Source of the DNA: Deltaproteobacteria bacterium | GTDB taxonomy: Bacteria; CG2-30-53-67 | DNA: 64,000 nucleotides | NCBI GenBank assembly: GCA_013151235.1 | Contig: JAADIO010000035.1 | Location: 1-64,000 of the forward strand | Reading direction: 5' to 3' | Shown here: positions 1 to 64,000 of the stretch, piece after piece | Layout of the letters: each line of letters begins with the position of its first letter | Numbering within the stretch: position 1 is the first letter of the stretch | Position numbers and translations under genes: made by a program | Notes under the pieces: generated by a model | The model's database searches: none | Told to the model about the DNA's origin: nothing | The model's input: the letters and a program-made list of their open reading frames with translations, nothing else

Positions 1-440
1 AAGAGATAACGACTGCCGATATAATGGGATATTCCCATCCGTTTCTGAAAAAGCTTCCACACCTCCTCCAACTCTCCCCGACGATAGGGAACAACGCCGA
101 GATAGTCTTCGATCATTCGATTGACGTTGAAAAAGAGCCATCCTTTCCGGCCTATAACGACCTTTTTTATCGGCGAGGTATGCAGTAGGAAAACTTTGTA
201 TAGGCTGTGGAGTTTGATGAGTGGGGTGCGGAAGCCGAAATGGTCGTTAAAGTAGGTTTCGAAAGATGACGGAAAGGACTGGACCGACTTCAAATCAGTG
301 GGGAAGGAAGGTAAAGAAGCAAGTCTGCGTTTTTCTCCCATGCTCACCGTTTCACGATGTCCTGAGATCATTCCAGCCATAGGAAGGAGGAGCAGAATGC
401 AGAATATCAGGACAGTCACTCTTTGGTATAAAAGGGCCAT
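1..440 (-). CDS. AlgJ/AlgX-like O-acetylation protein, 5' part only
   Basis: About 146 codons read from an ATG at 440 and run off the left window edge. The product starts with a hydrophobic signal anchor (residues 9-24) and then shows the order of landmarks typical of AlgJ/AlgX/DHHW-type proteins that work with MBOAT acyltransferases: a KRRLASLPSFP stretch near 38-47, YFNDHFGFR near 63-71 and GRKGWLFF near 97-104. Family knowledge: these periplasmic SGNH-like proteins pass acetyl groups to exopolysaccharide. The gene starts 5 bp after the MBOAT stop, so the two form an operon. The catalytic GDS-type and SGNH blocks lie outside the window, so activity cannot be judged. Confidence 0.75.
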   Translation of the reverse strand, partial: MALLYQRVTVLIFCILLLLPMAGMISGHRETVSMGEKRRLASLPSFPTDLKSVQSFPSSFETYFNDHFGFRTPLIKLHSLYKVFLLHTSPIKKVVIGRKGWLFFNVNRMIEDYLGVVPYRRGELEEVWKLFQKRMGISHYIGSRYL

Positions 441-445
441 GGGGG

Positions 446-1909
446 TCAGAACCTGAAATAGATAAATGGGTTATAGGCATTAACTGAAAGATCGAGCAGA
501 GCGATCAGAAATATTGTGCCGTGGCCTGCGATCATGGCCAGCCTCCACATACCTTCGGGTCCGGGCAGATTGCCTTTCTCTCCCCGCCAGAGGGCGGCCA
601 AACCTTTTAAGGGCCATGGTACGGCAAAGAGGATCCCGGCAAGTCCCGCAAGAAAAACCTCAGGATTAAGAAGGTATGCAAGGGGTAGAGAGAGACCCGG
701 AGAATTTCTCCCTATTAGTGCAGTAAGATAATGTATTGCGGCTGCCATTGAGTCGGCCCTAAATATTACCCAACTGAATGAAAGGAACAGGAGGAGGTAG
801 AGGTGCCGCAGGGGTGCCCAAAGACGTTTTAAGATGCGGCCCAGCCCGATTCGTTCGAAAACCATAAAAACTCCGTGCAGGGCTCCCCAGATAACGAAAT
901 GCCAATCTGCTCCATGCCAGAGACCGCAAAGCAGGAAGACTGTAAAAAGGTTTGCGTAGGTCCGTATTCGGCCCTTTTTGTTTCCTCCGAGAGGAATATA
1001 GAGATAGTCCCGGAACCAGTTGGAGAGTGAGATGTGCCACCTCCGCCAGAATTCCCGTACGGAACCGGCAATGTAGGGATGGTCAAAATTTTCCAGATAA
1101 TGGAAACCGAACATCCGCCCCAGCCCAATGGCCATATCGGAGTAGCCGGAAAAGTCATAATAGATCTGCAATGCATAACCGATCACCCCCAGCCATGCCA
1201 ACGGGACTGTGAGCCGTTCCAACGGGAGAGCGAAAATCCGGTCCACCACACCGGCCATTACGTTTGCAATCAGGACCTTTTTCCCTAGTCCCTGAATAAA
1301 ACGTCCAATTCCGTAAGAAAAATCCGCCGCGGTTATCCGTCTGTCCCGGAGTTCACGGGCCACGTCATGGTATCGAATAATGGGACCGGCGATGAGCTGA
1401 GGGAAGAGTGAAATATAGAGTCCGAGATCAAGCAGACTTTCCTGTGCCGGTACGTCATTACGGTAGACATCCACCAAGTAGGAGATCCCCTGAAAGGTAA
1501 AAAAGGATATCCCGATGGGAAGATGGATCGCTGCCAAATGCGGAGGTGACAGGGAAATGCTCTGGAACAGAAGAGCGAGGGAATCAACCATGAAGTTGGC
1601 ATACTTGAAAAACCCCAGGAGGGAAAGATTGGCTGTTACCGCCAGAGCGATGGTCCAGCGTCGTGCATGAAGTGACTGGCTGCGGGAGATCAACAGGCCA
1701 AAAGCGTAATTAAGCCCGATAGAAACCAGCATGACAACTACATATAGGGTCTCCCCCCACGCGTAGAAAACCAAACTGGCAGCCAGCAGAAAAAGGTTTC
1801 TCCACCGTAGAGGAAGAAGAAGATTCCCTGCCAGCACTACTGGAAGGAAGATAAAGAGGAAAAGAAGAGAACTGAATACCATATTGCCTGATTTCAGAGA
1901 AAGGTGCAT
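446..1909 (-). CDS. MBOAT-family membrane O-acyltransferase (AlgI-like)
   Basis: This is a polytopic membrane acyltransferase that moves acetyl groups across the inner membrane for exopolysaccharide modification. Visible family marks are YYDFSGYSDMAIGLGRMFGF, FWRRWHISLSNWFRDYLY and the catalytic-His region LLCGLWHGADWHFVIWG; there are about ten hydrophobic segments. The 487 residues are close to the usual AlgI length. Two starts are possible: ATG 1909, or the internal ATG at 1882, which begins MVFSSLLFLFIFLP exactly as AlgI proteins normally begin and is the start I prefer. The downstream AlgJ-like gene completes the acetylation pair. The specific polysaccharide is unknown because its synthesis genes are not in the window. 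Confidence 0.88.
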   Translation of the reverse strand: MHLSLKSGNMVFSSLLFLFIFLPVVLAGNLLLPLRWRNLFLLAASLVFYAWGETLYVVVMLVSIGLNYAFGLLISRSQSLHARRWTIALAVTANLSLLGFFKYANFMVDSLALLFQSISLSPPHLAAIHLPIGISFFTFQGISYLVDVYRNDVPAQESLLDLGLYISLFPQLIAGPIIRYHDVARELRDRRITAADFSYGIGRFIQGLGKKVLIANVMAGVVDRIFALPLERLTVPLAWLGVIGYALQIYYDFSGYSDMAIGLGRMFGFHYLENFDHPYIAGSVREFWRRWHISLSNWFRDYLYIPLGGNKKGRIRTYANLFTVFLLCGLWHGADWHFVIWGALHGVFMVFERIGLGRILKRLWAPLRHLYLLLFLSFSWVIFRADSMAAAIHYLTALIGRNSPGLSLPLAYLLNPEVFLAGLAGILFAVPWPLKGLAALWRGEKGNLPGPEGMWRLAMIAGHGTIFLIALLDLSVNAYNPFIYFRF

Positions 1910-1980
1910 TCCCCGATCCCTTTGTCCTCCTTCTTATCAATTATGATGGTCTCGGGGGGGTCGCACTGGATAATCTTTTT

Positions 1981-2940
1981 GGTTCTCAACAAGATCGTGT
2001 GGGTAAGTCCGGTTTTCCTGCAACGAGATAAATAATGGTTCGATAATATTGAAAACTCTTGAAGCCATAGGCCCTTTTTAAGGCGGTTTTAATCTTGCTG
2101 TTAATACCTTCTACAATGCCGTTGGTGATCCGGGATCGCGTGTAGTTGAGCACGCCGTCCCAATGGTTTTTAAGGGTTTTGGCAAAAACAACGACCTGTT
2201 CAAGGCGACTGTGTGTTGCCCAGTAATACAATTTCTTCAAATAACGTTCAGCCACTTTCGGATATTGAAAGCTCCAAAGTCGTTGCAGCGCTAATTTGAT
2301 GTAATAGGCACGTGATGTCTTAAGGTCCAGGGATTTGAGGTAGGCGATCCGTTCTGTCTGAGCACCACTCAGGTTTCCAGGATTTTTAAGCCAAAGATAG
2401 CGAGAACGTTTCAGGAGTTCGGGTTGCTCCTTGGTTTTAGAGCAGCGAACCTCATCGATGGCGCGATTCATCATGGACATGACATGGTAATGATCGAAGG
2501 TGTTTGCAGCATTCGGCAGGTACTCATGAACCCCTGAAATGTAGGCCGGCCACATGTCGCAGCAGACTTGCTGAATCTGCTCGACGTTTCCTTTGGGGTC
2601 CTTGAAATCCTGGGCAAATTCCTGAAGAACTTCGGCATGACGATGCTCAGCTACATAAAGCACCCGGGATCTCTCCAGGTCACAAAAGGTCGTGACGTAT
2701 TTATGGCCCTTTTGTTTGGAGCATTCGTCGATTCCTGCGGCGACAACCTTGGAAAGATCCAGATCCTGGCGCGCTTGCTTCACATAATGTTCGAGAATTC
2801 GCCAGACACTGTTCGGATGTATGCAAAGTTCTCTCGACAATGGCAAAACGGGCATCTGTTCAGCTAAATGCAATACAAGGGCCTCAAAGATTAATTATCA
2901 TAAATGGGTTACCCACACAAAACTGTTTAGTCGATCGTTT
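1981..2940 (-). mobile_element. ISL3-family insertion sequence, deleted at its left part
   Basis: The transposase gene (1986-2873) is flanked by matching inverted ends: GTGTGGGTAA at 1997-2006 and its reverse complement TTACCCACAC at 2909-2918. The right copy overlaps the transposase stop region, as in many ISL3 elements. Only about 45 bp separate the left end from the truncated transposase reading frame, so I infer an internal deletion that removed the 5' part of the gene. Exact outer limits and target duplication are not resolved; 1981-2940 is a maximum estimate. Confidence 0.6.
1986..2873 (-). pseudogene. ISL3-family transposase, N-terminally truncated
   Basis: The 295 residues match the DDE part of ISL3 transposases: GIDECSKQKGHKYVTTFCDL (first Asp), CCDMWPAYISGVHEYLPNA (second Asp), FDHYHVMSMMNRAIDEVR, and TNGIVEGINSKIKTALKRAYG (catalytic Glu). 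Family members normally have about 400 residues with an N-terminal zinc-ribbon and helix-turn-helix region; roughly 100 residues are missing here and the reading frame begins in the middle of the HTH (ELCIHPNSVWRI). The first codon is only the first in-frame Met. Its C-terminus (GKPDLPTRSC) overlaps the right inverted repeat. Probably inactive. Confidence 0.85.
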
Positions 2941-2961
2941 CCAAATTAATATTACATCCCA

Positions 2962-4029
2962 TCATGCAACCGAGATGGATTCAAGGCCATATTCCCAGCG
3001 GAAGACAACAGGATTTTCATTCAGCTCTTTGATCCATTGTTGAATCCGGCACTTCAACTCGTCTTTGGTTCCGACACGAATACAGCGCAGAAAAGTCTTG
3101 GCCATTTTAGCCAAGAGGCTTTCAATAATATTCAACCAGGACTCGTGCTTGGGGGTAAAGGTAAACTCAAACCGTTCCGGAACCGTGGCCCCAAGCACTG
3201 CCGGGTTTTTGGGGAGATATGGGCGGAATGGTTGTCCGGAATGATCCGGGTCGTTGTTTCTTCCGGAGAGAAATCATCCAGCATTCGCAGCCAGGTCACG
3301 AACTCACGACTGCGGTGAGGGTCGGCCACCATTTCGTGTATTTGGCCATTTAGAAGATCAATCTCCGCCGGAAGACTCACAGTTCCCAGACACTTATACT
3401 CGGAATCTCTGGAAGCCAAAGAATGTACCTCCGGAAGCGGAGGTAAACCCGAGGCAACATTAGCAATTGCTTGAATACCCGGTTCTTCATCATAGGACAG
3501 AATCGACACGGGAGGCGGACCGCTCTCTCTTTGCTGGCTCAATGCGACTCCTTCGTAGATATGCAAGATTTGAATCACCTTCCATTTCAGGATCTCGGCG
3601 TTCCAGATAATAAGTGATCTTGTGAGGTCGGACTCCGCTCTTGTGCAGGATCTTGGAGATCGTGCCCCTCCGGATTCTTGCAAGAGAGGGATGCCCGGCT
3701 CCCCGGCAATAGGTTCGTGCATGTCGAGCCAACAGTTTGTTCGTCCACAATTCAGAGGAATAACCGAATTCTTTCGGCTTCCGACAGACAAGACTGGTCA
3801 GCCAGATCCGAGCTTCCAGAGTAATCTCAGGGGGGGCCGATCTCGGCAGACCGTCCAGCGCCGTCAACGCTCCCAAAGCAAGGGCCTTATCAATACATCG
3901 CTCCAATTTTGGACGGTTGGTGGAATGTTGACGTACGATTTCCGTAATGGTCACGCCTGTTGCATATGCTAACAGCATCATGGCTCGTTGGACACGGCTG
4001 TCTTTTTCGGCGTGATTGCAACTATCCAT
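2962..4029 (-). pseudogene. IS630-family transposase with two frameshifts
   Basis: Full family length (about 356 codons) is present but split over frames. The N-terminal part, from ATG 4029 to about 3580, carries the helix-turn-helix and the TYYLERRDPE block. The middle part, read in another frame from about 3580 to 3195, has SILSYDEEPGIQAIANVASG (first Asp) and IIPDNHSAH (second Asp). The C-terminal part returns to the original frame from about 3195 with TFTPKHESWLNIIESLLAKM (catalytic Glu) and NENPVVFRWEYG. All three acidic residues can be read, so this is a recently decayed copy. No inverted repeats were resolved. Confidence 0.85.
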
Positions 4030-4134
4030 ATCTTATAATGAATCCTGTTGATTGTGCAAGGAGTTTTCCATTGCCGGGGTCGGACCACGGTACCCTATTG
4101 TTATTGATTGATTCATGCCCCAATAATCGGTGTT

Positions 4135-4197
4135 TTAAACGCTTAGAGCCGTATTTTTGCGCCCTTTCGTTTTTGAAAAATCATAATAATCTCTCAT
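4135..4197 (-). pseudogene. BrnA antitoxin remnant (first 20 codons)
   Basis: An ATG at 4197 overlaps the stop of the BrnT remnant (ATGA). The start MRDYYDFSKTKGRKN matches the conserved N-terminus of BrnA antitoxins (M-x-x-x-YDFSK-x-x-R). A stop follows after 20 codons. Read one frame over, the DNA gives YGSKRLKHRLL, which resembles the usual NPYAKRLKK continuation, so a frameshift broke the gene. The DNA-binding RHH part is not present before the IS630 element. Confidence 0.5.
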
Positions 4198-4385
4198 TTT
4201 CTTCTCCTCCGGTATTCTTTTTGTTCAGTTTTTATTGCCTTCCTGGCCGATATAAGCCGCACAACTTCCTCACTGTCTCGAAAACAGTGGCAAACGATGA
4301 GAATACGTAACTTGAAACTCATCCCAAGCACGATCCCATAATGTTTATTTTCCCATACGTTAAAAGGATTCGAGCACCGGAACAA
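4194..4385 (-). pseudogene. BrnT-type toxin remnant, N-terminus missing
   Basis: The readable part (from about NPFNVWENKHYGIVLGM) matches the C-terminal half of BrnT ribonuclease toxins: a short strand ending IVLGMS, LRILIVCHCFRD and the hallmark RLISARKAIKTEQKEY. BrnT proteins have about 90 residues; the first 40 or so are absent and no good start codon exists. The frame simply stays open back into the sucrose synthase terminus. The overlap with the following brnA start is the normal brnTA arrangement. This is a broken toxin-antitoxin pair wedged between sucrose synthase and IS630. Confidence 0.6.
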
Positions 4386-4422
4386 ACGCAGTCCTGCGGA
4401 AAAACAGGGGTGATATGGGCCG

Positions 4423-6822
4423 TTACATCTCTTCGACGCGCTTCTTATAAAGCAGATGATACAACGTCCGCGAATAGATTTTCATCTTCCGTTTCTCGAT
4501 GTTGGTTACGGCATACCGCCAGAAGCCATAGAGCTTGGTCTGTTTCAGCAGTTTCTCGCTGTAGTGCCGCCAGGTGTATTTTTCCTCGATCCGTTGAATG
4601 GCATTGTTGGAGATATGATTCCAGGTCAGCGGACCCTCCCCTCCCTTCTTCAGGAAATCGATCAGTTGGTCCCGCAGGAGATCGTGTCGAGTCGGGTTGA
4701 TGAGGAAGCCATTCACTCCATTCCGAATGATCTCCGAGGGTCCGCCGAACTGGGTGGCAAAGACCGGCAATCCGCAGGACATCGCCTCCAGAACGGTCAG
4801 GCCAAACGCTTCGAAGAGGGCCGGCTGAACAAAAAAACCGCTGTGATCGGCGATAACCCGGTAAATCTCCCCCGTATCCTCCTTTTTAAGCTGCATCCCG
4901 ATCCATCGGATCTTTCCCTCCAGGTGATACTCTTCGATCAATCGGTGCATCCGGAGAACCTCTTCTTTTTCTTCCGGGTCGTCGGTGGCCTCGGGGTCGA
5001 TCTTCCCGGCAATAATGATCAGGTTGGCCCGGTCCTGAATTTCGGGATACTTTCCGAAACATTCCACAAGGCCGGTAACATTTTTGATCTTGTCGAGGCG
5101 AGCCATGGTAAAAATCGGTGTCTTCCCCGGGTCGTCAAGACATCCGAAGATCTCTTCCCCTTCCCGTTCAAAGATGAAGGAAGTGAGTTCACTACAGCGT
5201 TTCTTGTCACGCCGGTCTTTTTCGGAATAGGGATAGTAGACCGATTCATCCACACCGGGCGAAATGACATTGAATTTCGGGTGGAAGAGATTGATCCCTC
5301 CCAGCACCTGGCAGAAGCCCGGCATGGTGTAGTGCTGGTAGGACTCGTACTGCCCCATGACGGAGGCCGTTCCGGCGATCTCCTGGAAGGTGCTGGTAAT
5401 AATGAAGTCGGCCATGTTCATCGACAGCAGATCGGCGGTAAACTGAAGGGAAAAATGGTACTCCGGCTCCATCTCCTCCCAGTAGAGATCGGAGAAAAGG
5501 TATTTCGATTTCTCCAGGGCATGGGCGATATTGCACTGGATCACGCCGGTCTCCTCGGAGAGCAGGGAAGCGACGAGGTTCCCGTCGGAGTAGTTCCCGA
5601 TGATCAGGTCAGGGTGCCTCCCCAGCTCGACCTTCAATTCATCGAGGGCCTCGTAGGCGAACTGTTCCAGGTAGGGCCAGACCCAGAAACGGGAGATCCA
5701 GTAGGGGATGACATTTTTCTCCCGGTCACGGAAGGGAACCCGGAGAATCCAGCAGTTCCGGGTGTTTTTGATCTTCTCCAGCCGCTCGTGGCAGGTGGTA
5801 TTTTCACTCTCCGGGATGAGCCGGGTCACCACCATGATCTTCGGTTCAAAGTCGAGGCCGGAAAGGAGAAGGTTCTCCGCAAGGGCGGTCTCCAGGGCAT
5901 GAACCTGATCAAGGATGTAGACCACCTGCCCCCCCGTGTCGGGTTTGCCCAGGACATTTTCCTGCCCGAAAAAACCATGGGGGGAGATGATAGCGACTCG
6001 GGAGACCATGGGAATCCGGGAGATAAAACTCTCCAGCGCCAGACTGTCCGGCGCCTCAAAGAGATCCAGGAGAAGCTGCATCGATTCGAGGACCCGTTCC
6101 GGGGAATTGCCCCACCCCGGCTCAAAACCGAAGATCTGCAGTTTCTGCGTGACCTCGGCAAAGGAGAGCGCCCCATCCACCTCTTCCAGCCATGCCACGG
6201 CCCGGTCGAGCATATCGAGCAGTTGGTCCTCGTTCCGGATTTTCTCCCCGTTGACCAGGAGCTGTTTTCCCCCCAGGCAATGAATCTTCAAAAACTCAAA
6301 GAGTTTCCGGTGCCACGTATCCGGGTTCTGGAAGAGACTGCTCGACATGTGGCGATTCAGAAATTCGATCCCCTTGCCGACATTGCGTGGGTCCCGGATC
6401 AGGGGAGAATAGTCGTAAAAGGGGGTGAAGTCGATCTTCAGTTTCATGGGAGTGGCACCGTTTTCCTCCCGGATACAACTGTCCCGTAAATCGAGGAGTT
6501 CTCCGACGGAAATCTGCTCGGGTTCCCCGAACTCCGTGTCGGTATGGGAAAACTTATAGATTCGGTCCTTGCCCATCTGGTAGCGGTGGATAAGGACGGC
6601 AAATCCGTCAAAAAGGATCATCTCGGGGACCTTGCCTAAGAAGGAATCCAGGGACGACAAGTCCCGCAACGCTTTTCCCTTTCCCCGAAAATCCTCCCAG
6701 GCCAGAAGAAGGTCATTCCTCAGGAGGTACCGTTTTTCTCCCCGGAAGAGTTGATGGAGAAAGGCATGAAAATCCCGGACGGATTCCTCCGGAACCAGAT
6801 CAATCCATTGAGTTTTTCTCAT
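4423..6822 (-). CDS. Sucrose synthase (GT4 family)
   Basis: It catalyses the reversible reaction NDP-glucose + fructose = sucrose + NDP in the cytoplasm. The 799 residues match the usual 790-810. An N-terminal regulatory region (about 1-270) precedes the GT-B fold; GFFGQENVLGKPDTGGQVVY lies near 285-304, the C-terminal UDP-binding region has FTMARLDKIKNVTGLVE, and the E-x7-E signature EAFGLTVLEAMSCG is near 671-684. The start ATG 6822 overlaps the sucrose-phosphate synthase stop (ATGA), so translation is coupled. It is last in the operon fructokinase, SPS, SuSy. Depending on sugar and nucleotide levels it would either make sucrose or cleave it. Confidence 0.93.
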   Translation of the reverse strand: MRKTQWIDLVPEESVRDFHAFLHQLFRGEKRYLLRNDLLLAWEDFRGKGKALRDLSSLDSFLGKVPEMILFDGFAVLIHRYQMGKDRIYKFSHTDTEFGEPEQISVGELLDLRDSCIREENGATPMKLKIDFTPFYDYSPLIRDPRNVGKGIEFLNRHMSSSLFQNPDTWHRKLFEFLKIHCLGGKQLLVNGEKIRNEDQLLDMLDRAVAWLEEVDGALSFAEVTQKLQIFGFEPGWGNSPERVLESMQLLLDLFEAPDSLALESFISRIPMVSRVAIISPHGFFGQENVLGKPDTGGQVVYILDQVHALETALAENLLLSGLDFEPKIMVVTRLIPESENTTCHERLEKIKNTRNCWILRVPFRDREKNVIPYWISRFWVWPYLEQFAYEALDELKVELGRHPDLIIGNYSDGNLVASLLSEETGVIQCNIAHALEKSKYLFSDLYWEEMEPEYHFSLQFTADLLSMNMADFIITSTFQEIAGTASVMGQYESYQHYTMPGFCQVLGGINLFHPKFNVISPGVDESVYYPYSEKDRRDKKRCSELTSFIFEREGEEIFGCLDDPGKTPIFTMARLDKIKNVTGLVECFGKYPEIQDRANLIIIAGKIDPEATDDPEEKEEVLRMHRLIEEYHLEGKIRWIGMQLKKEDTGEIYRVIADHSGFFVQPALFEAFGLTVLEAMSCGLPVFATQFGGPSEIIRNGVNGFLINPTRHDLLRDQLIDFLKKGGEGPLTWNHISNNAIQRIEEKYTWRHYSEKLLKQTKLYGFWRYAVTNIEKRKMKIYSRTLYHLLYKKRVEEM

Positions 6823-9011
6823 CCCTGCATCTCCAGAAAACGGTAATTTTCAATCCCCTCGAGGATTCCCGCCGTAAAGCCGTCCCGGGAGAAATAGATA
6901 TTCCGGCTCCCCTTGAGGTGGTCCAGTTCATCACTGTGGTTCCCCACAACAATGGCCGGCATCTCCCCCCGCAACATCTCTTCATCATTGCCCGAGTCTC
7001 CGCAGACGAGAATATTCTTCAGGGGGGTATTCCATTTGTAGGCAAGATAACGGATCGCCTTCCCTTTCGAGGCACGGTAAGGCAGAATGTCGATAAACTG
7101 CCTATGGGAAAAGATCAGGTTGTAACGACACTTGTTTTCCACCAGCAGGGCATGGATCCGGGCCAGGGTATCGGACATATTCAGATGAGTTCCGTCGATG
7201 TAGTAACTCAGCTTGAACTGCCGCTGGGTCTCCCCTTCCTGAATCTCCAGGAAGTCGAACTCCGTTAAGAGCTGCTTGATCTTTTCCCGGTTCCAGCGAG
7301 CAGAGATGTGGCTCTCCCACCCCTTGTCGGGGACCAGGTCTGGACCATAGTAGATCTCCGCGCCGACGGAAGAGATGATCAGATCGGGTACGGGAACATC
7401 ATTCTCCTGCAGTACCTCCATGGCGGAATCAATGGTCCGGCCCGTGGCAATTCCGAAACCGACGCTTTCGTTATTCTTGTTCAGCCGTTCCAGGAGGACT
7501 TCCAGTGCCTCTTCGTTCCCGATGAGGGTATTATCAATATCGGAAATAATAAACTTGTTGACCCGGCTCATACGCCGTCCGAAAGCATCCGCCCCGGCCG
7601 GCTCGATCTTTTTTTCCTCTTCGCCGCCGCAGAGCGGGAGTACACCCTTCGTCAGATAGGTCTTGCAATGGGCATCCCAGGCATAATGCTTCCGGACGTT
7701 GTTGATCCCGTTCGTGGAGAATTTCTGCCACAGGTCGGGGTTGACGAGGATCTTCTTGATGGCCCGGGCAATCTCCTTGCCGTTCGTTACATCCACGAGG
7801 ATCCCGTTCCGGCAGTTTTTGATAATATCCCGGGGACCCCCGTCATCAGTCGCCACGATCGGAAGTCCGCAGGAGGCCGCCTCAAGGAGGGTCAAACCGA
7901 AGGGTTCCGTCAGTGCCGTATTGATAAAGATCCCCTTCTTGCCGGCGGCAATCCGGTAGAGTTCAGGAACCTCGTATTCGAAATCATGTTTCTTCGGAAT
8001 GGCCAGTTTGCCGTACAGATCGTACTTGTCCATGAGCAGAAGAATCTCCGTCAGGACCTCCCGTTCGTTCTCCTCCATCTTCGAAATATCCTTCCGGATC
8101 CCCGCAAAAACGGCTAGGTTCGCAAGGGCCTGCAACTCCTTGTTCATGCCGTAGGCGGAGATCAATCCGTCGATATTCTTCCGTTTTTCCGGACGGCTCA
8201 GGGCAAGAATCAGCGGTTTTTCAGGTTGAAGGAAGAAACGCTCCAGGTTCGACGAGATCGATACGATCGCCTGCTTATGGACTTCATCGACCTTCTCGTC
8301 GGAGAAAATATCGTCATAATAGGGATGGAATTTCGTCAGGTCGATCCCCGGCGGAATCACGCGATACCGGGGCAGTTCATGGTTTTCATAGAGGTCGTAC
8401 TGTACCTCCACCTCCTGGTGGGTCGAAGTGACCACAAGGTCAACATGTTTCAGGATCTCCTCTTCCACTGCGATCCGGTGATCGATCCGGAAACGCTTGT
8501 TGACGGTATCTTCACTCATTCCGCCCGCAAGAAGCCTTTCCTTCTTCGACCGGCCGAGGGAGTGGCCGGTGAAGACAAAGGGGAGCCCGAGAATGTGTGC
8601 AAGATCCATGGCGATCTTGCCCGCATCGGCGTAATGGCCGTGAATAATGTCGGGGAGCGCCCCTTCGCTCTTCAGGAAGCGTAGGGTCTTGTCCACATAT
8701 TCATCGAGGAAGGGCCAGAGAAGCTCTTTGCGGATGTACCGGGTCCCACCGCACTGGATGCGGACGATTCGTACATTCTCCGCCAACGGCTCGATGGGGC
8801 GGCTGTAATCGGGAGAGACACGCTTGTCCCGGATCAGGCGTGTAAATAGATCGACCTGCCGCACCCCCGGATGCTTTCCCAGCGCCCGGGCCAGTTCCAG
8901 GACATACTTGATCTGCCCCCCGGTATCGGCATCGCGGCCCATCTCCAGATTGTGTTCCCGAATCAGGCCATGCAGGCTGATCATCAGGATATGCTTCCCA
9001 TGCCGGCTCAT
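6819..9011 (-). CDS. Sucrose-phosphate synthase with fused C-terminal phosphatase domain
   Basis: This two-domain enzyme makes sucrose-6-phosphate from NDP-glucose and fructose-6-phosphate, then hydrolyses it to sucrose. Residues 1-460 are a GT4 glycosyltransferase: MISLHGLIREHNLEMGRDAD at the start, GRDADTGGQIKYVLELAR, SRPEKRKNIDGLI, and TEPFGLTLLEAASCGLP with the E-x7-E pair. Residues from about 486 are a HAD phosphatase with the DxDxT nucleophile motif (SDIDNTLIGNEE) and the acidic motif VCGDSGNDEEML. The start ATG 9011 overlaps the fructokinase stop by 4 bp and the 3' end overlaps sucrose synthase by 4 bp. All catalytic motifs look intact. Confidence 0.93.
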   Translation of the reverse strand: MSRHGKHILMISLHGLIREHNLEMGRDADTGGQIKYVLELARALGKHPGVRQVDLFTRLIRDKRVSPDYSRPIEPLAENVRIVRIQCGGTRYIRKELLWPFLDEYVDKTLRFLKSEGALPDIIHGHYADAGKIAMDLAHILGLPFVFTGHSLGRSKKERLLAGGMSEDTVNKRFRIDHRIAVEEEILKHVDLVVTSTHQEVEVQYDLYENHELPRYRVIPPGIDLTKFHPYYDDIFSDEKVDEVHKQAIVSISSNLERFFLQPEKPLILALSRPEKRKNIDGLISAYGMNKELQALANLAVFAGIRKDISKMEENEREVLTEILLLMDKYDLYGKLAIPKKHDFEYEVPELYRIAAGKKGIFINTALTEPFGLTLLEAASCGLPIVATDDGGPRDIIKNCRNGILVDVTNGKEIARAIKKILVNPDLWQKFSTNGINNVRKHYAWDAHCKTYLTKGVLPLCGGEEEKKIEPAGADAFGRRMSRVNKFIISDIDNTLIGNEEALEVLLERLNKNNESVGFGIATGRTIDSAMEVLQENDVPVPDLIISSVGAEIYYGPDLVPDKGWESHISARWNREKIKQLLTEFDFLEIQEGETQRQFKLSYYIDGTHLNMSDTLARIHALLVENKCRYNLIFSHRQFIDILPYRASKGKAIRYLAYKWNTPLKNILVCGDSGNDEEMLRGEMPAIVVGNHSDELDHLKGSRNIYFSRDGFTAGILEGIENYRFLEMQG

Positions 9012-9907
9012 CGTTTATCCGCCTCCTTCCATGTGAGATAGGGTCGATAAAATGCACCGTTATCCGGGACGGCGCCCGGCAGTCCGCAGACCGCGCCGGC
9101 GAACTCGGCGGCCCGATCGAGAATAAGCTCCGGCGCCCAGCCTCGCAGGATCCCCATCGCCAGGATCGCGGTATAGGCATCCCCCGCCCCCACGGTATCA
9201 ACCATGACCGGGACCCGCGCCGATCCCGTCCGAAAAGATTCGTCCCCATGATAGAGAGCGCTCCCCTTGGCCCCCCGGGTCAGGCAGACCCATTCCAGAC
9301 GGTAGCGTTCCATCATCTCTTTCACAAACAGATCGTCGTTTTCCTCCCCACCCAGCAGTCCACGACAGATCTTCAGTTCCTCATCGTTCAGTTTCACAAC
9401 ATGACAGGCTGCAAGAGAACGTTCAATCACTTCCCGGGAAAAGGTGTTCTTCCTCAGATTCATGTCGTACAAAAGAAGGGCGGAGCCGACCCGGTCCAAA
9501 ATGGCATGAAGCGTACTCCGGGAATGCGGATGCCGCTGCGCAAGGGTCCCGAAATAGATCAAAGCCGGTCCCTCGTCGAGGACACGGAGCAGCCTGTCCC
9601 CGGCCTCGATATGATCGTAGGCCACATCCTCCACGATGGTGAAATCAGGCACCCCCGCCGGATCCACCCTGACCCGTACCGTACCGCTCGGGTGGCGGGG
9701 ATCCCTCTGGAGCAGATCGGAAGTGATATGATTCCGCAGGAAAAACGCTTCGACGGCCCGTCCCCGCTCATCGTCACCAACCCGGCTCACCAGGCGGCTG
9801 TCGAAGCCGAAGGAATGGAGGTGAAAGACGAAATTGAAAGGCGCCCCTCCCAGCCGCTCGTACGCGGGGAAAATATCATAGAGGATCTCTCCGAAACTGA
9901 GAATCAT
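9008..9907 (-). CDS. PfkB-family sugar kinase, probable fructokinase
   Basis: The 299-residue protein belongs to the ribokinase/PfkB family. The N-terminal G-G motif is seen in RLGGAPFNFVFHLHSFGF and the C-terminal catalytic motif in VDTVGAGDAYTAILAMG (Asp of GAGD is the base). The substrate is inferred from context: it heads the operon with sucrose-phosphate synthase and sucrose synthase, so phosphorylating the fructose released by sucrose cleavage is the natural role. The ATG at 9907 follows a promoter-like sequence at 9958-9987. Ribose or another ketose cannot be excluded from sequence alone. Confidence 0.85.
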   Translation of the reverse strand: MILSFGEILYDIFPAYERLGGAPFNFVFHLHSFGFDSRLVSRVGDDERGRAVEAFFLRNHITSDLLQRDPRHPSGTVRVRVDPAGVPDFTIVEDVAYDHIEAGDRLLRVLDEGPALIYFGTLAQRHPHSRSTLHAILDRVGSALLLYDMNLRKNTFSREVIERSLAACHVVKLNDEELKICRGLLGGEENDDLFVKEMMERYRLEWVCLTRGAKGSALYHGDESFRTGSARVPVMVDTVGAGDAYTAILAMGILRGWAPELILDRAAEFAGAVCGLPGAVPDNGAFYRPYLTWKEADKR

Positions 9908-9957
9908 ATTTCATACCGGGATCTGAATGGATTGGAAACGTATTGAAAATAAAAAGG

Positions 9958-9987
9958 ATTATAGCACAGAAAGAAGGAAAAAGACAA
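9958..9987 (-). promoter_or_regulatory. Putative sigma70 promoter of the sucrose operon
   Basis: On the minus strand, TTGTCT (9982-9987) and a perfect TATAAT (9958-9963) are separated by 18 bp, about 50 bp upstream of the fructokinase ATG. The -35 box is only a partial match. Confidence 0.5.
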
Positions 9988-10011
9988 ATGGATAAGAACA
10001 TTTTATTGGCT

Positions 10012-11133
10012 CTATCGCTTCCGTATGAGTATATAGAGCCTCCCGCGCACCATCATCACACCGGCCATGGCCCCGGCCTTCTTTCCTTCCCCGAAATAGA
10101 TATCGGCCCGGAACGGTCCTTCGATCGCCTTGCCGATATCCTGGCTGACGGCGAAGTGTCCCTCGTATCGCCAGTCCGACACATCGCCTTTTTCGTCAAG
10201 GACCGGAAGCTTCGTCGTATAATAGAGAAGGGTTCCCGCCGGGATGACGCGGGGATCGGTCGCCAGCGAATGCAAAGGGGTGAGCGGGATATCGAGAACC
10301 CCGTGCGCCCCTTTTCCAGCCACCTTGAAGAAGATATAGCGGGGATCGGCGTTCATGATCCTCTCCGCCTCCGACGGATGGCCGCGGAGCCAGGTGGAAA
10401 TCCCCTGCACCGACCCCTCTTTCGGAGTGAGCTTCCCCTCCCGGATCAGCAACCGTCCGATCGAACGGTAGGGACGGCCGTTGCTCCCGTCGTACTGGAC
10501 CCGGATGACCGACCCGTCGGTAAGCCGGATGCTCCCCGCCCCCTGGATCTGTAGGAAGAACCGCTCCACCGGATCGTCGAGCCAGACCTGTTCCAGCCCC
10601 CGGCCGGCGAGGACATGACCGCTGTCAATCTCTTTTCGTGTGTAGTAGGGAGGCGGGGCGGAGGAAACGGTTCCGTTGATCCCAAAGGGATCGGGTTTCA
10701 GTTCCGGCGGACGGCGATAGAGAGGATATCGGAAGCGTTTCGTCCGATGCAAGGACCCCCGCAGGAGCGGCTCATAGTATCCGGTAAAGAGGACCTCCTC
10801 CGGGATCCCGTAGAGATGGAACCCCCCGCGGAGACGCTCCACCCAATCCCCCCCGCCCCGCGCCCCGTCGAGGGCGGAGCGGAAAACGGTCAGCGTCTTG
10901 ATGAGATCCGCGACGGTCACGGTACGACCGGCGAGTCTCACCGGCGCCTTCGGATCTAAAGCGTTCATGGCGGTAAGGGTATCCTCCGCTGTCTTCCGCA
11001 GAAGCGCAGGAGAGTCGCCGTTTTGTTCAAGGATACCGAAATCCCCCGGCCGGAGATGAACTCCGAGACGGGACGGAGGAAGACAGCCGATCCAGAGGAG
11101 GAAGAAAAGGAACGCGAAGAGGGCATGTTTCAT
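10012..11133 (-). CDS. mltA: Membrane-bound lytic murein transglycosylase A (MltA)
   Basis: It cleaves peptidoglycan glycan strands with formation of 1,6-anhydromuramic acid, anchored at the outer membrane. The 373 residues start with a lipoprotein signal (hydrophobic segment then LLWIGC, lipid on Cys17). Family marks are FTGYYEPLLRGSL, the LEQVWLDDPVERFFLQIQGAG stretch, the RVQYDGSNGRPYRSIGRLLI block and the C-terminal 3D-type segment QDIGKAIEGPFRADIYFGEG with its Asp residues. It lies 9 bp downstream of nadA and is probably co-transcribed with it. Confidence 0.92.
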   Translation of the reverse strand: MKHALFAFLFFLLWIGCLPPSRLGVHLRPGDFGILEQNGDSPALLRKTAEDTLTAMNALDPKAPVRLAGRTVTVADLIKTLTVFRSALDGARGGGDWVERLRGGFHLYGIPEEVLFTGYYEPLLRGSLHRTKRFRYPLYRRPPELKPDPFGINGTVSSAPPPYYTRKEIDSGHVLAGRGLEQVWLDDPVERFFLQIQGAGSIRLTDGSVIRVQYDGSNGRPYRSIGRLLIREGKLTPKEGSVQGISTWLRGHPSEAERIMNADPRYIFFKVAGKGAHGVLDIPLTPLHSLATDPRVIPAGTLLYYTTKLPVLDEKGDVSDWRYEGHFAVSQDIGKAIEGPFRADIYFGEGKKAGAMAGVMMVRGRLYILIRKR

Positions 11134-11142
11134 CAGGAATGC

Positions 11143-12093
11143 TCAGGGAATGGCCAGCATGCGCTCTAAGGCGGCCACGGAGCGGAGCCGGATCTCCTCG
11201 GGGACCGTGATGACCGTCTCCATCTCTTCCAGCGAGCGGGCGACCAGTTCGAGGGTGGTCCGTTTCATGTTCTGGCAGGTCATCATGGGAAGGTCCCACG
11301 GGGTGGGGGCGTCGGAGACAATATGAAACACCTTGCCCGGATTCCGGTTCCGCAGGTTGTACAGAAGGCCCCGCTCCGTGCAGACGATAAACTCCCCGGC
11401 CTCGGACGCTTCCGCGTAGCGGAGCATCCCCGAGGTGCTCGTCACATGGTCGGCAAGTTCCAGCACCTCCATCGGACATTCCGGATGGGCCAGCACGAGT
11501 GCGCCGGGATGCCCGGCCTTCGCCTCCCGCACCATCTCCGCCGTAAGGAGATTGTGGACGATACAGAATCCCTTCCAGGGAATGATTTTCTTCTCTGTAA
11601 ACTGCTGCGCGTAGGCGGAGAGATTCTTGTCGGGGATGCAGATCACCCGGTCCGTATCCAGGGAGTTGATGACACGGACCACGTTCGCCGACGTGCAGCA
11701 GATATCGCTCTCCGCCTTCACCGCGGCCGAAGTGTTCACGTAGGCCACGACGGGAACCCCCGGATGTTCGGCCTTCAGCGCCCGCAGCTTTTCGACCGTC
11801 ACCATGTCGGCCATGGGGCATCCGGCGTAGCTCGCCGGGAGGAGGACCGTCTTTCCCGGATTGAGAATGGCGGCGCTCTCCGCCATGAAGTGGACCCCGC
11901 AGAAGACGATCACCTCGGCATCGGAATCAACGGCAAGCCTGGAGAGTTCCAGGGAATCGCCGGTATGATCGGCAATCGCCTGGACCTCGTCTACCTGGTA
12001 GTTGTGGGCCAGGATCACGGCGTTCCGTTTCCGCTTCAGGTCGAGGATTTTCCGGTTCAGCTCTTTGATGACATCGGATTTAAGTTCATTCAT
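11143..12093 (-). CDS. nadA: Quinolinate synthase NadA
   Basis: It condenses iminoaspartate with dihydroxyacetone phosphate to quinolinate in NAD synthesis, using a [4Fe-4S] cluster. The start chosen is ATG 12093 (MNELKSDVIKEL); the frame is open 36 codons further but the extra part does not look like NadA. The three cluster cysteines are visible in YAGCPMADMV, GFCIVHNLL and MTCQNMKRTT, as are ILAHNYQ and the HPECP motif. The 316 residues fit the short NadA class. No nadB or nadC is nearby. mltA follows directly. Confidence 0.95.
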   Translation of the reverse strand: MNELKSDVIKELNRKILDLKRKRNAVILAHNYQVDEVQAIADHTGDSLELSRLAVDSDAEVIVFCGVHFMAESAAILNPGKTVLLPASYAGCPMADMVTVEKLRALKAEHPGVPVVAYVNTSAAVKAESDICCTSANVVRVINSLDTDRVICIPDKNLSAYAQQFTEKKIIPWKGFCIVHNLLTAEMVREAKAGHPGALVLAHPECPMEVLELADHVTSTSGMLRYAEASEAGEFIVCTERGLLYNLRNRNPGKVFHIVSDAPTPWDLPMMTCQNMKRTTLELVARSLEEMETVITVPEEIRLRSVAALERMLAIP

Positions 12094-12328
12094 TGGGGCA
12101 CGTTCCCGATGAGAGGTTGAGTGTTGAAAAGGATATGAAAATTTCCGGAGAGTGTCAAGGAATAGATCTAAACGATCTTTTTCATCAGCCGGCTCCCCCA
12201 AGGGTGTTTCCTTTCATGATAATCCCGCAACCACCTCCGGACAACAAACCATTCGAATTATATCTAATGTCAGGCAGTCCCGATCCTGCAGAAGCGATCC
12301 TTTTGCCAATTTTAAACCTCGTAAGTCA

Positions 12329-13633
12329 TCAACTTTTATTAGAAGAAGTTTCTCCCAGAAACTCGTTCACCCCCTTGATGGCGCAGAACTCCCCGCACAT
12401 GGAACAGACCGCCTCATCCTGCGGCGGCGAGGACTCCCGGATTTTCCGCGCATGTTCCGGGTCGAGGGAGAGACGGATCTGGGCATCCCAGTCGAGATCC
12501 CGCCGGGCGCGGGCCATCTCCCGGTCCCGTTCCATCGCCCCCGGGATCCCCTTGGCGATATCGGCGGCATGAGCGGCGATCTTCGCTGCGATCACCCCTT
12601 CCCGTACATCGCCGACCGTGGGAAGGCGGAGATGCTCCGCCGGTGTCACGTAGCAGAGGAAGTCGGCGCCAGCCGCCCCGGCGATCGCCCCGCCGATGGC
12701 GGAGGTAATGTGATCATAACCGGGGGCAATGTCGGTCACCAACGGCCCCAGCACATAAAAAGGGGCCCCGTCACAGAGTTCCTTCTCCAACTTGATATTC
12801 ATTTCCACCTGATTGATCGGGACATGCCCCGGCCCCTCGATCATCACCTGCACTCCCGCCTCCCGTGCCCGCTTCGTCAGCTCCCCCAGAACGATCAGTT
12901 CCTGGACCTGTCCCCGGTCGGTGGCGTCGGCCAGACACCCGGGACGCATCCCGTCCCCCAGGCTGAGACAGATATCGTAACGGACCGCGATCTCAAGGAG
13001 CCGGTCGAACTGTTCGTAGAGAGGATTCTCACGGCCGTTATGGATCATCCATTCCAGAAGGAAGGAGCCGCCGCGGCTTACCACGTTTAAGAGCCGCCCC
13101 TCCCGCCTCAGCCGCTCGATGGTCCCGAGGGTGACGCCGCAATGGACCGTCATGTAGTCCACCCCCTCCGCTCCCTGCCGCTCGATCACATCGAAGAAAT
13201 CCTCCGGGTCCATCCGCACGACCCCCTGCCGCTTCTCTACCGCATGCAGCGCCGCCTCGTAGATCGGAACCGTTCCGAGTGGAACGGCGACCTCCCGCAG
13301 GATCCGGCGGCGGATCCCCGGAAGATCACCGCCGGTGGAGAGGTCCATGATCGTGTCGGCCCCGGCGGCCACGGCGGCTCGGGCCTTTTCGATCTCTCCG
13401 TCGGCATCAAGATGATCCCTCGAGGTCCCGATATTGGCGTTGATCTTGGTCGAAAGCCCCTCTCCAATTCCGATGGGAATGCTCTCCCTCCGGTTCCGGT
13501 TCCGAAGGACCACCGCCCTCCCTTCCGCCACCTTCCGGGCCAGCGCCTCCGGCGGGATTCTCTCGTTCCGGGCCACCTGCCGGATCTCTTCGGTCACAAC
13601 ACCCTTGCAGGCCGATCTCATCTGCGTCATCAT
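12329..13633 (-). CDS. thiC: Phosphomethylpyrimidine synthase ThiC
   Basis: This radical SAM enzyme turns aminoimidazole ribotide into hydroxymethylpyrimidine phosphate. The 434 residues make it the short ThiC form without the plant/enterobacterial N-terminal extension. Visible are STKINANIGTS near 62-72, YMTVHCGVT, SRGGSFL, EGPGHVP and the C-terminal cluster motif CSMCGEFCAIKG. The spacing in that motif is C-x2-C-x3-C, one residue shorter than the C-x2-C-x4-C of E. coli ThiC. The start overlaps the thiE stop (ATGA), and it is the last gene of the TPP-riboswitch operon. Confidence 0.95.
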   Translation of the reverse strand: MMTQMRSACKGVVTEEIRQVARNERIPPEALARKVAEGRAVVLRNRNRRESIPIGIGEGLSTKINANIGTSRDHLDADGEIEKARAAVAAGADTIMDLSTGGDLPGIRRRILREVAVPLGTVPIYEAALHAVEKRQGVVRMDPEDFFDVIERQGAEGVDYMTVHCGVTLGTIERLRREGRLLNVVSRGGSFLLEWMIHNGRENPLYEQFDRLLEIAVRYDICLSLGDGMRPGCLADATDRGQVQELIVLGELTKRAREAGVQVMIEGPGHVPINQVEMNIKLEKELCDGAPFYVLGPLVTDIAPGYDHITSAIGGAIAGAAGADFLCYVTPAEHLRLPTVGDVREGVIAAKIAAHAADIAKGIPGAMERDREMARARRDLDWDAQIRLSLDPEHARKIRESSPPQDEAVCSMCGEFCAIKGVNEFLGETSSNKS

Positions 13634-14283
13634 CTCATCCCTTCCCGGCGGGGAGTCCCGCCTCTTCGTTGAAGTTCCGTCATTATACCCGCAGCGGTTT
13701 CCCGGATGTCCCCACCGGCCAGAACGGCGGAGATCAGTGCAACTCCGAAAGCCCCGGCCCGAAGCACCGGCGCCACTTCCCGCTCCCCTATCCCGCCGAC
13801 GGCAAAGACGGGGACCGTCAATTCACGGCAAGCCGCATCAAGTCGGTCAAGCCCGAGAGGGGGGCCGTAAGACCTCTTTGAAGGAGTGTCGAAGACGGGT
13901 CCGAAGGTCACGAAATCGCCGCCTTCCGCCTCCGCCGCCTTCGCCTGCTCCAATGAGTGGGTGGAAACTCCGATCAGGGCATCCTTCCCCACGATCCGAC
14001 GGGCCTCCCGGGCGGAGTAACTCGACTGCCGCAGGTGAACCCCGTCGGCCTCGACAGCCGCGGCGATGTCGGCCCGATCATTGATCAAGAGCTTCGCCCC
14101 ATATTCCCGGGTCAGTACTCGGACCGTCATGCCCAGGTCATAGAGTTCCCGGTCGGTAAGGTCGCGCTCCCGAAGCTGCACCGCACGCACACCGCCTTCG
14201 AGGGCCTCCTCCAGGGCGGACAAAAGATCTCCGCCCGGAACCTGTTGACGGTCGGTGATAAGGTAGAGGGTGAAGTCGATCAT
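13630..14283 (-). CDS. thiE: Thiamine-phosphate synthase ThiE
   Basis: It joins hydroxymethylpyrimidine diphosphate and thiazole phosphate to thiamine phosphate. The 217-residue TIM barrel shows DFTLYLITDRQ at the start, VRAVQLRERDLTDREL, LLINDRADIAAAVEADGVHL, GVSTHSLEQAKAAEAEGGDFVTFGPVF and VFAVGGIG. The ATG at 14283 overlaps the thiG stop by one base (TAATG) and the 3' end overlaps thiC by four, indicating coupled translation. No thiD is fused or adjacent. Confidence 0.95.
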   Translation of the reverse strand: MIDFTLYLITDRQQVPGGDLLSALEEALEGGVRAVQLRERDLTDRELYDLGMTVRVLTREYGAKLLINDRADIAAAVEADGVHLRQSSYSAREARRIVGKDALIGVSTHSLEQAKAAEAEGGDFVTFGPVFDTPSKRSYGPPLGLDRLDAACRELTVPVFAVGGIGEREVAPVLRAGAFGVALISAVLAGGDIRETAAGIMTELQRRGGTPRREGMR

Positions 14284-15056
14284 TATTGAATCATTCCCTC
14301 AATCGGGCTGCTCGCCGTGGCGTAGAGCTTCCTCGGGATACGACCCGCCCGGTAGGCCAGCCTTCCCGCCCGGACGGCATGGTTCATCGCTTCCGCCATG
14401 GCGATCGGGTCCCCGGCGCCTGCGATCCCCGTGTTCATCAGGACCGCCTCCGCCCCTAACTCCATCGCCACCACGGCGTCCGAGGCAGTCCCCACGCCGG
14501 CATCGACCACAACCGGCACCGACACCGATTCCATGAGTATCCTGAGATTGTAGGGATTGCAAATTCCGAGGCCCGAGCCGATCGGGGCGCCGAGCGGCAT
14601 GACCGCCGAGGCGCCGGCATCCTCCAGTTTCATCGCCAGGATCGGATCGTCCGTGGTATAGGGAAGGACAATGAACCCTTCTTTCACGAGAACCCGGGTC
14701 GCCTCGAGAAGCCCCTCGGTGTCGGGGAAAAGACTCTTGTGCTCTGCGATCACTTCGAGTTTGACCATGTCGGAAATCCCGGCCGCGCGGGCAAGGCGCG
14801 CCGTTCGAATCGCCTCGTCGGCCGTGCTGCACCCCGCCGTGTTCGGGAGGATCTTGTACTTCTTCGGATCAATGTGTTCCAGCAGGTTCTCCTTCGTCGG
14901 GTCGGTAATGTTGACCCGCCGTACCGAGACCGTCACCACGTCCGCCCCGGAGGCCTCCACCGCCCGGCGTGTCTCGTCGAAGTCTTTGTACTTCCCCGTC
15001 CCGATCCAGAGACGAGATCTAAACTCAATGCCGGCGATCATCAGTTTCTCTTCCAT
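14283..15056 (-). CDS. thiG: Thiazole synthase ThiG
   Basis: It builds the thiazole ring from deoxyxylulose phosphate, dehydroglycine and ThiS thiocarboxylate. The 257-residue sequence carries [15 protein letters not shown] at the start, [35 protein letters not shown] and the phosphate-binding [19 protein letters not shown], all standard for ThiG. A gap of about 256 bp containing repeats separates it from thiS upstream. Dehydroglycine would come from the HydG/ThiH-type enzyme of the same operon, which implies the anaerobic-type tyrosine-dependent route. Confidence 0.96.
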
Positions 15057-15129
15057 TGTGAACTCCTTATAGAGCGGTCAGCGGCCTGTTCCAGGAATCG
15101 CCATCCCGGATAAACCGGGACGCTACATC

Positions 15130-15150
15130 CGCCGGGGGTAAACCCCGGCG
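15130..15150. repeat. GC-rich palindrome between thiS and thiG
   Basis: CGCCGGGG and CCCCGGCG form a perfect 8-bp stem around a five-base loop. The flanks carry CGCTAC and GGCGCTACGGG motifs also seen at 15120. This looks like a dispersed intergenic palindrome. There is no following T run on either strand, so I do not call it a terminator. Confidence 0.6.
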
Positions 15151-15208
15151 CTACGGGTCCTTTGTTCTTATCTTTTTATCCTGTAGATCCAGCCAGAAAG
15201 GTTATTGC

Positions 15209-15240
15209 TTTTCTCTGCGCTCTCCGCGTCTCTGCGGTGA
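15209..15240. repeat. 32-bp dispersed repeat, copy 1 (3' side of thiS)
   Basis: It begins TTTTCTCTGCGCTCT and ends GTCTCTGCGGTGA. It matches 15577-15608 at 30 of 32 positions in the same orientation. The two copies sit on either side of thiS. Confidence 0.7.
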
Positions 15241-15312
15241 ATGCCTTTTGTCCTTGATCTTGTTTTTGCCTTTGATATTGTTTTTTTCATGATTGTCCTT
15301 GTGCATGCGGGA

Positions 15313-15513
15313 TCATCCTCCCCCCACGAACCCCACCACCTCCAGCACATCCCCATCAGCCAGGGTCGTCTCCCCGTAGACCTCGGGGGGGATGATCTCC
15401 CGGTTCAGCTCCACCGCCACCCGGGCCGTGGAGAACCGCAATTCCTGCAATAATCCGGAGAGAGCCATCCCCTCCGCAATCTCCCGTTCTTCCCCGTTGA
15501 GTTTGATCTTCAT
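15313..15513 (-). CDS. thiS: Sulfur carrier protein ThiS
   Basis: This small ubiquitin-fold protein of 66 residues carries sulfur as a C-terminal thiocarboxylate for ThiG. It begins [12 protein letters not shown] and ends [11 protein letters not shown]; the terminal Gly-Gly needed for adenylation by ThiF is present, followed by one extra Gly. It is separated from both neighbours by 115-260 bp of repeat-bearing DNA, unlike the rest of the operon where genes overlap. Confidence 0.93.
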
Positions 15514-15576
15514 CTCCGTGCCCTCAAGGTTTGTGTTTTTCGTTTTTGTCTTTAATCCGCCTTTTCCACATTTTGA

Positions 15577-15608
15577 TTTTCTCTGCGCCCTCAGCGTCTC
15601 TGCGGTGA
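15577..15608. repeat. 32-bp dispersed repeat, copy 2 (5' side of thiS)
   Basis: Same orientation as 15209-15240, with two mismatches (TTTTCTCTGCGCCCTCAGC at its start). It lies between the thiH stop and thiS. Confidence 0.7.
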
Positions 15609-15630
15609 TCGTTTTTCGCCTCTGTCTTTT

Positions 15631-17025
15631 TCAGAAGTGGACGTCTTCTTCCCCCCGGGCGACCCGATCGAGGCCCTTCTCTACTTCCCGCCGGAAGGCA
15701 TCATCTTTGAGCTGTGTTACGCGGGCGACAATCTGTTCGTGCACGGCGGCACGCGTCTTTTCCGTTCCGTGGTCCTTAAAATACTCCATGAGGGAGAAGA
15801 GTGCATTGGCCTCGCAAAAATCCCGGACCCTGCCCGACTCCGCAACGGCACGAAAGGCCTCCCCCGTCCGGCCGGAACGGTAGCAGGCAGTGCAGAGGCT
15901 CGGCTCCAGGCCGTGATCAAGGATGGCTGCAATCACCTCATCCAGGTTCCTGCCATCGCTCAGGGAAAACTGAGCGGTCCCCGTCTCCTCTTTCGCATGG
16001 GCATAGCCGCCGATGTCGGTCCGGGACCCGGCGCTGATCTGGGAAACGCCGATCCGGATCACCTCGTCCCGCAGTGCCGCACCTTCCCGGGTGGAAACGA
16101 CCACCCCGGCGTAAGGCACGGCCAACCGGAAGACCGCGACGATTTTTTTGAATGCTTCGTCGGAGACCGGACAGGGAACCGATTGAAGAGCGGAGCCTGC
16201 CGCCGGCTGGAGACGGGGGACCGAAACCGTGTGGGGACCGACGCCGAAGCGCTCTTCGAGATAGCGCGCATGGGCGATCAGGGCCAGGACCTCGAAACGA
16301 TCGTCGTAAAGGCCGAAAAGTGCCCCCATCCCGACATCGCCGAATCCCGCGGCCACGGCCCGGTCCATGACGGAGAGACGCCGTTCATAGTCGCTCTTCG
16401 GACCGGAGGGATGCATCCGGGCATAGGTTTCCGGGTGATAGGTCTCCTGAAAACATTGATAGACCCCCGCGCCAGCCCCCTTCAGGCGTCTGAAGTCATC
16501 TTCATCCATCGGGGCGGCGTTGACATGAACGATCCGGATCGGCGTTTCCCGGTAGATGGCCGAGACTGCGTCGCAGAGGTAATCGATGGAGGAGCCGCTC
16601 CCCTCCCCGGCCACGAGGAGAACCCGCCGGTAGCCTCCGTCATACAACGCCCGCGCCTCCTCCACGATCCCGGGGATCGGGAGGGTCTTCCGTTCCGCCT
16701 CCCTGTTCTCCCTCCGGAAGCCGCAGTAGAGACAGTTGTTGACACAGCGGTTGGAGATGTAGAGCGGTGCGAAGAGGACGATCCTTTTACCGAAAACCCG
16801 CTCCTTGACCTCCCGGGCCGTCTCGTAGAGGCGGTCGATCAGGGCGGGTTCTTCGATCGACAGCAGCACCGCTGCTTCCAAGAGGTCGAGCGGCTTTCCC
16901 TGCCGGGACTGCTCCAGAATGGTCTCCGCGAAAGCCCCGCCACGATGCCCCGGCTGCAAAAGGTTCTGAATTTCTTCTTCCGGAATCCGGAATGCACTCT
17001 TGACTTTCTCTTCCTCTGTTTTCAT
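15631..17025 (-). CDS. thiH: HydG/ThiH-type radical SAM tyrosine lyase
   Basis: It is a radical SAM enzyme expected to cleave tyrosine to p-cresol and dehydroglycine for ThiG. Start ATG 17025 (MKTEEEKVKSAFRIPEE) overlaps the thiF stop. The radical SAM cluster motif is ISNRCVNNCLYCGFRREN (C-x3-C-x2-C). At 464 residues it is much longer than E. coli ThiH (377), and its C-terminus holds CTACYRSGRTGEAFRAV ending ...RDFC, giving C-x2-C-x22-C, the second-cluster motif that defines the hydrogenase maturase HydG. No hydE, hydF or hydrogenase gene is near; position between thiF and thiS argues for a thiamine role. Family HydG, pathway thiamine by context. Confidence 0.88.
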   Translation of the reverse strand: MKTEEEKVKSAFRIPEEEIQNLLQPGHRGGAFAETILEQSRQGKPLDLLEAAVLLSIEEPALIDRLYETAREVKERVFGKRIVLFAPLYISNRCVNNCLYCGFRRENREAERKTLPIPGIVEEARALYDGGYRRVLLVAGEGSGSSIDYLCDAVSAIYRETPIRIVHVNAAPMDEDDFRRLKGAGAGVYQCFQETYHPETYARMHPSGPKSDYERRLSVMDRAVAAGFGDVGMGALFGLYDDRFEVLALIAHARYLEERFGVGPHTVSVPRLQPAAGSALQSVPCPVSDEAFKKIVAVFRLAVPYAGVVVSTREGAALRDEVIRIGVSQISAGSRTDIGGYAHAKEETGTAQFSLSDGRNLDEVIAAILDHGLEPSLCTACYRSGRTGEAFRAVAESGRVRDFCEANALFSLMEYFKDHGTEKTRAAVHEQIVARVTQLKDDAFRREVEKGLDRVARGEEDVHF

Positions 17026-17822
17026 TTTTTCTCCAGTAATAAACGTAAAACAACATTCGCCTGGTGATGCGCCGCCACTCCCACCCGGGGGGACATGAGT
17101 CCCGTTCCCGGCGCAGCGGCCGTCGTCCCATCGCCGACGATGAAGCACCGTTTTCCGAAGGGAGTGATCCGGATTTCCCCAGAGGGACCGTACCCGGCGA
17201 GGCCCGAGGCGCAGACGACAAAGGTCCCGTCCATCTTCCGGAGGACGGTATTGATCATCATCGACTTGGCTTCGGCCGTATCGAAGGCCTCTACGATTAC
17301 GGAGACCCCGGCAAAGATCTCCGTCAGGTTCTCCGGGGTCAGACAGACTTCATGACTCGAAACTTCCACATAGGGGTTGATCCGATGGAGGTTCGCAGTC
17401 ATTGCCGCCGCTTTGGTCATCCCGATCTGGTCGGTGAAATACTGCTGACGGTTCAGGTTGGAAGGTTCCACCACATCGTAATCGGCAAGGATCAGCCGCC
17501 CGACGCCGAGCCGGGCAAGCGCCACCGCCACGGAGGAACCGAGCCCTCCCAGTCCGGCAATCCCGACGACCCCCCTTTTCACCTTATCATGGACACCGGG
17601 CGTATGACGGGCCGCCATGAGAATTTCCAGTTCTTCCCGGGAAGGAACCTCCCCGCGCCGGATCAGGACCACCTCATCCCCCTCTGAAAGAAGCCGGTCG
17701 TCGGACACGGGAAAACCGTTGAGAATGAGGAGATCGGCGTTCGGCTTTTCGGCTTCACGAAGGGCATGGAGAGTTAGTTGCTCCGGCAGGGCGAGAAACC
17801 TTTCATTGACTTTGATCCGCAT
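17022..17822 (-). CDS. thiF: ThiS adenylyltransferase ThiF with N-terminal ThiS-like domain
   Basis: It activates the ThiS C-terminus with ATP. The start ATG 17822 is preceded by a GGAG box 7 bp upstream. Residues 1-65 form a ThiS-like beta-grasp domain (MRIKVNERFLALPEQLTLHA) without a terminal Gly-Gly. Residues from about 80 are the E1-like domain: VGIAGLGGLGSSVAVALARL nucleotide loop, ADYDVVEPSNLNRQQYF. The usual zinc-binding CxxC pairs near the end are absent, as in the ThiF family-2 proteins found with ThiH. First gene after the riboswitch; stop overlaps thiH start. Confidence 0.9.
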   Translation of the reverse strand: MRIKVNERFLALPEQLTLHALREAEKPNADLLILNGFPVSDDRLLSEGDEVVLIRRGEVPSREELEILMAARHTPGVHDKVKRGVVGIAGLGGLGSSVAVALARLGVGRLILADYDVVEPSNLNRQQYFTDQIGMTKAAAMTANLHRINPYVEVSSHEVCLTPENLTEIFAGVSVIVEAFDTAEAKSMMINTVLRKMDGTFVVCASGLAGYGPSGEIRITPFGKRCFIVGDGTTAAAPGTGLMSPRVGVAAHHQANVVLRLLLEKK

Positions 17823-17937
17823 GGCAGAACTCCACCCGCAGGATCGCAGCGGCAATCCAGGACCCACGAACCGGATGAGAGTAAAGAAGGAGGATTCGGA
17901 GGGAGCGGGGAGACCCCGCAAAAAAGACTCCAAACCG

Positions 17938-18022
17938 TTTCCCTACGCCGGCATGACCCGGATCAGGTTCGAAGGGTCGCCCGTCTGCACGGGACTCTCA
18001 GCCGTTCCGGCTCCCCTACGGT
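17938..18022 (-). promoter_or_regulatory. TPP riboswitch (THI element)
   Basis: Read on the minus strand it has all conserved blocks in order: GGGGAGCC, GGCTGAGA, ACCCTTCGAACCTGATC, and CATGCCGGCGTAGGGAAA. The P1 helix can be extended by CAAACCGT (about 18019-18026) pairing with ACGGTTTG just 3' of the aptamer. About 6 bases further comes TTTTTT, and then a GCGGGG-TCT-CCCCGC hairpin. About 115 bp lie between the aptamer and the thiF ATG. It should repress the thi operon when thiamine pyrophosphate is plentiful. Which platform (termination or translation) is used is not clear. Confidence 0.95.
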
Positions 18023-18033
18023 TTGATGATGGG

Positions 18034-18063
18034 ACTATAGCAGAAAGAAAGTATCCGTGTCAA
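18034..18063 (-). promoter_or_regulatory. Sigma70-type promoter of the thi operon
   Basis: A perfect TTGACA (18058-18063) and TATAGT (18034-18039) are separated by 18 bp on the minus strand. The expected start site near 18027 falls a few bases before the riboswitch P1 helix. Confidence 0.75.
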
Positions 18064-18156
18064 ATACTTTGCCGGATCGTACGTTTTCCCGTTTCCGGCA
18101 AAGACACCTTCCTGTATAATTGCATGAGGAAATCTGTGAATCACGGGAAGGAACCA

Positions 18157-19128
18157 ATGAAAAACCGCATCCTCATTCTCATCAACCCGGCGGCGGGAAA
18201 CGGCGCAGGCAGCCGGATCCATTCGTTGATCCGTTCATCACTGCATGATCCGGCCCGCGGGGAAAGGATTGATGCCGTCCTCACCGACCGGATCAACCTG
18301 GTTTCACAAGCCGGTGAAGCTGCGCTCCGCTATTCCCGGATCATCGCCGCGGGGGGAGACGGCACGGTCTCCCGGATCGCGGAGGGAATCTTCAGAAGCG
18401 GAGGGAAAGCAGCGCTCGGACTCCTCCCTCTCGGAACCGGGAACGACCTTGCTCGCACACTGGGGCTCTTCCCCCCTGCCCTCCGGGAGACGGAACAAGG
18501 CCTTGCCGACGCCGTCGATTCCATGGCCCGCGCAGGGACACGCCCCTTCAACCTCCTCGCCATGGATGGGGTCGGATACTTCATCGATTACGCCGGGATA
18601 GGACTCGACGGAACCGTACTGAAGAGCTACACAGCGTTTCAGAAGAACCGTTTCTATCGGCTGTTGCGGCCGGCACGGCTTCTCCGTCTTCTCCTCTACG
18701 GTCTGTTCCTCTTGCGTCACCTTGCATACCGACTCCCGCCGAACATCGAGATCCGCACCGGCGACGGGGATGAACCCGTCCATACAGGGAAAGAGCATTC
18801 CCTTCAGGGTGTCGTCATCAGCAATATCCCCTACTACGCCGGCGGTTTTCCGCTCGCGCCAGAAACCGATCCCTCCGGCGGTCTTTTTACGGTCACGCTG
18901 ATAAAAGGTCTTCCGGATATCCTCCGTATCCTCTCCTCCCGGATTTCCCCCTCTCACCACATTCCCGAAGCCCTCAGGCAGATCAACACCTCACGCCTGA
19001 CCTGGTCCGTCCCGCCGGGCGTCCCATTCCAGTGGGACGGAGAATGGTCTTCCACCCCTCTCCCCCCCTCCGGAACGGTCAAAGTCGCAGGACAAATACC
19101 GGTACTGATCCCCCTTTTTCAAAAATAG
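18157..19128 (+). CDS. Diacylglycerol/lipid kinase family protein (YegS/DagK-like)
   Basis: It is an ATP-dependent lipid kinase of about 323 residues from ATG 18157, with GGGAAGGA as ribosome site. The catalytic N-domain shows LILINPAAGNGAGSRIH, IIAAGGDGTVSRIAEGI (GGDGT signature) and LGLLPLGTGNDLARTL. The C-terminal beta domain follows, with ALPETDPSGG-like AGGFPLAPETDPSGGLFTV (Mg-site Asp). Divergently transcribed from the thi operon. The physiological lipid substrate is not evident. Confidence 0.9.
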   Translation: MKNRILILINPAAGNGAGSRIHSLIRSSLHDPARGERIDAVLTDRINLVSQAGEAALRYSRIIAAGGDGTVSRIAEGIFRSGGKAALGLLPLGTGNDLARTLGLFPPALRETEQGLADAVDSMARAGTRPFNLLAMDGVGYFIDYAGIGLDGTVLKSYTAFQKNRFYRLLRPARLLRLLLYGLFLLRHLAYRLPPNIEIRTGDGDEPVHTGKEHSLQGVVISNIPYYAGGFPLAPETDPSGGLFTVTLIKGLPDILRILSSRISPSHHIPEALRQINTSRLTWSVPPGVPFQWDGEWSSTPLPPSGTVKVAGQIPVLIPLFQK

Positions 19129-19202
19129 ACCACGCGGGAAAATCGGTTTGCCTCCCCATTATATTATTGTTATAGTACCACTCTCGAACGGGAGACCTGA
19201 TC

Positions 19203-19826
19203 ATGATCGACTGGCGTTATCTGACTCTTCCGGTGATCGGTGCCGTCATCGGATGGATCACCAACCTGATCGCCATCAAGATGCTCTTCCGCCCCTACCG
19301 GCCGGTCAAGATTCTCGGCATGACCTTCCAGGGGTTGCTCCCCCGCCGGCGCAAAGAGTTTGCCCTCAGCATTGCGAAGACGGTGGAACGGGACCTGCTC
19401 ACGGCCGAGGATATCACCCGTTTCCTCGAAGATGTTCACTGGGAGGAGGAGGTGGAACGGGCCGTGGAAGAAAGCCTGGAGAGCCGCCTCAAGAGCGGGA
19501 GGGTCAGGCTCCTGCTCAGGGCACCGATCTTCGGCCTGATCGGGCAGGAAGTGATTCGTCAACTGAAGGGAATCTTGAGCCGGACCATCATTGAAAAAGT
19601 CCGGGAACACAAAGGTCCCCTGGTGGAAAAGTTCCAGGATGCCCTGGAACTGGAAAAGATCATTTCCAGGAAAGTGGAAGGCTTCAACATGGAAAAACTG
19701 GAATCCCTCCTGATGAACCTGATCGCGAAAGAACTGTCCTATATCGAGCTGGTGGGGGCGGTCCTCGGTTTTCTCATCGGTCTGGCACAGATGGCGCTTT
19801 TGCTTTTTCTGAAAAATATTCATTAA
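19203..19826 (+). CDS. DUF445-family membrane protein
   Basis: The 207-residue protein has a hydrophobic N-terminal helix (LTLPVIGAVIGWITNLIAIKM, given here in two parts: residues 5-17 and 18-25) and a C-terminal helix near 183-200. Between them lies a charged helical region with RRRKEFALSIAKTVERDLLT, the conserved core of DUF445/YheB-type proteins. Function unknown in the family. The stop lies one base before the rsmI ATG, so the two are coupled. Confidence 0.8.
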   Translation: MIDWRYLTLPVIGAVIGWITNLIAIKMLFRPYRPVKILGMTFQGLLPRRRKEFALSIAKTVERDLLTAEDITRFLEDVHWEEEVERAVEESLESRLKSGRVRLLLRAPIFGLIGQEVIRQLKGILSRTIIEKVREHKGPLVEKFQDALELEKIISRKVEGFNMEKLESLLMNLIAKELSYIELVGAVLGFLIGLAQMALLLFLKNIH

Positions 19827-19827
19827 T

Positions 19828-20694
19828 ATGATGGCAACAGGGATCCTCTACATCGTGGCCACACCAATCGGCAATCTGGAGGATATAACCTTCCGGGCCG
19901 TCCGAATCCTCAAGGAGGTGGATCTCATCGCCGCTGAGGATACACGTCACTCCTCCCGGCTTCTGAAACATTACGGGATCACAACCCCCACAACCAGCTA
20001 TCACGACTATACGGATTCGAAGAAACGTGCCTCTCTGATGCGCCGACTGGCGACGGGTGACAAGATCGCTCTCATCAGCGACGCCGGCACACCGGGGATC
20101 TCCGATCCCGGCTACCGGTTGATTTCCGAGGCGGTTGCCGGAGGGATCGAAGTGACGGCCGTGCCCGGTCCATCGGTCCTGACGGCGGCGCTCTCCGCAG
20201 CCGGTCTTCCCACGGATGCCTTCTATTTCAATGGTTATCTCCCGAACCGGGCCGCCGCCCGCCGTAAGGTGCTCCGATCCCTGGCGGAACGGCGGGAAAC
20301 CCTGGTCCTCTATGAGGCACCCCACCGGATCACGGCCTCGCTTTCCGACATGAAAGACCTGCTCGGCAACCGGCGAATCGCCGTCTGCCGGGAGATGACC
20401 AAGCTCCACGAGGAGATCTTCCGGGGGAACCTGGAAGAAGCCCTGCAAAACTTCTCCACGCGGGAAAAGATCCGGGGGGAGTTTACCCTCGTTGTCGAAG
20501 GGGCGAAAAAAGACCCGGCTCTACCGGTCGACCTGAACCTTCCGGATGAAATCACCCGAGCCATGGAGGGAGCAGGAGTGAACCGGAAGGAGGCGGTGCG
20601 GATCGTCGCGGAACGGTTCGGCCTCCCGAAAAAGGTGGTTTACCGGGCAAGCCTAACGGACAAGGATTCGCACTTACCATCATCACCTCGATGA
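19828..20694 (+). CDS. rsmI: 16S rRNA 2'-O-methyltransferase RsmI
   Basis: It methylates the ribose of C1402 in 16S rRNA using S-adenosylmethionine. The 288 residues carry TPIGNLEDITFRA, AAEDTRHSSRLLKHYGI, LISDAGTPGISDPGYRL and AVPGPSVLTAALSAAGLP, the standard tetrapyrrole-methylase-fold motifs. Two ATGs occur in tandem (19828 and 19831); either can serve. It directly follows DUF445. Confidence 0.96.
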   Translation: MMATGILYIVATPIGNLEDITFRAVRILKEVDLIAAEDTRHSSRLLKHYGITTPTTSYHDYTDSKKRASLMRRLATGDKIALISDAGTPGISDPGYRLISEAVAGGIEVTAVPGPSVLTAALSAAGLPTDAFYFNGYLPNRAAARRKVLRSLAERRETLVLYEAPHRITASLSDMKDLLGNRRIAVCREMTKLHEEIFRGNLEEALQNFSTREKIRGEFTLVVEGAKKDPALPVDLNLPDEITRAMEGAGVNRKEAVRIVAERFGLPKKVVYRASLTDKDSHLPSSPR

Positions 20695-20716
20695 ATTCAT
20701 ACAAAGGAGAAAATCG

Positions 20717-21844
20717 ATGGAACCGAGCAAAGTCTATTACGTCTCCGCCCGGGCGACCAAGTGGTCCTACCGGGAGAGCCTGGCGGGCCGTTTCGAGACA
20801 CTTCTGAAAGAGTTCCAGGTCGGGAAGTACCTCAAGAAAAAAGACCCTGTGGCGCTGAAGATGCACTTCGGCTCCGAAGGGGCGCACAGGATCATCCGGC
20901 CCCTCTTCGTCCGAAAGGTGGTTGAGACCGTTCGCCGGGCGGGGGGAAAACCCTTTGTCACCGACACCGTCCGGATCAAGGGACTTGACTACCTGAAGGT
21001 AGCGAACGAAAACGGAATCAACGAACAGGCCTGCGGGGCGCCGGTGATCCTGGCCGACGGAATCTTCGGCAATGATCACGTCTCCGTACCCTCAGGTTCG
21101 GAACAGGGGGAGGTCTTCGTCGCTTCCGCCCTTCATGACGCGCCGTCCATGATCGTCCTCTCCCACTTCAAGGGGCATGTCAATGCCGGAATCGGCGGGG
21201 CAATCAAGAACCTCGCCATGGGGGGGCTCTCCGGCTCCGACCGCAACCACGACTGGAAGCACGGCAGGGGGGGAATGCATACCCACCACACGGCCGGCAA
21301 GATCGAGTGGGAACGGGAACAGTGCAGTCTCTGCAACCAGTGCGTGGAGATCTGCCCTCTCGACGCATGCTCTTTTGAAAACGAACTGTGGGAATACAAT
21401 GCAAAAAAATGCTGGCGCTGCGGGCGCTGCGCCCGGGTCTGCCCCGAGGGGGCCCTTGATATGCCGATGGATGAGGACCGCTTTCACCAGGGGATGGCGG
21501 AATCGACAAAGGCCGTTCTTTCCACATTTAAAGAACACCGCGTCCTCTACATTAACTTTCTGCTTGAAATCCAGCCGGAATGCGACTGCATGCCCGGCGC
21601 CGATGTACCGGTAGTTCAGGACCTCGGGATTCTGCTCTCCGACGATATCGTGGCGATCGACCAGGCATCCTGCGACCTGATCCTCCAGAACCCGCCTCTC
21701 CCCGGATCCATGGCCGAGGACCGGGGGCTGAAGCCAGGGGACGACATCATGCTCAAGCTTCACAGAATCGACGGCCGGAAACATATCGATGCGGCCTGTG
21801 CGCTGGGCCTGGGGAACAAGGAATATTCCCTCATCAAGACCTGA
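20717..21844 (+). CDS. DUF362 protein with two-cluster ferredoxin domain
   Basis: The 375-residue protein has an N-terminal and C-terminal DUF362 region (KKDPVALKMHFGSEGAHRII near 36-55; AGGKPFVTDT; LSHFKGHVNAGIGGAIKNLA near 151-170). An inserted ferredoxin domain has CSLCNQCVEICP and CWRCGRCARVCP, giving two [4Fe-4S] sites at about 199-245. Family members are iron-sulfur proteins of unproven reaction. Ribosome site AAAGGAG precedes ATG 20717. No partner redox enzyme is adjacent. Confidence 0.88.
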   Translation: MEPSKVYYVSARATKWSYRESLAGRFETLLKEFQVGKYLKKKDPVALKMHFGSEGAHRIIRPLFVRKVVETVRRAGGKPFVTDTVRIKGLDYLKVANENGINEQACGAPVILADGIFGNDHVSVPSGSEQGEVFVASALHDAPSMIVLSHFKGHVNAGIGGAIKNLAMGGLSGSDRNHDWKHGRGGMHTHHTAGKIEWEREQCSLCNQCVEICPLDACSFENELWEYNAKKCWRCGRCARVCPEGALDMPMDEDRFHQGMAESTKAVLSTFKEHRVLYINFLLEIQPECDCMPGADVPVVQDLGILLSDDIVAIDQASCDLILQNPPLPGSMAEDRGLKPGDDIMLKLHRIDGRKHIDAACALGLGNKEYSLIKT

Positions 21845-21850
21845 ATCGTC

Positions 21851-21878
21851 TTGACACCCGCCCCGAAAACGTTATAAA
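21851..21878 (+). promoter_or_regulatory. Sigma70-type promoter for the REC-HisKA gene
   Basis: TTGACA (21851-21856) and TATAAA (21873-21878) are spaced by 16 bp. The expected start near 21885 lies after the in-frame ATG at 21880, which supports GTG 21913 as the true start of the next gene. Confidence 0.65.
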
Positions 21879-21912
21879 AATGATAGGTCTGCTTCTCGAA
21901 AGGATTATACCG

Positions 21913-22590
21913 GTGGGAAAGATTTTGATTGTTGACGATTCCGAGGACAATCGCGAGGTACTGCGCGCCGTCCTGGAACACCAGGACTATGAGGTCATCT
22001 CCGCTGAGAGCGGCGAAGAAGCAATCCGCCTTGCCGTCGAGATTTCTCCGGACCTGATCCTGATGGATGTCATCATGCCGGGGATGGACGGGATCACGAC
22101 CTGCCGGACGTTGCATACCCATGACAAGACGCAGGGGATTCCGGTCATCATGCTGACGGCAAAAAATGAACCGGAGGACTTGCAGCGGGGACTCGAAGCA
22201 GGGGCCGTGGACTACGTCAAAAAACCCTTCCTGATGGCCGAACTGATGGCACGAGTCAAGACCGCCCTTCGCCTGAAGGCCGCCCAGGACAAACTGGTGG
22301 TACAGGAAAAAAAGATCGCCGTCATGGAGCTGGCCGGGGCCGCCGCCCATGAACTCAACCAACCCCTCACCGTCATTAACTGTCAGGTTAAACTCCTTGA
22401 AGAAGCCCTCGAAGAAGAGGGGGTTTTTCCCGGCAGCCGGGAGATCGAAATCATCTATGAATCGGTACGGAAGATGACGGAGATCATCCGGAAGATCGGG
22501 AACATTACGAAGTACAGAACCAAGGAGTATCTCCTCGGCGACAAGATCATCGACCTTGATGAAGCGTGCGAGGATGAAGTCGAGGAATGA
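21913..22590 (+). CDS. Response regulator receiver fused to a HisKA-like dimerisation region
   Basis: The GTG start at 21913 is chosen because an AGGA box lies upstream and MGKILIVDDSEDNRE is the usual receiver start; an in-frame ATG at 21880 sits inside the promoter. Residues 1-120 form a receiver with DD, phospho-acceptor in LILMDVIMPGMDG, the Thr of MLTAKNE and the Lys of KKPF. Residues 130-215 form a helical segment with AAAHELNQPLTVINCQVKLL, matching the histidine-phosphate region of kinases. There is no ATP-binding domain. It may dimerise with or be phosphorylated by another kinase. Confidence 0.85.
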   Translation: MGKILIVDDSEDNREVLRAVLEHQDYEVISAESGEEAIRLAVEISPDLILMDVIMPGMDGITTCRTLHTHDKTQGIPVIMLTAKNEPEDLQRGLEAGAVDYVKKPFLMAELMARVKTALRLKAAQDKLVVQEKKIAVMELAGAAAHELNQPLTVINCQVKLLEEALEEEGVFPGSREIEIIYESVRKMTEIIRKIGNITKYRTKEYLLGDKIIDLDEACEDEVEE

Positions 22591-22698
22591 CGTACGTTCC
22601 GCATTGCCTTTGACGTTGATCTTGCCTTTGCCGGATCCCGCTTTTCGCCGCTTGACCTGCTTCCTGCAAAATCGGGGGAAGTCCAGATATCTTTTCCC

Positions 22699-22745
22699 TT
22701 GACATCACGGCGGCAGAATGTTTAATTTAGTAATTGAATTCAATT
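22699..22745 (+). promoter_or_regulatory. Promoter and palindromic operator of the Rrf2 regulator
   Basis: TTGACA (22699-22704) and TTTAAT (22721-22726), spacing 16 bp, are followed by the perfect 14-bp palindrome AATTGAATTCAATT at 22732-22745, about 30 bp before the Rrf2 start. The position over the transcription start suggests an autoregulatory site. Confidence 0.55.
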
Positions 22746-22774
22746 GATTCATTTAACTATTTCCGGAATCCTTC

Positions 22775-23221
22775 ATGGAATTGACTCGGGCTGCGGATTA
22801 CGCCTTGCGGGGTGTTCTATATCTCTCCTTGCAACCGGAAGGGACCCTTTCCGTCATCAGCGAAATTGCCGAACAGATGGATATCCCCGAAGGGTTCCTT
22901 GCGCGAATCTTCCAGACCTTGGCCAAATCCGGCATCATCCGTTCCCACCGGGGCAAAAAAGGGGGCTTCTCCCTGGCTCTTCCGGCGGAAGAGATCAATA
23001 TGCGGAAAGTGATTGAGACCATGGAGGGACCGATTCACCTGAACCGCTGTCTCAACGGATACGGCGACTGCGGGCGTGGAACGCTCTGCTCCCTGCATGA
23101 TGTGTGGTGCCGCATTCAGGAACAGGTGATTACGACCCTTGGTGAAACAACCTTCTCCTACCTCGCCCAACAGACGAAAAACAAGATGCAGGAACATCCC
23201 CCTGCCGAATCATCTTCATGA
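22775..23221 (+). CDS. Rrf2-family iron-sulfur transcription regulator
   Basis: The 148-residue protein begins MELTRAADYALRGVLYLSL, the standard Rrf2 start. It has a winged helix (SVISEIAEQMDIPEGFLARI, then SHRGKKGGFSLA) and three or four cysteines in NRCLNGYGDCGRGTLC plus a later C in VWCR. These are the cluster ligands of IscR/RsrR-type members. It probably senses redox, iron or nitric oxide. No isc or suf operon lies next to it, so targets are unknown. Confidence 0.9.
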   Translation: MELTRAADYALRGVLYLSLQPEGTLSVISEIAEQMDIPEGFLARIFQTLAKSGIIRSHRGKKGGFSLALPAEEINMRKVIETMEGPIHLNRCLNGYGDCGRGTLCSLHDVWCRIQEQVITTLGETTFSYLAQQTKNKMQEHPPAESSS

Positions 23222-23361
23222 ATCAACGAGAGAAAGAGAACGATTCTTACGGAATAATTTTTTTCTGTCGCTGTATTTGCCAAGATCTTCTGTTGACAAG
23301 GCCACGGAGAGTATGAGAATGATATCAGAGTAGATTCGAACTCCTGATCCGGAATATCATC

Positions 23362-24309
23362 ATGCAAATCATTCGCGACCTTGTCCAGCTGGAACATCGG
23401 TTTACTTATCCTGTCGTCACCCTCGGCAACTATGACGGGGTGCATCTGGGGCATCAGAAGATCTTTGAACAGGTGATGGCAAGAGCCCGGAAGATGTCCG
23501 GGACCTCAATCATCTTCACCTTCGAACCGCACCCTCTCAAAGTACTTTCCCCTTCCACGGCCCCACCGCTTCTGAATACCTTTCGACGGAAAATGGAACT
23601 CTTTGAGGCCTACGGCATCGAGGTCGTCATTTGCGCTGAATTCACCCGGGAATTAGCCGCCACACCACCGGAGGACTTCATCAAAAACATTCTTGTCGAT
23701 CAAGTCGGAGTAAAAGAAATTCTCGTGGGATATGACTACGCCTTCGGCCGGGGCAAACAGGGAAACACCGACGCCATGGCGGAGATGGGAAGACGTTACG
23801 GTTTTCAGGTAGAGGTCATCCCGGCATTTACCCTGCATGAAGAAGTGGTCAGTACGACTCGAATCCGGGAGCTCGTGCGCCGGGGAGAGATCCGGAAGGT
23901 CTGTACTCTCCTTGGACGTTGCTACGCCAGCGAGGGGATTGTCACCGCCGGCGACCACCGAGGCAAAGGCCTGGGCTTTCCCACGGCAAACCTCGAATCC
24001 CATAATGAAATCTTCCCGAAACGGGGGGTCTATGCCGTACAAGTCGAATACAAAGACCGTCTCTTTGACGGCGTGGCCAACATCGGGACCCACCCCACTT
24101 TCGGCGAAGGGCAGGTCACCATCGAGGTGCACATCTTTGATTTTCAGGAAGAGATCTATGGACAATTCGTCCGGGTTCTCTACCGGGAACGCCTTCGGGA
24201 TGAACAGACCTTCGGTAGCAAGGAAAGTCTGGTCCGCCAGATCCATCAGGATATCAAGAAGACCAGGGAGATCCTTCAACCACACGGAAAGAAAGAAACA
24301 TCCAAATGA
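23362..24309 (+). CDS. ribF: Bifunctional riboflavin kinase / FAD synthetase RibF
   Basis: It converts riboflavin to FMN and FAD. The 315 residues hold the N-terminal adenylyltransferase (VVTLGNYDGVHLGHQKIFEQ; TTRIRELVRRGEI) and the C-terminal kinase domain (GIVTAGDHRGKGLGFPTANL; GVANIGTHPTF; EVHIFDF). Complete and of normal length. No FMN riboswitch is seen in the 140 bp upstream. The stop overlaps the next gene (ATGA). Confidence 0.96.
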   Translation: MQIIRDLVQLEHRFTYPVVTLGNYDGVHLGHQKIFEQVMARARKMSGTSIIFTFEPHPLKVLSPSTAPPLLNTFRRKMELFEAYGIEVVICAEFTRELAATPPEDFIKNILVDQVGVKEILVGYDYAFGRGKQGNTDAMAEMGRRYGFQVEVIPAFTLHEEVVSTTRIRELVRRGEIRKVCTLLGRCYASEGIVTAGDHRGKGLGFPTANLESHNEIFPKRGVYAVQVEYKDRLFDGVANIGTHPTFGEGQVTIEVHIFDFQEEIYGQFVRVLYRERLRDEQTFGSKESLVRQIHQDIKKTREILQPHGKKETSK

Positions 24310-25331
24310 TCAAATCACGTAAAATGTTCTGGTTCGGGATCATCCTCAGTCTCGCCCTCATCATCCTTCTTGTACAACGCACCGACATTCACAAACTTGC
24401 CCTCGCCTTCCGTCAGGCAAATTATCTCTACTGCCTGCCGGTCATTGCCGTCGCATTGCTCGGGATCCTGATCCGGGCATACCGCTGGGGTCATATCCTG
24501 GCCCCACTGCACCGGGCTTCCCGGAAAAATCTTTTTTCGGCCATGATGATCGGATTCATGGCGATTGACATTCTCCCTGCCCGTATCGGAGAAGTTGCAC
24601 GAGCCGTTCTGATCGGCAGAAAGGAACCGATCTCGAAAACCAGTGCGCTGGCAACCATTGTCGTGGAACGACTCTTTGACATATTTACCCTGCTTCTGCT
24701 GCTGGTCTGGGTCCTCTTTGCCATGTCGCACTCCACACTTCCCCCGGTCTATATCCGTACGCTCAAGGCAGGGGGGACCATGATGGCGGCACTCTTCGTC
24801 GGGGTCCTCTTGTTTCTCGTCTTCCTCCGCTTCAATACCGGTGTCGCTCTGAACTTCGTCCGGTTCTGCCTGCGCCCCTTTCCCCACTCATTGCAGACAA
24901 AGACACTGGAATTGATGGACTCCTTTGTCGCCGGTCTGACCACGATCCGGATGGGAAGAGACCTTCTCTGGATCATCTTTTACTCCGTCCTTCTCTGGAG
25001 TCTCTACGGAATAGGAAATCTTTTTATGCTTCGTTCTTTCGGCATTCGAACACCGGTTTATGTTCCTTTTTACCTGGTGATCGTACAGGCCTTTGCCGTC
25101 GGGATTCCTTCCTCACCGGGGTTTGTCGGCACCTACGATGCAGCCGTCGTAGCCGGGCTGGCACCTTTCCATGCCGATGAAGCCGTCCGGCTCAGCTTCG
25201 CCCTCCTCTCACATTTTCTGATCTTCCTCCCGGTCATCCTCTACGGGCTCATCCTCCTCTGGAGAGAGCATCTCACCCTCGATGTCCTAGAAAGAGAGGC
25301 CGGCACGGAGCCGGAGGAAACGGAGGGATGA
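24306..25331 (+). CDS. Lysylphosphatidylglycerol synthase-like flippase domain protein
   Basis: The 341-residue polytopic protein has about eight hydrophobic segments and the family blocks IRAYRWGHILAPL, IDILPARIGEVARAVLIGRK, TIVVERLFDIFTLL and GIPSSPGFVGTYDAAVV. This is the UPF0104/AglD-type membrane domain also seen in MprF. There is no C-terminal synthase domain, so a transport or flipping role is inferred. Start overlaps ribF. Confidence 0.85.
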   Translation: MIKSRKMFWFGIILSLALIILLVQRTDIHKLALAFRQANYLYCLPVIAVALLGILIRAYRWGHILAPLHRASRKNLFSAMMIGFMAIDILPARIGEVARAVLIGRKEPISKTSALATIVVERLFDIFTLLLLLVWVLFAMSHSTLPPVYIRTLKAGGTMMAALFVGVLLFLVFLRFNTGVALNFVRFCLRPFPHSLQTKTLELMDSFVAGLTTIRMGRDLLWIIFYSVLLWSLYGIGNLFMLRSFGIRTPVYVPFYLVIVQAFAVGIPSSPGFVGTYDAAVVAGLAPFHADEAVRLSFALLSHFLIFLPVILYGLILLWREHLTLDVLEREAGTEPEETEG

Positions 25332-25606
25332 TAATGGGACGGTTTTTTGTCTTTCTTCTCTGGGGATTGTTTGTCTACCTGTTATGGAAGGTTCTCTTTC
25401 CGGGCAGCAGACATCCGCACAGCGAGGAGACCCCGGAAACAACGATGGAGATCATGGTGCATGATCCGAACTGCAACACCTTCATCCCCCGCCCCGAAGC
25501 CCTCTCCAGAAAAATCGGCGGCAAAACACACTACTTCTGCAGCCGGAAATGCATGAAAGAGTTTCGTACCCGTACGCACAAAGAAACCCCGAATCAGCAG
25601 ACCTGA
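25328..25606 (+). CDS. Small membrane protein with a YHS/TRASH-like cysteine domain
   Basis: The 92 residues comprise one transmembrane helix (about 5-24) and a C-terminal metal-binding-like region: MVHDPNCNTFIPRP, then THYFCSRKCMKEF. The spaced Cys and FCSxxC pattern resembles YHS and TRASH domains that bind metal ions. ATG 25328 overlaps the flippase stop; a second ATG two codons on is equally possible. The 3' end overlaps the convergent plsC gene by 13 bp. Related small proteins have no settled function. Confidence 0.7.
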   Translation: MIMGRFFVFLLWGLFVYLLWKVLFPGSRHPHSEETPETTMEIMVHDPNCNTFIPRPEALSRKIGGKTHYFCSRKCMKEFRTRTHKETPNQQT

Positions 25607-26295
25607 TTTCTGATAATGGTTCGGCGAAGACGATCAAGAAATCCGTTCCGGTCCGCACCGTCTGAAGGCTGAACATAGACCGGCTCACCAATAACCACAT
25701 GGACGGTTCCCGGATGAAGACGGAATGTTTTTTTCGGCATCACCTCGAAGCTGCCGGAGATGCTTACGGGGATGATCGGTGCCCCCGAGGCCTCGGCCAG
25801 GTAATAGCAACCTTTCTTGAAGGCATGAACCTTGCCGTCCGGAGAACGGGTCCCCTCGGGAAAGATCAGGACCGACTGTCCCTCACGAATCTTGTCGGCA
25901 GCGGCTTTGAGACTTCGACGGGCCCGCTCCCGGTTGGACCGATCGATCATGATGTTTCCATAGCGCCGCATGGCAAAGCTGAAGACCGGAATCCGGTACA
26001 ACTCCTTCTTCGCGATCCAGCCGAGATGACGGGGAAGATAGCCCATCAGAACAAAGATGTCAAAATAACCCTGGTGGTTGGAGGTAACGATTATCGCGGA
26101 GTCCACAGGCAGATTCCGTTCCCCCCGGACCTTGACCCGGACCCCGGAAGCGGCAATAATCGTCCGAGCCCAGAGCCTGGCGAAAAAATGGAGGCACTTC
26201 CCGCTGGAATCCAGAAAGGAAAAGACAACAATCAGACTGCCGCAGAGGACCGTCATGAAGATTCCGACGGTCCAAACCCAGAGTGTGCGAATCAT
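25594..26295 (-). CDS. plsC: 1-acyl-sn-glycerol-3-phosphate acyltransferase (PlsC family)
   Basis: It acylates lysophosphatidate to phosphatidate. The start ATG 26295 is fixed by GGAGG six bases upstream. One N-terminal membrane helix precedes the acyltransferase motifs: SNHQGYFDIF (block I, H-x4-D written here as NHQGYFD), GNIMIDRSNRERA (block II), LIFPEGTRSPDG (block III) and APIIPVSISGS (block IV). About 233 residues. Convergent with the small cysteine protein gene. Confidence 0.92.
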   Translation of the reverse strand: MIRTLWVWTVGIFMTVLCGSLIVVFSFLDSSGKCLHFFARLWARTIIAASGVRVKVRGERNLPVDSAIIVTSNHQGYFDIFVLMGYLPRHLGWIAKKELYRIPVFSFAMRRYGNIMIDRSNRERARRSLKAAADKIREGQSVLIFPEGTRSPDGKVHAFKKGCYYLAEASGAPIIPVSISGSFEVMPKKTFRLHPGTVHVVIGEPVYVQPSDGADRNGFLDRLRRTIIRNQVC

Positions 26296-26453
26296 GATTC
26301 CTCCAAATGGGGGAAGTATAATGGCCTTCAACGGATATTTCAAGCTCTATCCATAGGAAAACATTGACTTTAGAAGGGTTTCTGCGATAGAGTAAACGAA
26401 CGGTTCGCCGTTTGGAGCCGCAAACGATACCCCGAAGGGAGTCATCCGGTACC

Positions 26454-27233
26454 ATGACAATCAAGGTTCTTTTCCTGGGAACCGGGACATCCTCCGGCGT
26501 TCCCGCAATCCTCTGTTCCTGTCCGGTCTGTCGGTCTGCGAACCCGAAGAACAAACGGCTCCGTTCCTCCATCCTCATCAGTATCGGAGAGAAAAACATC
26601 CTGGTCGATACGGCAACGGACCTGCGGGAGCAGGCGCTGCGTTACCGGATCCCGAGGATCGATGCCATTCTTTTTACGCACCCCCACGCCGACCATGTTC
26701 ACGGCATCGACGAGATCCGCATCTACAGTTTCCACAGCGGAGAACCGATTTCCTGCTACGGGAATGAAGAGACGATCAAAACCATTCACCGGCAATTCCC
26801 CTACATTTTCGTACCCGAGGAAGAACGGCAAAGTTTTATCCCCCGCATCAACACTCATATCATTCATGGTGCTTTTGAACTCTTCGGTCAGGAGATTATT
26901 CCGATCCCGATCCGGCACGGCAGTCAAACCATCCTGGGGTATCGGGTCGGGCCCTTCGCATACCTGAGCGACTGCAACGGAATCCCCAGGGAAAGCATCG
27001 AACTCCTGAAGGGCCTGGATCTCCTTATCCTCGACGCCCTGCGGCATCGGCCTCATCCGACCCATTTTTGTCTACAGGAGTCGGTGGAGACAGCCCAACG
27101 CATCGATCCCGAACGGACGCTGTTTACCCACATGGCACACCAGCTCGAACACGAGGAGTCCAACCGGTCTCTTCCCGGCAACATGGCGCTCGCCTTTGAC
27201 GGGCAGGTCGTGGAATTTAACACGGCGCCCTAA
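26454..27233 (+). CDS. Metallo-beta-lactamase-fold hydrolase, PhnP-like
   Basis: The 259-residue protein from ATG 26454 starts TIKVLFLGTGTSSGVPAILC and carries the metal site THPHADHVHGIDEIR (HxHxDH) plus downstream His in IRHGSQTI and LFTHMAHQLEH. A CSCPVCRSA cluster near the N-terminus matches the structural zinc of PhnP-type phosphodiesterases. Substrate unknown; PhnP itself cleaves cyclic ribose phosphates, but no phn genes are near. Probably co-transcribed with the next gene, 17 bp downstream. Confidence 0.85.
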   Translation: MTIKVLFLGTGTSSGVPAILCSCPVCRSANPKNKRLRSSILISIGEKNILVDTATDLREQALRYRIPRIDAILFTHPHADHVHGIDEIRIYSFHSGEPISCYGNEETIKTIHRQFPYIFVPEEERQSFIPRINTHIIHGAFELFGQEIIPIPIRHGSQTILGYRVGPFAYLSDCNGIPRESIELLKGLDLLILDALRHRPHPTHFCLQESVETAQRIDPERTLFTHMAHQLEHEESNRSLPGNMALAFDGQVVEFNTAP

Positions 27234-27249
27234 CCGAGTTCTCCTGCAG

Positions 27250-29001
27250 ATGAGAAAAAAAACCGCCAGAAAACAGCCGTCCATCCCCAAAGAAAAAACA
27301 CTGAAGGTCATCCGTTCCTCCATCGCAAACAGGAAGAAGGAATGGCAGGGGAAGGAACGAGGAGATGGTTTCGTCATCATCCAGATCGACGGGCTCCCCC
27401 ATCCGATCCTGATGCAGGCCTTGTCCGAAGGCTACATGCCCTTTGTACAAGGGCTCCTTGCATCGGGAGATTTTAATGTCAGTCGTTACCGTTGCGGAAT
27501 CCCCGGCAACACCCCGGCCTCGCAGAGCGGGATCATGTACGGTGAAAATTTCGGGATCCCGGCCTTCCGATGGCTCGACAAACAGAACGACAGCCTTGTA
27601 AGTTTCAAGAACCCCCTCTCGGCACAAACCGTGGAACAGAGCATTTCCCAGGGAAAACGGGGGATCCTGGAGAACGGGAGCAGTTACATCAATCTCCTCT
27701 CGGGAGGCGCCAAACGCTCCGTACTAACCTTGAGCACCTTTCTGACGCAGGACATGCAGAAACGGATCTCCGGACTCGCCATTTTCTTCCTTTTCTTTTT
27801 CAACATCATTCCCGTCTTCCGCTCCCTTCTTTCTTCCGTACTGGAACTGTTTCGGGAACTCTATGAATACCTGGAGATCCGCCTGAAGGGAGGCGTACAA
27901 AAAAGTGAAGGATTCTTCCCGATGGTCCGGATCTTCTCTAATGTCCTGTTTTTTGAAGTCGCCACCGTTGGGGCACTCATCGACATCAATCAGGGAAGAC
28001 CCTCCATCTGGCTGACCTACAACGGATACGACGAGGCCGCACACCAGCGTGGGCCGGAAACCAAATATGCGCTCAAAACCCTTCGCGTGATTGATCGGGG
28101 GATTCGGAAAATCGTTCGCCAGATCCGGAAAAAACGTCGGGGAATGCACTACGATGTTTACATTCTCTCCGATCATGGACAACACCCCTCCATTCCCTTC
28201 CGCTACGAGTTCGGGGAAACCCTGGAAAACTTCATCTACTCCAAGGTCAAGGAAGGACGAATTGCCCAGTACGATTCCGGCGGGGATGTCAAGGATTACC
28301 TCATGCTCGCCCTGAGTTCCACTCTTTACAACTTTGCAGATCAGAACCTTTTTTTCATGCGGAGAATCTTCAAACGGATCGCAAAATACATCGAGCGGAA
28401 CATCCTTCCGGAAGAAACCCGAAAGATCACCGGGAACATCTCCATCGTTAACTCCAGCCCCATGTCCAATCTCTATTTTAATATCGACCGTGGACGAGTC
28501 GATTTGGAACAGATTGAACGGGTCTATCCCGGTCTGGTGGGAGCCCTCGTCCGCCACAAGGGGATCGGCCTCATCCTCGCCCGGTCGGACGGTGATCCGA
28601 TGATCCTCTCCCGGGCAGGTCGGGTCTTCTACCATCACGGCAAAAAACGGATTGACGGAGACGATCCCCTGAGCGGATTCGAGGATGCGGAATTAATCGA
28701 AGCGGAAATCCTTCAGCAATTCTCCATGCCGAACGCCGGAGACCTCGTCCTCTACGGCGCCTTCAAGGAAGGGCGGATCATCAACTTCGAAGAACAGATG
28801 GGCGGTCACGGGGGAATCGGCGGGATGCAGAACACCCCCTTCATCCTCTATCCCAGCCGGATCAAGTACGCCTTCCACTCCATCCGGAATTCCAGGGAGC
28901 TCTATCCGGTCTTTTCAAAATACCTCGGGAAACCATCCCCCCTGACCCCCTCCCCACCCGATCAAGGCCACGCTCTGATGGAAGGGGCAGACCAAGAGTG
29001 A
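27250..29001 (+). CDS. Alkaline-phosphatase-superfamily membrane phosphodiesterase
   Basis: The 583-residue protein from ATG 27250 has the two-metal site of nucleotide pyrophosphatase/phosphodiesterases: VIIQIDGLPHPIL (Asp), GIPGNTPASQSGIMYG (Thr nucleophile), WLTYNGYDEAAHQRGP (Asp, His), ILSDHGQHPS (Asp-His) and MGGHGGIGG (His). A hydrophobic segment of about 20 residues near 180-200 splits the catalytic domain, so part of it is membrane-bound. The basic N-terminus has no signal peptide. Function unknown; lipid or phosphate-ester cleavage at the membrane is inference. Confidence 0.8.
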   Translation: MRKKTARKQPSIPKEKTLKVIRSSIANRKKEWQGKERGDGFVIIQIDGLPHPILMQALSEGYMPFVQGLLASGDFNVSRYRCGIPGNTPASQSGIMYGENFGIPAFRWLDKQNDSLVSFKNPLSAQTVEQSISQGKRGILENGSSYINLLSGGAKRSVLTLSTFLTQDMQKRISGLAIFFLFFFNIIPVFRSLLSSVLELFRELYEYLEIRLKGGVQKSEGFFPMVRIFSNVLFFEVATVGALIDINQGRPSIWLTYNGYDEAAHQRGPETKYALKTLRVIDRGIRKIVRQIRKKRRGMHYDVYILSDHGQHPSIPFRYEFGETLENFIYSKVKEGRIAQYDSGGDVKDYLMLALSSTLYNFADQNLFFMRRIFKRIAKYIERNILPEETRKITGNISIVNSSPMSNLYFNIDRGRVDLEQIERVYPGLVGALVRHKGIGLILARSDGDPMILSRAGRVFYHHGKKRIDGDDPLSGFEDAELIEAEILQQFSMPNAGDLVLYGAFKEGRIINFEEQMGGHGGIGGMQNTPFILYPSRIKYAFHSIRNSRELYPVFSKYLGKPSPLTPSPPDQGHALMEGADQE

Positions 29002-29061
29002 GACCCCAAGAAGCAATCGGATGGGCACTCTGAAACGTTTGAGATTCAATTAGAAATGAAA

Positions 29062-29338
29062 TCAGGCAACCACTTTCCGGGGAAGGATCATACGCCGGAA
29101 CCGACCGCCGATTCGGCGAATCAGATGCAGGGCAAGCCGGCGGTGCAGGTTCCAACGCTCCATGGCGAGTGCAATGCAAAAGCCCCCCCAGAAAGAGAAA
29201 GATGTTCTCGTTGGCGTAGGGTCGCGCAATGGCGACGCTGTTCATGATCCCCAGGAGCGGAAACAACAACAGCGGCGCCAGCGCCGTGACCGGAATGGGG
29301 ATTGCCTCGGTCATCCAGCAACAGACCATCAGAACCGC
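29062..29338 (-). pseudogene. DASS/SLC13-family transporter fragment, frameshifted
   Basis: The first part reads WMTEAIPIPVTALAPLLLF, PLLGIMNSVAIARPYANENI and FLFLGG, the conserved N-terminal block of divalent anion:sodium symporters. At a run of seven C on the plus strand (29183-29189) the frame shifts, after which GGFCIALAMERWNLHRRLAL continues the family sequence. A stop follows at 29062-29064 and nothing of the remaining 350 or so residues is present. An in-frame TAG also lies just upstream at 29339-29341. Confidence 0.75.
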
Positions 29339-29401
29339 CTACAGAGACTTCCCGGCTTCTCTAAGAATCCCCAATAAATGGATGGACGGTGCCCCTGAGA
29401 C

Positions 29402-30199
29402 TTAAAGCGCTTCCTTGCGGCGTTGACGTTCGCGCAGATCATCCTTGGTCCATACATAGGGAAGATCAATCACCGTTCCCGCAGGAAGTTTTTCGGCCGC
29501 ATAGCGCAAACAGTCGAGCAAGATATTTTCGTGTGTAATGGAATCTCCCACATCGCCGAGGGTCAGGCCGAAGGGATGACGAAGATAGAGGGCCAGGGAG
29601 GGCTTCACCTGCAGGGTGATCTCCCGCACCAGGGAGATCGAGACCGTGCACAGGCCCATCCGGTCGAGAACTCTCTGAATCAGTCCCACGGACTGGCTAC
29701 AGACCGGTCAGGAGGGCACCAGGATCACGAGATCGACTCCGTCATCGAGAAGCGCGCCGCCAACCAAAGGCACCCGTTCCGCGATCAGTTTTTCCGGAAA
29801 AGGAACATACCCCATGAAAGAGAAATGTCTCGGAGCCGCCTCACGGATCGCCCCTTCGATCCGCAGCTGTTTCAACAGTCCCAAGGGGAAAACGCAGTCC
29901 AGGTCTTTCAATGCGCGCTTCGTGTCGTAGCCGGGATGGGCTAAAGCGATCTCTTCCGGATCGATATCGTTCGGGATAACCCGAAAGCTGTCATCTCCCA
30001 GCTTATTGCGGGTGGAAAACGGCCCCTGACGATTGCGCAAATAGGCTCCTGATGTGGTGACCAGTGCAACCCGGCATTGATCAACCGGTTTTCCAACGGG
30101 ATGGTGATCGGTCGGCCGGCTGAAGTACATCCATTCAAAATCAGGCAGGATACGGCTTCGGATATAGTCTCTTTCAACCTCTGCGAAGTTCAAACTCAC
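29402..30199 (-). CDS. Selenoprotein of the glycine/betaine/sarcosine/D-proline reductase B type, TGA = Sec164
   Basis: Start GTG 30199 follows an AAGGAG box. The frame meets TGA at 29708-29710 and then stays open in the same frame to 29402, for 265 residues in all. Family features lie on both sides: TRNKLGDDSFRVIPNDID and GYDTKRALKDLDCVFPLG before, VGLIQRVLDRMGLCTVSISL and ITLQVKPSLALYLRHPFGL after. The TGA is read in LVILVPS-U-PVCSQS, placing Sec exactly at the UxxC redox motif of this family. A SECIS-like double stem follows directly. Members are thought to be redox enzymes. No Sec machinery or glycine reductase partners are in the window. Reading it as two broken halves is possible but much less likely. 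Confidence 0.85.
29660..29710 (-). promoter_or_regulatory. Bacterial SECIS-like element at the Sec codon
   Basis: Immediately after TGA (29708-29710) the minus strand has CCGGTC (29702-29707), pairing with GACCGG (29660-29665). Inside lies a perfect hairpin CAGTCC-GTG-GGACTG (29681-29695). The apical loop starts with GU 19 bases after TGA, which fits the known position and loop rule for bacterial SELB-binding elements. Confidence 0.75.
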
Positions 30200-30243
30200 T
30201 GACTCCTTTTCCTTTCGTCGCGACCGAGAGCCTCTCCGGAAGG

Positions 30244-30426
30244 CTTAGTGGCCCTATTCGTAAATACGGTGGCCTGTCTGCGTGCGGCCCGCCCGCACAG
30301 GCAGGCCTCGTCTTCGTTGCGCTCCCTACACCGTACCACAGGGGGTACGCTTCAGTCGCGTGCCTTGATGAGACCGTCCTGCGACCCTCTCGGTGCGTCA
30401 CAGTATTTGCGAACAGGACCTCTTGG
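30244..30426 (+). mobile_element. MITE-like element, copy A
   Basis: About 183 bp with terminal inverted repeats: GGCCCTATTCGTAAATACGG at the left and, reversed, GTCCTGTTCGCAAATACTGT at the right. A strong internal hairpin lies near the left end (CCTGTCTGCGTGCGG against CCGCACAGGCAGG). No coding capacity. A related copy in opposite orientation lies at 36094-36298. The right end contains the stop codon of the nrtS-like gene; the left end lies 45 bp upstream of the selenoprotein start. Confidence 0.7.
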
Positions 30427-30703
30427 GATCATCAGATTGTTGTTCCCGGAGGGCTGTGATTTGTGAGTGCAATGAAACTCCAAAGGGCACGATGAAACAG
30501 AGGACCACTTGAATGAAACTTCTTTTTGTAAGGGCTTCTCCAAATAGAAGATCAGTGTGATTAATCAGCACGAGCATGATCCCCACGATCAAAGAAACAC
30601 GCGTTGCCCGAAGAAATATTTTTATGGATGTTTCCCTTTGTGTTCTCAAAAATCGTTCTCTACCTCGGAAATTGTCCCCTATTCTTTTCTGTTCTTCAAC
30701 CAA
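30398..30703 (-). CDS. NrtS-like nitrate/nitrite transport protein
   Basis: A protein of up to 101 residues with two membrane helices. FLRATRVSLIVGIMLVLINH, then a loop, then CFIVPFGVSLHSQ, resemble the NrtS family (ALKVALVVGT...INHG...YLVPY). Only TTG starts are available: 30703, or 30649 behind a GAGG box. It overlaps the upstream gene by about 25 bp. The stop codon and last nine residues lie inside the MITE-like element, so the natural C-terminus has probably been replaced. Confidence 0.55.
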   Translation of the reverse strand: MVEEQKRIGDNFRGRERFLRTQRETSIKIFLRATRVSLIVGIMLVLINHTDLLFGEALTKRSFIQVVLCFIVPFGVSLHSQITALREQQSDDPKRSCSQIL

Positions 30704-31083
30704 TGGAACAGACCCTTGCTTCCCTGAACCGGAGCTATGGTAGGCGGCTTTTCCCTCGGGTCATCAAGCTTCATTTCCCACCATGCCTTCGGGCTTCTGG
30801 TGCCGCAGGAAGCACACTGATAGGGGTCGTAGATTTTGATCCAACTCGGCTGATCCGGTATATGTACATAGACCCAGCCCGCGCCCCGCTTGCGGTTTTT
30901 GACATCCTCAATTCTTGCCGCCAGAAAGGTTGAAGCCTCCCCTGCCTCGGCTACAAAGAGTGTCTCCATCCCTTTCTCCGGGGAGTGGATATACCAGGGG
31001 CCTCGGGTTTGGATTCTCGTAACCAGTTCGTCTGCCCGTTCCCATGTGAGAAGCCCGGTTAGCGGTTTGGAGTGATTGGACAT
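30679..31083 (-). CDS. Hypothetical protein with a C-x2-C pair
   Basis: The 134-residue protein has a good ribosome site (GGAAGGAGACCGCAACC before ATG 31083). It is soluble, begins MSNHSKPLTGLLTWERADEL and contains YQCASCGTRSPKAWWEMKL near 91-109, a single zinc-ribbon-like pair. I do not recognise the family. It is co-directional with, and overlaps, the NrtS-like gene; the AhpD-like gene ends 38 bp upstream. Confidence 0.6.
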   Translation of the reverse strand: MSNHSKPLTGLLTWERADELVTRIQTRGPWYIHSPEKGMETLFVAEAGEASTFLAARIEDVKNRKRGAGWVYVHIPDQPSWIKIYDPYQCASCGTRSPKAWWEMKLDDPREKPPTIAPVQGSKGLFHWLKNRKE

Positions 31084-31121
31084 GGTTGCGGTCTCCTTCC
31101 TATCATCCGGTCAGGTAAAGA

Positions 31122-31652
31122 TTAAAAATCGATGTCCACCTGCAAGGCATCCAGAAATCTATTAAAAGAGGTGAAGAGTTCCATGACACCAAGGGCCTCA
31201 ATGATTTCCGCATCGCTGACGCCGGTCTTGCGAAGGGCATCAAATTCGTCCCCCGTGATCTTCAACGGTTCCCGGCTCGCCTTCCGTGCAAAGCGGATCA
31301 AGGCCTGTTCTTGGGCATTAAAATCAGCCTTGTCGATCTGTTCCGTGATGTTTTGGATCTCTTCCTCCGAAACGCCGATCGATTTCAGCGCACCCGTATG
31401 GGCCGCGACACAATAGGCACAGCTGTTGTCCTTGGAGACGAGAACGGCGATGGTCTGCTTGACCTTCTGGTTCAGATCTCCCTGCACCATCACCGCCTTG
31501 ACCTTGTTCCAGTTGGCTTCCAAAAGGGGGGGATAGTGGGCGTAGGTCCTGAACAGATTGGGCACCATACCAAACTCTGCTTCAACTTCCTTGAATATTT
31601 CCTGGACTTGACTGGAAAGGTTTTGCGCTTCCGGCGGCTGAATCCTAGACAT
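31122..31652 (-). CDS. Carboxymuconolactone decarboxylase / AhpD-family peroxidase-related protein
   Basis: Start ATG 31652 lies eight bases after AGGAGG (an in-frame GTG three codons earlier sits in the ribosome site). The 176-residue protein carries the AhpD-type redox motif DNSCAYCVAAHTGALKSIGV (CxxC with distal His) and an N-terminal GMVPNLFRTYAHYPPLLEA typical of uncharacterised peroxidase-related enzymes. A TetR regulator gene with a matching operator lies just upstream, so it is probably induced by an organic or oxidative stress ligand. Confidence 0.88.
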   Translation of the reverse strand: MSRIQPPEAQNLSSQVQEIFKEVEAEFGMVPNLFRTYAHYPPLLEANWNKVKAVMVQGDLNQKVKQTIAVLVSKDNSCAYCVAAHTGALKSIGVSEEEIQNITEQIDKADFNAQEQALIRFARKASREPLKITGDEFDALRKTGVSDAEIIEALGVMELFTSFNRFLDALQVDIDF

Positions 31653-31703
31653 GATGAACACCTCCTATAATACAGGTTAACAAAATAACCGCCCAAATTA
31701 TAA

Positions 31704-31717
31704 ACCGAACGTCCGGT
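31704..31717. promoter_or_regulatory. Putative TetR operator upstream of the AhpD-like gene
   Basis: ACCGAACGTCCGGT is a near-perfect 14-bp palindrome, overlapping TATAAT on the minus strand. It matches ACCGACCGTTTGGT at 32349-32362, upstream of the tetR gene itself, at 11 of 14 positions. Confidence 0.6.
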
Positions 31718-31741
31718 ATAATAATGTGCAAAAAAAAGAGA

Positions 31742-32329
31742 TTATTCCTTCAAACCAATCAATACCTCAAGGGATTTCAAACAGTTTTGGAACAATCTTT
31801 CATCCTTTTCAAGTCTAGCCATCATGATGCAGCCTTCCAGCGTTGAAACCACATGACGGGCTAGCAGGTGGGCGGAAAGATCGTTCCGTACTTCGCCTGA
31901 AACCTGTGCGTTTTTGATAACGTCCTGAAGTTTTTCTACCCATTCTTCAAAGATCCCTCTGATAAAGTTTGCGAAGAAAGGCTCCTTGTCACTCATTTCC
32001 AGGGCGGTATTTCCGAAGATACACCCTCCCACGAAACCATTGCTTTTATGCTTTTTGAATACACATTGAAAGAAACGGCGGAGTGATGCACCCGGTGTTG
32101 TACCGGAGAGGGAGCGGTTGAGAAACTCCAGGAATTCTTCCCTGGCCTTTTTCAGGATGGCAAGAGCCAGGGCATCTTTCCCTTCAAAATGAAAATAGAG
32201 ACTCCCTTTTTTCAGCCCCGTGGCCGCAACCAGATCATTGATGCTGGTGGCTCCAAATCCCTTCTGATGAAAAAGACGGGTCGCCTCGGAAAGTATTTTT
32301 TCCCGCGTCACCCCCCCTTTGGTTTGCAT
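31742..32329 (-). CDS. TetR/AcrR-family transcription regulator
   Basis: Start ATG 32329 follows GGGAGG. The 195-residue protein has the N-terminal helix-turn-helix ILSEATRLFHQKGFGATSIN ... GLKKGSLYFHFEGKDALALA and a C-terminal ligand domain with FVGGCIFGNTALEMSDKEPF, as in the YcdC/NemR-like C subgroup. It is upstream of and co-directional with the AhpD-like gene. Shared palindromes before both genes suggest it represses itself and the downstream gene. Confidence 0.92.
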   Translation of the reverse strand: MQTKGGVTREKILSEATRLFHQKGFGATSINDLVAATGLKKGSLYFHFEGKDALALAILKKAREEFLEFLNRSLSGTTPGASLRRFFQCVFKKHKSNGFVGGCIFGNTALEMSDKEPFFANFIRGIFEEWVEKLQDVIKNAQVSGEVRNDLSAHLLARHVVSTLEGCIMMARLEKDERLFQNCLKSLEVLIGLKE

Positions 32330-32348
32330 CTCGCCTCCCACACCAAAA

Positions 32349-32393
32349 ACCGACCGTTTGGTCTATATTAGTCTCCCGAAAAACATTTGTCAA
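32349..32393 (-). promoter_or_regulatory. Promoter with TetR operator for the tetR gene
   Basis: On the minus strand TTGACA (32388-32393) and TAATAT (32365-32370) are separated by 17 bp. The palindrome ACCGACCGTTTGGT (32349-32362) begins three bases after the -10 box, an ideal repression position. Confidence 0.7.
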
Positions 32394-32518
32394 GTGGATT
32401 CTGTTGCCAAGCTTCCTTCTCCTGTGATATTTTAGAATAAATAACCAGGGTATTCAAGAACCGGGAGAAGCCCCCTTCCCCGGTCCAAAACCGAAAACAT
32501 TTCCGGGAACACCATTCC

Positions 32519-33634
32519 ATGATCAAAGAAATAAAACTGCGGGGGAATCTCTCCGAAATCTCCGTTGCCCAGGTCTTTCACGCCCTCTCCATCTCCGGGA
32601 CCACAGGGATTTTCCAATGGTCCTTCGGCCTGGTCGAAAAGAAGGTATATATCCACCAAGGGCGGATCGTCTTCGCTACCTCCAACCGGCTCAGCGAACG
32701 CCTCGGCGAATCCCTCTTCCGGCAGGGACGGATTCGGGCCGTCGATTTTATCCAGGCCTCCAGCCGGATCACGGAAACGAAACGGCTCGGGCAGATCCTG
32801 ATCGAGATGGGGGTCCTGAACAAGGAAGAGATCAAGGAAGGGATCATTGCACAGGTGCGGGAGATCATCGACAGTCTCTTCAACGAGTCCCAGGGGGAAT
32901 ATACATTTCTGGAACAGGAAAAACTGCCGAAGGAGGTAATCACCCTCGACATCAATACACAGGAATTGATCGTCAGGGGGGTCCAACGGATTACCGACTG
33001 GGATCTGATTTTGCAGACCCTGACCGGCATCGATGCCATCCTTGAGCCGTCGGCCAATGCGGAGCAAAAACGGATCGACGTTCCACTCTCGGAAGATGAG
33101 CAGAAGATCCTCCAACTTGTGGATCGAGAAAAAAGTGTCGCGGAGATCTGTGCCGCTGTAGATGGTAACGACTTTGAGACCTGCCGGACCCTGATGGCCT
33201 TTCTCTGTGCCAACCTGATTCGGAAGATCTCCGATACCGAGATCGCCGTGGTCGAGGAAAAGAAAACAAGCCGTTTCTTTGAAAAAACCGTCCACTGCTA
33301 CAACCGTCTCTTCTCTTATACCTACCGTTATCTCGGCGAAAAGGTCGGAAAACTAGGCGACAAGAATCTCTCCCACTATCTGGAGGAAATCAAGGGCGAC
33401 TATCCGGTCCTCTTCAAAGGAATTTTTCTGATGCCCGACGGAACCCTGGCGACGGAGGTCCTGAAAGAAAACTTTGGCCAGTTGGAAGAAAGGGGAAGGA
33501 ATGAAAGACTCCTCGCCGGCCTGAAGGCCCTTCTGGCGGCGGAACTTTCAGCCACACGGGAGTCCCTCGGTGCGACGGAGGAGACCTTCGTCATCTCCCG
33601 GCTGAAAGAAATCATGGAAGGGATGAAAAAATAG
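32519..33634 (+). CDS. DUF4388 (PatA-like) signalling protein
   Basis: The 371-residue soluble protein has an N-terminal DUF4388 domain (residues 1-110: LRGNLSEISVAQVFHALSIS, KKVYIHQGRIVFATSNRLSE) and a repeat-like helical middle with LGQILIEMGVLNKEEIKEGI. The C-terminal part (from about 250) is helical and not recognised. Such proteins often act with two-component or gliding systems in delta-type bacteria. ATG 32519 has only a weak ribosome site. Convergent with the nucleotidyltransferase gene. Confidence 0.75.
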   Translation: MIKEIKLRGNLSEISVAQVFHALSISGTTGIFQWSFGLVEKKVYIHQGRIVFATSNRLSERLGESLFRQGRIRAVDFIQASSRITETKRLGQILIEMGVLNKEEIKEGIIAQVREIIDSLFNESQGEYTFLEQEKLPKEVITLDINTQELIVRGVQRITDWDLILQTLTGIDAILEPSANAEQKRIDVPLSEDEQKILQLVDREKSVAEICAAVDGNDFETCRTLMAFLCANLIRKISDTEIAVVEEKKTSRFFEKTVHCYNRLFSYTYRYLGEKVGKLGDKNLSHYLEEIKGDYPVLFKGIFLMPDGTLATEVLKENFGQLEERGRNERLLAGLKALLAAELSATRESLGATEETFVISRLKEIMEGMKK

Positions 33635-33653
33635 ATCGTCCGATCACTCCGGA

Positions 33654-36047
33654 TCAGCATTTCCCGGAAGAGATCAACACCTCCGAAATCTCCCGTACTC
33701 GTTCCATCTTCGTTTCCACTTGGCGAACCAGAGCGGCAGAATCGCTCCAACCTTTCTCCAAGAATGACAAAGGAACGTCGAGGGACGTTCCAACCTCTTC
33801 CGGCAAACCGATAAGACAGAGCATCCCCCTAAGATCATTGAAAAAACGCTTTGTCGAAAAGAGGACATCATACAATCCGGCATGCACCGGGTCCTTCTCT
33901 TTCAGGAGCAAAAGCGTTCGGATCGGAGATGTTTCATAAATCTCAAATCGGGCCTTCAACAGACAGATCACCAGAGAAATATCAAAGATCCCGCCCTTGC
34001 CCTGCTTGAGGTCACACTCCCCCGCCAGGGTATCTGCATAGTCATGCCGTTCCTGCAATTCCCGGACAAGATCGCGGACCAGCCGTTCCTTGTCCCGGAA
34101 AACCCTTCCCGCAATGATCTCCTCTTCAAAGCGCCGGTGCAACACCGAATCTCCGAAGACCCGTCGGGCCCCCAACAATTCGGTCCTTTCAATATAGTCC
34201 TCGGGTTCACGCCGATCGAGATAGGCCGCAAGCGCATTGAAGGGGATCACAAAAGTTCCGATCTTTTCCGCAATCCGATGATGAGGGAAATTCCCGACAC
34301 GGGTCAGTTCCCGGTGCATCCGGTGAACGGCGCCCTGCAGGGACGCCGGGTCCAGACGGTCGGGATCACAGAGAACGAACATGTCGTAATCATTGTCAAG
34401 AGCACGTCCCTCGGCATTGCCCCCCGTTGCATAGATCGCGAAACCGGAACGCCCGGTAATTCCCGCCTCCCGGCAGGCAAACCGCACCAGGTACCGGACA
34501 TATCGATCCATATAGCCGGCGCGGGCAAAACGCTTCGTCCGAACGGCATGCAGGGCATAGCTCAAAAACGACAGGTCATGACAGTCATGAAGGGTTTCAT
34601 AGCAATCGGGAAAGACAACGGTCCCGGCAAGGGAGGCATAGATTCTTCCCGCAGTCCGACGAAAACGCCCGGGATCGGGAATTCCTTCCGAGGGGAGAAC
34701 ATCCCGTTTGACAAGACGGAGGATCTTTCTTTCGATTCGTCGCCTGCAAAAGACCTGAATGAATTCAATATACTTTTTGAACTCCTCTTTAAAAAGGCCG
34801 GAAACCTCCCGGATCCGCCTGGAATAGCGGAAATAGCTTCGGAGCAGGACCGTCGAGGGGTGAACCCCTTCCGGTTCCCCGTACCCCATCAGGAGGGCCA
34901 CACGGTCCAGAGCCGCCCGGCAATGTGCATCGGTATAAAAGACCCCCTCCTCCTGAGCATAGATCAGATGCAGAAGAAAACGGAGGAGTTCCATAAAGGC
35001 CAGAGACTCTTCCAGGGAGGCATACTCCTCCTGCATGGCAGGGTCCATCCGCTGCAAGCTCTTGAAGACCTTCCAGAAATGTCCCCCCACGATACCAAGG
35101 TTTGCCCGCCGGGCGGCAATCAGGATTTTGGCCAGCCGGAGACCGTCCACCTTGGGGACGATCTCCCCGCTGCGGGTCCGGTGGGCGGCCAGAGAGCGGA
35201 TCTCTTCCACCACCCCCCGAATGAATCCTTCATAGTAACGGTTATCCAGGCCGGCCCGGTAAGTATACCTCCGCACCACCCGCTCCTGAAACTCCTCGAA
35301 GAGAGAAATACTTCCCGCAATCGGCACGGCCCCGAAGAGCTGGGTAATCACAACCAGGTTCGTCCGTTCCACATCCATGAGTTCTTCATAGACATCGATA
35401 CAGGCGGAAAACCACTTGGAGCCGGAGTGTTCCGACAGATAGAAATGCATCTGCGTCGCCCGGCGGTACATCTCCCGGTTGAGCTTCCCCACCAGGCGGT
35501 TCAGCGCGGCCAGGTCACCGCCTGCACGGTGAATAATCCCGACATCAATATCATCCTGGTCCCGCCGGGCACCCACGTGACAGATCACAAACTCGGGAAG
35601 GTTCTCCTCCCCTTCCGAAAGGATATCAAGAAACGACCGGATCAGAGCGGAATAGAGGAGGGAGAACTTCGCTTCCGCTCGCAGCAATACCTCCTTGTAG
35701 GAAGCCGTCCGGTTCGTCACGCGGGGACGATCTTTTTCCAGCAATGCGAGACAGTCAAGGTTCAGGAAAATTAACTGGAGTGCGTAATAACAACCGAGAA
35801 GATCTAAAGCTTCCTCACGGCTCCGGGCAAGATGACGGATCAGCTCCATTTCCTCCACGCAGAAGGGAGAAATCCTGTCGAGGCGAACCAGGGAGAGAAC
35901 CCGTCCTTTTTCCATTCGGTCAAGCAGTTGGGGGAGGAACCTTGAAATGATGTGAAGATTTTTCCGGTAATGATTTCCCAGAAGCGAAGCTTTCCCGATC
36001 CGTTCCGTAAGGCGGGCCTCAATCCGGCAGCGTTCACGTTCCGGCAT
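33654..36047 (-). CDS. GlnD/GlnE-like protein with two nucleotidyltransferase domains
   Basis: The 797-residue protein has two regions resembling the nucleotidyltransferase fold: ICHVGARRDQDDIDVGII near 167-184 and GFAIYATGGNAEGRALDNDY then DMFVLCD near 515-542 (both with the D-x-D pair). A stretch DLKQGKGGIFDISLVICLL near the C-terminus resembles the GPGGIRDIEF motif of glutamine synthetase adenylyltransferase. Long helical regions join them. The overall order is like GlnE, but core motifs are weak and there is no glnA or glnB nearby, so the target is unknown. A MITE-like element lies just upstream. Confidence 0.65.
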   Translation of the reverse strand: MPERERCRIEARLTERIGKASLLGNHYRKNLHIISRFLPQLLDRMEKGRVLSLVRLDRISPFCVEEMELIRHLARSREEALDLLGCYYALQLIFLNLDCLALLEKDRPRVTNRTASYKEVLLRAEAKFSLLYSALIRSFLDILSEGEENLPEFVICHVGARRDQDDIDVGIIHRAGGDLAALNRLVGKLNREMYRRATQMHFYLSEHSGSKWFSACIDVYEELMDVERTNLVVITQLFGAVPIAGSISLFEEFQERVVRRYTYRAGLDNRYYEGFIRGVVEEIRSLAAHRTRSGEIVPKVDGLRLAKILIAARRANLGIVGGHFWKVFKSLQRMDPAMQEEYASLEESLAFMELLRFLLHLIYAQEEGVFYTDAHCRAALDRVALLMGYGEPEGVHPSTVLLRSYFRYSRRIREVSGLFKEEFKKYIEFIQVFCRRRIERKILRLVKRDVLPSEGIPDPGRFRRTAGRIYASLAGTVVFPDCYETLHDCHDLSFLSYALHAVRTKRFARAGYMDRYVRYLVRFACREAGITGRSGFAIYATGGNAEGRALDNDYDMFVLCDPDRLDPASLQGAVHRMHRELTRVGNFPHHRIAEKIGTFVIPFNALAAYLDRREPEDYIERTELLGARRVFGDSVLHRRFEEEIIAGRVFRDKERLVRDLVRELQERHDYADTLAGECDLKQGKGGIFDISLVICLLKARFEIYETSPIRTLLLLKEKDPVHAGLYDVLFSTKRFFNDLRGMLCLIGLPEEVGTSLDVPLSFLEKGWSDSAALVRQVETKMERVREISEVLISSGKC

Positions 36048-36093
36048 AATCCCCTCTCCCGGGAGAAAAGATGTGTTTCAGGTCCGGTGAAAA

Positions 36094-36298
36094 CTTAGTA
36101 GTCCTGTTCGTAAATACTGTGACGCACCGAGAGGATTGCAGGATGGCCTCATCAGGGCGTGTAACAAAGGCATACCCCTGTGGTACTGCAGAGAGCACAA
36201 CGTAGAGGAAGAAGCCGTCCTGCGGCACTCAAATGCCTGCCTGTGCGGGCGGGCCGCACGCAGACAGGCCACCGTATTTACGAATAGGGCCCCTTAGA
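36094..36298 (-). mobile_element. MITE-like element, copy B
   Basis: About 205 bp, inverted relative to copy A at 30244-30426 and about 75-80% similar by eye, with a roughly 20-bp longer middle. Terminal inverted repeats are GTCCTGTTCGTAAATACTGT (left) and, reversed, GGCCCTATTCGTAAATACGG (right). The same hairpin-forming GC segment is present near 36231-36270. Its right end includes the TAA stop of the OB/HD gene. Confidence 0.7.
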
Positions 36299-37328
36299 AG
36301 AGGGTCGGAGGGTCCTCCGCCCGGGCCTTCTCTTCTTCCACCGGTTTCTCCAGCGAGAGCGGTGGAGATTTCTCCGATTCCCGTTTCCGGTCAAACCCCT
36401 TGAAAACATACTGACCAAGAAGGGAATGATACTTGCTCCATCGTTCCGGGGAAGGATCGGCCATGAGCTGACGGAAGACTTGCACCTTGGCATCAAGATC
36501 GTCCAACATGTGGAGTACGAGGGCCTCCAGGGTCATCGGTTTAACCGGTGAACCGAACTCCTCCCGACCGTGATGGGAGAGCAGAAGATGTTTTAAAAGG
36601 AGCGCCTTCTCTTCCGGAAAGGAGGGCAGAGACCGGATCACTTCGGAGATCCACTCGAGTTCGATGGAAATATGCCCGAGGAGCCGCCCTCGATCCGAAT
36701 AATCGAAGCCGCGAAGATAGGTAAGCTCTTCCACCTTCCCCAGGTCATGCAGAAGGATGCCGGTCCGGAGGAGATCCCGGTCCAGCTCGGGATAATGGGG
36801 GGCCACCCGTTCCCCTAATCCAAAGAGGGAGAGCGTATGTTCGAGAAGACCGCCCAAGTAGGCATGATGCATCGCCTTGGCGGCAGGCGCCCGGCGCATC
36901 TTGTCTGCAAGGGAGGGGTCCTCGAAGATAGACTGCAGGAGTTTCCGGTAGTCGGGATCCGCCACCGTCTCCCGTGCCGCCGTCAACGCCGTCCACATTT
37001 CCTCCGGGTCCCGGGCGGAAGAAGGAAGAAAATCAGCAGGATCAATCGTTGCATCCTCCACACGGACGAGGGACTGCAGGCTCATCTGGAGTTTTCCGTT
37101 ATACTCCGTAACCTGCCCCGCCACCTGAAGAAAGTCCCCTTTCGAAAATTCCTGCGCCACCCGGTCGGCCTTCTCCCAAACCTTGGCATCGATCTCGCCG
37201 GAACGGTCACCTAATTTCACCGTTAAAAATGGTTTGCCTGCCCGCGTCGTGGCCAAACTCTTTGCCCGTACCAGATAGATTCCGCTGACCTTTTGTCCCT
37301 CCGCCAGTTCTGCAATCCTGCATCCCAT
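36294..37328 (-). CDS. OB-fold/HD-domain protein, YhaM-like 3'-5' exoribonuclease
   Basis: The 344-residue protein has an N-terminal OB nucleic-acid-binding domain (KPFLTVKLGDRSGEIDAKVW near 32-51) and an HD phosphohydrolase domain: HHAYLGGLLEHTLSLFGL, LLHDLGKVEELTY, LLSHHGREEFGSP. This order matches the YhaM/CvfA-like exonucleases that act on RNA and single-stranded DNA. The last residues and stop fall at the edge of the MITE-like element, but the HD core is intact. Confidence 0.85.
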   Translation of the reverse strand: MGCRIAELAEGQKVSGIYLVRAKSLATTRAGKPFLTVKLGDRSGEIDAKVWEKADRVAQEFSKGDFLQVAGQVTEYNGKLQMSLQSLVRVEDATIDPADFLPSSARDPEEMWTALTAARETVADPDYRKLLQSIFEDPSLADKMRRAPAAKAMHHAYLGGLLEHTLSLFGLGERVAPHYPELDRDLLRTGILLHDLGKVEELTYLRGFDYSDRGRLLGHISIELEWISEVIRSLPSFPEEKALLLKHLLLSHHGREEFGSPVKPMTLEALVLHMLDDLDAKVQVFRQLMADPSPERWSKYHSLLGQYVFKGFDRKRESEKSPPLSLEKPVEEEKARAEDPPTLF

Positions 37329-37436
37329 TTCGCTCCCCTTCCATGGAAAAGATTCGGTGGCATCCCGCCTTCGTCGGTTTCCGGCATGCTACTATATCTT
37401 TTTCCATGGGGAAGTTCAAGCAGAAGACAGAATCAT

Positions 37437-38225
37437 TCATCTATGTTGTCGGGACCGGCGGGGAATCCCGAAGATCCCGACGAGACCTATCCCCAGGAGG
37501 AAGAGACTGGCCGGTTCCGGAACGGCACTTATTTGATGTATCTCCGCAGGGGAGAGACAGTAATCATAAATTTCAAGATCGTCAAGCATCCCCGAGAAGT
37601 ACCAGGGATTGTTTCCCCCTTCCATGCGGGTCATCCCCATGATCATCGGGGAACCGGTCCTGCTGTAGTTGAAGACATACCCCTGGCTGCCGACCGGCAC
37701 CCCATCGATGTAGAGGTACATGTTCCCGAACTGAAAGGCCGTTGTCAAATGGTGCCATTGACCGTCATTGACGGCAAAGGGAGACTCTATGACGGCCACT
37801 TTCGTACCTGCACGAGGGCTCTCGTCCAGGGCCACATGAGCCTTGCCGTCGACCATCCTGACGGAGAAACCATGATTGGTCCCGTACCAGGCATCAGGAT
37901 CGGAGCTGAAGATCGTCCCGATCGAGGTCTGAGTGGTCTGAAACCAGGTAGCGAAGGTAAAGACCGCCGGCTGCAGGACATCATCGAAATGGACATAGTC
38001 GTCGACACCATCGAAGGAAAGAGCACCCGCCGGGTTGCCAAAACGGTCGGCAACAAAGGTCCCCCCCATCACCGTCCCGTCATAACCATTTCCCGTGGCA
38101 TCCATGGCGTTTCCATCAAAGGGAAAGTAAGCCACCGGTCCATCAATCGGTGCAGCACCCACGGGCTGCCAGGCAAAGAGAATGCAGGGCATCAGGAGAA
38201 GGATAGAGAGGATCTTTTTCATCAT
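37437..38225 (-). CDS. Secreted LamG-domain protein with PEP-CTERM sorting signal
   Basis: The 262-residue protein has a signal peptide (MMKKILSILLLMPCILFAWQ), a concanavalin/LamG-like fold (SFDGVDDYVHFDDVLQPAVF, WHHLTTAFQFGNMYLYIDG) and a C-terminal exosortase signal: VPEPASLFLLGIGLVGIFG followed by PRRSRQHR. Family knowledge: such proteins are exported, cut by exosortase and usually tied to exopolysaccharide or biofilm. No exosortase gene lies in the window; the O-acetylation genes at the left end would fit an exopolysaccharide context. Confidence 0.9.
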   Translation of the reverse strand: MMKKILSILLLMPCILFAWQPVGAAPIDGPVAYFPFDGNAMDATGNGYDGTVMGGTFVADRFGNPAGALSFDGVDDYVHFDDVLQPAVFTFATWFQTTQTSIGTIFSSDPDAWYGTNHGFSVRMVDGKAHVALDESPRAGTKVAVIESPFAVNDGQWHHLTTAFQFGNMYLYIDGVPVGSQGYVFNYSRTGSPMIMGMTRMEGGNNPWYFSGMLDDLEIYDYCLSPAEIHQISAVPEPASLFLLGIGLVGIFGIPRRSRQHR

Positions 38226-38554
38226 CGGCTCCTTTCATAAAGAATGATTGAGAAAAGAGGGATTCGCTCCACGGTTCCGGAACCGGAAATCAGATTCCTT
38301 CCAATCCGTTCAAAAGCACAATACATGCCAACTTCTCCAGCAACCAGAAACCCGGAAGAAGGCCTTGTGAATCAAAGAGAAAGCCCGGAGTACCGGCACG
38401 ACCGAACGGGGAAGAACCCTCGTGTCGGATCAATATTCTGACAACCGTCAGATGTTCAACAAAAAAAGAAGAACCTTCCCCGGCCAGGAAAAACCGGAAC
38501 AGTGCTGCATCTGTTTCCGGCAAAATCGGGGGAAGCCCCGGAAAAAATTGGAGG

Positions 38555-38583
38555 TTGACGTGGAGGAGGTCCGACTGTATCCT
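38555..38583 (+). promoter_or_regulatory. Putative promoter of the two-component/efflux cluster
   Basis: TTGACG (38555-38560) and TATCCT (38578-38583) are spaced by 17 bp, 29 bp before the response regulator ATG. The 320 bp upstream to 38226 shows no gene I can support. Confidence 0.5.
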
Positions 38584-38611
38584 GCCTCAAGGAAGGAGAC
38601 ATACACTGTTA

Positions 38612-39289
38612 ATGCGTATCCTGCTGATCGAAGATGACGCAAAAACGGCAGAGTTTATCCTGAAGGGATTGCGTCAGGAAAATTATGCTGTCGATCATAC
38701 AACAAACGGAGAGGACGGGCTCCACCAGGCCTGCACCACTCCCTACGATGCAGCGGTTGTTGACGTCATGCTTCCGAAGCTGGACGGATTGGAAGTCATC
38801 CGGAAGATGCGCAACCGGGGGGTACAAACCCCGGTGATCATTCTCAGCGCCCGAAGTACAGTGCATGACCGTGTTTGCGGTCTGCAGGCAGGAGGAGATG
38901 ACTACCTTGTCAAGCCCTTTGCCTTTTCGGAATTAACAGCCCGGATCCAGGCGCTTCTTCGCCGATCCGCACCCGTCAATACTCCGATGACCCTGAGCGT
39001 CGGAGACCTCACAATGGACCTGGTACGTCGCAAGATCTTCCGCGGGGGAGTTTCCATCGAACTTCAGCCAAAGGAGATGGCCCTGCTCGAATACCTGATG
39101 CGGAACACGGGAAGGGTGATCTCCAAAACCATGATCATGGAGCATGTCTGGGATTACAATTTCGATCCCCAGACGAATGTCGTGGAATCCCGGATCTGCC
39201 GCCTGCGCGACAAGATAGACCGTCCGTTCAGGGAAAAGCTGATCCACACCATCCGGGGTATCGGATATGTCCTCGAGAAAAAAACATAG
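38612..39289 (+). CDS. OmpR/PhoB-family response regulator (CusR/CopR-like)
   Basis: The 225-residue regulator from ATG 38612 has a receiver domain (MRILLIEDDAKTAEFI; phospho-Asp in AAVVDVMLPKLDG; YLVKPF) and a C-terminal winged helix (ELQPKEMALLEYLMRNTGRV, ESRICRLRDKID, IRGIGYVLE). The subfamily resembles metal and envelope-stress regulators of the CusR/CopR group. It overlaps the histidine kinase gene by 23 bp and heads the efflux cluster, which it probably controls. Confidence 0.93.
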   Translation: MRILLIEDDAKTAEFILKGLRQENYAVDHTTNGEDGLHQACTTPYDAAVVDVMLPKLDGLEVIRKMRNRGVQTPVIILSARSTVHDRVCGLQAGGDDYLVKPFAFSELTARIQALLRRSAPVNTPMTLSVGDLTMDLVRRKIFRGGVSIELQPKEMALLEYLMRNTGRVISKTMIMEHVWDYNFDPQTNVVESRICRLRDKIDRPFREKLIHTIRGIGYVLEKKT

Positions 39290-40697
39290 ACCCTTCCGGA
39301 CCGTAACCTTCCGCCTCACCTTGGGATACGCGCTTCTTTTCAGCATCCTATCCGTAGCCGCCTTCGGCTGGGCATACATGGCGATCATATCCGGGTTCAA
39401 CGACCAGTTAGACCGCAACCTGAAGGGTGATACCGTAGAGTTCGAAACCCTCTACATGGAAAAGGGACTCGGCGCCCTGCAGAAGGAGTTCGACCGGGAA
39501 TCGGAATCGGACGGCAGGAACCGCGTATTCATGGAGCTGATCTCCGGGGACGGGAGGATACTGGCCGCATCGGACCTCGAGGCCTGGGGTTCCCTCCCTC
39601 CACGGCCCACCGCGGTGAAGGATAAACAGGAGCGGATCCGGTTCCGCACACTCACGCTTCCGGACCGGGAAGATCCCGTCCGCACCGTATGCAAGGAGAT
39701 CCCGGGCGGCAAGATCCTCCGCATAGGGAGGACCCGCGAAGAAAACGAAATCCTCGTGCGCAAGCTGAGGGAGATATTCGGAACCACATTGACCGTACTG
39801 ATCCTCCTCGGCGGACTGGGCGGCGGTGTGGCAGCGAGGCGTGCCATGGCAGGGGTGTCACGGGTCACGGAAACAGCCCTCAGGATCGGCCGGGGCCATC
39901 TATCCCGCAGGGTCCCGCCGGGCAACGAAGGAGAGGAGATCGAGGCCCTGGCCAGCGCCTTCAATGCCATGCTGGAACGTATCGACTCCCTCGTCTCAGG
40001 CCTGGAAGAGGTCATACACAACATCGCCCACGATCTGAGGAGCCCGCTGACGAGAATCCGCGGCATCGCCGAGACGACCCTGACCGGCCCGGATGACCCG
40101 GCAGCATACCGGGAGATGGCCGGAACGGTCGTGGAAGAGTGTGACCGCCTGGTCGGTCTTATCCAGACCCTGCTGGAGATAGCCGAAAACGATGCCGGCG
40201 CTGCGGAGATCCCCATGGCCGGGGTCGACATGGCCGGCCTGCTGAAGGATGCCGTCGAACTTTTCGAGGCGCCGGCCGAAGACAGGCGGATAGGGCTGGA
40301 AGCAAATATCTCCGGCGAACCGGTGCTTATCGACGGCGACCCGCGCCGTCTCCAGCGGGCCGTGGCAAACCTGCTCGACAACGCCATAAAGTACACCTCC
40401 CCGGGGGGGAGGATCAACGTATCGGCCCGCCGGGAGGATGGATCGGTCAGGATCGACATAACCGACACCGGAATCGGGATAGACCCGGACAAGCAATCCC
40501 GCATATTCGACCGTTTCTACCGCATCGCCCCGGCCCGCACCACTCCCGGGAACGGGCTCGGCCTGAGCCTCGCGCGATCCGTTATCAGGAGACACCACGG
40601 GGAGATCTCCGTCACCAGCACACCCGGAATGGGAAGCACCTTCACCATCCGGCTCCCCGCACGGAAGGATCATCCTGAAAATCATGATCCAGTATGA
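39267..40697 (+). CDS. Sensor histidine kinase with HAMP domain
   Basis: The 476-residue inner-membrane kinase has two membrane helices (about 14-37 and 172-190) flanking a periplasmic sensor of about 130 residues. A HAMP domain follows, then the phosphoacceptor VIHNIAHDLRSPLTRIRGIA, the N box NLLDNAIKYTSPGG, G1 box DITDTGIGID and G2 box PGNGLGLSLARSV. All catalytic boxes are present. Partner of the overlapping response regulator. Signal unknown; downstream ArnT and RND genes suggest an envelope-active compound or metal. Confidence 0.93.
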   Translation: MSSRKKHRPFRTVTFRLTLGYALLFSILSVAAFGWAYMAIISGFNDQLDRNLKGDTVEFETLYMEKGLGALQKEFDRESESDGRNRVFMELISGDGRILAASDLEAWGSLPPRPTAVKDKQERIRFRTLTLPDREDPVRTVCKEIPGGKILRIGRTREENEILVRKLREIFGTTLTVLILLGGLGGGVAARRAMAGVSRVTETALRIGRGHLSRRVPPGNEGEEIEALASAFNAMLERIDSLVSGLEEVIHNIAHDLRSPLTRIRGIAETTLTGPDDPAAYREMAGTVVEECDRLVGLIQTLLEIAENDAGAAEIPMAGVDMAGLLKDAVELFEAPAEDRRIGLEANISGEPVLIDGDPRRLQRAVANLLDNAIKYTSPGGRINVSARREDGSVRIDITDTGIGIDPDKQSRIFDRFYRIAPARTTPGNGLGLSLARSVIRRHHGEISVTSTPGMGSTFTIRLPARKDHPENHDPV

Positions 40698-40782
40698 CCG
40701 GATTGTCATGTTGGGGTCACGGCGGGAGCAAAGAAGACTGTTATGATACGGCCTTGATGAATAATCCGGAGGGAAAGAGCCT

Positions 40783-42438
40783 GTGAAACGCGCGGTCCCG
40801 GTCGCCCTGTCGGCCTTAATCATGTTTTACATCCTGCCCCTGGGAATCCGTCCCCTCATGATTCCTGATGAAACACGCTACGCGGAGATCCCCCGGGAAA
40901 TGCTGCAAACCGGGGACTGGGTGGTCCCCCGCCTTGACGGTCTCCGTTATTTCGAGAAACCGGTCCTGGGATACTGGATCGAAGCGGGAGCACAGTCGCT
41001 CTTCGGGCAGAACCGGTTCGCCGCCCGTTTTCCTTCGGCCCTCTCCGCCCTCCTGACCGCCTGGATGCTTTTCATCCTTGTCCGCAGGTTCGGCGGGGGA
41101 AGGTTGCCGGGAATCACGGCATTCTTCATCTGCCTGACCAGCCTGGAGGTCTTCCTGTTGGGAACCTTCAATGTCCTGGACGGTCTTTTCAGCCTCTTCC
41201 TTACGGCGGCCATGGTCTTATTTTTCTTCGCCCACAGAGAAACCGGCCCATGGAAGAAAGGCCGCCTTCTCGCCCTCTCCGGCGCATCCTGCGGGCTGGC
41301 CTTCCTGACCAAGGGCTTCCTGGCATTCGCCATCCCGGTCGCGGCTGTCGTTCCATACATGATCATGGAACGCAGGACGAAAGAGCTGCTCCGGGTTTTC
41401 CTGATTCCCGCCGTTTCTGCCCTGCTGGTCGCACTCCCCTGGTCCCTGGCCGTCTTCCGCAGGGCGCCCGATTTCTGGAGGCACTTCTTCTGGGTGGAAC
41501 ACATAAGGCGATTCTTTTCCGGCGACCCGCAACATCCCCAGCCGTTCTGGTTCTTCGTGCCCGTACTCCTGGCGGGAGCGCTCCCGTGGTCCTTGCTTTT
41601 CCCGGCCGCCTTCCGCGGACTGAAGGGAAGACGCCCCATGGATCCGCTCACCCGGTTCGCCCTGTGCTGGCTCCTGTTCCCCTTCATTCTCCTCTCCGCC
41701 TCGCACGGCAAACTGATCACCTACATCCTCCCCTGCTATCCGCCCCTCGCCGTACTGTTAGCGTCCGGACTGCACGCATATCCCGCAAAGGAAGAAAAAA
41801 AAGCATTCACCGCGGCGGCACCGGCCGCGGCAGGCCTTGCAGCACTCCTTGCAGCGTTCCCGGTCTTCATCCGGTGGACCCGGCTTCCCGGAGTGCCGGG
41901 TTACGGACCCGGGGAGGCCATGAAATGGGCGGCCGCATCCCTTCTTCTACTGGGCGCAGCCCTCTTCTTTCTCTTTTCGGCGCGATCAGGGCAGCGGGAG
42001 AACCGGCCGGCGCTTTACACTATCGCCGCCTGTCTCATGCTGGCTTCCATATATTTTTCGGTCCCGGACCGGATCCTGCAGGCCAGGTCTCCGGGGCCTT
42101 TCCTGCTGAGTCACAAGAAGGAGGCAACGGGCAGGACCATCCTGGTCTCGGAGGGAGGGCTCGCACCGGCCCTTTGCTGGTACTACAAAAGGAACGATGT
42201 CCTCATCCTCGAAGACGAGGCGGGTGAGCTGAAGTACGGTCTTGGTTACCCCGATGCCGAAGACCATGGAATAAGCCTCGGGCGGCTCGCCGAACTCGTG
42301 CGCGAAACCTCCGGGACGGGCCGCCGGGTCGTCCTGGTCGGCAGGACCCGTCTGTACGAATCCTGGAGGAAGGTCCTTCCCGAACCGGTCAGTGAAGAGA
42401 AAGATGTGACGGGGACATTCATCATCGCCGGGTTCTGA
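40783..42438 (+). CDS. ArnT-like glycosyltransferase (GT83/PMT family)
   Basis: GTG 40783 is preceded by GGAGGG. The 551-residue polytopic protein has the family loop PDETRYAEIPREMLQTGDWV then VPRLDGLRYFEKPVLGYW, with the catalytic Asp-Glu near residues 27-28, followed by about eleven hydrophobic segments and a C-terminal soluble part. ArnT moves aminoarabinose from undecaprenyl phosphate to lipid A, lowering polymyxin binding. No arnABCD genes are near, so the sugar donor is unknown and another hexose or pentose is possible. Confidence 0.88.
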   Translation: MKRAVPVALSALIMFYILPLGIRPLMIPDETRYAEIPREMLQTGDWVVPRLDGLRYFEKPVLGYWIEAGAQSLFGQNRFAARFPSALSALLTAWMLFILVRRFGGGRLPGITAFFICLTSLEVFLLGTFNVLDGLFSLFLTAAMVLFFFAHRETGPWKKGRLLALSGASCGLAFLTKGFLAFAIPVAAVVPYMIMERRTKELLRVFLIPAVSALLVALPWSLAVFRRAPDFWRHFFWVEHIRRFFSGDPQHPQPFWFFVPVLLAGALPWSLLFPAAFRGLKGRRPMDPLTRFALCWLLFPFILLSASHGKLITYILPCYPPLAVLLASGLHAYPAKEEKKAFTAAAPAAAGLAALLAAFPVFIRWTRLPGVPGYGPGEAMKWAAASLLLLGAALFFLFSARSGQRENRPALYTIAACLMLASIYFSVPDRILQARSPGPFLLSHKKEATGRTILVSEGGLAPALCWYYKRNDVLILEDEAGELKYGLGYPDAEDHGISLGRLAELVRETSGTGRRVVLVGRTRLYESWRKVLPEPVSEEKDVTGTFIIAGF

Positions 42439-42478
42439 CCCATGACGGGCGGGGCCCTTTCCGGAAAGATGTGAAATC

Positions 42479-43867
42479 ATGAACTGCCTGCTGAAGAACA
42501 TTGCGCCTGTCCTGCTCATCCTCTCCGGCTGCGCCCTCTACCACCCGCTGCCGCTGACCCCGGCGAGTGTATCGGCTGCGCTGGCCCCGCCGGAGATGGG
42601 CAAGGTCCGCATCCTGGCAAAGAGACTGAAACACCCGATCCTGAAACCGATTGCTTTCGATGAACGGGACGGGCTCTCACCAGACGAGGCCGCCGTCCTC
42701 GCCGTGATCGCCAACCCGGGCCTTCGCGCTGTCCGGGACGAACGGGGTATCGCCGCGGCACAGCTCATCCAGGCCGGGATCCTGCCCAACCCCGTCCTTT
42801 CCCTCAGCATGGAGCACCCGACAGGCGGTCTGACGGCGGGAACCACGGACGCCTACGGCTCGCAGCTCGACTGGGAGATCACGTCGCTCATCACCTACGC
42901 CTCCAGGAAGAAGGCCGCCGCGGCGAAGGCGAAGGCCGTCGATCTTTCCGTGGCGTGGCGGGAATGGCAGGTCGCCCAGGCGGCCAGGCTTCACTGCCTG
43001 AGGCTCCACTGGACCGGGAAGAAGATCTCCCTGCTTGAAGCATCACGCAAAGATCTTCTCAGGACCGTGAAAACGGTTGAGACGGCGGTGGCAATAGGGG
43101 CAAAGACCGGGGTGGACCTCGCCGCGGCGAAGGCCGAGCTGAACGGGACCAAAACCCGCCTGGCGCGGATGGAGGGGGAACGTGAGAAGGAGCGACTCGC
43201 CCTGAACCGGGCCGCGGGATTCCCGCCGGGGCGGGTCCTCCCCATCGAGGACGTATCGCCCTCCACCGTATGGCTGGAGAAGTACGGGACAGCGCAGCCA
43301 CGCCCGGAGCGGAGCCGTCTTGACCTGATCGCGCTGAGGATGGGATACGAAAGCCGGGAGGCGGAGTTGAGGGCGGCGGTACTCTCCCAGTTCCCGAAGA
43401 TCGGAATCGGCCTGATCCACGCCCGGGACACGGGGGACGTGATCACCACCGGCCCGGCCGTCACCTTCGAGTTCCCCCTCTTCGACCGGAACCGGGGACG
43501 GATCGCGCTGGAGCAGGCCACGCGGAAGAAACTCTTCGACGAATATACGGCCCGGGTCTTTGAGGCCCGCTCCGAGATCGCCGGGATCATGAAGATGGCG
43601 AAGAACCTGCGGACCATGATCGAACTGGGAAGAGAGGCCATACGGGTCCAGAGGCACCTTGTCAGGACCTACGGAGCAGCGCTCAACCAGGGGAACGCCG
43701 ATATCCTCAGTTACTACGGGGCCGCAAACAGGCTCAGGGAAAAGGAGTTGGAACTGGCGGACCTGCAGGAGAAGATGACCGATCTCGGTGTCGCCCTCGA
43801 ATCTGCATTGGGCAGGCCTGTTCCCCTCTTCAGGAAACACCGTCCCGCACAGGGGGTGAAACCATGA
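42479..43867 (+). CDS. TolC/CusC-type outer-membrane efflux lipoprotein
   Basis: The 462-residue protein has a lipoprotein signal with lipobox LLILSGC and the OMF fold: long helical hairpins with GLRAVRDERGIAAAQLIQAG, PNPVLSLSMEHPTGG and AKTGVDLAAAKAELNGTKTR. The second repeat has ELRAAVLSQFPKIGIGLIHA and FPLFDRNRGRIALEQAT. It forms the outer-membrane channel of a tripartite pump. Its stop overlaps the next start (ATGA), which now opens a deleted pump gene. Confidence 0.92.
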   Translation: MNCLLKNIAPVLLILSGCALYHPLPLTPASVSAALAPPEMGKVRILAKRLKHPILKPIAFDERDGLSPDEAAVLAVIANPGLRAVRDERGIAAAQLIQAGILPNPVLSLSMEHPTGGLTAGTTDAYGSQLDWEITSLITYASRKKAAAAKAKAVDLSVAWREWQVAQAARLHCLRLHWTGKKISLLEASRKDLLRTVKTVETAVAIGAKTGVDLAAAKAELNGTKTRLARMEGEREKERLALNRAAGFPPGRVLPIEDVSPSTVWLEKYGTAQPRPERSRLDLIALRMGYESREAELRAAVLSQFPKIGIGLIHARDTGDVITTGPAVTFEFPLFDRNRGRIALEQATRKKLFDEYTARVFEARSEIAGIMKMAKNLRTMIELGREAIRVQRHLVRTYGAALNQGNADILSYYGAANRLREKELELADLQEKMTDLGVALESALGRPVPLFRKHRPAQGVKP

Positions 43868-44087
43868 GAACGCTTCTTGCCGGGTACGGCCGGGCAGGAT
43901 TTTCCCCCGAGGAGGCACTGATCCAGGCGGGGAAGAACCGTATGCGCCCCATCGCCAGGACCACCGCAGCGGCGATCCTGGCGCTGATGCCCCTATTTCA
44001 GACCTTACGGTACAGATGTTCCTGGTCCTGATGGTTCTCCCGGTACCGGTCCGGGTTCTCATGGAGGGAAAGAAAAGAGGAGAATGA
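43864..44087 (+). pseudogene. RND efflux pump stub (internal deletion)
   Basis: From ATG 43864 a 55-codon frame reads GFSPEEALIQAGKNRMRPIA then RTTAAAILALMPL, the cytoplasmic loop and TM11 region of RND permeases. After a stop at 44029, another frame gives DLTVQMFLVLMVLPVPVRVL then MEGKKRGE, which is the last membrane helix and C-terminus of such pumps. That frame ends with TGA overlapping the adaptor ATG at 44084. So both operon junctions survive, while about 950 codons of the pump are lost. Confidence 0.75.
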
Positions 44088-45190
44088 AATTGAAGAAGAA
44101 GATCTCGGTCCTTCCGGCCGTCGCCGCGATGATCCTCCTCGCCACCGCCGCCGTGACGGGGTACAGATGCAACAGCCGCCTCTCTCCCGGCGGAAACGCC
44201 CCTCCCCACCGGAGGGCCGGACCGGGCCGGATCCGGACGGTCACCCCCGGACGGAGGAGTTTCACCGTCCGGATCCCGTGGTTCGGAAAGGTGGAGAGCA
44301 AGACCGCCGTTTCCATCATCGCACCGGAGAGGGGACGGATCGTTTCCGTGGATGCCCCCGATGAATCAACCGTAATGAAGGGAACGGTCCTGTTCACTCT
44401 CGGCGGACCGCGGATCCGGGCGCGTTCCGCGACCCTGCGGGCAAGGATCGCCTCCCTCCGCAGGCAGGCCGCCCTGGCGGGAGAGATCGTGACCCTGAAA
44501 CGGGAGGCGGTCGCCGGGAAGATGGCCCGCAGGGAAGAGCTCCTCTCCGCGGAGGAATCCCTCGCACGCATCAGATCAAGGCTGAAGGCAGCCGAAGAAG
44601 AACGGGCCGCCCTGCGGCGGATGATCCGGATCCGGGCGCCCCGGGAGGGGGTGATGACAAGGCGCCGCGTCAACCCCGGCCAGGAGGTAGGGAAGGGAGC
44701 GGTCCTGGCCGAACTGGTCCCGGCGGGATCCCTGAGGATCGCGGCCACCCTGTTTCCACCCGGGAATGTCGCTCTCACCGGGCTTTCCGCCGTTGCGGAG
44801 CCCGCATCCGGCGGGTCCGTCTCCGTGACCGTCACGAAGGTATTGCCGCAACGCACGAAGGAAGGCGCCTCCACGGTCTGGCTGGAAGGCCCGGATGTTG
44901 ACGGGCACTTCGCCCCGGGGGAGTCCGTGTCGGGTCATCTGATCCTTGCCCGGCATGAAAAGGCCCTCGCCATCCCCCGCCCTGCCGTCGTCTACGACGA
45001 CAGGGAACGGCCCTTCGTCTTCGTGAAGAGACCGGATGGATATCACCGGCAGCCGGTGAAGACGGGTGAGACAGAAGGCGGCTGGGTGGAGATCAAAGAG
45101 GGGGTCGGGGAGAAGGACCGGGTGGTCGTGGAGGGGGCCTATGAACTCTTCTACCGTGACTTCAACCGTATCTACAAGGTCGAGGACTGA
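44084..45190 (+). CDS. RND efflux periplasmic adaptor (membrane fusion protein)
   Basis: The 368-residue protein has an N-terminal membrane anchor (about 8-26), lipoyl-like and beta-barrel segments (WFGKVESKTAVSIIAPERGR, APREGVMTRRRVNPGQEVGK) split by a coiled coil at about 105-180, and the C-terminal membrane-proximal part VVYDDRERPFVFVKRPDGYH. It links the inner-membrane pump to the outer channel. It sits between the pump stub and the intact pump, and so could serve either one. Confidence 0.9.
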   Translation: MKLKKKISVLPAVAAMILLATAAVTGYRCNSRLSPGGNAPPHRRAGPGRIRTVTPGRRSFTVRIPWFGKVESKTAVSIIAPERGRIVSVDAPDESTVMKGTVLFTLGGPRIRARSATLRARIASLRRQAALAGEIVTLKREAVAGKMARREELLSAEESLARIRSRLKAAEEERAALRRMIRIRAPREGVMTRRRVNPGQEVGKGAVLAELVPAGSLRIAATLFPPGNVALTGLSAVAEPASGGSVSVTVTKVLPQRTKEGASTVWLEGPDVDGHFAPGESVSGHLILARHEKALAIPRPAVVYDDRERPFVFVKRPDGYHRQPVKTGETEGGWVEIKEGVGEKDRVVVEGAYELFYRDFNRIYKVED

Positions 45191-45226
45191 CGGATTCGGG
45201 ATGAGTCCGTCCGTGAGGTGCAACCG

Positions 45227-48200
45227 ATGCGGAGTTTCCTGCGTTTCATAATCAGAAATCCCATGGCCGTGATCCTGGCGGCCGCCGCCATGAGTCTCGG
45301 CGGCATCTACTCGGCCCGGCACATGCCGGTCGATCTCTTCCCCGACCTCAACATCCCCGTCGTCAACATCATCACCCACGATCCCGGGGCGGCGCCGGAA
45401 GAGATGGAACGGCTCGTCTCCCGGCCGATCGAGGACGCGGTCCGGTCCATCGTAGGCGTGAAACGTGTGGCCTCCATCTCCGTGCAGGGGATCTCCCGGG
45501 TCACCGTGGAATTCACGCGGGGAACCACGGTCCGCGATGCCCGGCAGCTGATCCAGGCCCGGCTGGGACGGGTCGGCGCAGCCCTCCCGGCGGGTGTCAT
45601 CCCGCGGCTCGAAAGCATCGGCACCACCCTCCAGGAGGTCTGCGGTTACATCCTCTACGGGGCCGGCGACCCGGTCACCCTGCGAAGTATCGTCCGCCAC
45701 GAACTGTCGAGCAGGATCATGGAAGTGGACGGGGTCTCCTCGGTGGAGGTCCTCGGAGGGGACCGGCGGGCCTTCGATGTGGAGATCGAACCCGGGACGC
45801 TGATCCGTCTCCGTATCGGCATCGACGATATCCTCGCCCTCCTGAAAAGATCGAACCGGTCGGTGATCGCCGGGTATATCGACCGGTCCGGCCGGGAATA
45901 CTTGATCCGCGGCGACGCGCGCATCCGGACACTCGGCGATATCCGCTCCCTCCCGGTCCCGCTTCCGGGGGGACGATCCGTGCGGCTGGGGTCGATCGCG
46001 AAGATCCGGGAAGGCCGCGTGCCGAGACACTACACGGTCCACGGAGACGGTGTCCCGGCAGTTGCAATGATCGTGCGCAAACAGCCGGGGGCAAGCACGG
46101 TCCGGGTGGCGGAGGGTGTTGAAAGAACGATCCGTGCCCTGGCTCATCTCCTGCCGCCGGGGACCCGGGTGAAGAAGTTCTACGATCAATCGGAGATCAT
46201 CCGGGAGTCGCAGGGGGAGATCCTGCGGGATCTCCTGATCGGGGCCGGGCTGGTCATCCTGGTCCTCTACCTCTTCCTCGGATCGTTCCGGCCGACCTGG
46301 ATCGTGGCACTGACCATCCCCGTCACCTTTCTTGCCACCCTCGCCGTCCTCGGCGCGGCGGGGGAAGGACTCAACATGATCACCATGACGGCGCTGGCGC
46401 TCGCCGTCGGCATGATCGTGGACGATGCCATCGTCGTGATGGAGAGCATCTGCCGGCACGGCAGCCTGACATCCTCGGCACGGGATGCGAGTATCGAGGG
46501 AACGCTTCAGATCGCGGGTCCCGACGCCTCGGGGACACTGACCACCGTGGCGGCGTTCCTGCCGATGGTGATCGTCACCGGGATCACGGCGCTTTTCCTC
46601 CGGCCCTTCGGAATCACGGTCAGCGCCGCCCTCCTCGTCTCCCTCGCTCTATCCCTGACCCTGGTGCCGGTTCTTGCCGGCCGCAGCCCCTCGACCGTCT
46701 TCCGGCGGAACGGCTTTCCCGGCGCCCGGCTGATCGCCCGGCTCGACGGGATGCTCCAGACCGTCCTGAGGTTCTCCTTCCGGCACAGAGTGACGGTCCC
46801 GGCCCTTGCCGTTCTTTCTCTCGCCATCGCAGGGCTTCTCGCCTGCCACAGCAAGGTCTCCCTTCTGCCGCCCGTCGACGAGGGGGCCATCCTCGCGGAA
46901 TACACCATGCCGCCGGGCACGTCCCTTTCCGAAAGCAACCGGATCGGGGGAATCGCCGAACGGATCGCCCTGGCGGACCCGGACGTCTCGTCCGTCTACC
47001 GGAGGACGGGTTCCCCCGGCATCGGCTACCAGATCGAAGGGGTCAACCGCGGGGAGCTGCTGATCAAGCTGAAGCCGAAATCCGCACGGACCCGGCGGGT
47101 CACGGAGATCATCCGTTCCCTGAAGGGCTCCTATTCGAAACTGCGGGGAGCCGTCTTCATCTACCACCAGCCGACGCAGGAGAAGATCGACGAAAGCTTT
47201 TCAGGACTACCGGCGCTCTTCGGTGTCACGGTCTACGGGGACGACATGGAGACCCTGACCGGACTGGCCGGACGGGTGGAAGAGATCCTCGCCGGAGAAC
47301 CGGGGATCTCGAATGTCGTAAACAACACGAAGATCAAGGTCCCGGAGATCCATGTCCGGATCGAACCCCGCCGTCTCGAACAGTACGGAGTCAGCACCGG
47401 TCCTCTGCTGGACACGATCCGGGCCGCCCGCTTCGGCATAGAGGGAACACGGATCATCCGGCAGAAGGAGGTGGTCTCCGTAAGGGTCCGGATCAGGACG
47501 CACGGTCCGCTGGATCTCCGGAAACTCCGGGATCTGCCGGTCGGAACCGCCGGCGGCGGCTGGGTCCCGCTGAAACGACTCGCGGAGATCACCATCGACC
47601 ACGCCCCGGCCGCCGTCACACGACTGAACGGCCGCCGGGAGATCACCCTCGTCGCCGAGGTGGAGGGGAACATCCCCGCTGCGGTCCGGCGGCTGCGCAA
47701 ACGGTTCCGCTCCATCCCCCTGCCGGAAGGGTACAGCATCGGCTTCACGGGACAGTACCGGGTACTCATGAAAACGATGCACGACATCATCCTGGCGCTT
47801 GTCACGGCGGTTCTCCTTATCTACCTCATCATGGTCATGCAGTTCAAGTCATGGCTCCAGCCGCTGATCATCCTTGCGGCCGTTCCCCTGTCGCTGGCCG
47901 GCGCGCTGGCCGCGGTCTTTCTCACGGGACACGCAATCGACCTGTCCGTCGGCATGGGGGCCCTCACGCTGGCAGGGATAGCCGTCAACAACGGCATTCT
48001 CCTGATCGACACCGCCAACCGGGAAGCGGCCTCGGGCAAGGATATGGCCGGGGCCATCATCGCTGCCGCCTCCGTGCGTCTCCGGCCGATCCTCCTGACG
48101 AGCCTGACCACCATCGCCGCGCTGCTCCCCTCCGCGGCCGGTCTCTCCGCCGGTTCCAGAATCTTTCAACCCTTCGCGGTCTCGGTGATCGGCGGGCTGA

Positions 48201-48301
48201 TCACCGCCACATTCGGCACACTCGTCGTGATCCCCACGCTGGCACTTTCCCGAAAACTCGTTCCGGATGCCCCGACGAAAAATCATCAGGTTGCAGATTG
48301 A
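45227..48301 (+). CDS. RND-family efflux permease
   Basis: Start ATG 45227 is preceded by GAGGTG; the frame is open three codons earlier from a GTG. The 1024 residues show RND topology: a first helix and LFPDLNIPVVNIITHDPGAA, EEMERLVSRPIEDAVRSI, the TM4 charge motif in LALAVGMIVDDAIVVME, and the second half with PLSLAGALAAVFLTGHAIDL and LAGIAVNNGILLIDTANRE. TM4 has Asp-Asp as in drug/lipid exporters, not the D-F-G-I-I-V-D-G form of metal pumps. The substrate is unknown; the two-component system and ArnT in the cluster suggest antimicrobial peptides or similar agents. Confidence 0.93.
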   Translation: MRSFLRFIIRNPMAVILAAAAMSLGGIYSARHMPVDLFPDLNIPVVNIITHDPGAAPEEMERLVSRPIEDAVRSIVGVKRVASISVQGISRVTVEFTRGTTVRDARQLIQARLGRVGAALPAGVIPRLESIGTTLQEVCGYILYGAGDPVTLRSIVRHELSSRIMEVDGVSSVEVLGGDRRAFDVEIEPGTLIRLRIGIDDILALLKRSNRSVIAGYIDRSGREYLIRGDARIRTLGDIRSLPVPLPGGRSVRLGSIAKIREGRVPRHYTVHGDGVPAVAMIVRKQPGASTVRVAEGVERTIRALAHLLPPGTRVKKFYDQSEIIRESQGEILRDLLIGAGLVILVLYLFLGSFRPTWIVALTIPVTFLATLAVLGAAGEGLNMITMTALALAVGMIVDDAIVVMESICRHGSLTSSARDASIEGTLQIAGPDASGTLTTVAAFLPMVIVTGITALFLRPFGITVSAALLVSLALSLTLVPVLAGRSPSTVFRRNGFPGARLIARLDGMLQTVLRFSFRHRVTVPALAVLSLAIAGLLACHSKVSLLPPVDEGAILAEYTMPPGTSLSESNRIGGIAERIALADPDVSSVYRRTGSPGIGYQIEGVNRGELLIKLKPKSARTRRVTEIIRSLKGSYSKLRGAVFIYHQPTQEKIDESFSGLPALFGVTVYGDDMETLTGLAGRVEEILAGEPGISNVVNNTKIKVPEIHVRIEPRRLEQYGVSTGPLLDTIRAARFGIEGTRIIRQKEVVSVRVRIRTHGPLDLRKLRDLPVGTAGGGWVPLKRLAEITIDHAPAAVTRLNGRREITLVAEVEGNIPAAVRRLRKRFRSIPLPEGYSIGFTGQYRVLMKTMHDIILALVTAVLLIYLIMVMQFKSWLQPLIILAAVPLSLAGALAAVFLTGHAIDLSVGMGALTLAGIAVNNGILLIDTANREAASGKDMAGAIIAAASVRLRPILLTSLTTIAALLPSAAGLSAGSRIFQPFAVSVIGGLITATFGTLVVIPTLALSRKLVPDAPTKNHQVAD

Positions 48302-48350
48302 CAAATCTGATGTTCTTTGTTATATTTCATTGCAGTAGCGAGCGGAAAAA

Positions 48351-48818
48351 ATGGCTGTGACACAGGGACACAACAAAACGTTTCGCAAGGCACTGACGTG
48401 GGTCTGCATTTTCTTTCTTATTCAGACCCTGCCTGCTCTCCTTGGAATGTCTTTTCCGGGAGAAATGGGTGTAGGTGCGGTTTCTGCAGCCGTCTTCGGC
48501 GAGAGAAGATCAGCACCGGAATCCTTACTTTCCTCTTCCCGACTTTCGGACTCGGCACAAGATTTTTCGGCCTTTACGCTCTTGCAGTTTCCTCTTCTGC
48601 ATGATCAGGCCGCCAGACCGTCGGCTCTTTCGGGAGACGCAGAGATTCCCTTTCCCTCAAGGGACCCGGATAATCTGGATGATCTTCCGACCTCTGCCAG
48701 AACACATCGGGCTTTCCGGACTTTCCCCGGGGAAAAGACAAGCGCCCTTCCGACGTTGTTTTGTATATCCGCCCGTTCCAATGCAATCTTTCTTTTTAAT
48801 CAGGCCTTTCGAATTTAA
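48351..48818 (+). CDS. Hypothetical protein, doubtful
   Basis: A 155-residue frame lies in the 713-bp gap between the RND pump and the next response regulator. The start MAVTQGHNKTFRKALTWVCI runs into a hydrophobic stretch to about residue 45 that could be a signal peptide. The rest is Ser/Arg/Pro-rich with no family I recognise. The ribosome site is poor, and a second overlapping frame (48475-48930) is equally open. The remainder of the gap shows nothing I can identify. Confidence 0.25.
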   Translation: MAVTQGHNKTFRKALTWVCIFFLIQTLPALLGMSFPGEMGVGAVSAAVFGERRSAPESLLSSSRLSDSAQDFSAFTLLQFPLLHDQAARPSALSGDAEIPFPSRDPDNLDDLPTSARTHRAFRTFPGEKTSALPTLFCISARSNAIFLFNQAFRI

Positions 48819-49014
48819 AATCTCCCTGCCGGATCCATATCTTCCATTTTCCCTCTTCCTGTACCGGCCGTCAGGCCCTTTTCCGGCAAAGACGGTTGAG
48901 GACCAAGTGGACGCAACCGGGGTTGAGTAACCTTTTCTGAAAAGAACCGATCCCTGTCGGCAAGTCAAACAGGAAGCGCTTTACAGATCCGAACAACAAC
49001 GGGAGGAATATAAA

Positions 49015-49434
49015 ATGAATCGACGCATAATGGTCGTGGATGACGATCCCGGCATCCTGCTGAGTACAACTTTTTTCCTCAAGCAGGCCGGATTTGAAGT
49101 ATCTCAGGCCGCCAACGGACGGGAGGCACTCCGGAAACTTCTCGGAGCACAGCGGAGAAGAATTCCTTATGATCTTCTGATCACGGATAACCAGATGCCG
49201 GAGATGTCCGGTCGCGAACTGTTTCAGGAAATCCGACTCTACACCCGCTCACTGCCCGTCTTCGTGGTTTCCGGCCTGTGGGATGCGGGCTTTGCAAGAG
49301 AACTGGAAGCAGACGGCCGCGCCGCCTTTTTCCTGAAACCCGTCGATCTGGAAGAATTCGTTACAGGGGTGAAATTTCACATGGAAGGGTCCGGGCGAAC
49401 CTGGAAGGATCTTTCATCACGACTGGTTTCATGA
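49015..49434 (+). CDS. Stand-alone response regulator receiver protein
   Basis: The 139-residue protein is a single receiver domain: RRIMVVDDDPGILLSTTFFL, phospho-Asp in LLITDNQMPEMSGRE, Ser in VFVVSGLWDAGF and Lys in FFLKPVD. There is no output domain. GGGAGGAATATAAA precedes ATG 49015. It lies 70 bp upstream of the Bat operon, but no cognate kinase is adjacent; the hybrid kinase at 58067-60763 is the nearest. Confidence 0.88.
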   Translation: MNRRIMVVDDDPGILLSTTFFLKQAGFEVSQAANGREALRKLLGAQRRRIPYDLLITDNQMPEMSGRELFQEIRLYTRSLPVFVVSGLWDAGFARELEADGRAAFFLKPVDLEEFVTGVKFHMEGSGRTWKDLSSRLVS

Positions 49435-49504
49435 AATTCGGAATGCCGAATGAGTAGAGGACAAAAATTTTTCGACATCACCCACTGAAAAGGAGAACAA
49501 CACC

Positions 49505-50491
49505 GTGGACGCAAAAGCACAGGAAGCCAACGCACGGCTGGAAGAGAAAACCCTGCTGGTCAAACGACTTGAAGGAGAAATCTCGAAGGTCCTCGTGGGC
49601 CAGCGTGACCTGCTGGACCGGCTCCTGATCGGGCTGCTGGCCGACGGGCATATCCTCGTGGAAGGGGTCCCCGGCCTGGCGAAGACCACCGCAGTCAAGA
49701 CCCTGGCAGCGGCCATCCGGACGACCTTCCAGCGAATCCAGTTCACACCGGACCTCCTCCCGGCCGACCTGATCGGCACCCGGATCTACCTGCCGAAAAC
49801 AGGCGAGTTCACCACCAAGAAAGGGCCTCTTTTCGCAAACATCATCCTGGCCGACGAGATCAACAGAGCGCCGGCAAAGGTGCAAAGCGCCCTTTTGGAG
49901 GCAATGCAGGAGCGGCAGGTCACCATCGGCGAAGAGACCTTTGCACTCCCCCGCCCCTTTCTGGTCATGGCCACACAGAATCCGATTGAACAGGAAGGAA
50001 CCTATCCCCTGCCCGAAGCTCAGGTCGACCGGTTCATGTTGAAAATCACCATCACCTACCCCGGCCGGGAAGAGGAACGGGAGATTGTGAAACGCTTTGC
50101 CGGTCGGCCGGAATATACCGTCCAGCCCGTCCTAACCCCCGAGGAGATTCTCGACCTGAAGGAGGCCACCACGAAGATTTACCTCGATGAACGGCTCTCC
50201 GACTACATCGTCGACCTCGTCCAGGCAACGAGGAACCCCGGGGATCATGGTCTCCCCCTCGGTTCCATGATTCAGTACGGGGCCTCCCCCCGTGCCTCGA
50301 TCTACCTGAACCTCGCCGCCCGTGCTCACGCCTTCCTCCGGGGACGGGGGTATGCAACACCCGAGGACATCAAGTCCGTCGCTCACGACGTGCTCCGCCA
50401 CAGGGTCATCCTCTCCTACGAGGCCGAGGCGGAAGAGATGACCCCGGATGAAGTAATTCAGCAAATTCTGGACAAAGTTGAAGTCCCTTAA
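49505..50491 (+). CDS. MoxR-family AAA+ ATPase
   Basis: GTG 49505 starts a 328-residue protein with Walker A EGVPGLAKTTAVKTL, Walker B ILADEINRAPAKVQSALLEA, sensor-1 MATQNPIEQEGTYPLPEAQV and a lid domain. MoxR ATPases act as chaperone-like partners of VWA-domain proteins. It leads the operon MoxR, DUF58, DUF4381-like, BatA-E, the classic arrangement of the Bacteroides aerotolerance cluster. Confidence 0.95.
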   Translation: MDAKAQEANARLEEKTLLVKRLEGEISKVLVGQRDLLDRLLIGLLADGHILVEGVPGLAKTTAVKTLAAAIRTTFQRIQFTPDLLPADLIGTRIYLPKTGEFTTKKGPLFANIILADEINRAPAKVQSALLEAMQERQVTIGEETFALPRPFLVMATQNPIEQEGTYPLPEAQVDRFMLKITITYPGREEEREIVKRFAGRPEYTVQPVLTPEEILDLKEATTKIYLDERLSDYIVDLVQATRNPGDHGLPLGSMIQYGASPRASIYLNLAARAHAFLRGRGYATPEDIKSVAHDVLRHRVILSYEAEAEEMTPDEVIQQILDKVEVP

Positions 50492-50540
50492 GAACCGTTA
50501 CTCCTTCTCTTCTGAACAGCCGGCAGTCAGGGAGGTTGCG

Positions 50541-51428
50541 ATGTCTCTCGATGCGGAAACCATCCGGAAGATCCGGAAGATTCACATCATCACCAATTAC
50601 CTTGTCAATGACATTATGACAGGAGAATACCATTCCGCCTTCAAGGGATTAGGGATGGAGTTTGCCGAGGTCCGGGAATACCAGCCGGGAGACGACATTC
50701 GAACCATTGACTGGAACGTGACGGCCCGGACGGGCCGCCCCTTCGTCAAATCCTTCCAGGAGGAACGGGAACTGACGGTCATGCTCTTAGTGGACATCTC
50801 CGCCTCAGGTTCCTTCGGAACCTTCCGGACGAAGAATGAAGTCGCCGCCGAGATCGCCGCAACGCTCTCCTTTTCGGCCATCAAGAACCAGGACAAGGTG
50901 GGTCTTCTCCTCTTTACCGACCGCGTGGAGAAATACATCCCCCCTCGGAAGGGACGGAGCCATGTCTGGCGCGTCATTGAAGAAGTCCTCGAGTACCGCC
51001 CGGAGTACCGGGGAACCGATCTTTCGGCGCCCCTGGAATATATCAACCGGGTCCTGAACCGTAAGACAATCTGCTTCCTCCTCTCAGACTTTCTCGCCGC
51101 CGGTTTTGAACGCCCCCTCCGGGTCGCCTGCCGACGGCACGATATGATTGCCGTCACCCTGACCGACCCGCGGGAAACGGTCCTCCCCGCCGTGGGTTAC
51201 CTGAAACTGCTGGACGCAGAAACGGGTGAGATCCTCATCGTGAACACCCGGGATCCCGAAACAAGGCGGACCTACACCGACCGGTGGCGGGCAGCGCGGG
51301 AAAAAACGGTGAAGATCTTTCGTTCCCTCGGGATCGACCACATCGAGATCCGCACCGACCGTCCCTATGTAGAAGATATCATGCGATTCTTCCGTCTCCG
51401 GGAAAAACGGAGGACAAGGATAAAATGA
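50541..51428 (+). CDS. DUF58-family protein with VWA-like fold
   Basis: Start ATG 50541 lies six bases after AGGGAGG. The 295-residue protein has GEYHSAFKGLGMEFAEVREY and PGDDIRTIDWNVTARTGRPF, the DUF58 signature, and a MIDAS-like LLVDISASGSFG. It is soluble here, without the N-terminal membrane pair some members have. Expected partner of the MoxR ATPase; the role in the Bat complex is not established. Confidence 0.93.
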   Translation: MSLDAETIRKIRKIHIITNYLVNDIMTGEYHSAFKGLGMEFAEVREYQPGDDIRTIDWNVTARTGRPFVKSFQEERELTVMLLVDISASGSFGTFRTKNEVAAEIAATLSFSAIKNQDKVGLLLFTDRVEKYIPPRKGRSHVWRVIEEVLEYRPEYRGTDLSAPLEYINRVLNRKTICFLLSDFLAAGFERPLRVACRRHDMIAVTLTDPRETVLPAVGYLKLLDAETGEILIVNTRDPETRRTYTDRWRAAREKTVKIFRSLGIDHIEIRTDRPYVEDIMRFFRLREKRRTRIK

Positions 51429-52417
51429 AGAACCTGCTGTCGGACATTCCGATTCGGCGGCTCTTCCTGCTGCTGGTTCTCCTGCTAATAACAACAGCAG
51501 CCGGATCGCCGGCGGAAACCGATGCTCCCCGGACTCCTTCCGCCCCGGTCACGCTAAAAGCCCGCCTCTCTCCCGAAGAGGCGACCATCGGCGACCGGAT
51601 TGCTTATTCCCTGACCCTCACCCGCGCGCACAAGGTTCTGATGGAATTGCCGGAGCCTCCCCGTTCCATAGACGGGGTCACTCTCCTCAAGGTCGAGAAA
51701 AAGGCGCCGAAGAAGGAGGGGGACCGGATCGTCGAAAGCAGAAGTTACCTCTACCGCGTTGACCGGACGGGGACGATCGTATTCCCTGCACTGAAAGGAA
51801 CCTGTCTTTCCGACGGCAAGGAAATCACCGTGGCAACCCGGGCGCTGACCCTGACGGTCCGCTCCCTGCTGCCGGCAAAGATGAAGGACATCCACGAGAT
51901 CAAGCCGCTTGAACCGGCGGGGTTCTATCTTCCCATCCCTTTTCTCATCGCAGCAGGCCTTCTCCTCCTCGCCCTCCTCGTTGTCGTCTTCCTGAGGCAG
52001 CGGCGAAAGAAACGGGCCGATCTTCCCTTCGTCGAAGCGGTCCGCTCTCCCCGAGAAGAGGCGGAAGAGGCGTTGAACAAACTGGCAGCTTCAGGCCTGA
52101 TCGAGAAGGGGGAATTTAAAAAATACTGTTTCCGCCTCTCAGAGATCTTTCGGCGATACCTGGAACGAAGGTTCCGATTTCCCGCCGTGGAGTCAACCTC
52201 CGAGGAGATCCGGCACAACCTGAACACCCTCCCTGCGGAAGAGAAGTTAAAAGAAGAGGTGCGTCTTTTTCTCCGCAACACAGACCGGGTAAAATACGCC
52301 GGCCATCAGGCGGAGCGGGAAGAGATCGACGGGGAAACGGAACGGGTCCGAACCTTTGTGGCCCTCACATCGCAGGAAGGGACTTCGGAGAAGGAGGCAG
52401 AGCATGTGGCGTTTTGA
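51425..52417 (+). CDS. Bat-operon membrane protein, DUF4381/BatD-like
   Basis: The ATG at 51425 overlaps the DUF58 stop. The 330-residue protein has a signal peptide, an immunoglobulin-like periplasmic domain (VTLKARLSPEEATIGDRIAY), one membrane helix near 177-197 (IPFLIAAGLLLLALLVVVFL) and a cytoplasmic helical tail with KKYCFRLSEIFRRYLERRFR. The tail and topology match proteins encoded between DUF58 and BatA in other Bat clusters. Function unknown. Confidence 0.8.
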   Translation: MKNLLSDIPIRRLFLLLVLLLITTAAGSPAETDAPRTPSAPVTLKARLSPEEATIGDRIAYSLTLTRAHKVLMELPEPPRSIDGVTLLKVEKKAPKKEGDRIVESRSYLYRVDRTGTIVFPALKGTCLSDGKEITVATRALTLTVRSLLPAKMKDIHEIKPLEPAGFYLPIPFLIAAGLLLLALLVVVFLRQRRKKRADLPFVEAVRSPREEAEEALNKLAASGLIEKGEFKKYCFRLSEIFRRYLERRFRFPAVESTSEEIRHNLNTLPAEEKLKEEVRLFLRNTDRVKYAGHQAEREEIDGETERVRTFVALTSQEGTSEKEAEHVAF

Positions 52418-53396
52418 CGATCCCTGGAATCTGATTCTCCTCCTGATCATCCCCATCCGGATCTTTTTCCATCAGCGACGGCAGAGGGGAGCACTCCTTT
52501 TCTCCGGTCTGCAGACCGCCAAATCTCTCCCCCGGACGGGGACGGTTTCCGCCTCATGGGGGCCTTTGCTGCTGCGATCGGCTGCTCTGCTTTTTCTGAT
52601 CGTCGCCCTCGCCCGGCCCCAGTCGGGTCGAACCACCACGGAGGTCCTGACCAAGGGGATCGACATCATGCTCACCCTCGACACCTCGGGGAGCATGAAG
52701 GCCCTCGATTTCGAAATTAAAGGAAAACGGATCAACCGTCTCGCCGTGGTCAAAAAGGTCGTGGCAAAATTCATCAAAGGAAGAGAACATGACCGGATGG
52801 GAATGGTGGTCTTTGCCGGGAATGCCTACACCCAGTGTCCTCTGACCCTCGACCGGGGCGTTCTTCTGACCCTCCTCGACCGCGTCGAGATCGGACCGGC
52901 CGGGGACGGGACGGCCATCGGATCCGCCCTGGCCACGGCGGTCAAACGACTCAAGGACTCAAAGGCAAAATCGAAGGTGGTGATCCTCCTCACCGACGGC
53001 CGGAACAACACCGGAAAGATCGATCCCGAGACGGCAGCCGAACTGGCCAAAAACTACAACATCAAGGTCTACTGCATCGGCGCGGGCACGAAAGGCCCGG
53101 CCCCTTTCCTGGTCGATTCCTTCTTCGGGAAACGCTATGTCTATCAGAATGTGGACATCGACGAGAAAACCCTGAAAATGATCGCCGCAACCACAGGGGG
53201 CCGGTACTTCCGGGCCACCGATACCAAGGGACTTGAGGCAATCTACAAAAAGATCGACAGTATGGAGAAAACGAAGGTGAAGGTCAAGGAATACAGCGAA
53301 TATACGGAGGAGTTCGCCTGGTTCCTGATCCCGGGACTTTTCTTTCTGGGACTCGAGGTCGTACTGGAAAACACATTTTGGAGGAAGATCCCCTGA
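52404..53396 (+). CDS. batA: VWA-domain protein BatA
   Basis: ATG 52404 follows GAAGGAGG and overlaps the preceding gene by 14 bp. The 330-residue protein has two N-terminal membrane helices, a von Willebrand A domain with the full MIDAS site DTSGSMKALDF, and GDGTAIGSALATAVKRLKDS plus LLTDGRNNTGKID. A final helix lies near 305-322. BatA proteins assemble in the inner membrane with BatB; aerotolerance was the first proposed role and is disputed. Confidence 0.92.
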   Translation: MWRFDDPWNLILLLIIPIRIFFHQRRQRGALLFSGLQTAKSLPRTGTVSASWGPLLLRSAALLFLIVALARPQSGRTTTEVLTKGIDIMLTLDTSGSMKALDFEIKGKRINRLAVVKKVVAKFIKGREHDRMGMVVFAGNAYTQCPLTLDRGVLLTLLDRVEIGPAGDGTAIGSALATAVKRLKDSKAKSKVVILLTDGRNNTGKIDPETAAELAKNYNIKVYCIGAGTKGPAPFLVDSFFGKRYVYQNVDIDEKTLKMIAATTGGRYFRATDTKGLEAIYKKIDSMEKTKVKVKEYSEYTEEFAWFLIPGLFFLGLEVVLENTFWRKIP

Positions 53397-53397
53397 T

Positions 53398-53529
53398 CTT
53401 TTTCCCGCTTCCATCTTTCGATGGGATCGGGAAAAAAGATATGTACATCCCCCCTTTTCCAAAGGGGAGAAGAGAATCAGGGACACCAAAAAACCTCTAC
53501 TCCTTATAACCTCCCCCTTTTGAAGGGGG
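53398..53529. repeat. Palindromes in the batA-batB gap
   Basis: Three inverted repeats fill the only sizeable gap of the operon: CTTTTTCCCG with CGGGAAAAAAG around an inner CCATC/GATGG pair (about 53399-53438), CCCCTTTTCCAAAGGGG (about 53451-53466) and CCCCCTTTTGAAGGGGG (53513-53529). The last two are near-copies of each other. No plus-strand T run follows, so these are intergenic repeats rather than a clear terminator. Confidence 0.6.
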
Positions 53530-53551
53530 ATTGAAAGAGAGAAAAAAACCG

Positions 53552-54559
53552 ATGCATTTTAAAAACGCACAACTCCTGCTCCTCCTGTGGCTCGTTCCCC
53601 TCTTGGGGCTCTTCTATCTCTGGTCCTTCAAGAGTCGGGACCGGTGCCTTCGGACCTTCTGCAATAATCCCGCCCTGCTGCCCCGCCTCCTGCACGGCGT
53701 CCACCGGAAGCGGCAGCGGATGAAGGCGGCCCTTATCGTCGTCGCTATTGCACTCTCCATCGTAGCCTTGGCACGCCCACGCTGGGGATTCCGGTGGGAA
53801 GAGATCAGGCGACGGGGTGTCGATATCGTCGTAGCCCTCGACGTCTCACAGAGCATGATGGCGACCGACGTCGATCCGAACCGCCTGGAACGGGCAAAAC
53901 GGAAGATTCAGGACCTTCTGACCATGCTCAGGGGAGACCGAATCGGGCTGGTCGCCTTTGCCGGGAGCAGTTTCATTCAGTGCCCCCTGACCCTCGACTA
54001 CGGCGCCTTCCGGATCTTCCTCGATGGGCTCTCCCCGGACCTGATCCCCGTACCGGGTACGGCTGTCGCCCGGGCCATCGAGACTTCCCTGACCGCCTTC
54101 GATCCGAAACTCAGGACTTCCAAAGCCATCATCCTGATCACCGACGGCGAAGATCACGGCGGCAATCCCCTCAGCGCTGCGAAGAAAGCGAAGGAAGCCG
54201 GGGTGAAAATTTTTACCATCGGCATCGGCAAACGGGAAGGCGCCCCGATTCCCCTGGCCGGTCCCGGCGGGGGATTTAAGAAGGATCATTCCGGCAATCT
54301 CATCCTGACCCGTCTTGATGAGGAAACCCTGAAAAAGATCGCCTTGACAACGGGCGGTGCCTACGTTCATTCTGTCACGGGTGATATGGACCTGCAGTCG
54401 ATTTATCTGAAGGGGATCCGAATGGGAATGAAACAGACCGAATTGGCGACCCGTCGTAAGAAACGATGGACGGAGCGATTTGAATGGCCCCTCATGGCGG
54501 CGGTTTTTCTCCTGATCGCAGAGGGGTTTCTCCGGGAAGGGGGACGGGAGGAGGCATGA
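53552..54559 (+). CDS. batB: VWA-domain protein BatB
   Basis: The 335-residue protein from ATG 53552 (an in-frame TTG seven codons earlier sits against a GGGGGA box and is a possible alternative) has N-terminal helices, a VWA domain with MIDAS motif LDVSQSMMATDVDPNRLERA, PVPGTAVARAIETSLTAFDP and LITDGEDHGGNP, and a C-terminal helix. It pairs with BatA. The stop overlaps the batC start. Confidence 0.92.
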   Translation: MHFKNAQLLLLLWLVPLLGLFYLWSFKSRDRCLRTFCNNPALLPRLLHGVHRKRQRMKAALIVVAIALSIVALARPRWGFRWEEIRRRGVDIVVALDVSQSMMATDVDPNRLERAKRKIQDLLTMLRGDRIGLVAFAGSSFIQCPLTLDYGAFRIFLDGLSPDLIPVPGTAVARAIETSLTAFDPKLRTSKAIILITDGEDHGGNPLSAAKKAKEAGVKIFTIGIGKREGAPIPLAGPGGGFKKDHSGNLILTRLDEETLKKIALTTGGAYVHSVTGDMDLQSIYLKGIRMGMKQTELATRRKKRWTERFEWPLMAAVFLLIAEGFLREGGREEA

Positions 54560-55386
54560 TCCGGCATTTTCTGGTAATCTTTGGCTGTCTGAGTACCCTG
54601 CTTCTCACCGGGCACTCCCTCTGGGCCGCATCCCCCACCCGGGCGATGAAAGAGGGGATACGGGCCTATCACGCGAAAAAATACAAAGAGGCTCTCACCC
54701 ACTTTGAAGCAGCGGAAGTCGAAGCACCGGACGATCCGAAGATCCGCTACAATGCCGCTGCCGCCCGATACCGCACCGGTGACTTTGCATCCGCAGCAAA
54801 AGAATTCGGACAAGTCCTTTCGAAAACCGAAGACCCGAAACTCCGGGCAAAGGCCTACTACAACCTCGGCAACACGGCCTTCCGAGAAAAAGACCTGAAG
54901 GCCTCCTCCGGATTCTATCGTAAAGCACTCTCCATTGACCCTGAAGACCGTCAGGCCAAGGAAAATCTCGAGTTCGTCCTGAAAGCGATCAAACAGCAGA
55001 AGCAGCAGAAACGGAAGCAGAATGGGAAAACAACCAAGAATCAGGCAAAACCGAAAGAAGATCAAAAAACAGAACCGACACAAGAGACACGGAATTCCGC
55101 GCAGAAAGAAGGAACGGGGAAAAAATCACCGCAACCAACAACCGGGAAGAACAAGGAACAAAAACCTCCGGAAGGGAAAATTCATGAAACCGGAGGGGGA
55201 AAAAAGAAGGGGCTGAAAGGGACCGGGACCAACGCTCGTCCGGACCATCCCGTTGAGGGGCATCCCCTCTCCCCGGAGGAGGCGGAACGGCTGCTCAATT
55301 CCCTGAGTGATGATCAACGGGCCTACTTCCGGAAGCAGGCGGCACGGGAAGCCCCCAACAGGAAAAACGTCGTGGAAGACTGGTAA
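54556..55386 (+). CDS. batC: TPR-repeat protein BatC
   Basis: The 276-residue protein from ATG 54556 has a signal peptide (IRHFLVIFGCLSTLLLTGHS) and three TPR-like repeats over residues 28-135 (YKEALTHFEAAEVEAPDDPK, AYYNLGNTAFREKDLKASS). A Lys/Gln-rich low-complexity tail follows to about 235, and a conserved end LSDDQRAYFRKQAAREA. This is the usual BatC build: a periplasmic scaffold. Confidence 0.87.
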   Translation: MIRHFLVIFGCLSTLLLTGHSLWAASPTRAMKEGIRAYHAKKYKEALTHFEAAEVEAPDDPKIRYNAAAARYRTGDFASAAKEFGQVLSKTEDPKLRAKAYYNLGNTAFREKDLKASSGFYRKALSIDPEDRQAKENLEFVLKAIKQQKQQKRKQNGKTTKNQAKPKEDQKTEPTQETRNSAQKEGTGKKSPQPTTGKNKEQKPPEGKIHETGGGKKKGLKGTGTNARPDHPVEGHPLSPEEAERLLNSLSDDQRAYFRKQAAREAPNRKNVVEDW

Positions 55387-55388
55387 GC

Positions 55389-57158
55389 ATGAAAGAAAAC
55401 GATTTCAAAAAGATGGGGGAAATTTTACTCCTCATGGTGTCGCTTCTGCTCCTCTATCAACCGGCGCAAGCCGGGGAGCTCTCCGTCACGGCCGGCGTCG
55501 ACCGGAACAGGATCACCCTGGAAGACATGGTTCGTCTGACCATCAGCGTCTCGGGGAGCCGCAAAACGCCTGAACCGGAGCTGCCCGACCTGCCCGACTT
55601 TGAGATTGCTTCCCGGGGGCGTTCCTCCCAGGTTCAGATCATCAACGGGTCCTACTCCTCCCGGATGGATTATACCTATCTTCTTGCACCGCAAAAAACG
55701 GGGAGACTCACCATCGGACCGGCGATCATCCGTTTTCAAGGAGAAATCTATCGAACCGATCCGATTACAATCCGTGTTGAAAAGACCCGCCAGTCGGAAA
55801 CCGAGAACCGAGATCTTTTTATCACCACGGAAGTCGATACCGCCAAACCTTACGTGGGGCAACAGGTAATCTATACCTTCCGCTTCTTCCGCCGGGTCCA
55901 GGTGGACAACGCGTCCCTGGAAAAATTGGATTTCAACGGTCTTCAGGTGGAAGACCTCGGCAAGGAAAAATCCTACACAACGGTTAAAAATGGAATCCGT
56001 TACCAGGTCACGGAGTTTCGCAGGATTCTTTATCCCGTCCATGCAGGGTCCTTGACCCTTCCGACCGCAACGCTAAAGTGCGATATTCCTTATGGACAGC
56101 CCAGTCCCTACGATATTTTCAATTTCGGCACGGAACGTTCCCGAACGAAGATTCTCCGGTCGAAACCAATCACCCTTCAGGTCCGTCCCCTGCCGGAACA
56201 GGGGAAACCGAAAAACTTTTCCGGGCTGGTCGGTAACTTCAGTCTGATTGCCCAATTAGGGAAAGAAGAGATTGAGGAAGGAGGATCGGCAACGCTGACC
56301 ATGACGGTGATGGGAACGGGAGATCTTACCGGTGCACCGAGACCCAAGATCGAAGGCCTGCAGCATTTCAAAACTTATGATGATCAACCGACCCTCACCC
56401 GGGAGACCCGTCAGGACCGGGTCCTTTCCCGGAAGGTCTTTAAAACCGCTCTCGTTCCGATGGAACCGGGGACGATCACCATCCCAGGCGTCTCGATTTC
56501 CTTCTTCAACCCCGATGCCGGACAGTACCAGAAACGGAAAGCCGGCCCCTTTATCCTGAAAGTCCGACCGGCTGCGACGAAGGAGGAAATCAACCTGACC
56601 GATGCGACCCCGGCGGTGCCCATCCGGAAAGGGATCAAAATCGTCGGTCGGGACATCCTCCCAATCGTCACCGGCCTCGACACCTTCAAAGACCGCTCGT
56701 TTTCCCTGACCTCTCCGGGAGTGATGGGTCTCTGTTTTATCCCCCCCTTTGCGTTTCTCGTCATTTTCCGAATCAAGCGGGAACAAGAGCGGCGAACCAC
56801 GGATATCGGCTATGCCCGGAGCAAGCGGGCCTGGAGCCATTTTGAAGCAGGTATCAAGGAAGCCCGGACCTTGATCCGTCAGGGTAATTCCCGAAAGCTT
56901 CATGCCCATCTCGCCCGAACCCTCCAGTCCTATCTCGGTGCCAAGATGAATCTTGCCGGAGAGGCCCGGACGCCGGCCGAGCTGAAGGAGGCCCTGGCCT
57001 CCCGCCTGAACGATCCGTCCCTGCCGGAGGAGATTCATCGGCTGCTGCGGGAACTGGAGTACCGGCAGTTTGCACCTGAAAAAGAGGGGAGCCACGATGG
57101 CACATCCGACCTTGATCGGGTCGTAAAGGTTTGCAAAAAGGTGGAGAAAAAACTATGA
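55389..57158 (+). CDS. batD: Oxygen-tolerance protein BatD
   Basis: The 589-residue protein has a signal peptide, at least three beta-sandwich domains (SVTAGVDRNRITLEDMVRLT, DTAKPYVGQQVIYTFRFFRR, SLIAQLGKEEIEEGGSATLT), one C-terminal helix near 441-460 and a cytoplasmic tail. That is the standard BatD layout. Only 2 bp separate it from batC, and its stop overlaps batE. Confidence 0.92.
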   Translation: MKENDFKKMGEILLLMVSLLLLYQPAQAGELSVTAGVDRNRITLEDMVRLTISVSGSRKTPEPELPDLPDFEIASRGRSSQVQIINGSYSSRMDYTYLLAPQKTGRLTIGPAIIRFQGEIYRTDPITIRVEKTRQSETENRDLFITTEVDTAKPYVGQQVIYTFRFFRRVQVDNASLEKLDFNGLQVEDLGKEKSYTTVKNGIRYQVTEFRRILYPVHAGSLTLPTATLKCDIPYGQPSPYDIFNFGTERSRTKILRSKPITLQVRPLPEQGKPKNFSGLVGNFSLIAQLGKEEIEEGGSATLTMTVMGTGDLTGAPRPKIEGLQHFKTYDDQPTLTRETRQDRVLSRKVFKTALVPMEPGTITIPGVSISFFNPDAGQYQKRKAGPFILKVRPAATKEEINLTDATPAVPIRKGIKIVGRDILPIVTGLDTFKDRSFSLTSPGVMGLCFIPPFAFLVIFRIKREQERRTTDIGYARSKRAWSHFEAGIKEARTLIRQGNSRKLHAHLARTLQSYLGAKMNLAGEARTPAELKEALASRLNDPSLPEEIHRLLRELEYRQFAPEKEGSHDGTSDLDRVVKVCKKVEKKL

Positions 57159-58009
57159 AGAAGATTCCTTTCCTGCTGATCCTTCTCCTGCCCCTTCTGC
57201 TGCTGACTCCGCAGACGGCAAGTCCGGAGCATAAAAACGCACTCGCCCTCTTTCTCAAGGCAAACGAATCCTATCAGAAAGGCGATTACGAATCGGCCCG
57301 GGATCTCTATACCCGAATTCTCGATCAGGGGATACGGAATGGGATTCTTTACTATAACCTGGGAAACACCTATTACCGGCTGGGCCGGACCGGCAAAGCT
57401 ATCGAGAACTACCTTTCGGCCAGGGAATGGATCCCGCGATCGGAAGACCTGGAGGCCAACCTCCGCTACGCCCGGGAAGAACGGAAAGACCGGATCGAAG
57501 CGACGGGCGGCATACTGCGGGAACTCTTCTTCTGGTATTACCGGATGTCGTTTCCGGAAATGGTCCGGATCTTTCTCTTGAGCAACGTAATTTTCTGGGG
57601 CACCGCAGCCGGCCGTCTCTTTTCCCGGCGGCCCTTTCTCCGGGGGCTTCTCTACATTTCACTCCTGTTCGGGCTGACCATGGGAATCACGGCGGCGACC
57701 CGTTACCTCCAGACCCGGCTGCACCGACCGGCCGTCATCATCGTGCCGAAGGCATCGGTACGATCCGGAATGGACCCGGAGAGTACCACCCTCTTCGTCC
57801 TTCATGACGGTGCAGAGGGATGGATCGACCGAACCCGGGACGGCTGGGTCCTCTTCCGCCTCCCCTCCGGAAAAGAAGGATGGCTGAAAAAGGCCCAGGT
57901 CGGCAAGGCCGCCTTGCCTTACATGACAGAGAAAAAGTCAGGCTCATCATCCTTCTCGGAATCCGTACCTTCCCAACAAGGTGCGCTGCCCCACCGTCAA
58001 CGGGTATAA
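57155..58009 (+). CDS. batE: TPR and SH3-like membrane protein BatE
   Basis: The 284-residue protein from ATG 57155 has a signal peptide, TPR repeats (NESYQKGDYESARDLYTRIL, YYNLGNTYYRLGRTGKAIEN), two hydrophobic helices near 140-190, and a C-terminal SH3-like segment (LHDGAEGWIDRTRDGWVLFR) that may bind peptidoglycan. It is the last gene of the Bat operon, convergent with the hybrid kinase 58 bp away. Confidence 0.88.
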   Translation: MKKIPFLLILLLPLLLLTPQTASPEHKNALALFLKANESYQKGDYESARDLYTRILDQGIRNGILYYNLGNTYYRLGRTGKAIENYLSAREWIPRSEDLEANLRYAREERKDRIEATGGILRELFFWYYRMSFPEMVRIFLLSNVIFWGTAAGRLFSRRPFLRGLLYISLLFGLTMGITAATRYLQTRLHRPAVIIVPKASVRSGMDPESTTLFVLHDGAEGWIDRTRDGWVLFRLPSGKEGWLKKAQVGKAALPYMTEKKSGSSSFSESVPSQQGALPHRQRV

Positions 58010-58066
58010 AGTTCCTGCTCTGGATCTCATGCGGATCAGGACAGGGGGAAACTGAAACAAACAACG

Positions 58067-60763
58067 TTAACGCTCCGCCTCCAGTGCATGGGAAACCGCT
58101 TCACTGAGTGTCGCTAATTGATAGGGCTTGGCGGCCACGGAGGCAAAACCATAGCTTCTGTAATCGGCCATGATCGGGTCGTCTGCATACCCGCTGGAAA
58201 CAATCGCCTTAATCTGCGGATCAATATTCAGGAGTTTCCCAATTACCTCCTTCCCTCCCATTCCACCCGGAATGGTTAGATCCAGGATGGCAACCCTGAA
58301 AGGATCTCCACTCTCAAAGGCCTTTGAATAAAGTTCGATCGCCTCTTCTCCATCTTTGGCCCCTTCGACCCGGTAACCAAGATGCTTCAAAATCTCACCG
58401 GCGACTCTCCGGATGGACGGTTCGTCATCCATGACCAGGATACGGCCCGTCCCGCGAAGCGGGGCAAGTCTTTCTTCTTCGGCCTTCTCCGGAACATTGG
58501 AAGAAGCCGGGAGGTAAATGGAAAAGGTGGATCCATGCCCCGGGCTGGAGTAAACGGAGAGATGCCCCTTGTGTCGCTGGATGATGGAATAGCTTCCGGC
58601 CAGACCCAACCCACTCCCCTTCTGCTTTGTTGTAAAATAGGGATCAAAAACCCGTTGTTGATATTCCATGGGAATACCGGTCCCCTCATCGGTCACATCG
58701 ATCCGGACATAGTCCCCCTCGGGCAAAGGAACATGCTTTCCGTGGGAGAGGCGGACATTCTTGCAGGAAATTCGGAGCACCCCGCCGTCGGGCATTGCCT
58801 GCTCTGCATTGAGTACCAGATTATGAATTACCTGGCCGATCTGGCCTTCATCGATCTCCACGGCGGCAAGTCCCCCGGGGAACGACATCTCGGAACGTAC
58901 GTTGGACCCCCGTAAGGCAAAGGCTGTCGATTCCCGAACCACCTTTTCAACCGTTGTCGTTCGGATGACCGGCGCACCTCCTTTCGCAAAGGTCAACAAC
59001 TGCTGCGTCAGCTCCCGGGCACGCAATGTCGCCTTTTCCGCGTCCATGATCAACCCCTTCACATGCTCATCCGTGGAAGACTGATACTGTGCGAGGGAAA
59101 GATTCCCGAGGATCACCGTAAGAAGGTTGTTGAAGTCGTGGGCCAATCCTCCGGCCAGAAGGCCCAGGGATTCAAGTTTCTCCTGTTTCAACAGCTCCTG
59201 CTCCATCTTTTTGCGGAGAGTAATGTCCCGGATAATTCCCTGAATATAATCCCTGCCCTTCAGACGAAGACGTTGCAGATTAATCTCCGCATCAAAAAGA
59301 CCACCATCCAGACGTCGGTGCCGCCATTCGAATACCGGACAATCACCTGCCAGTGCGGCCCGGATCATTGTTTTGCTCTTTTCTCTGGATGAAACTCCAT
59401 CCGGTTGGATACCGGGAGAAAGGTCATCCGGCCGTTTTCCGACAATCTCCTCACGCACCGCACCAAAAAGTTCCAGCACCCTCGGATTGCAATCAATGAT
59501 CGTAGGTTCCCCCCCTTCCAACTGAAGAAGGAGTACACCGTCCGCTGCACTATCGAAAAGGGCTCGGAACTTTTCTTCCGACTCCTTAAGGGCATGGTCC
59601 GACCGGGTCCGTTCGTCGATTTCCTTTTGTAACTGTTGGTTTACACGGCTCAGATTTCCAAGATATCGTTCCCGCTGCACATACCGCCGTGCCACCAATA
59701 TAAGTAAAACGGAAACAAATCCCGTACAAAGGAGTCCGGAGAACAATGCAGCCCGTGCCTCATAGGGATGAAACGTAGCAAGCAAGGCGGGCGCAGGATA
59801 AGCAACAAGGTCCCATCTGCGTCCCGGCACGGAGAGCGGAGTTCGTCGGAACAACTTTTTGAGCAGGACCGGAAGGCCGCCGGGCCGGAGGGAACCCTTC
59901 GACTCTTTTCGCGTCCGGGAGGCATGGGTGTAAAGAATCGTCTTGCCGCCCCCTTCTTCGACTTCGATAATTTTATAATTAACACCCAGTTTCTCCGTCC
60001 CCCGCAAGACCTCTTCAAAAACATCACCGAGCTGAAAAACACCCAGGGCAAAACCTTTCAGATTTTTTCGCTGCGCCTCATTCCCTGCATGGGAAGGCGT
60101 GGATGCATAGAGCGGCTGTATCGCGAAAAACCCGTTATGCTCACCAAAATTCGTGAGAGGGGTGCGAGTGACAATCGTCATCCGGCCACGATCCCGTGCG
60201 GCAACCAGAGAGGCCGCAATCACCGGATCCGAAGCCAGGTCGAAGCCGATCATCTTCTCGTGTATTGCGGAAGGTTCAACCCTGACCAGCGGATCGTACG
60301 AGGAGCGGGATCCGGCGGAAATGATTTTTCGACCTGGCCCCCTCTCCGTAATCCGGAAGGTCGGGCCTTCCTCTGTCCGGAATGCCGCCTCAAATGCTCT
60401 CCGGTCGGGACCGGAAACCGGCTGCACCCACCCCAGGGCATGGATTCCGGGATGGTCTGCAAGGTAACCGCTCACGAATTTCCGGAATTCATTTTTGGTT
60501 ACATCGACGGAGGAAGCATAAAAATCGGCAATTTCCTCAACCCTTGCCAACGAATGATTGAACCCTTCCTGAAGGTCCCGGGCATGTGTCTCCGCCCGGA
60601 GTTGGAATTCCGCGGCAAAAAGCCGGACCTGCCACTCCATGACCTTGTGATAGAGCACAAAGGACAAAACAATCCCGATCACACTGTTTACAATGACCAG
60701 AAACGTCCAGCGGGAAAAAGAGGAGACTTTCGGTTTCGTGAAAACTTGAGCCCTGGGCGCCAT
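58067..60763 (-). CDS. Hybrid histidine kinase: CHASE, PAS, HisKA, HATPase, receiver
   Basis: The 898-residue membrane kinase has a first helix near 19-41, a periplasmic CHASE domain (FVSGYLADHPGIHALGWVQP, FAIQPLY), a second helix near 345-365, a PAS domain (FRALFDSAADGVLLLQLEGG) and the kinase core with HisKA LAGGLAHDFNNLLTVILGNL, N box NLVLNAEQAMPDGG and G2 GSGLGLAGSYSI. A C-terminal receiver follows, with ILVMDDEPSIRRVAGEIL, phospho-Asp in VAILDLTIPGGMGG and Lys in VAAKPY. CHASE domains bind small ligands. No DNA-binding partner is adjacent; the lone receiver protein at 49015 is a candidate. Confidence 0.92.
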   Translation of the reverse strand: MAPRAQVFTKPKVSSFSRWTFLVIVNSVIGIVLSFVLYHKVMEWQVRLFAAEFQLRAETHARDLQEGFNHSLARVEEIADFYASSVDVTKNEFRKFVSGYLADHPGIHALGWVQPVSGPDRRAFEAAFRTEEGPTFRITERGPGRKIISAGSRSSYDPLVRVEPSAIHEKMIGFDLASDPVIAASLVAARDRGRMTIVTRTPLTNFGEHNGFFAIQPLYASTPSHAGNEAQRKNLKGFALGVFQLGDVFEEVLRGTEKLGVNYKIIEVEEGGGKTILYTHASRTRKESKGSLRPGGLPVLLKKLFRRTPLSVPGRRWDLVAYPAPALLATFHPYEARAALFSGLLCTGFVSVLLILVARRYVQRERYLGNLSRVNQQLQKEIDERTRSDHALKESEEKFRALFDSAADGVLLLQLEGGEPTIIDCNPRVLELFGAVREEIVGKRPDDLSPGIQPDGVSSREKSKTMIRAALAGDCPVFEWRHRRLDGGLFDAEINLQRLRLKGRDYIQGIIRDITLRKKMEQELLKQEKLESLGLLAGGLAHDFNNLLTVILGNLSLAQYQSSTDEHVKGLIMDAEKATLRARELTQQLLTFAKGGAPVIRTTTVEKVVRESTAFALRGSNVRSEMSFPGGLAAVEIDEGQIGQVIHNLVLNAEQAMPDGGVLRISCKNVRLSHGKHVPLPEGDYVRIDVTDEGTGIPMEYQQRVFDPYFTTKQKGSGLGLAGSYSIIQRHKGHLSVYSSPGHGSTFSIYLPASSNVPEKAEEERLAPLRGTGRILVMDDEPSIRRVAGEILKHLGYRVEGAKDGEEAIELYSKAFESGDPFRVAILDLTIPGGMGGKEVIGKLLNIDPQIKAIVSSGYADDPIMADYRSYGFASVAAKPYQLATLSEAVSHALEAER

Positions 60764-60888
60764 TTCCCCCTCCCCTCATCCTTACTCAAGAAGGTTCATT
60801 TATGGTAAAAAGTGTAACGGTCTCAGGATGCTTCTGCTTTTCCACAGGAGAAGACGAGAGGAGTGTAAAACCGGAGAAAGAAAAAAAA

Positions 60889-62499
60889 CTATTCCTCTTT
60901 TGCCGCCGCTTTCCGCCGGGGCCGCCTTTTCCCCTTTGGTTTTTTTGTATGGGAGCCGTTATCGTCGATCTCATTTTTCTTTTCCACTATGCCGGGATGC
61001 TCAACCTGTTTCTCCGTCTTCTCTGCTTTCTTCTCAATAAAATTGAGCCGGTAGAGATGATGATACAGGTCCGGTTTCCCTTTGAGATGAATTCTTACCT
61101 TGTGTGACATCTCCATATTGACAATCTCGCTCCGTTTTCCGTTCAGCAGGAACTCGGCAAGATCCATGGAGACCTCCCCCTCCACAGCGGAAACATTTCC
61201 CTTGGCCACATGCATCTGTATGGTCCGGAGGATCGTCAAGGCAATCGACTCCAGGGACCGTACACGACCCGTTCCTCCACATCGATCACAAGGTAGATAG
61301 GTCCCTTCCTCAACCGGGGCATGAATTCGCTGACGGGAAATCGAGAGCAGACCGAAACGGGAGATCGTGGAGATCTCGGTCTTGGCCTTTTCCCCTTTCA
61401 TGCAGGCCTTGATGCATTTCACAACTTCCTGTTGATGTTTCTTGTTCAGCATATCGATAAAATCAACAACGATCAAACCGCCCAGATCGCGAAGACGCAA
61501 CTGCCGTGACACTTCTTCGGCCGCTTCCATATTGGTATGAAAAGCGGTTTCCTCGATCCCTTTGGCCCGCATTGATTTTCCTGAATTTACATCGATCGAA
61601 ACCAGCGCCTCCGTCGGTTCGATCACAATCGAGCCGCCCGATTTCAAGGGAACTTTCCGCTCGTAGATCCGCTCAATCTGTTCCTCCAGATTATGCTTGG
61701 CAAAAATCGGTTTAGCCCCCTGGTAAAGTTTCACTCGATTTCGGTAACGGGGCATGATCTGTTTAAAAAAGGTCGTCGTCTTTTTATAGACCTCCAGGTT
61801 GTCGATCAGAATCTCCTTGATCTCCGTCGTAAAATAATCCCGAATGGAACGGATCACAAGGTCCGATTCCCGGTAGACCAGTGATGGGATCTCCTGTTCC
61901 GTCGCATCATGGAGGATCCGATCCCAAACCTTGAGAAGAAACTTCATTTCACGGGCCAGAACGGTCTTGGGCATTCCCAACCCGGCGGTCCGAATGATCA
62001 CCCCGAACCCCTCAGGGACCTTCAGATCTTTCAGAATCTTTTTCATCGCTGACCGCTCTTCATCATCCTCGATCTTCCGGGAGACCCCACCACTCTTGCT
62101 CCCCGGCATGACAACCAGAAAACGGCCGGGAAGAGAGAGATACGTCGTCATGTAGGCCCCTTTTTGATCTCGTTCCTCCCGGACCACCTGGATCAGGACC
62201 TCCATTCCCTTCTCGATCACATCCTGAATGCGCGGCCTACCCTTGGCGTTTTTCCGGCCTTTATAATAGGAATGATGAATCTCCCGAAAAGGAAGAAATC
62301 CATTTTTGCGTTCCCCATACTCGACAAAGGCCACCTGGAGACTCGGTTCCACCCGCACCACCGTCCCTTTGTAGATATTGCCTTTATGCCGTTCGGCGGC
62401 GGCCGTCTCGACCCCCAACTCTTCCAGAACGCCATTGTCTACAATCGCAACACGGCTTTCTTCCGCGTGAATCGCGTTGATCAACATCTGTTTTGCCAT
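60889..62499 (-). CDS. Ribonuclease E/G family protein
   Basis: The 536-residue endoribonuclease has an N-terminal S1-like domain (GNIYKGTVVRVEPSLQVAFV, NGFLPFREI), the catalytic DNase-I-like domain (SIVIEPTEALVSIDVNSGKS, GGLIVVDFIDMLNKKHQQEV, with metal-binding Asp residues) and the zinc-link CDRCGGTGRVRS. It lacks the long E. coli RNase E scaffold and ends in a basic tail of about 30 residues. The length is nearer RNase G. Probably co-transcribed with the upstream clpX-engB-cyclophilin genes. Confidence 0.93.
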   Translation of the reverse strand: MAKQMLINAIHAEESRVAIVDNGVLEELGVETAAAERHKGNIYKGTVVRVEPSLQVAFVEYGERKNGFLPFREIHHSYYKGRKNAKGRPRIQDVIEKGMEVLIQVVREERDQKGAYMTTYLSLPGRFLVVMPGSKSGGVSRKIEDDEERSAMKKILKDLKVPEGFGVIIRTAGLGMPKTVLAREMKFLLKVWDRILHDATEQEIPSLVYRESDLVIRSIRDYFTTEIKEILIDNLEVYKKTTTFFKQIMPRYRNRVKLYQGAKPIFAKHNLEEQIERIYERKVPLKSGGSIVIEPTEALVSIDVNSGKSMRAKGIEETAFHTNMEAAEEVSRQLRLRDLGGLIVVDFIDMLNKKHQQEVVKCIKACMKGEKAKTEISTISRFGLLSISRQRIHAPVEEGTYLPCDRCGGTGRVRSLESIALTILRTIQMHVAKGNVSAVEGEVSMDLAEFLLNGKRSEIVNMEMSHKVRIHLKGKPDLYHHLYRLNFIEKKAEKTEKQVEHPGIVEKKNEIDDNGSHTKKPKGKRRPRRKAAAKEE

Positions 62500-62546
62500 C
62501 GTTTCTCCCGATACCTCACAGGGAACCCCTTCACCGGGGATTCATT

Positions 62547-63113
62547 CTACTTCAAATAAGCCTTCTGAATATGGATCGGTTTCAGGGGGTTGTCTCTTCG
62601 ATCCCTGGGAGCCTGGACGATCTTGTCCACCACGTCCATCCCCTCCACCACTTTTCCGAAGACCGTGTATTTGCCGTCCAGGTAAGCCGCCCGGGCTACG
62701 CAGATAAAAAACTGGGAACCGGCACTGTTTGGATCCTGTCTCCTCGCCATCGAAAGGGTCCCTCGTACATGATGGTGAGCATTGAATTCCGCCGGGATGG
62801 TATAACCCGGTCCGCCCATTCCATCATTGTTGCGGTTATGATCCTTCGTATTGGGATCTCCGCCCTGAATCATGAAACCGGGGATCACCCGGTGGAAATA
62901 GGTCCCGTCATAGAAACCCTCCCTGATCAACTTCTTGAAATTTTTAACCGTCTTCGGCGCGTCCTCGGGATAAAAAGAGAGTACGATTTTCCCCGCATCC
63001 GTCTCGAGAACAGCCAGGGTATCCTTTTTCTGTTTGGCCGCAAAACCCTGTCCCGAGAGCAGGGAGAAAATAACAACCAATGAAACCATGACGGAATAGA
63101 CTTTCCATTTCAT
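62547..63113 (-). CDS. Cyclophilin-type peptidyl-prolyl isomerase, exported
   Basis: The 188-residue protein from ATG 63113 has a signal peptide (KVYSVMVSLVVIFSLLSGQG) and the cyclophilin core: GTYFHRVIPGFMIQGGDP (catalytic Arg), GTLSMARRQDPNSAGSQFFI and YTVFGKVVEGMDVVDKI. It catalyses proline isomerisation in the periplasm. Its start overlaps the engB stop (ATGA). Confidence 0.93.
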   Translation of the reverse strand: MKWKVYSVMVSLVVIFSLLSGQGFAAKQKKDTLAVLETDAGKIVLSFYPEDAPKTVKNFKKLIREGFYDGTYFHRVIPGFMIQGGDPNTKDHNRNNDGMGGPGYTIPAEFNAHHHVRGTLSMARRQDPNSAGSQFFICVARAAYLDGKYTVFGKVVEGMDVVDKIVQAPRDRRDNPLKPIHIQKAYLK

Positions 63114-63724
63114 TTTTTCTTCTCCTTTTCGGCGCCGCCGGTTTTCAGGAACTCTTGCAAGCACTCCCAAACTTGATCTTTCCCGTTGGAATCAGCAGCC
63201 GAAAAGAGTACCAGCGGTTCCTCCTTCGGGATGCCGAGACCGAAGCGAATCATCGAAGCCTGTTTGAAATTCTTCTGCCGGGAGAGTTTATCCGATTTGG
63301 TGGCTACAGTCAATACAGGGATCCGATGATAGAGCAGATATTCCCGCATGACCTTGTCCGAAGCGGCAGGTGGGTGCCGTACATCAACAATATGAACGAC
63401 AGCGGCCAGAAGAGGATTCCGTTCCAGGTAACGCTCCACCATCGGCCCGAACCCCTGCCGGACGGACGCCGGCACTTTTGCAAAGCCGTACCCCGGCAGA
63501 TCGACAAAATGAAAGGTTCCATTAATCCGGAAAAAATTGATAGTCTGAGTCCGGCCGGGCCGGGAACTGGTCTTGACGAGCCGTTTCCGGTTCAACAGTG
63601 TGTTGATAAGAGAGGATTTCCCCACATTGGAACGTCCGGCAAAGGCAATCTGCGGAATCTTCTGCGGTGGATAGTCTTTCTTGTGTACTGCGGAGACAAC
63701 AAACTCGGCGGCATGAATCTTCAG
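63110..63724 (-). CDS. engB: Ribosome biogenesis GTPase EngB (YsxC/YihA), non-canonical start
   Basis: The GTPase shows G1 IAFAGRSNVGKSSLINTLL, G2 TSSRPGRTQTINFF, G3 FVDLPGYGFAK and G4 TKSDKL. The first GTG in frame lies inside the P-loop, so it cannot be the start. Family members need about 30 residues before it, and these are encoded here (AAEFVVSAVHKKDYPPQKIP). In frame between the preceding stop and the P-loop there is no ATG, GTG or TTG. I place the start at CTG 63724, five bases after AAGGAG and overlapping the clpX stop (CTGA); ATT at 63718 is the alternative. About 204 residues. Confidence 0.88.
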   Translation of the reverse strand: MKIHAAEFVVSAVHKKDYPPQKIPQIAFAGRSNVGKSSLINTLLNRKRLVKTSSRPGRTQTINFFRINGTFHFVDLPGYGFAKVPASVRQGFGPMVERYLERNPLLAAVVHIVDVRHPPAASDKVMREYLLYHRIPVLTVATKSDKLSRQKNFKQASMIRFGLGIPKEEPLVLFSAADSNGKDQVWECLQEFLKTGGAEKEKKK

Positions 63725-64000
63725 GCGGACTCCTTCTGCTCATAAATGAGCAACGGCTGTTCCTCCCCCTTGACCGCCTCTTCGGAGACGACACATTCCT
63801 TGACATTCACCTGAGAAGGAAGATCGTACATCACGTCAAGCATGACATTTTCCAGGACCGCCTTCAATCCCCTGGCACCGGTCTTCCGTTTCTGGGCGAT
63901 TCCGGCAACGGCCGTCAGGGCTTCATCGGAAAACTTCAGGGAGACTCCTTCAAACTCGAAGAATTTCTGGTACTGCTTGACCAATGCATTCTTCGGTTCG
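63721..64000 (-). CDS. clpX: ATP-dependent protease ATP-binding subunit ClpX, 3' part
   Basis: The last 92 codons enter from the right window edge. EPKNALVKQYQKFFEFEGV and KRKTGARGLKAVLENVMLDV are the conserved C-terminal sensor-2 region of ClpX, with the Arg of GARGL. The ending YEQKESA overlaps the engB start. ClpX unfolds substrates for ClpP; the rest of the clp cluster lies outside. Confidence 0.92.
   Translation of the reverse strand, partial: EPKNALVKQYQKFFEFEGVSLKFSDEALTAVAGIAQKRKTGARGLKAVLENVMLDVMYDLPSQVNVKECVVSEEAVKGEEQPLLIYEQKESA

Follow-up and report, generated by a model that had tools for sequence, protein, structure and literature searches.

The redox protein family to which the selenoprotein described here belongs has been known since 2005. 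In the Sargasso Sea data, selenocysteine-containing (Sec) PrdB with a UxxC motif was the third most abundant selenoprotein family, with 42 genes (PMC1088965), and 235 PrdB-type sequences were found in the GOS marine metagenome (PMC2398784). Members in the two surveys were mostly Sec forms, with some cysteine (Cys) forms (PMC1088965, PMC2398784). 'Proline reductase' selenoproteins have also been listed for Anaeromyxobacter and Geobacter (PMC1794560). Nothing specific was found in the open-access literature searched on the function of stand-alone PrdB-like proteins.

The window (the whole stretch of DNA that was analysed, 64,000 nucleotides) contains a gene whose product belongs to this already reported kind of selenoprotein, Sec PrdB-type with UxxC. 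What appears to be new is confined to its stand-alone context and its AhpD-like neighbour, neither of which was found described in the open-access literature searched. The locus is very probably a genuine, intact selenoprotein gene with a stand-alone product, and its in-frame stop codon is almost certainly read as selenocysteine. The conservation of the TGA column, a covarying hairpin, and the sel genes and tRNA-Sec found in the genome are the grounds for this reading.

The gene, its family and its missing partner subunits

The GTG start codon is preceded by AGGAG, and with the TGA read as a residue the 265-codon frame has no other interruption (Table 1). The TGA stands in the context LVPS-U-PVC-SQSVGL, where U is residue 164. 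Standard gene calling split the locus into ORFs of 163 and 95 aa, as an earlier sequence-only reading of this DNA had anticipated when it described two halves of one family protein, sharing a frame and parted by a single TGA at a UxxC position. The single frame, and the membership of both halves in one family, agree with that description of the site; the strand, which the earlier reading left out, is minus. Default annotation would split this PrdB-like gene and lose its active site.

Table 1. Positions of the selenoprotein gene, its recoding signals and the genes upstream of it
Feature	Position	Strand	Details
PrdB-like selenoprotein gene, complete	30199-29402	minus	GTG start 30199, Sec-TGA residue 164, TAA stop 29404-29402, 265 aa
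In-frame TGA read as Sec, UxxC motif U-P-V-C	29710-29708	minus	TGA in 28/32 aligned members
SECIS core hairpin, CAGUCC-GUG-GGACUG at 29695-29681 plus flanking pairs	29697-29679	minus	covariation; absent from four non-Sec members; published bSECIS constraints
Outer stem CCGGUC (29707-29702)/GACCGG (29665-29660) around the core	29707-29660	minus	predicted fold; kept in sister genome, not family-wide
134-aa protein, no Pfam family, between AhpD-like and PrdB-like genes	30679-31083	minus	same place in G002
AhpD/carboxymuconolactone-decarboxylase-like protein, CxxC motif (CAYC)	31122-31661	minus	Pfam CMD 7.4e-16
TetR-family regulator, upstream of AhpD-like gene	31742-32341	minus	same order in G002

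The protein matched Pfam GRDB (PF07355) with 26 bits, above the cut-off of 22, and NCBIfam PrdB (TIGR04483) at E 1.5e-31 with 109.6 bits, which is below the equivalog cut-off of 300. The GrdF, GrdB and GrdH models all scored weaker than TIGR04483. A maximum-likelihood tree placed the clostridial PrdB references in one clade (100/100), and the window's protein, together with those of the sister genome (G002), L022, L023 (Blastocatellia) and L024 (Acidobacteria), stood apart from it, with support of 86/91 for these five alone. Members from three further genomes that share the window's family and class (G005-G007) sit in another clade, so the history of the gene in this group includes gain, loss or transfer. 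Structure prediction from the single sequence had a mean pLDDT of 33.7; a four-sequence alignment yielded five models, one of them good (82.5), for which a Foldseek search returned no solved fold at an E-value of 0.001 or lower.

Glycine and proline reductases require partner subunits. Searches of the window's own assembly (G000; 2.62 Mb, 99% complete) found neither PF09338 (GrdE/PrdA type) nor GRDA, and the same searches gave matches in G043 and G080, control genomes that carry GrdB. The PrdA equivalog TIGR04480 had no match in the genome, in a search run without a positive control. These results bear on the possibility that the gene encodes a reductase subunit, either the PrdB of D-proline reductase or the GrdB-type one of glycine, sarcosine or betaine reductase. 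Its match to TIGR04483, its PF07355 score above the cut-off and a UxxC like that of PrdB would all fit such a role, which is nevertheless very improbable given the shortfall against the PrdB cut-off, the clade separate from clostridial PrdB and the absence of PF09338 and GRDA from the genome. By these comparisons the product is a stand-alone PrdB-like selenoprotein that is a subunit of neither D-proline nor glycine reductase, and D-proline and glycine are unlikely substrates. The glycine-reductase-B-type label first given to it holds at the level of the GrdB/PrdB superfamily, whose member PrdB (TIGR04483) comes nearest to this protein; it stands alone, with no partner genes.

Probable recoding of the TGA

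Homologues were sought in 193 genomes and in one scan of 84,980 species, and ranged from 82% identity (G002, of the same family) to the twilight zone. In the protein alignment, the residue-164 column was TGA in 28 of the 32 rows, the window counted among them, and no row had TAA or TAG there. The remaining rows had TGC (Cys; L042 and L044), GGC (Gly; L041) and TCG (Ser; L046), and the column is shared by a true GrdB (L049). The sequence-only reading had proposed looking for Cys or Sec at this column in homologues, and one or the other was found in every row save the two with Gly or Ser. These two rows are distant members (L041 from G060, L046 from G061) in which Gly or Ser replaces Sec/Cys, and their sequences suggest that the redox residue was lost in some branches.

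Compared with G002, the gene differed at 19, 15 and 55 first, second and third codon positions before the TGA (150 codons) and at 12, 5 and 33 after it (99 codons); the nonsynonymous codons numbered 30 of the 150 and 13 of the 99. On either side of the TGA the differences gather at third positions, so the downstream part is translated and constrained. By these counts purifying selection acts on both halves, and it constrains the codons downstream of the TGA to the same degree as the upstream ones.

The UGA is followed by a hairpin with a 6-bp stem and a GUG loop, 18 nt separating the UGA from the loop and the loop G being base 19 after it, which is where the sequence-only reading had placed a GU loop. 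Its geometry lies within the published bSECIS constraints (a loop of 3-9 nt with G in its first two positions, a stem of 4-16 bp, a distance of 16-37 nt to the UGA, MFE at most -7.5). The energy of the 53-nt fold was -18.9, the limit of -7.5 having been applied to that fold and not via bSECISearch. This energy is unremarkable (z = -1.1; 33 of 200 shuffles folded equally well), and the hairpin geometry with a GU loop was found at only 3 of the 2036 TGAs on both strands of the window. An Rfam scan of the region gave no SECIS family match.

The hairpin was aligned across 25 homologues, leaving out the GrdB (L049) and two members whose hairpin geometry differs (L047 and L053). Standard pairing was seen in 95.4% of the pair cells, with 25 double changes, and none of 500 shuffles matched either figure. 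The covariation score was 0.470, where shuffling gave 0.154 +/- 0.026 and slid pairings no more than 0.067; the loop G and U were invariant. When L047 and L053 were added, pairs 16-30 to 20-26 were formed in 25-26 of the 27 rows. The four non-Sec members have no such hairpin at this place, an argument for a role of the structure in Sec insertion and against one in the peptide. The family's covariance model gave this site 45.3 bits, a score it has by construction since the window's sequence is among the 25 that built the model, and the informative value is the gap to the rest, the whole-genome runner-up being an out-of-frame site with 20.2 bits. That runner-up (on C23) lies outside any gene frame read through a Sec codon and was taken as a chance match.

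The outer stem that had also been pointed out is present in the predicted fold. All six of its pairs are kept in the sister species G002 and in L039 and L040, and 0-5 of the six in the remaining members, so that it cannot be called conserved family-wide. The conserved SECIS core is the inner hairpin only, the outer stem being mostly lineage-specific.

The genome in which the gene lies has selA (620.4 bits; cut-off 268), selB (422.6 bits; cut-off 242), selD (370.4 bits; cut-off 125) and tRNA-Sec (selC; 73.3 bits, gathering 47), whose anticodon loop CUUCAAA contains the anticodon UCA. All four of the genes that the earlier reading had suggested looking for were thus found, and neither of the two observations that it had named as refuting its claim, a genome lacking sel genes or homologues with another conserved residue at the site, was made. 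The selD gene has an in-frame TGA of its own, in SGAGUACKL. A hairpin-like GUCC-UUC-GGAC follows that TGA (L060 4219-4330, G000:C43), and its loop is without the G-U of the PrdB-like hairpin.

These observations leave little room for other explanations of the split frame. Two separate functional proteins, the first stopping at the TGA and the second beginning at GTG 29689, could be proposed on the strength of that GTG, seven codons past the TGA; however, this codon forms the loop of the SECIS hairpin, the Cys members are continuous single proteins, and no member has TAA or TAG at the TGA column, all of which makes this arrangement exceedingly improbable. A pseudogene or sequencing error, in which a nonsense TGA in a Cys gene leaves two truncated, non-functional ORFs such as the 163 and 95 aa pieces of the default gene caller, has a negligible chance of being correct and is refuted by the same TGA, with the same hairpin, in many distant members from independent genomes and by the purifying selection on the downstream half.

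Neighbouring genes and proposed chemistry

The genes for the 134-aa, AhpD-like and TetR proteins all lie upstream of the PrdB-like gene on the same strand. In G002 the AhpD-like gene is near the PrdB-like gene, with one further gene between them; it directly adjoins the PrdB-like gene in L023 and L024 and is an N-terminal fragment in L022. It is intact in L059, L023 and L024. Outside the window's clade, which has four intact loci, no AhpD-like linkage was found among all other context loci. This conserved position suggests that the AhpD-like neighbour and the PrdB-like protein share a redox task, and the CxxC protein is a tentative candidate for a partner or regeneration factor.

Two other features flank the gene. 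The window carries, at 30246-30424 and 36101-36297, a MITE-like dispersed element that is about 175 bp long and has terminal inverted repeats (CCTRTTCGYAAATACNGTG); the genome contains 32 matches to it, full or partial. One copy lies in the spacer immediately upstream of the selenoprotein gene, where G002 has none. Just downstream, a fragment at 28865-29329 (minus) resembles the N-terminal part of a transporter of the CitMHS anion type (E 5.8e-4, under the cut-off) and is probably a decayed gene.

To the frame, the Sec machinery, the SECIS covariation, the conservation and the lack of PrdA, GrdE and GrdA, all of them computed here, established knowledge of PrdB and GrdB adds a proposed chemistry. 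At the UGA of residue 164, the hairpin, through its G-U loop 19 bases downstream, would recruit SelB with Sec-tRNA(UCA), and selenocysteine would be inserted in place of termination; all the computational tests at hand support such SelB-dependent insertion. The 265-aa product, a member of the PrdB/GrdB superfamily, would be a stand-alone oxidoreductase with U-P-V-C as its active site. As in the family, its selenolate would attack a C-N, C-X, peroxide or disulfide bond of the substrate, the downstream Cys would resolve the intermediate, and a dithiol donor would re-reduce the resulting selenenylsulfide. Reductive chemistry is probable on this analogy. It is conceivable, though rather doubtful, that the window's clade and its Acidobacteriota relatives represent a distinct selenoenzyme that acts with an AhpD-like partner in detoxification or in peroxide or xenobiotic reduction; if so, the function would be unlike that of any known Prd or Grd reductase.

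Comparison with known systems

The metagenomic PrdB-type proteins and those of Anaeromyxobacter and Geobacter, compared here by description only, are like the window's protein in having Sec in UxxC and being assigned to PrdB/pfam07355. Those reports were not found to describe the window's exact clade or its AhpD-like neighbour. Elsewhere, a stand-alone PrdB-like Cys gene (NCPVC) adjoins a SelO gene on a plasmid of Roseomonas haemaphysalidis (L105 4965-7350), and on a plasmid of Peptoclostridium acidaminophilum (L103 3965-4678) a Sec prdB (TAGUGTC) has no prdA annotated within 4 kb, in a gene table that is incomplete.

The C-terminal half of GrdB (PF07355) is homologous and has Sec at this column as well, but GrdB is about 430 aa long, has UxxCxxC and acts together with GrdA and GrdE, neither of which was found in the window's genome. 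Another known system is similar in length and site: the PrdB of D-proline reductase (Terrisporobacter, Acetoanaerobium; L104, L106) has about 240 aa with Sec at the equivalent place, and is homologous to the window's protein over residues 32-252 with about 30% identity (TIGR04483). However, this PrdB has UGTC, whereas the window's protein has UPVC, belongs to a separate clade, has no PrdA partner and scores below the equivalog cut-off. As this case shows, a protein can lack the subunits that these reductases need and still be called 'proline reductase' or 'glycine reductase selenoprotein B' by family models. The stand-alone case indicates that a widespread selenoprotein family includes members without an assigned substrate, for which the conserved AhpD-like neighbour provides a testable lead.
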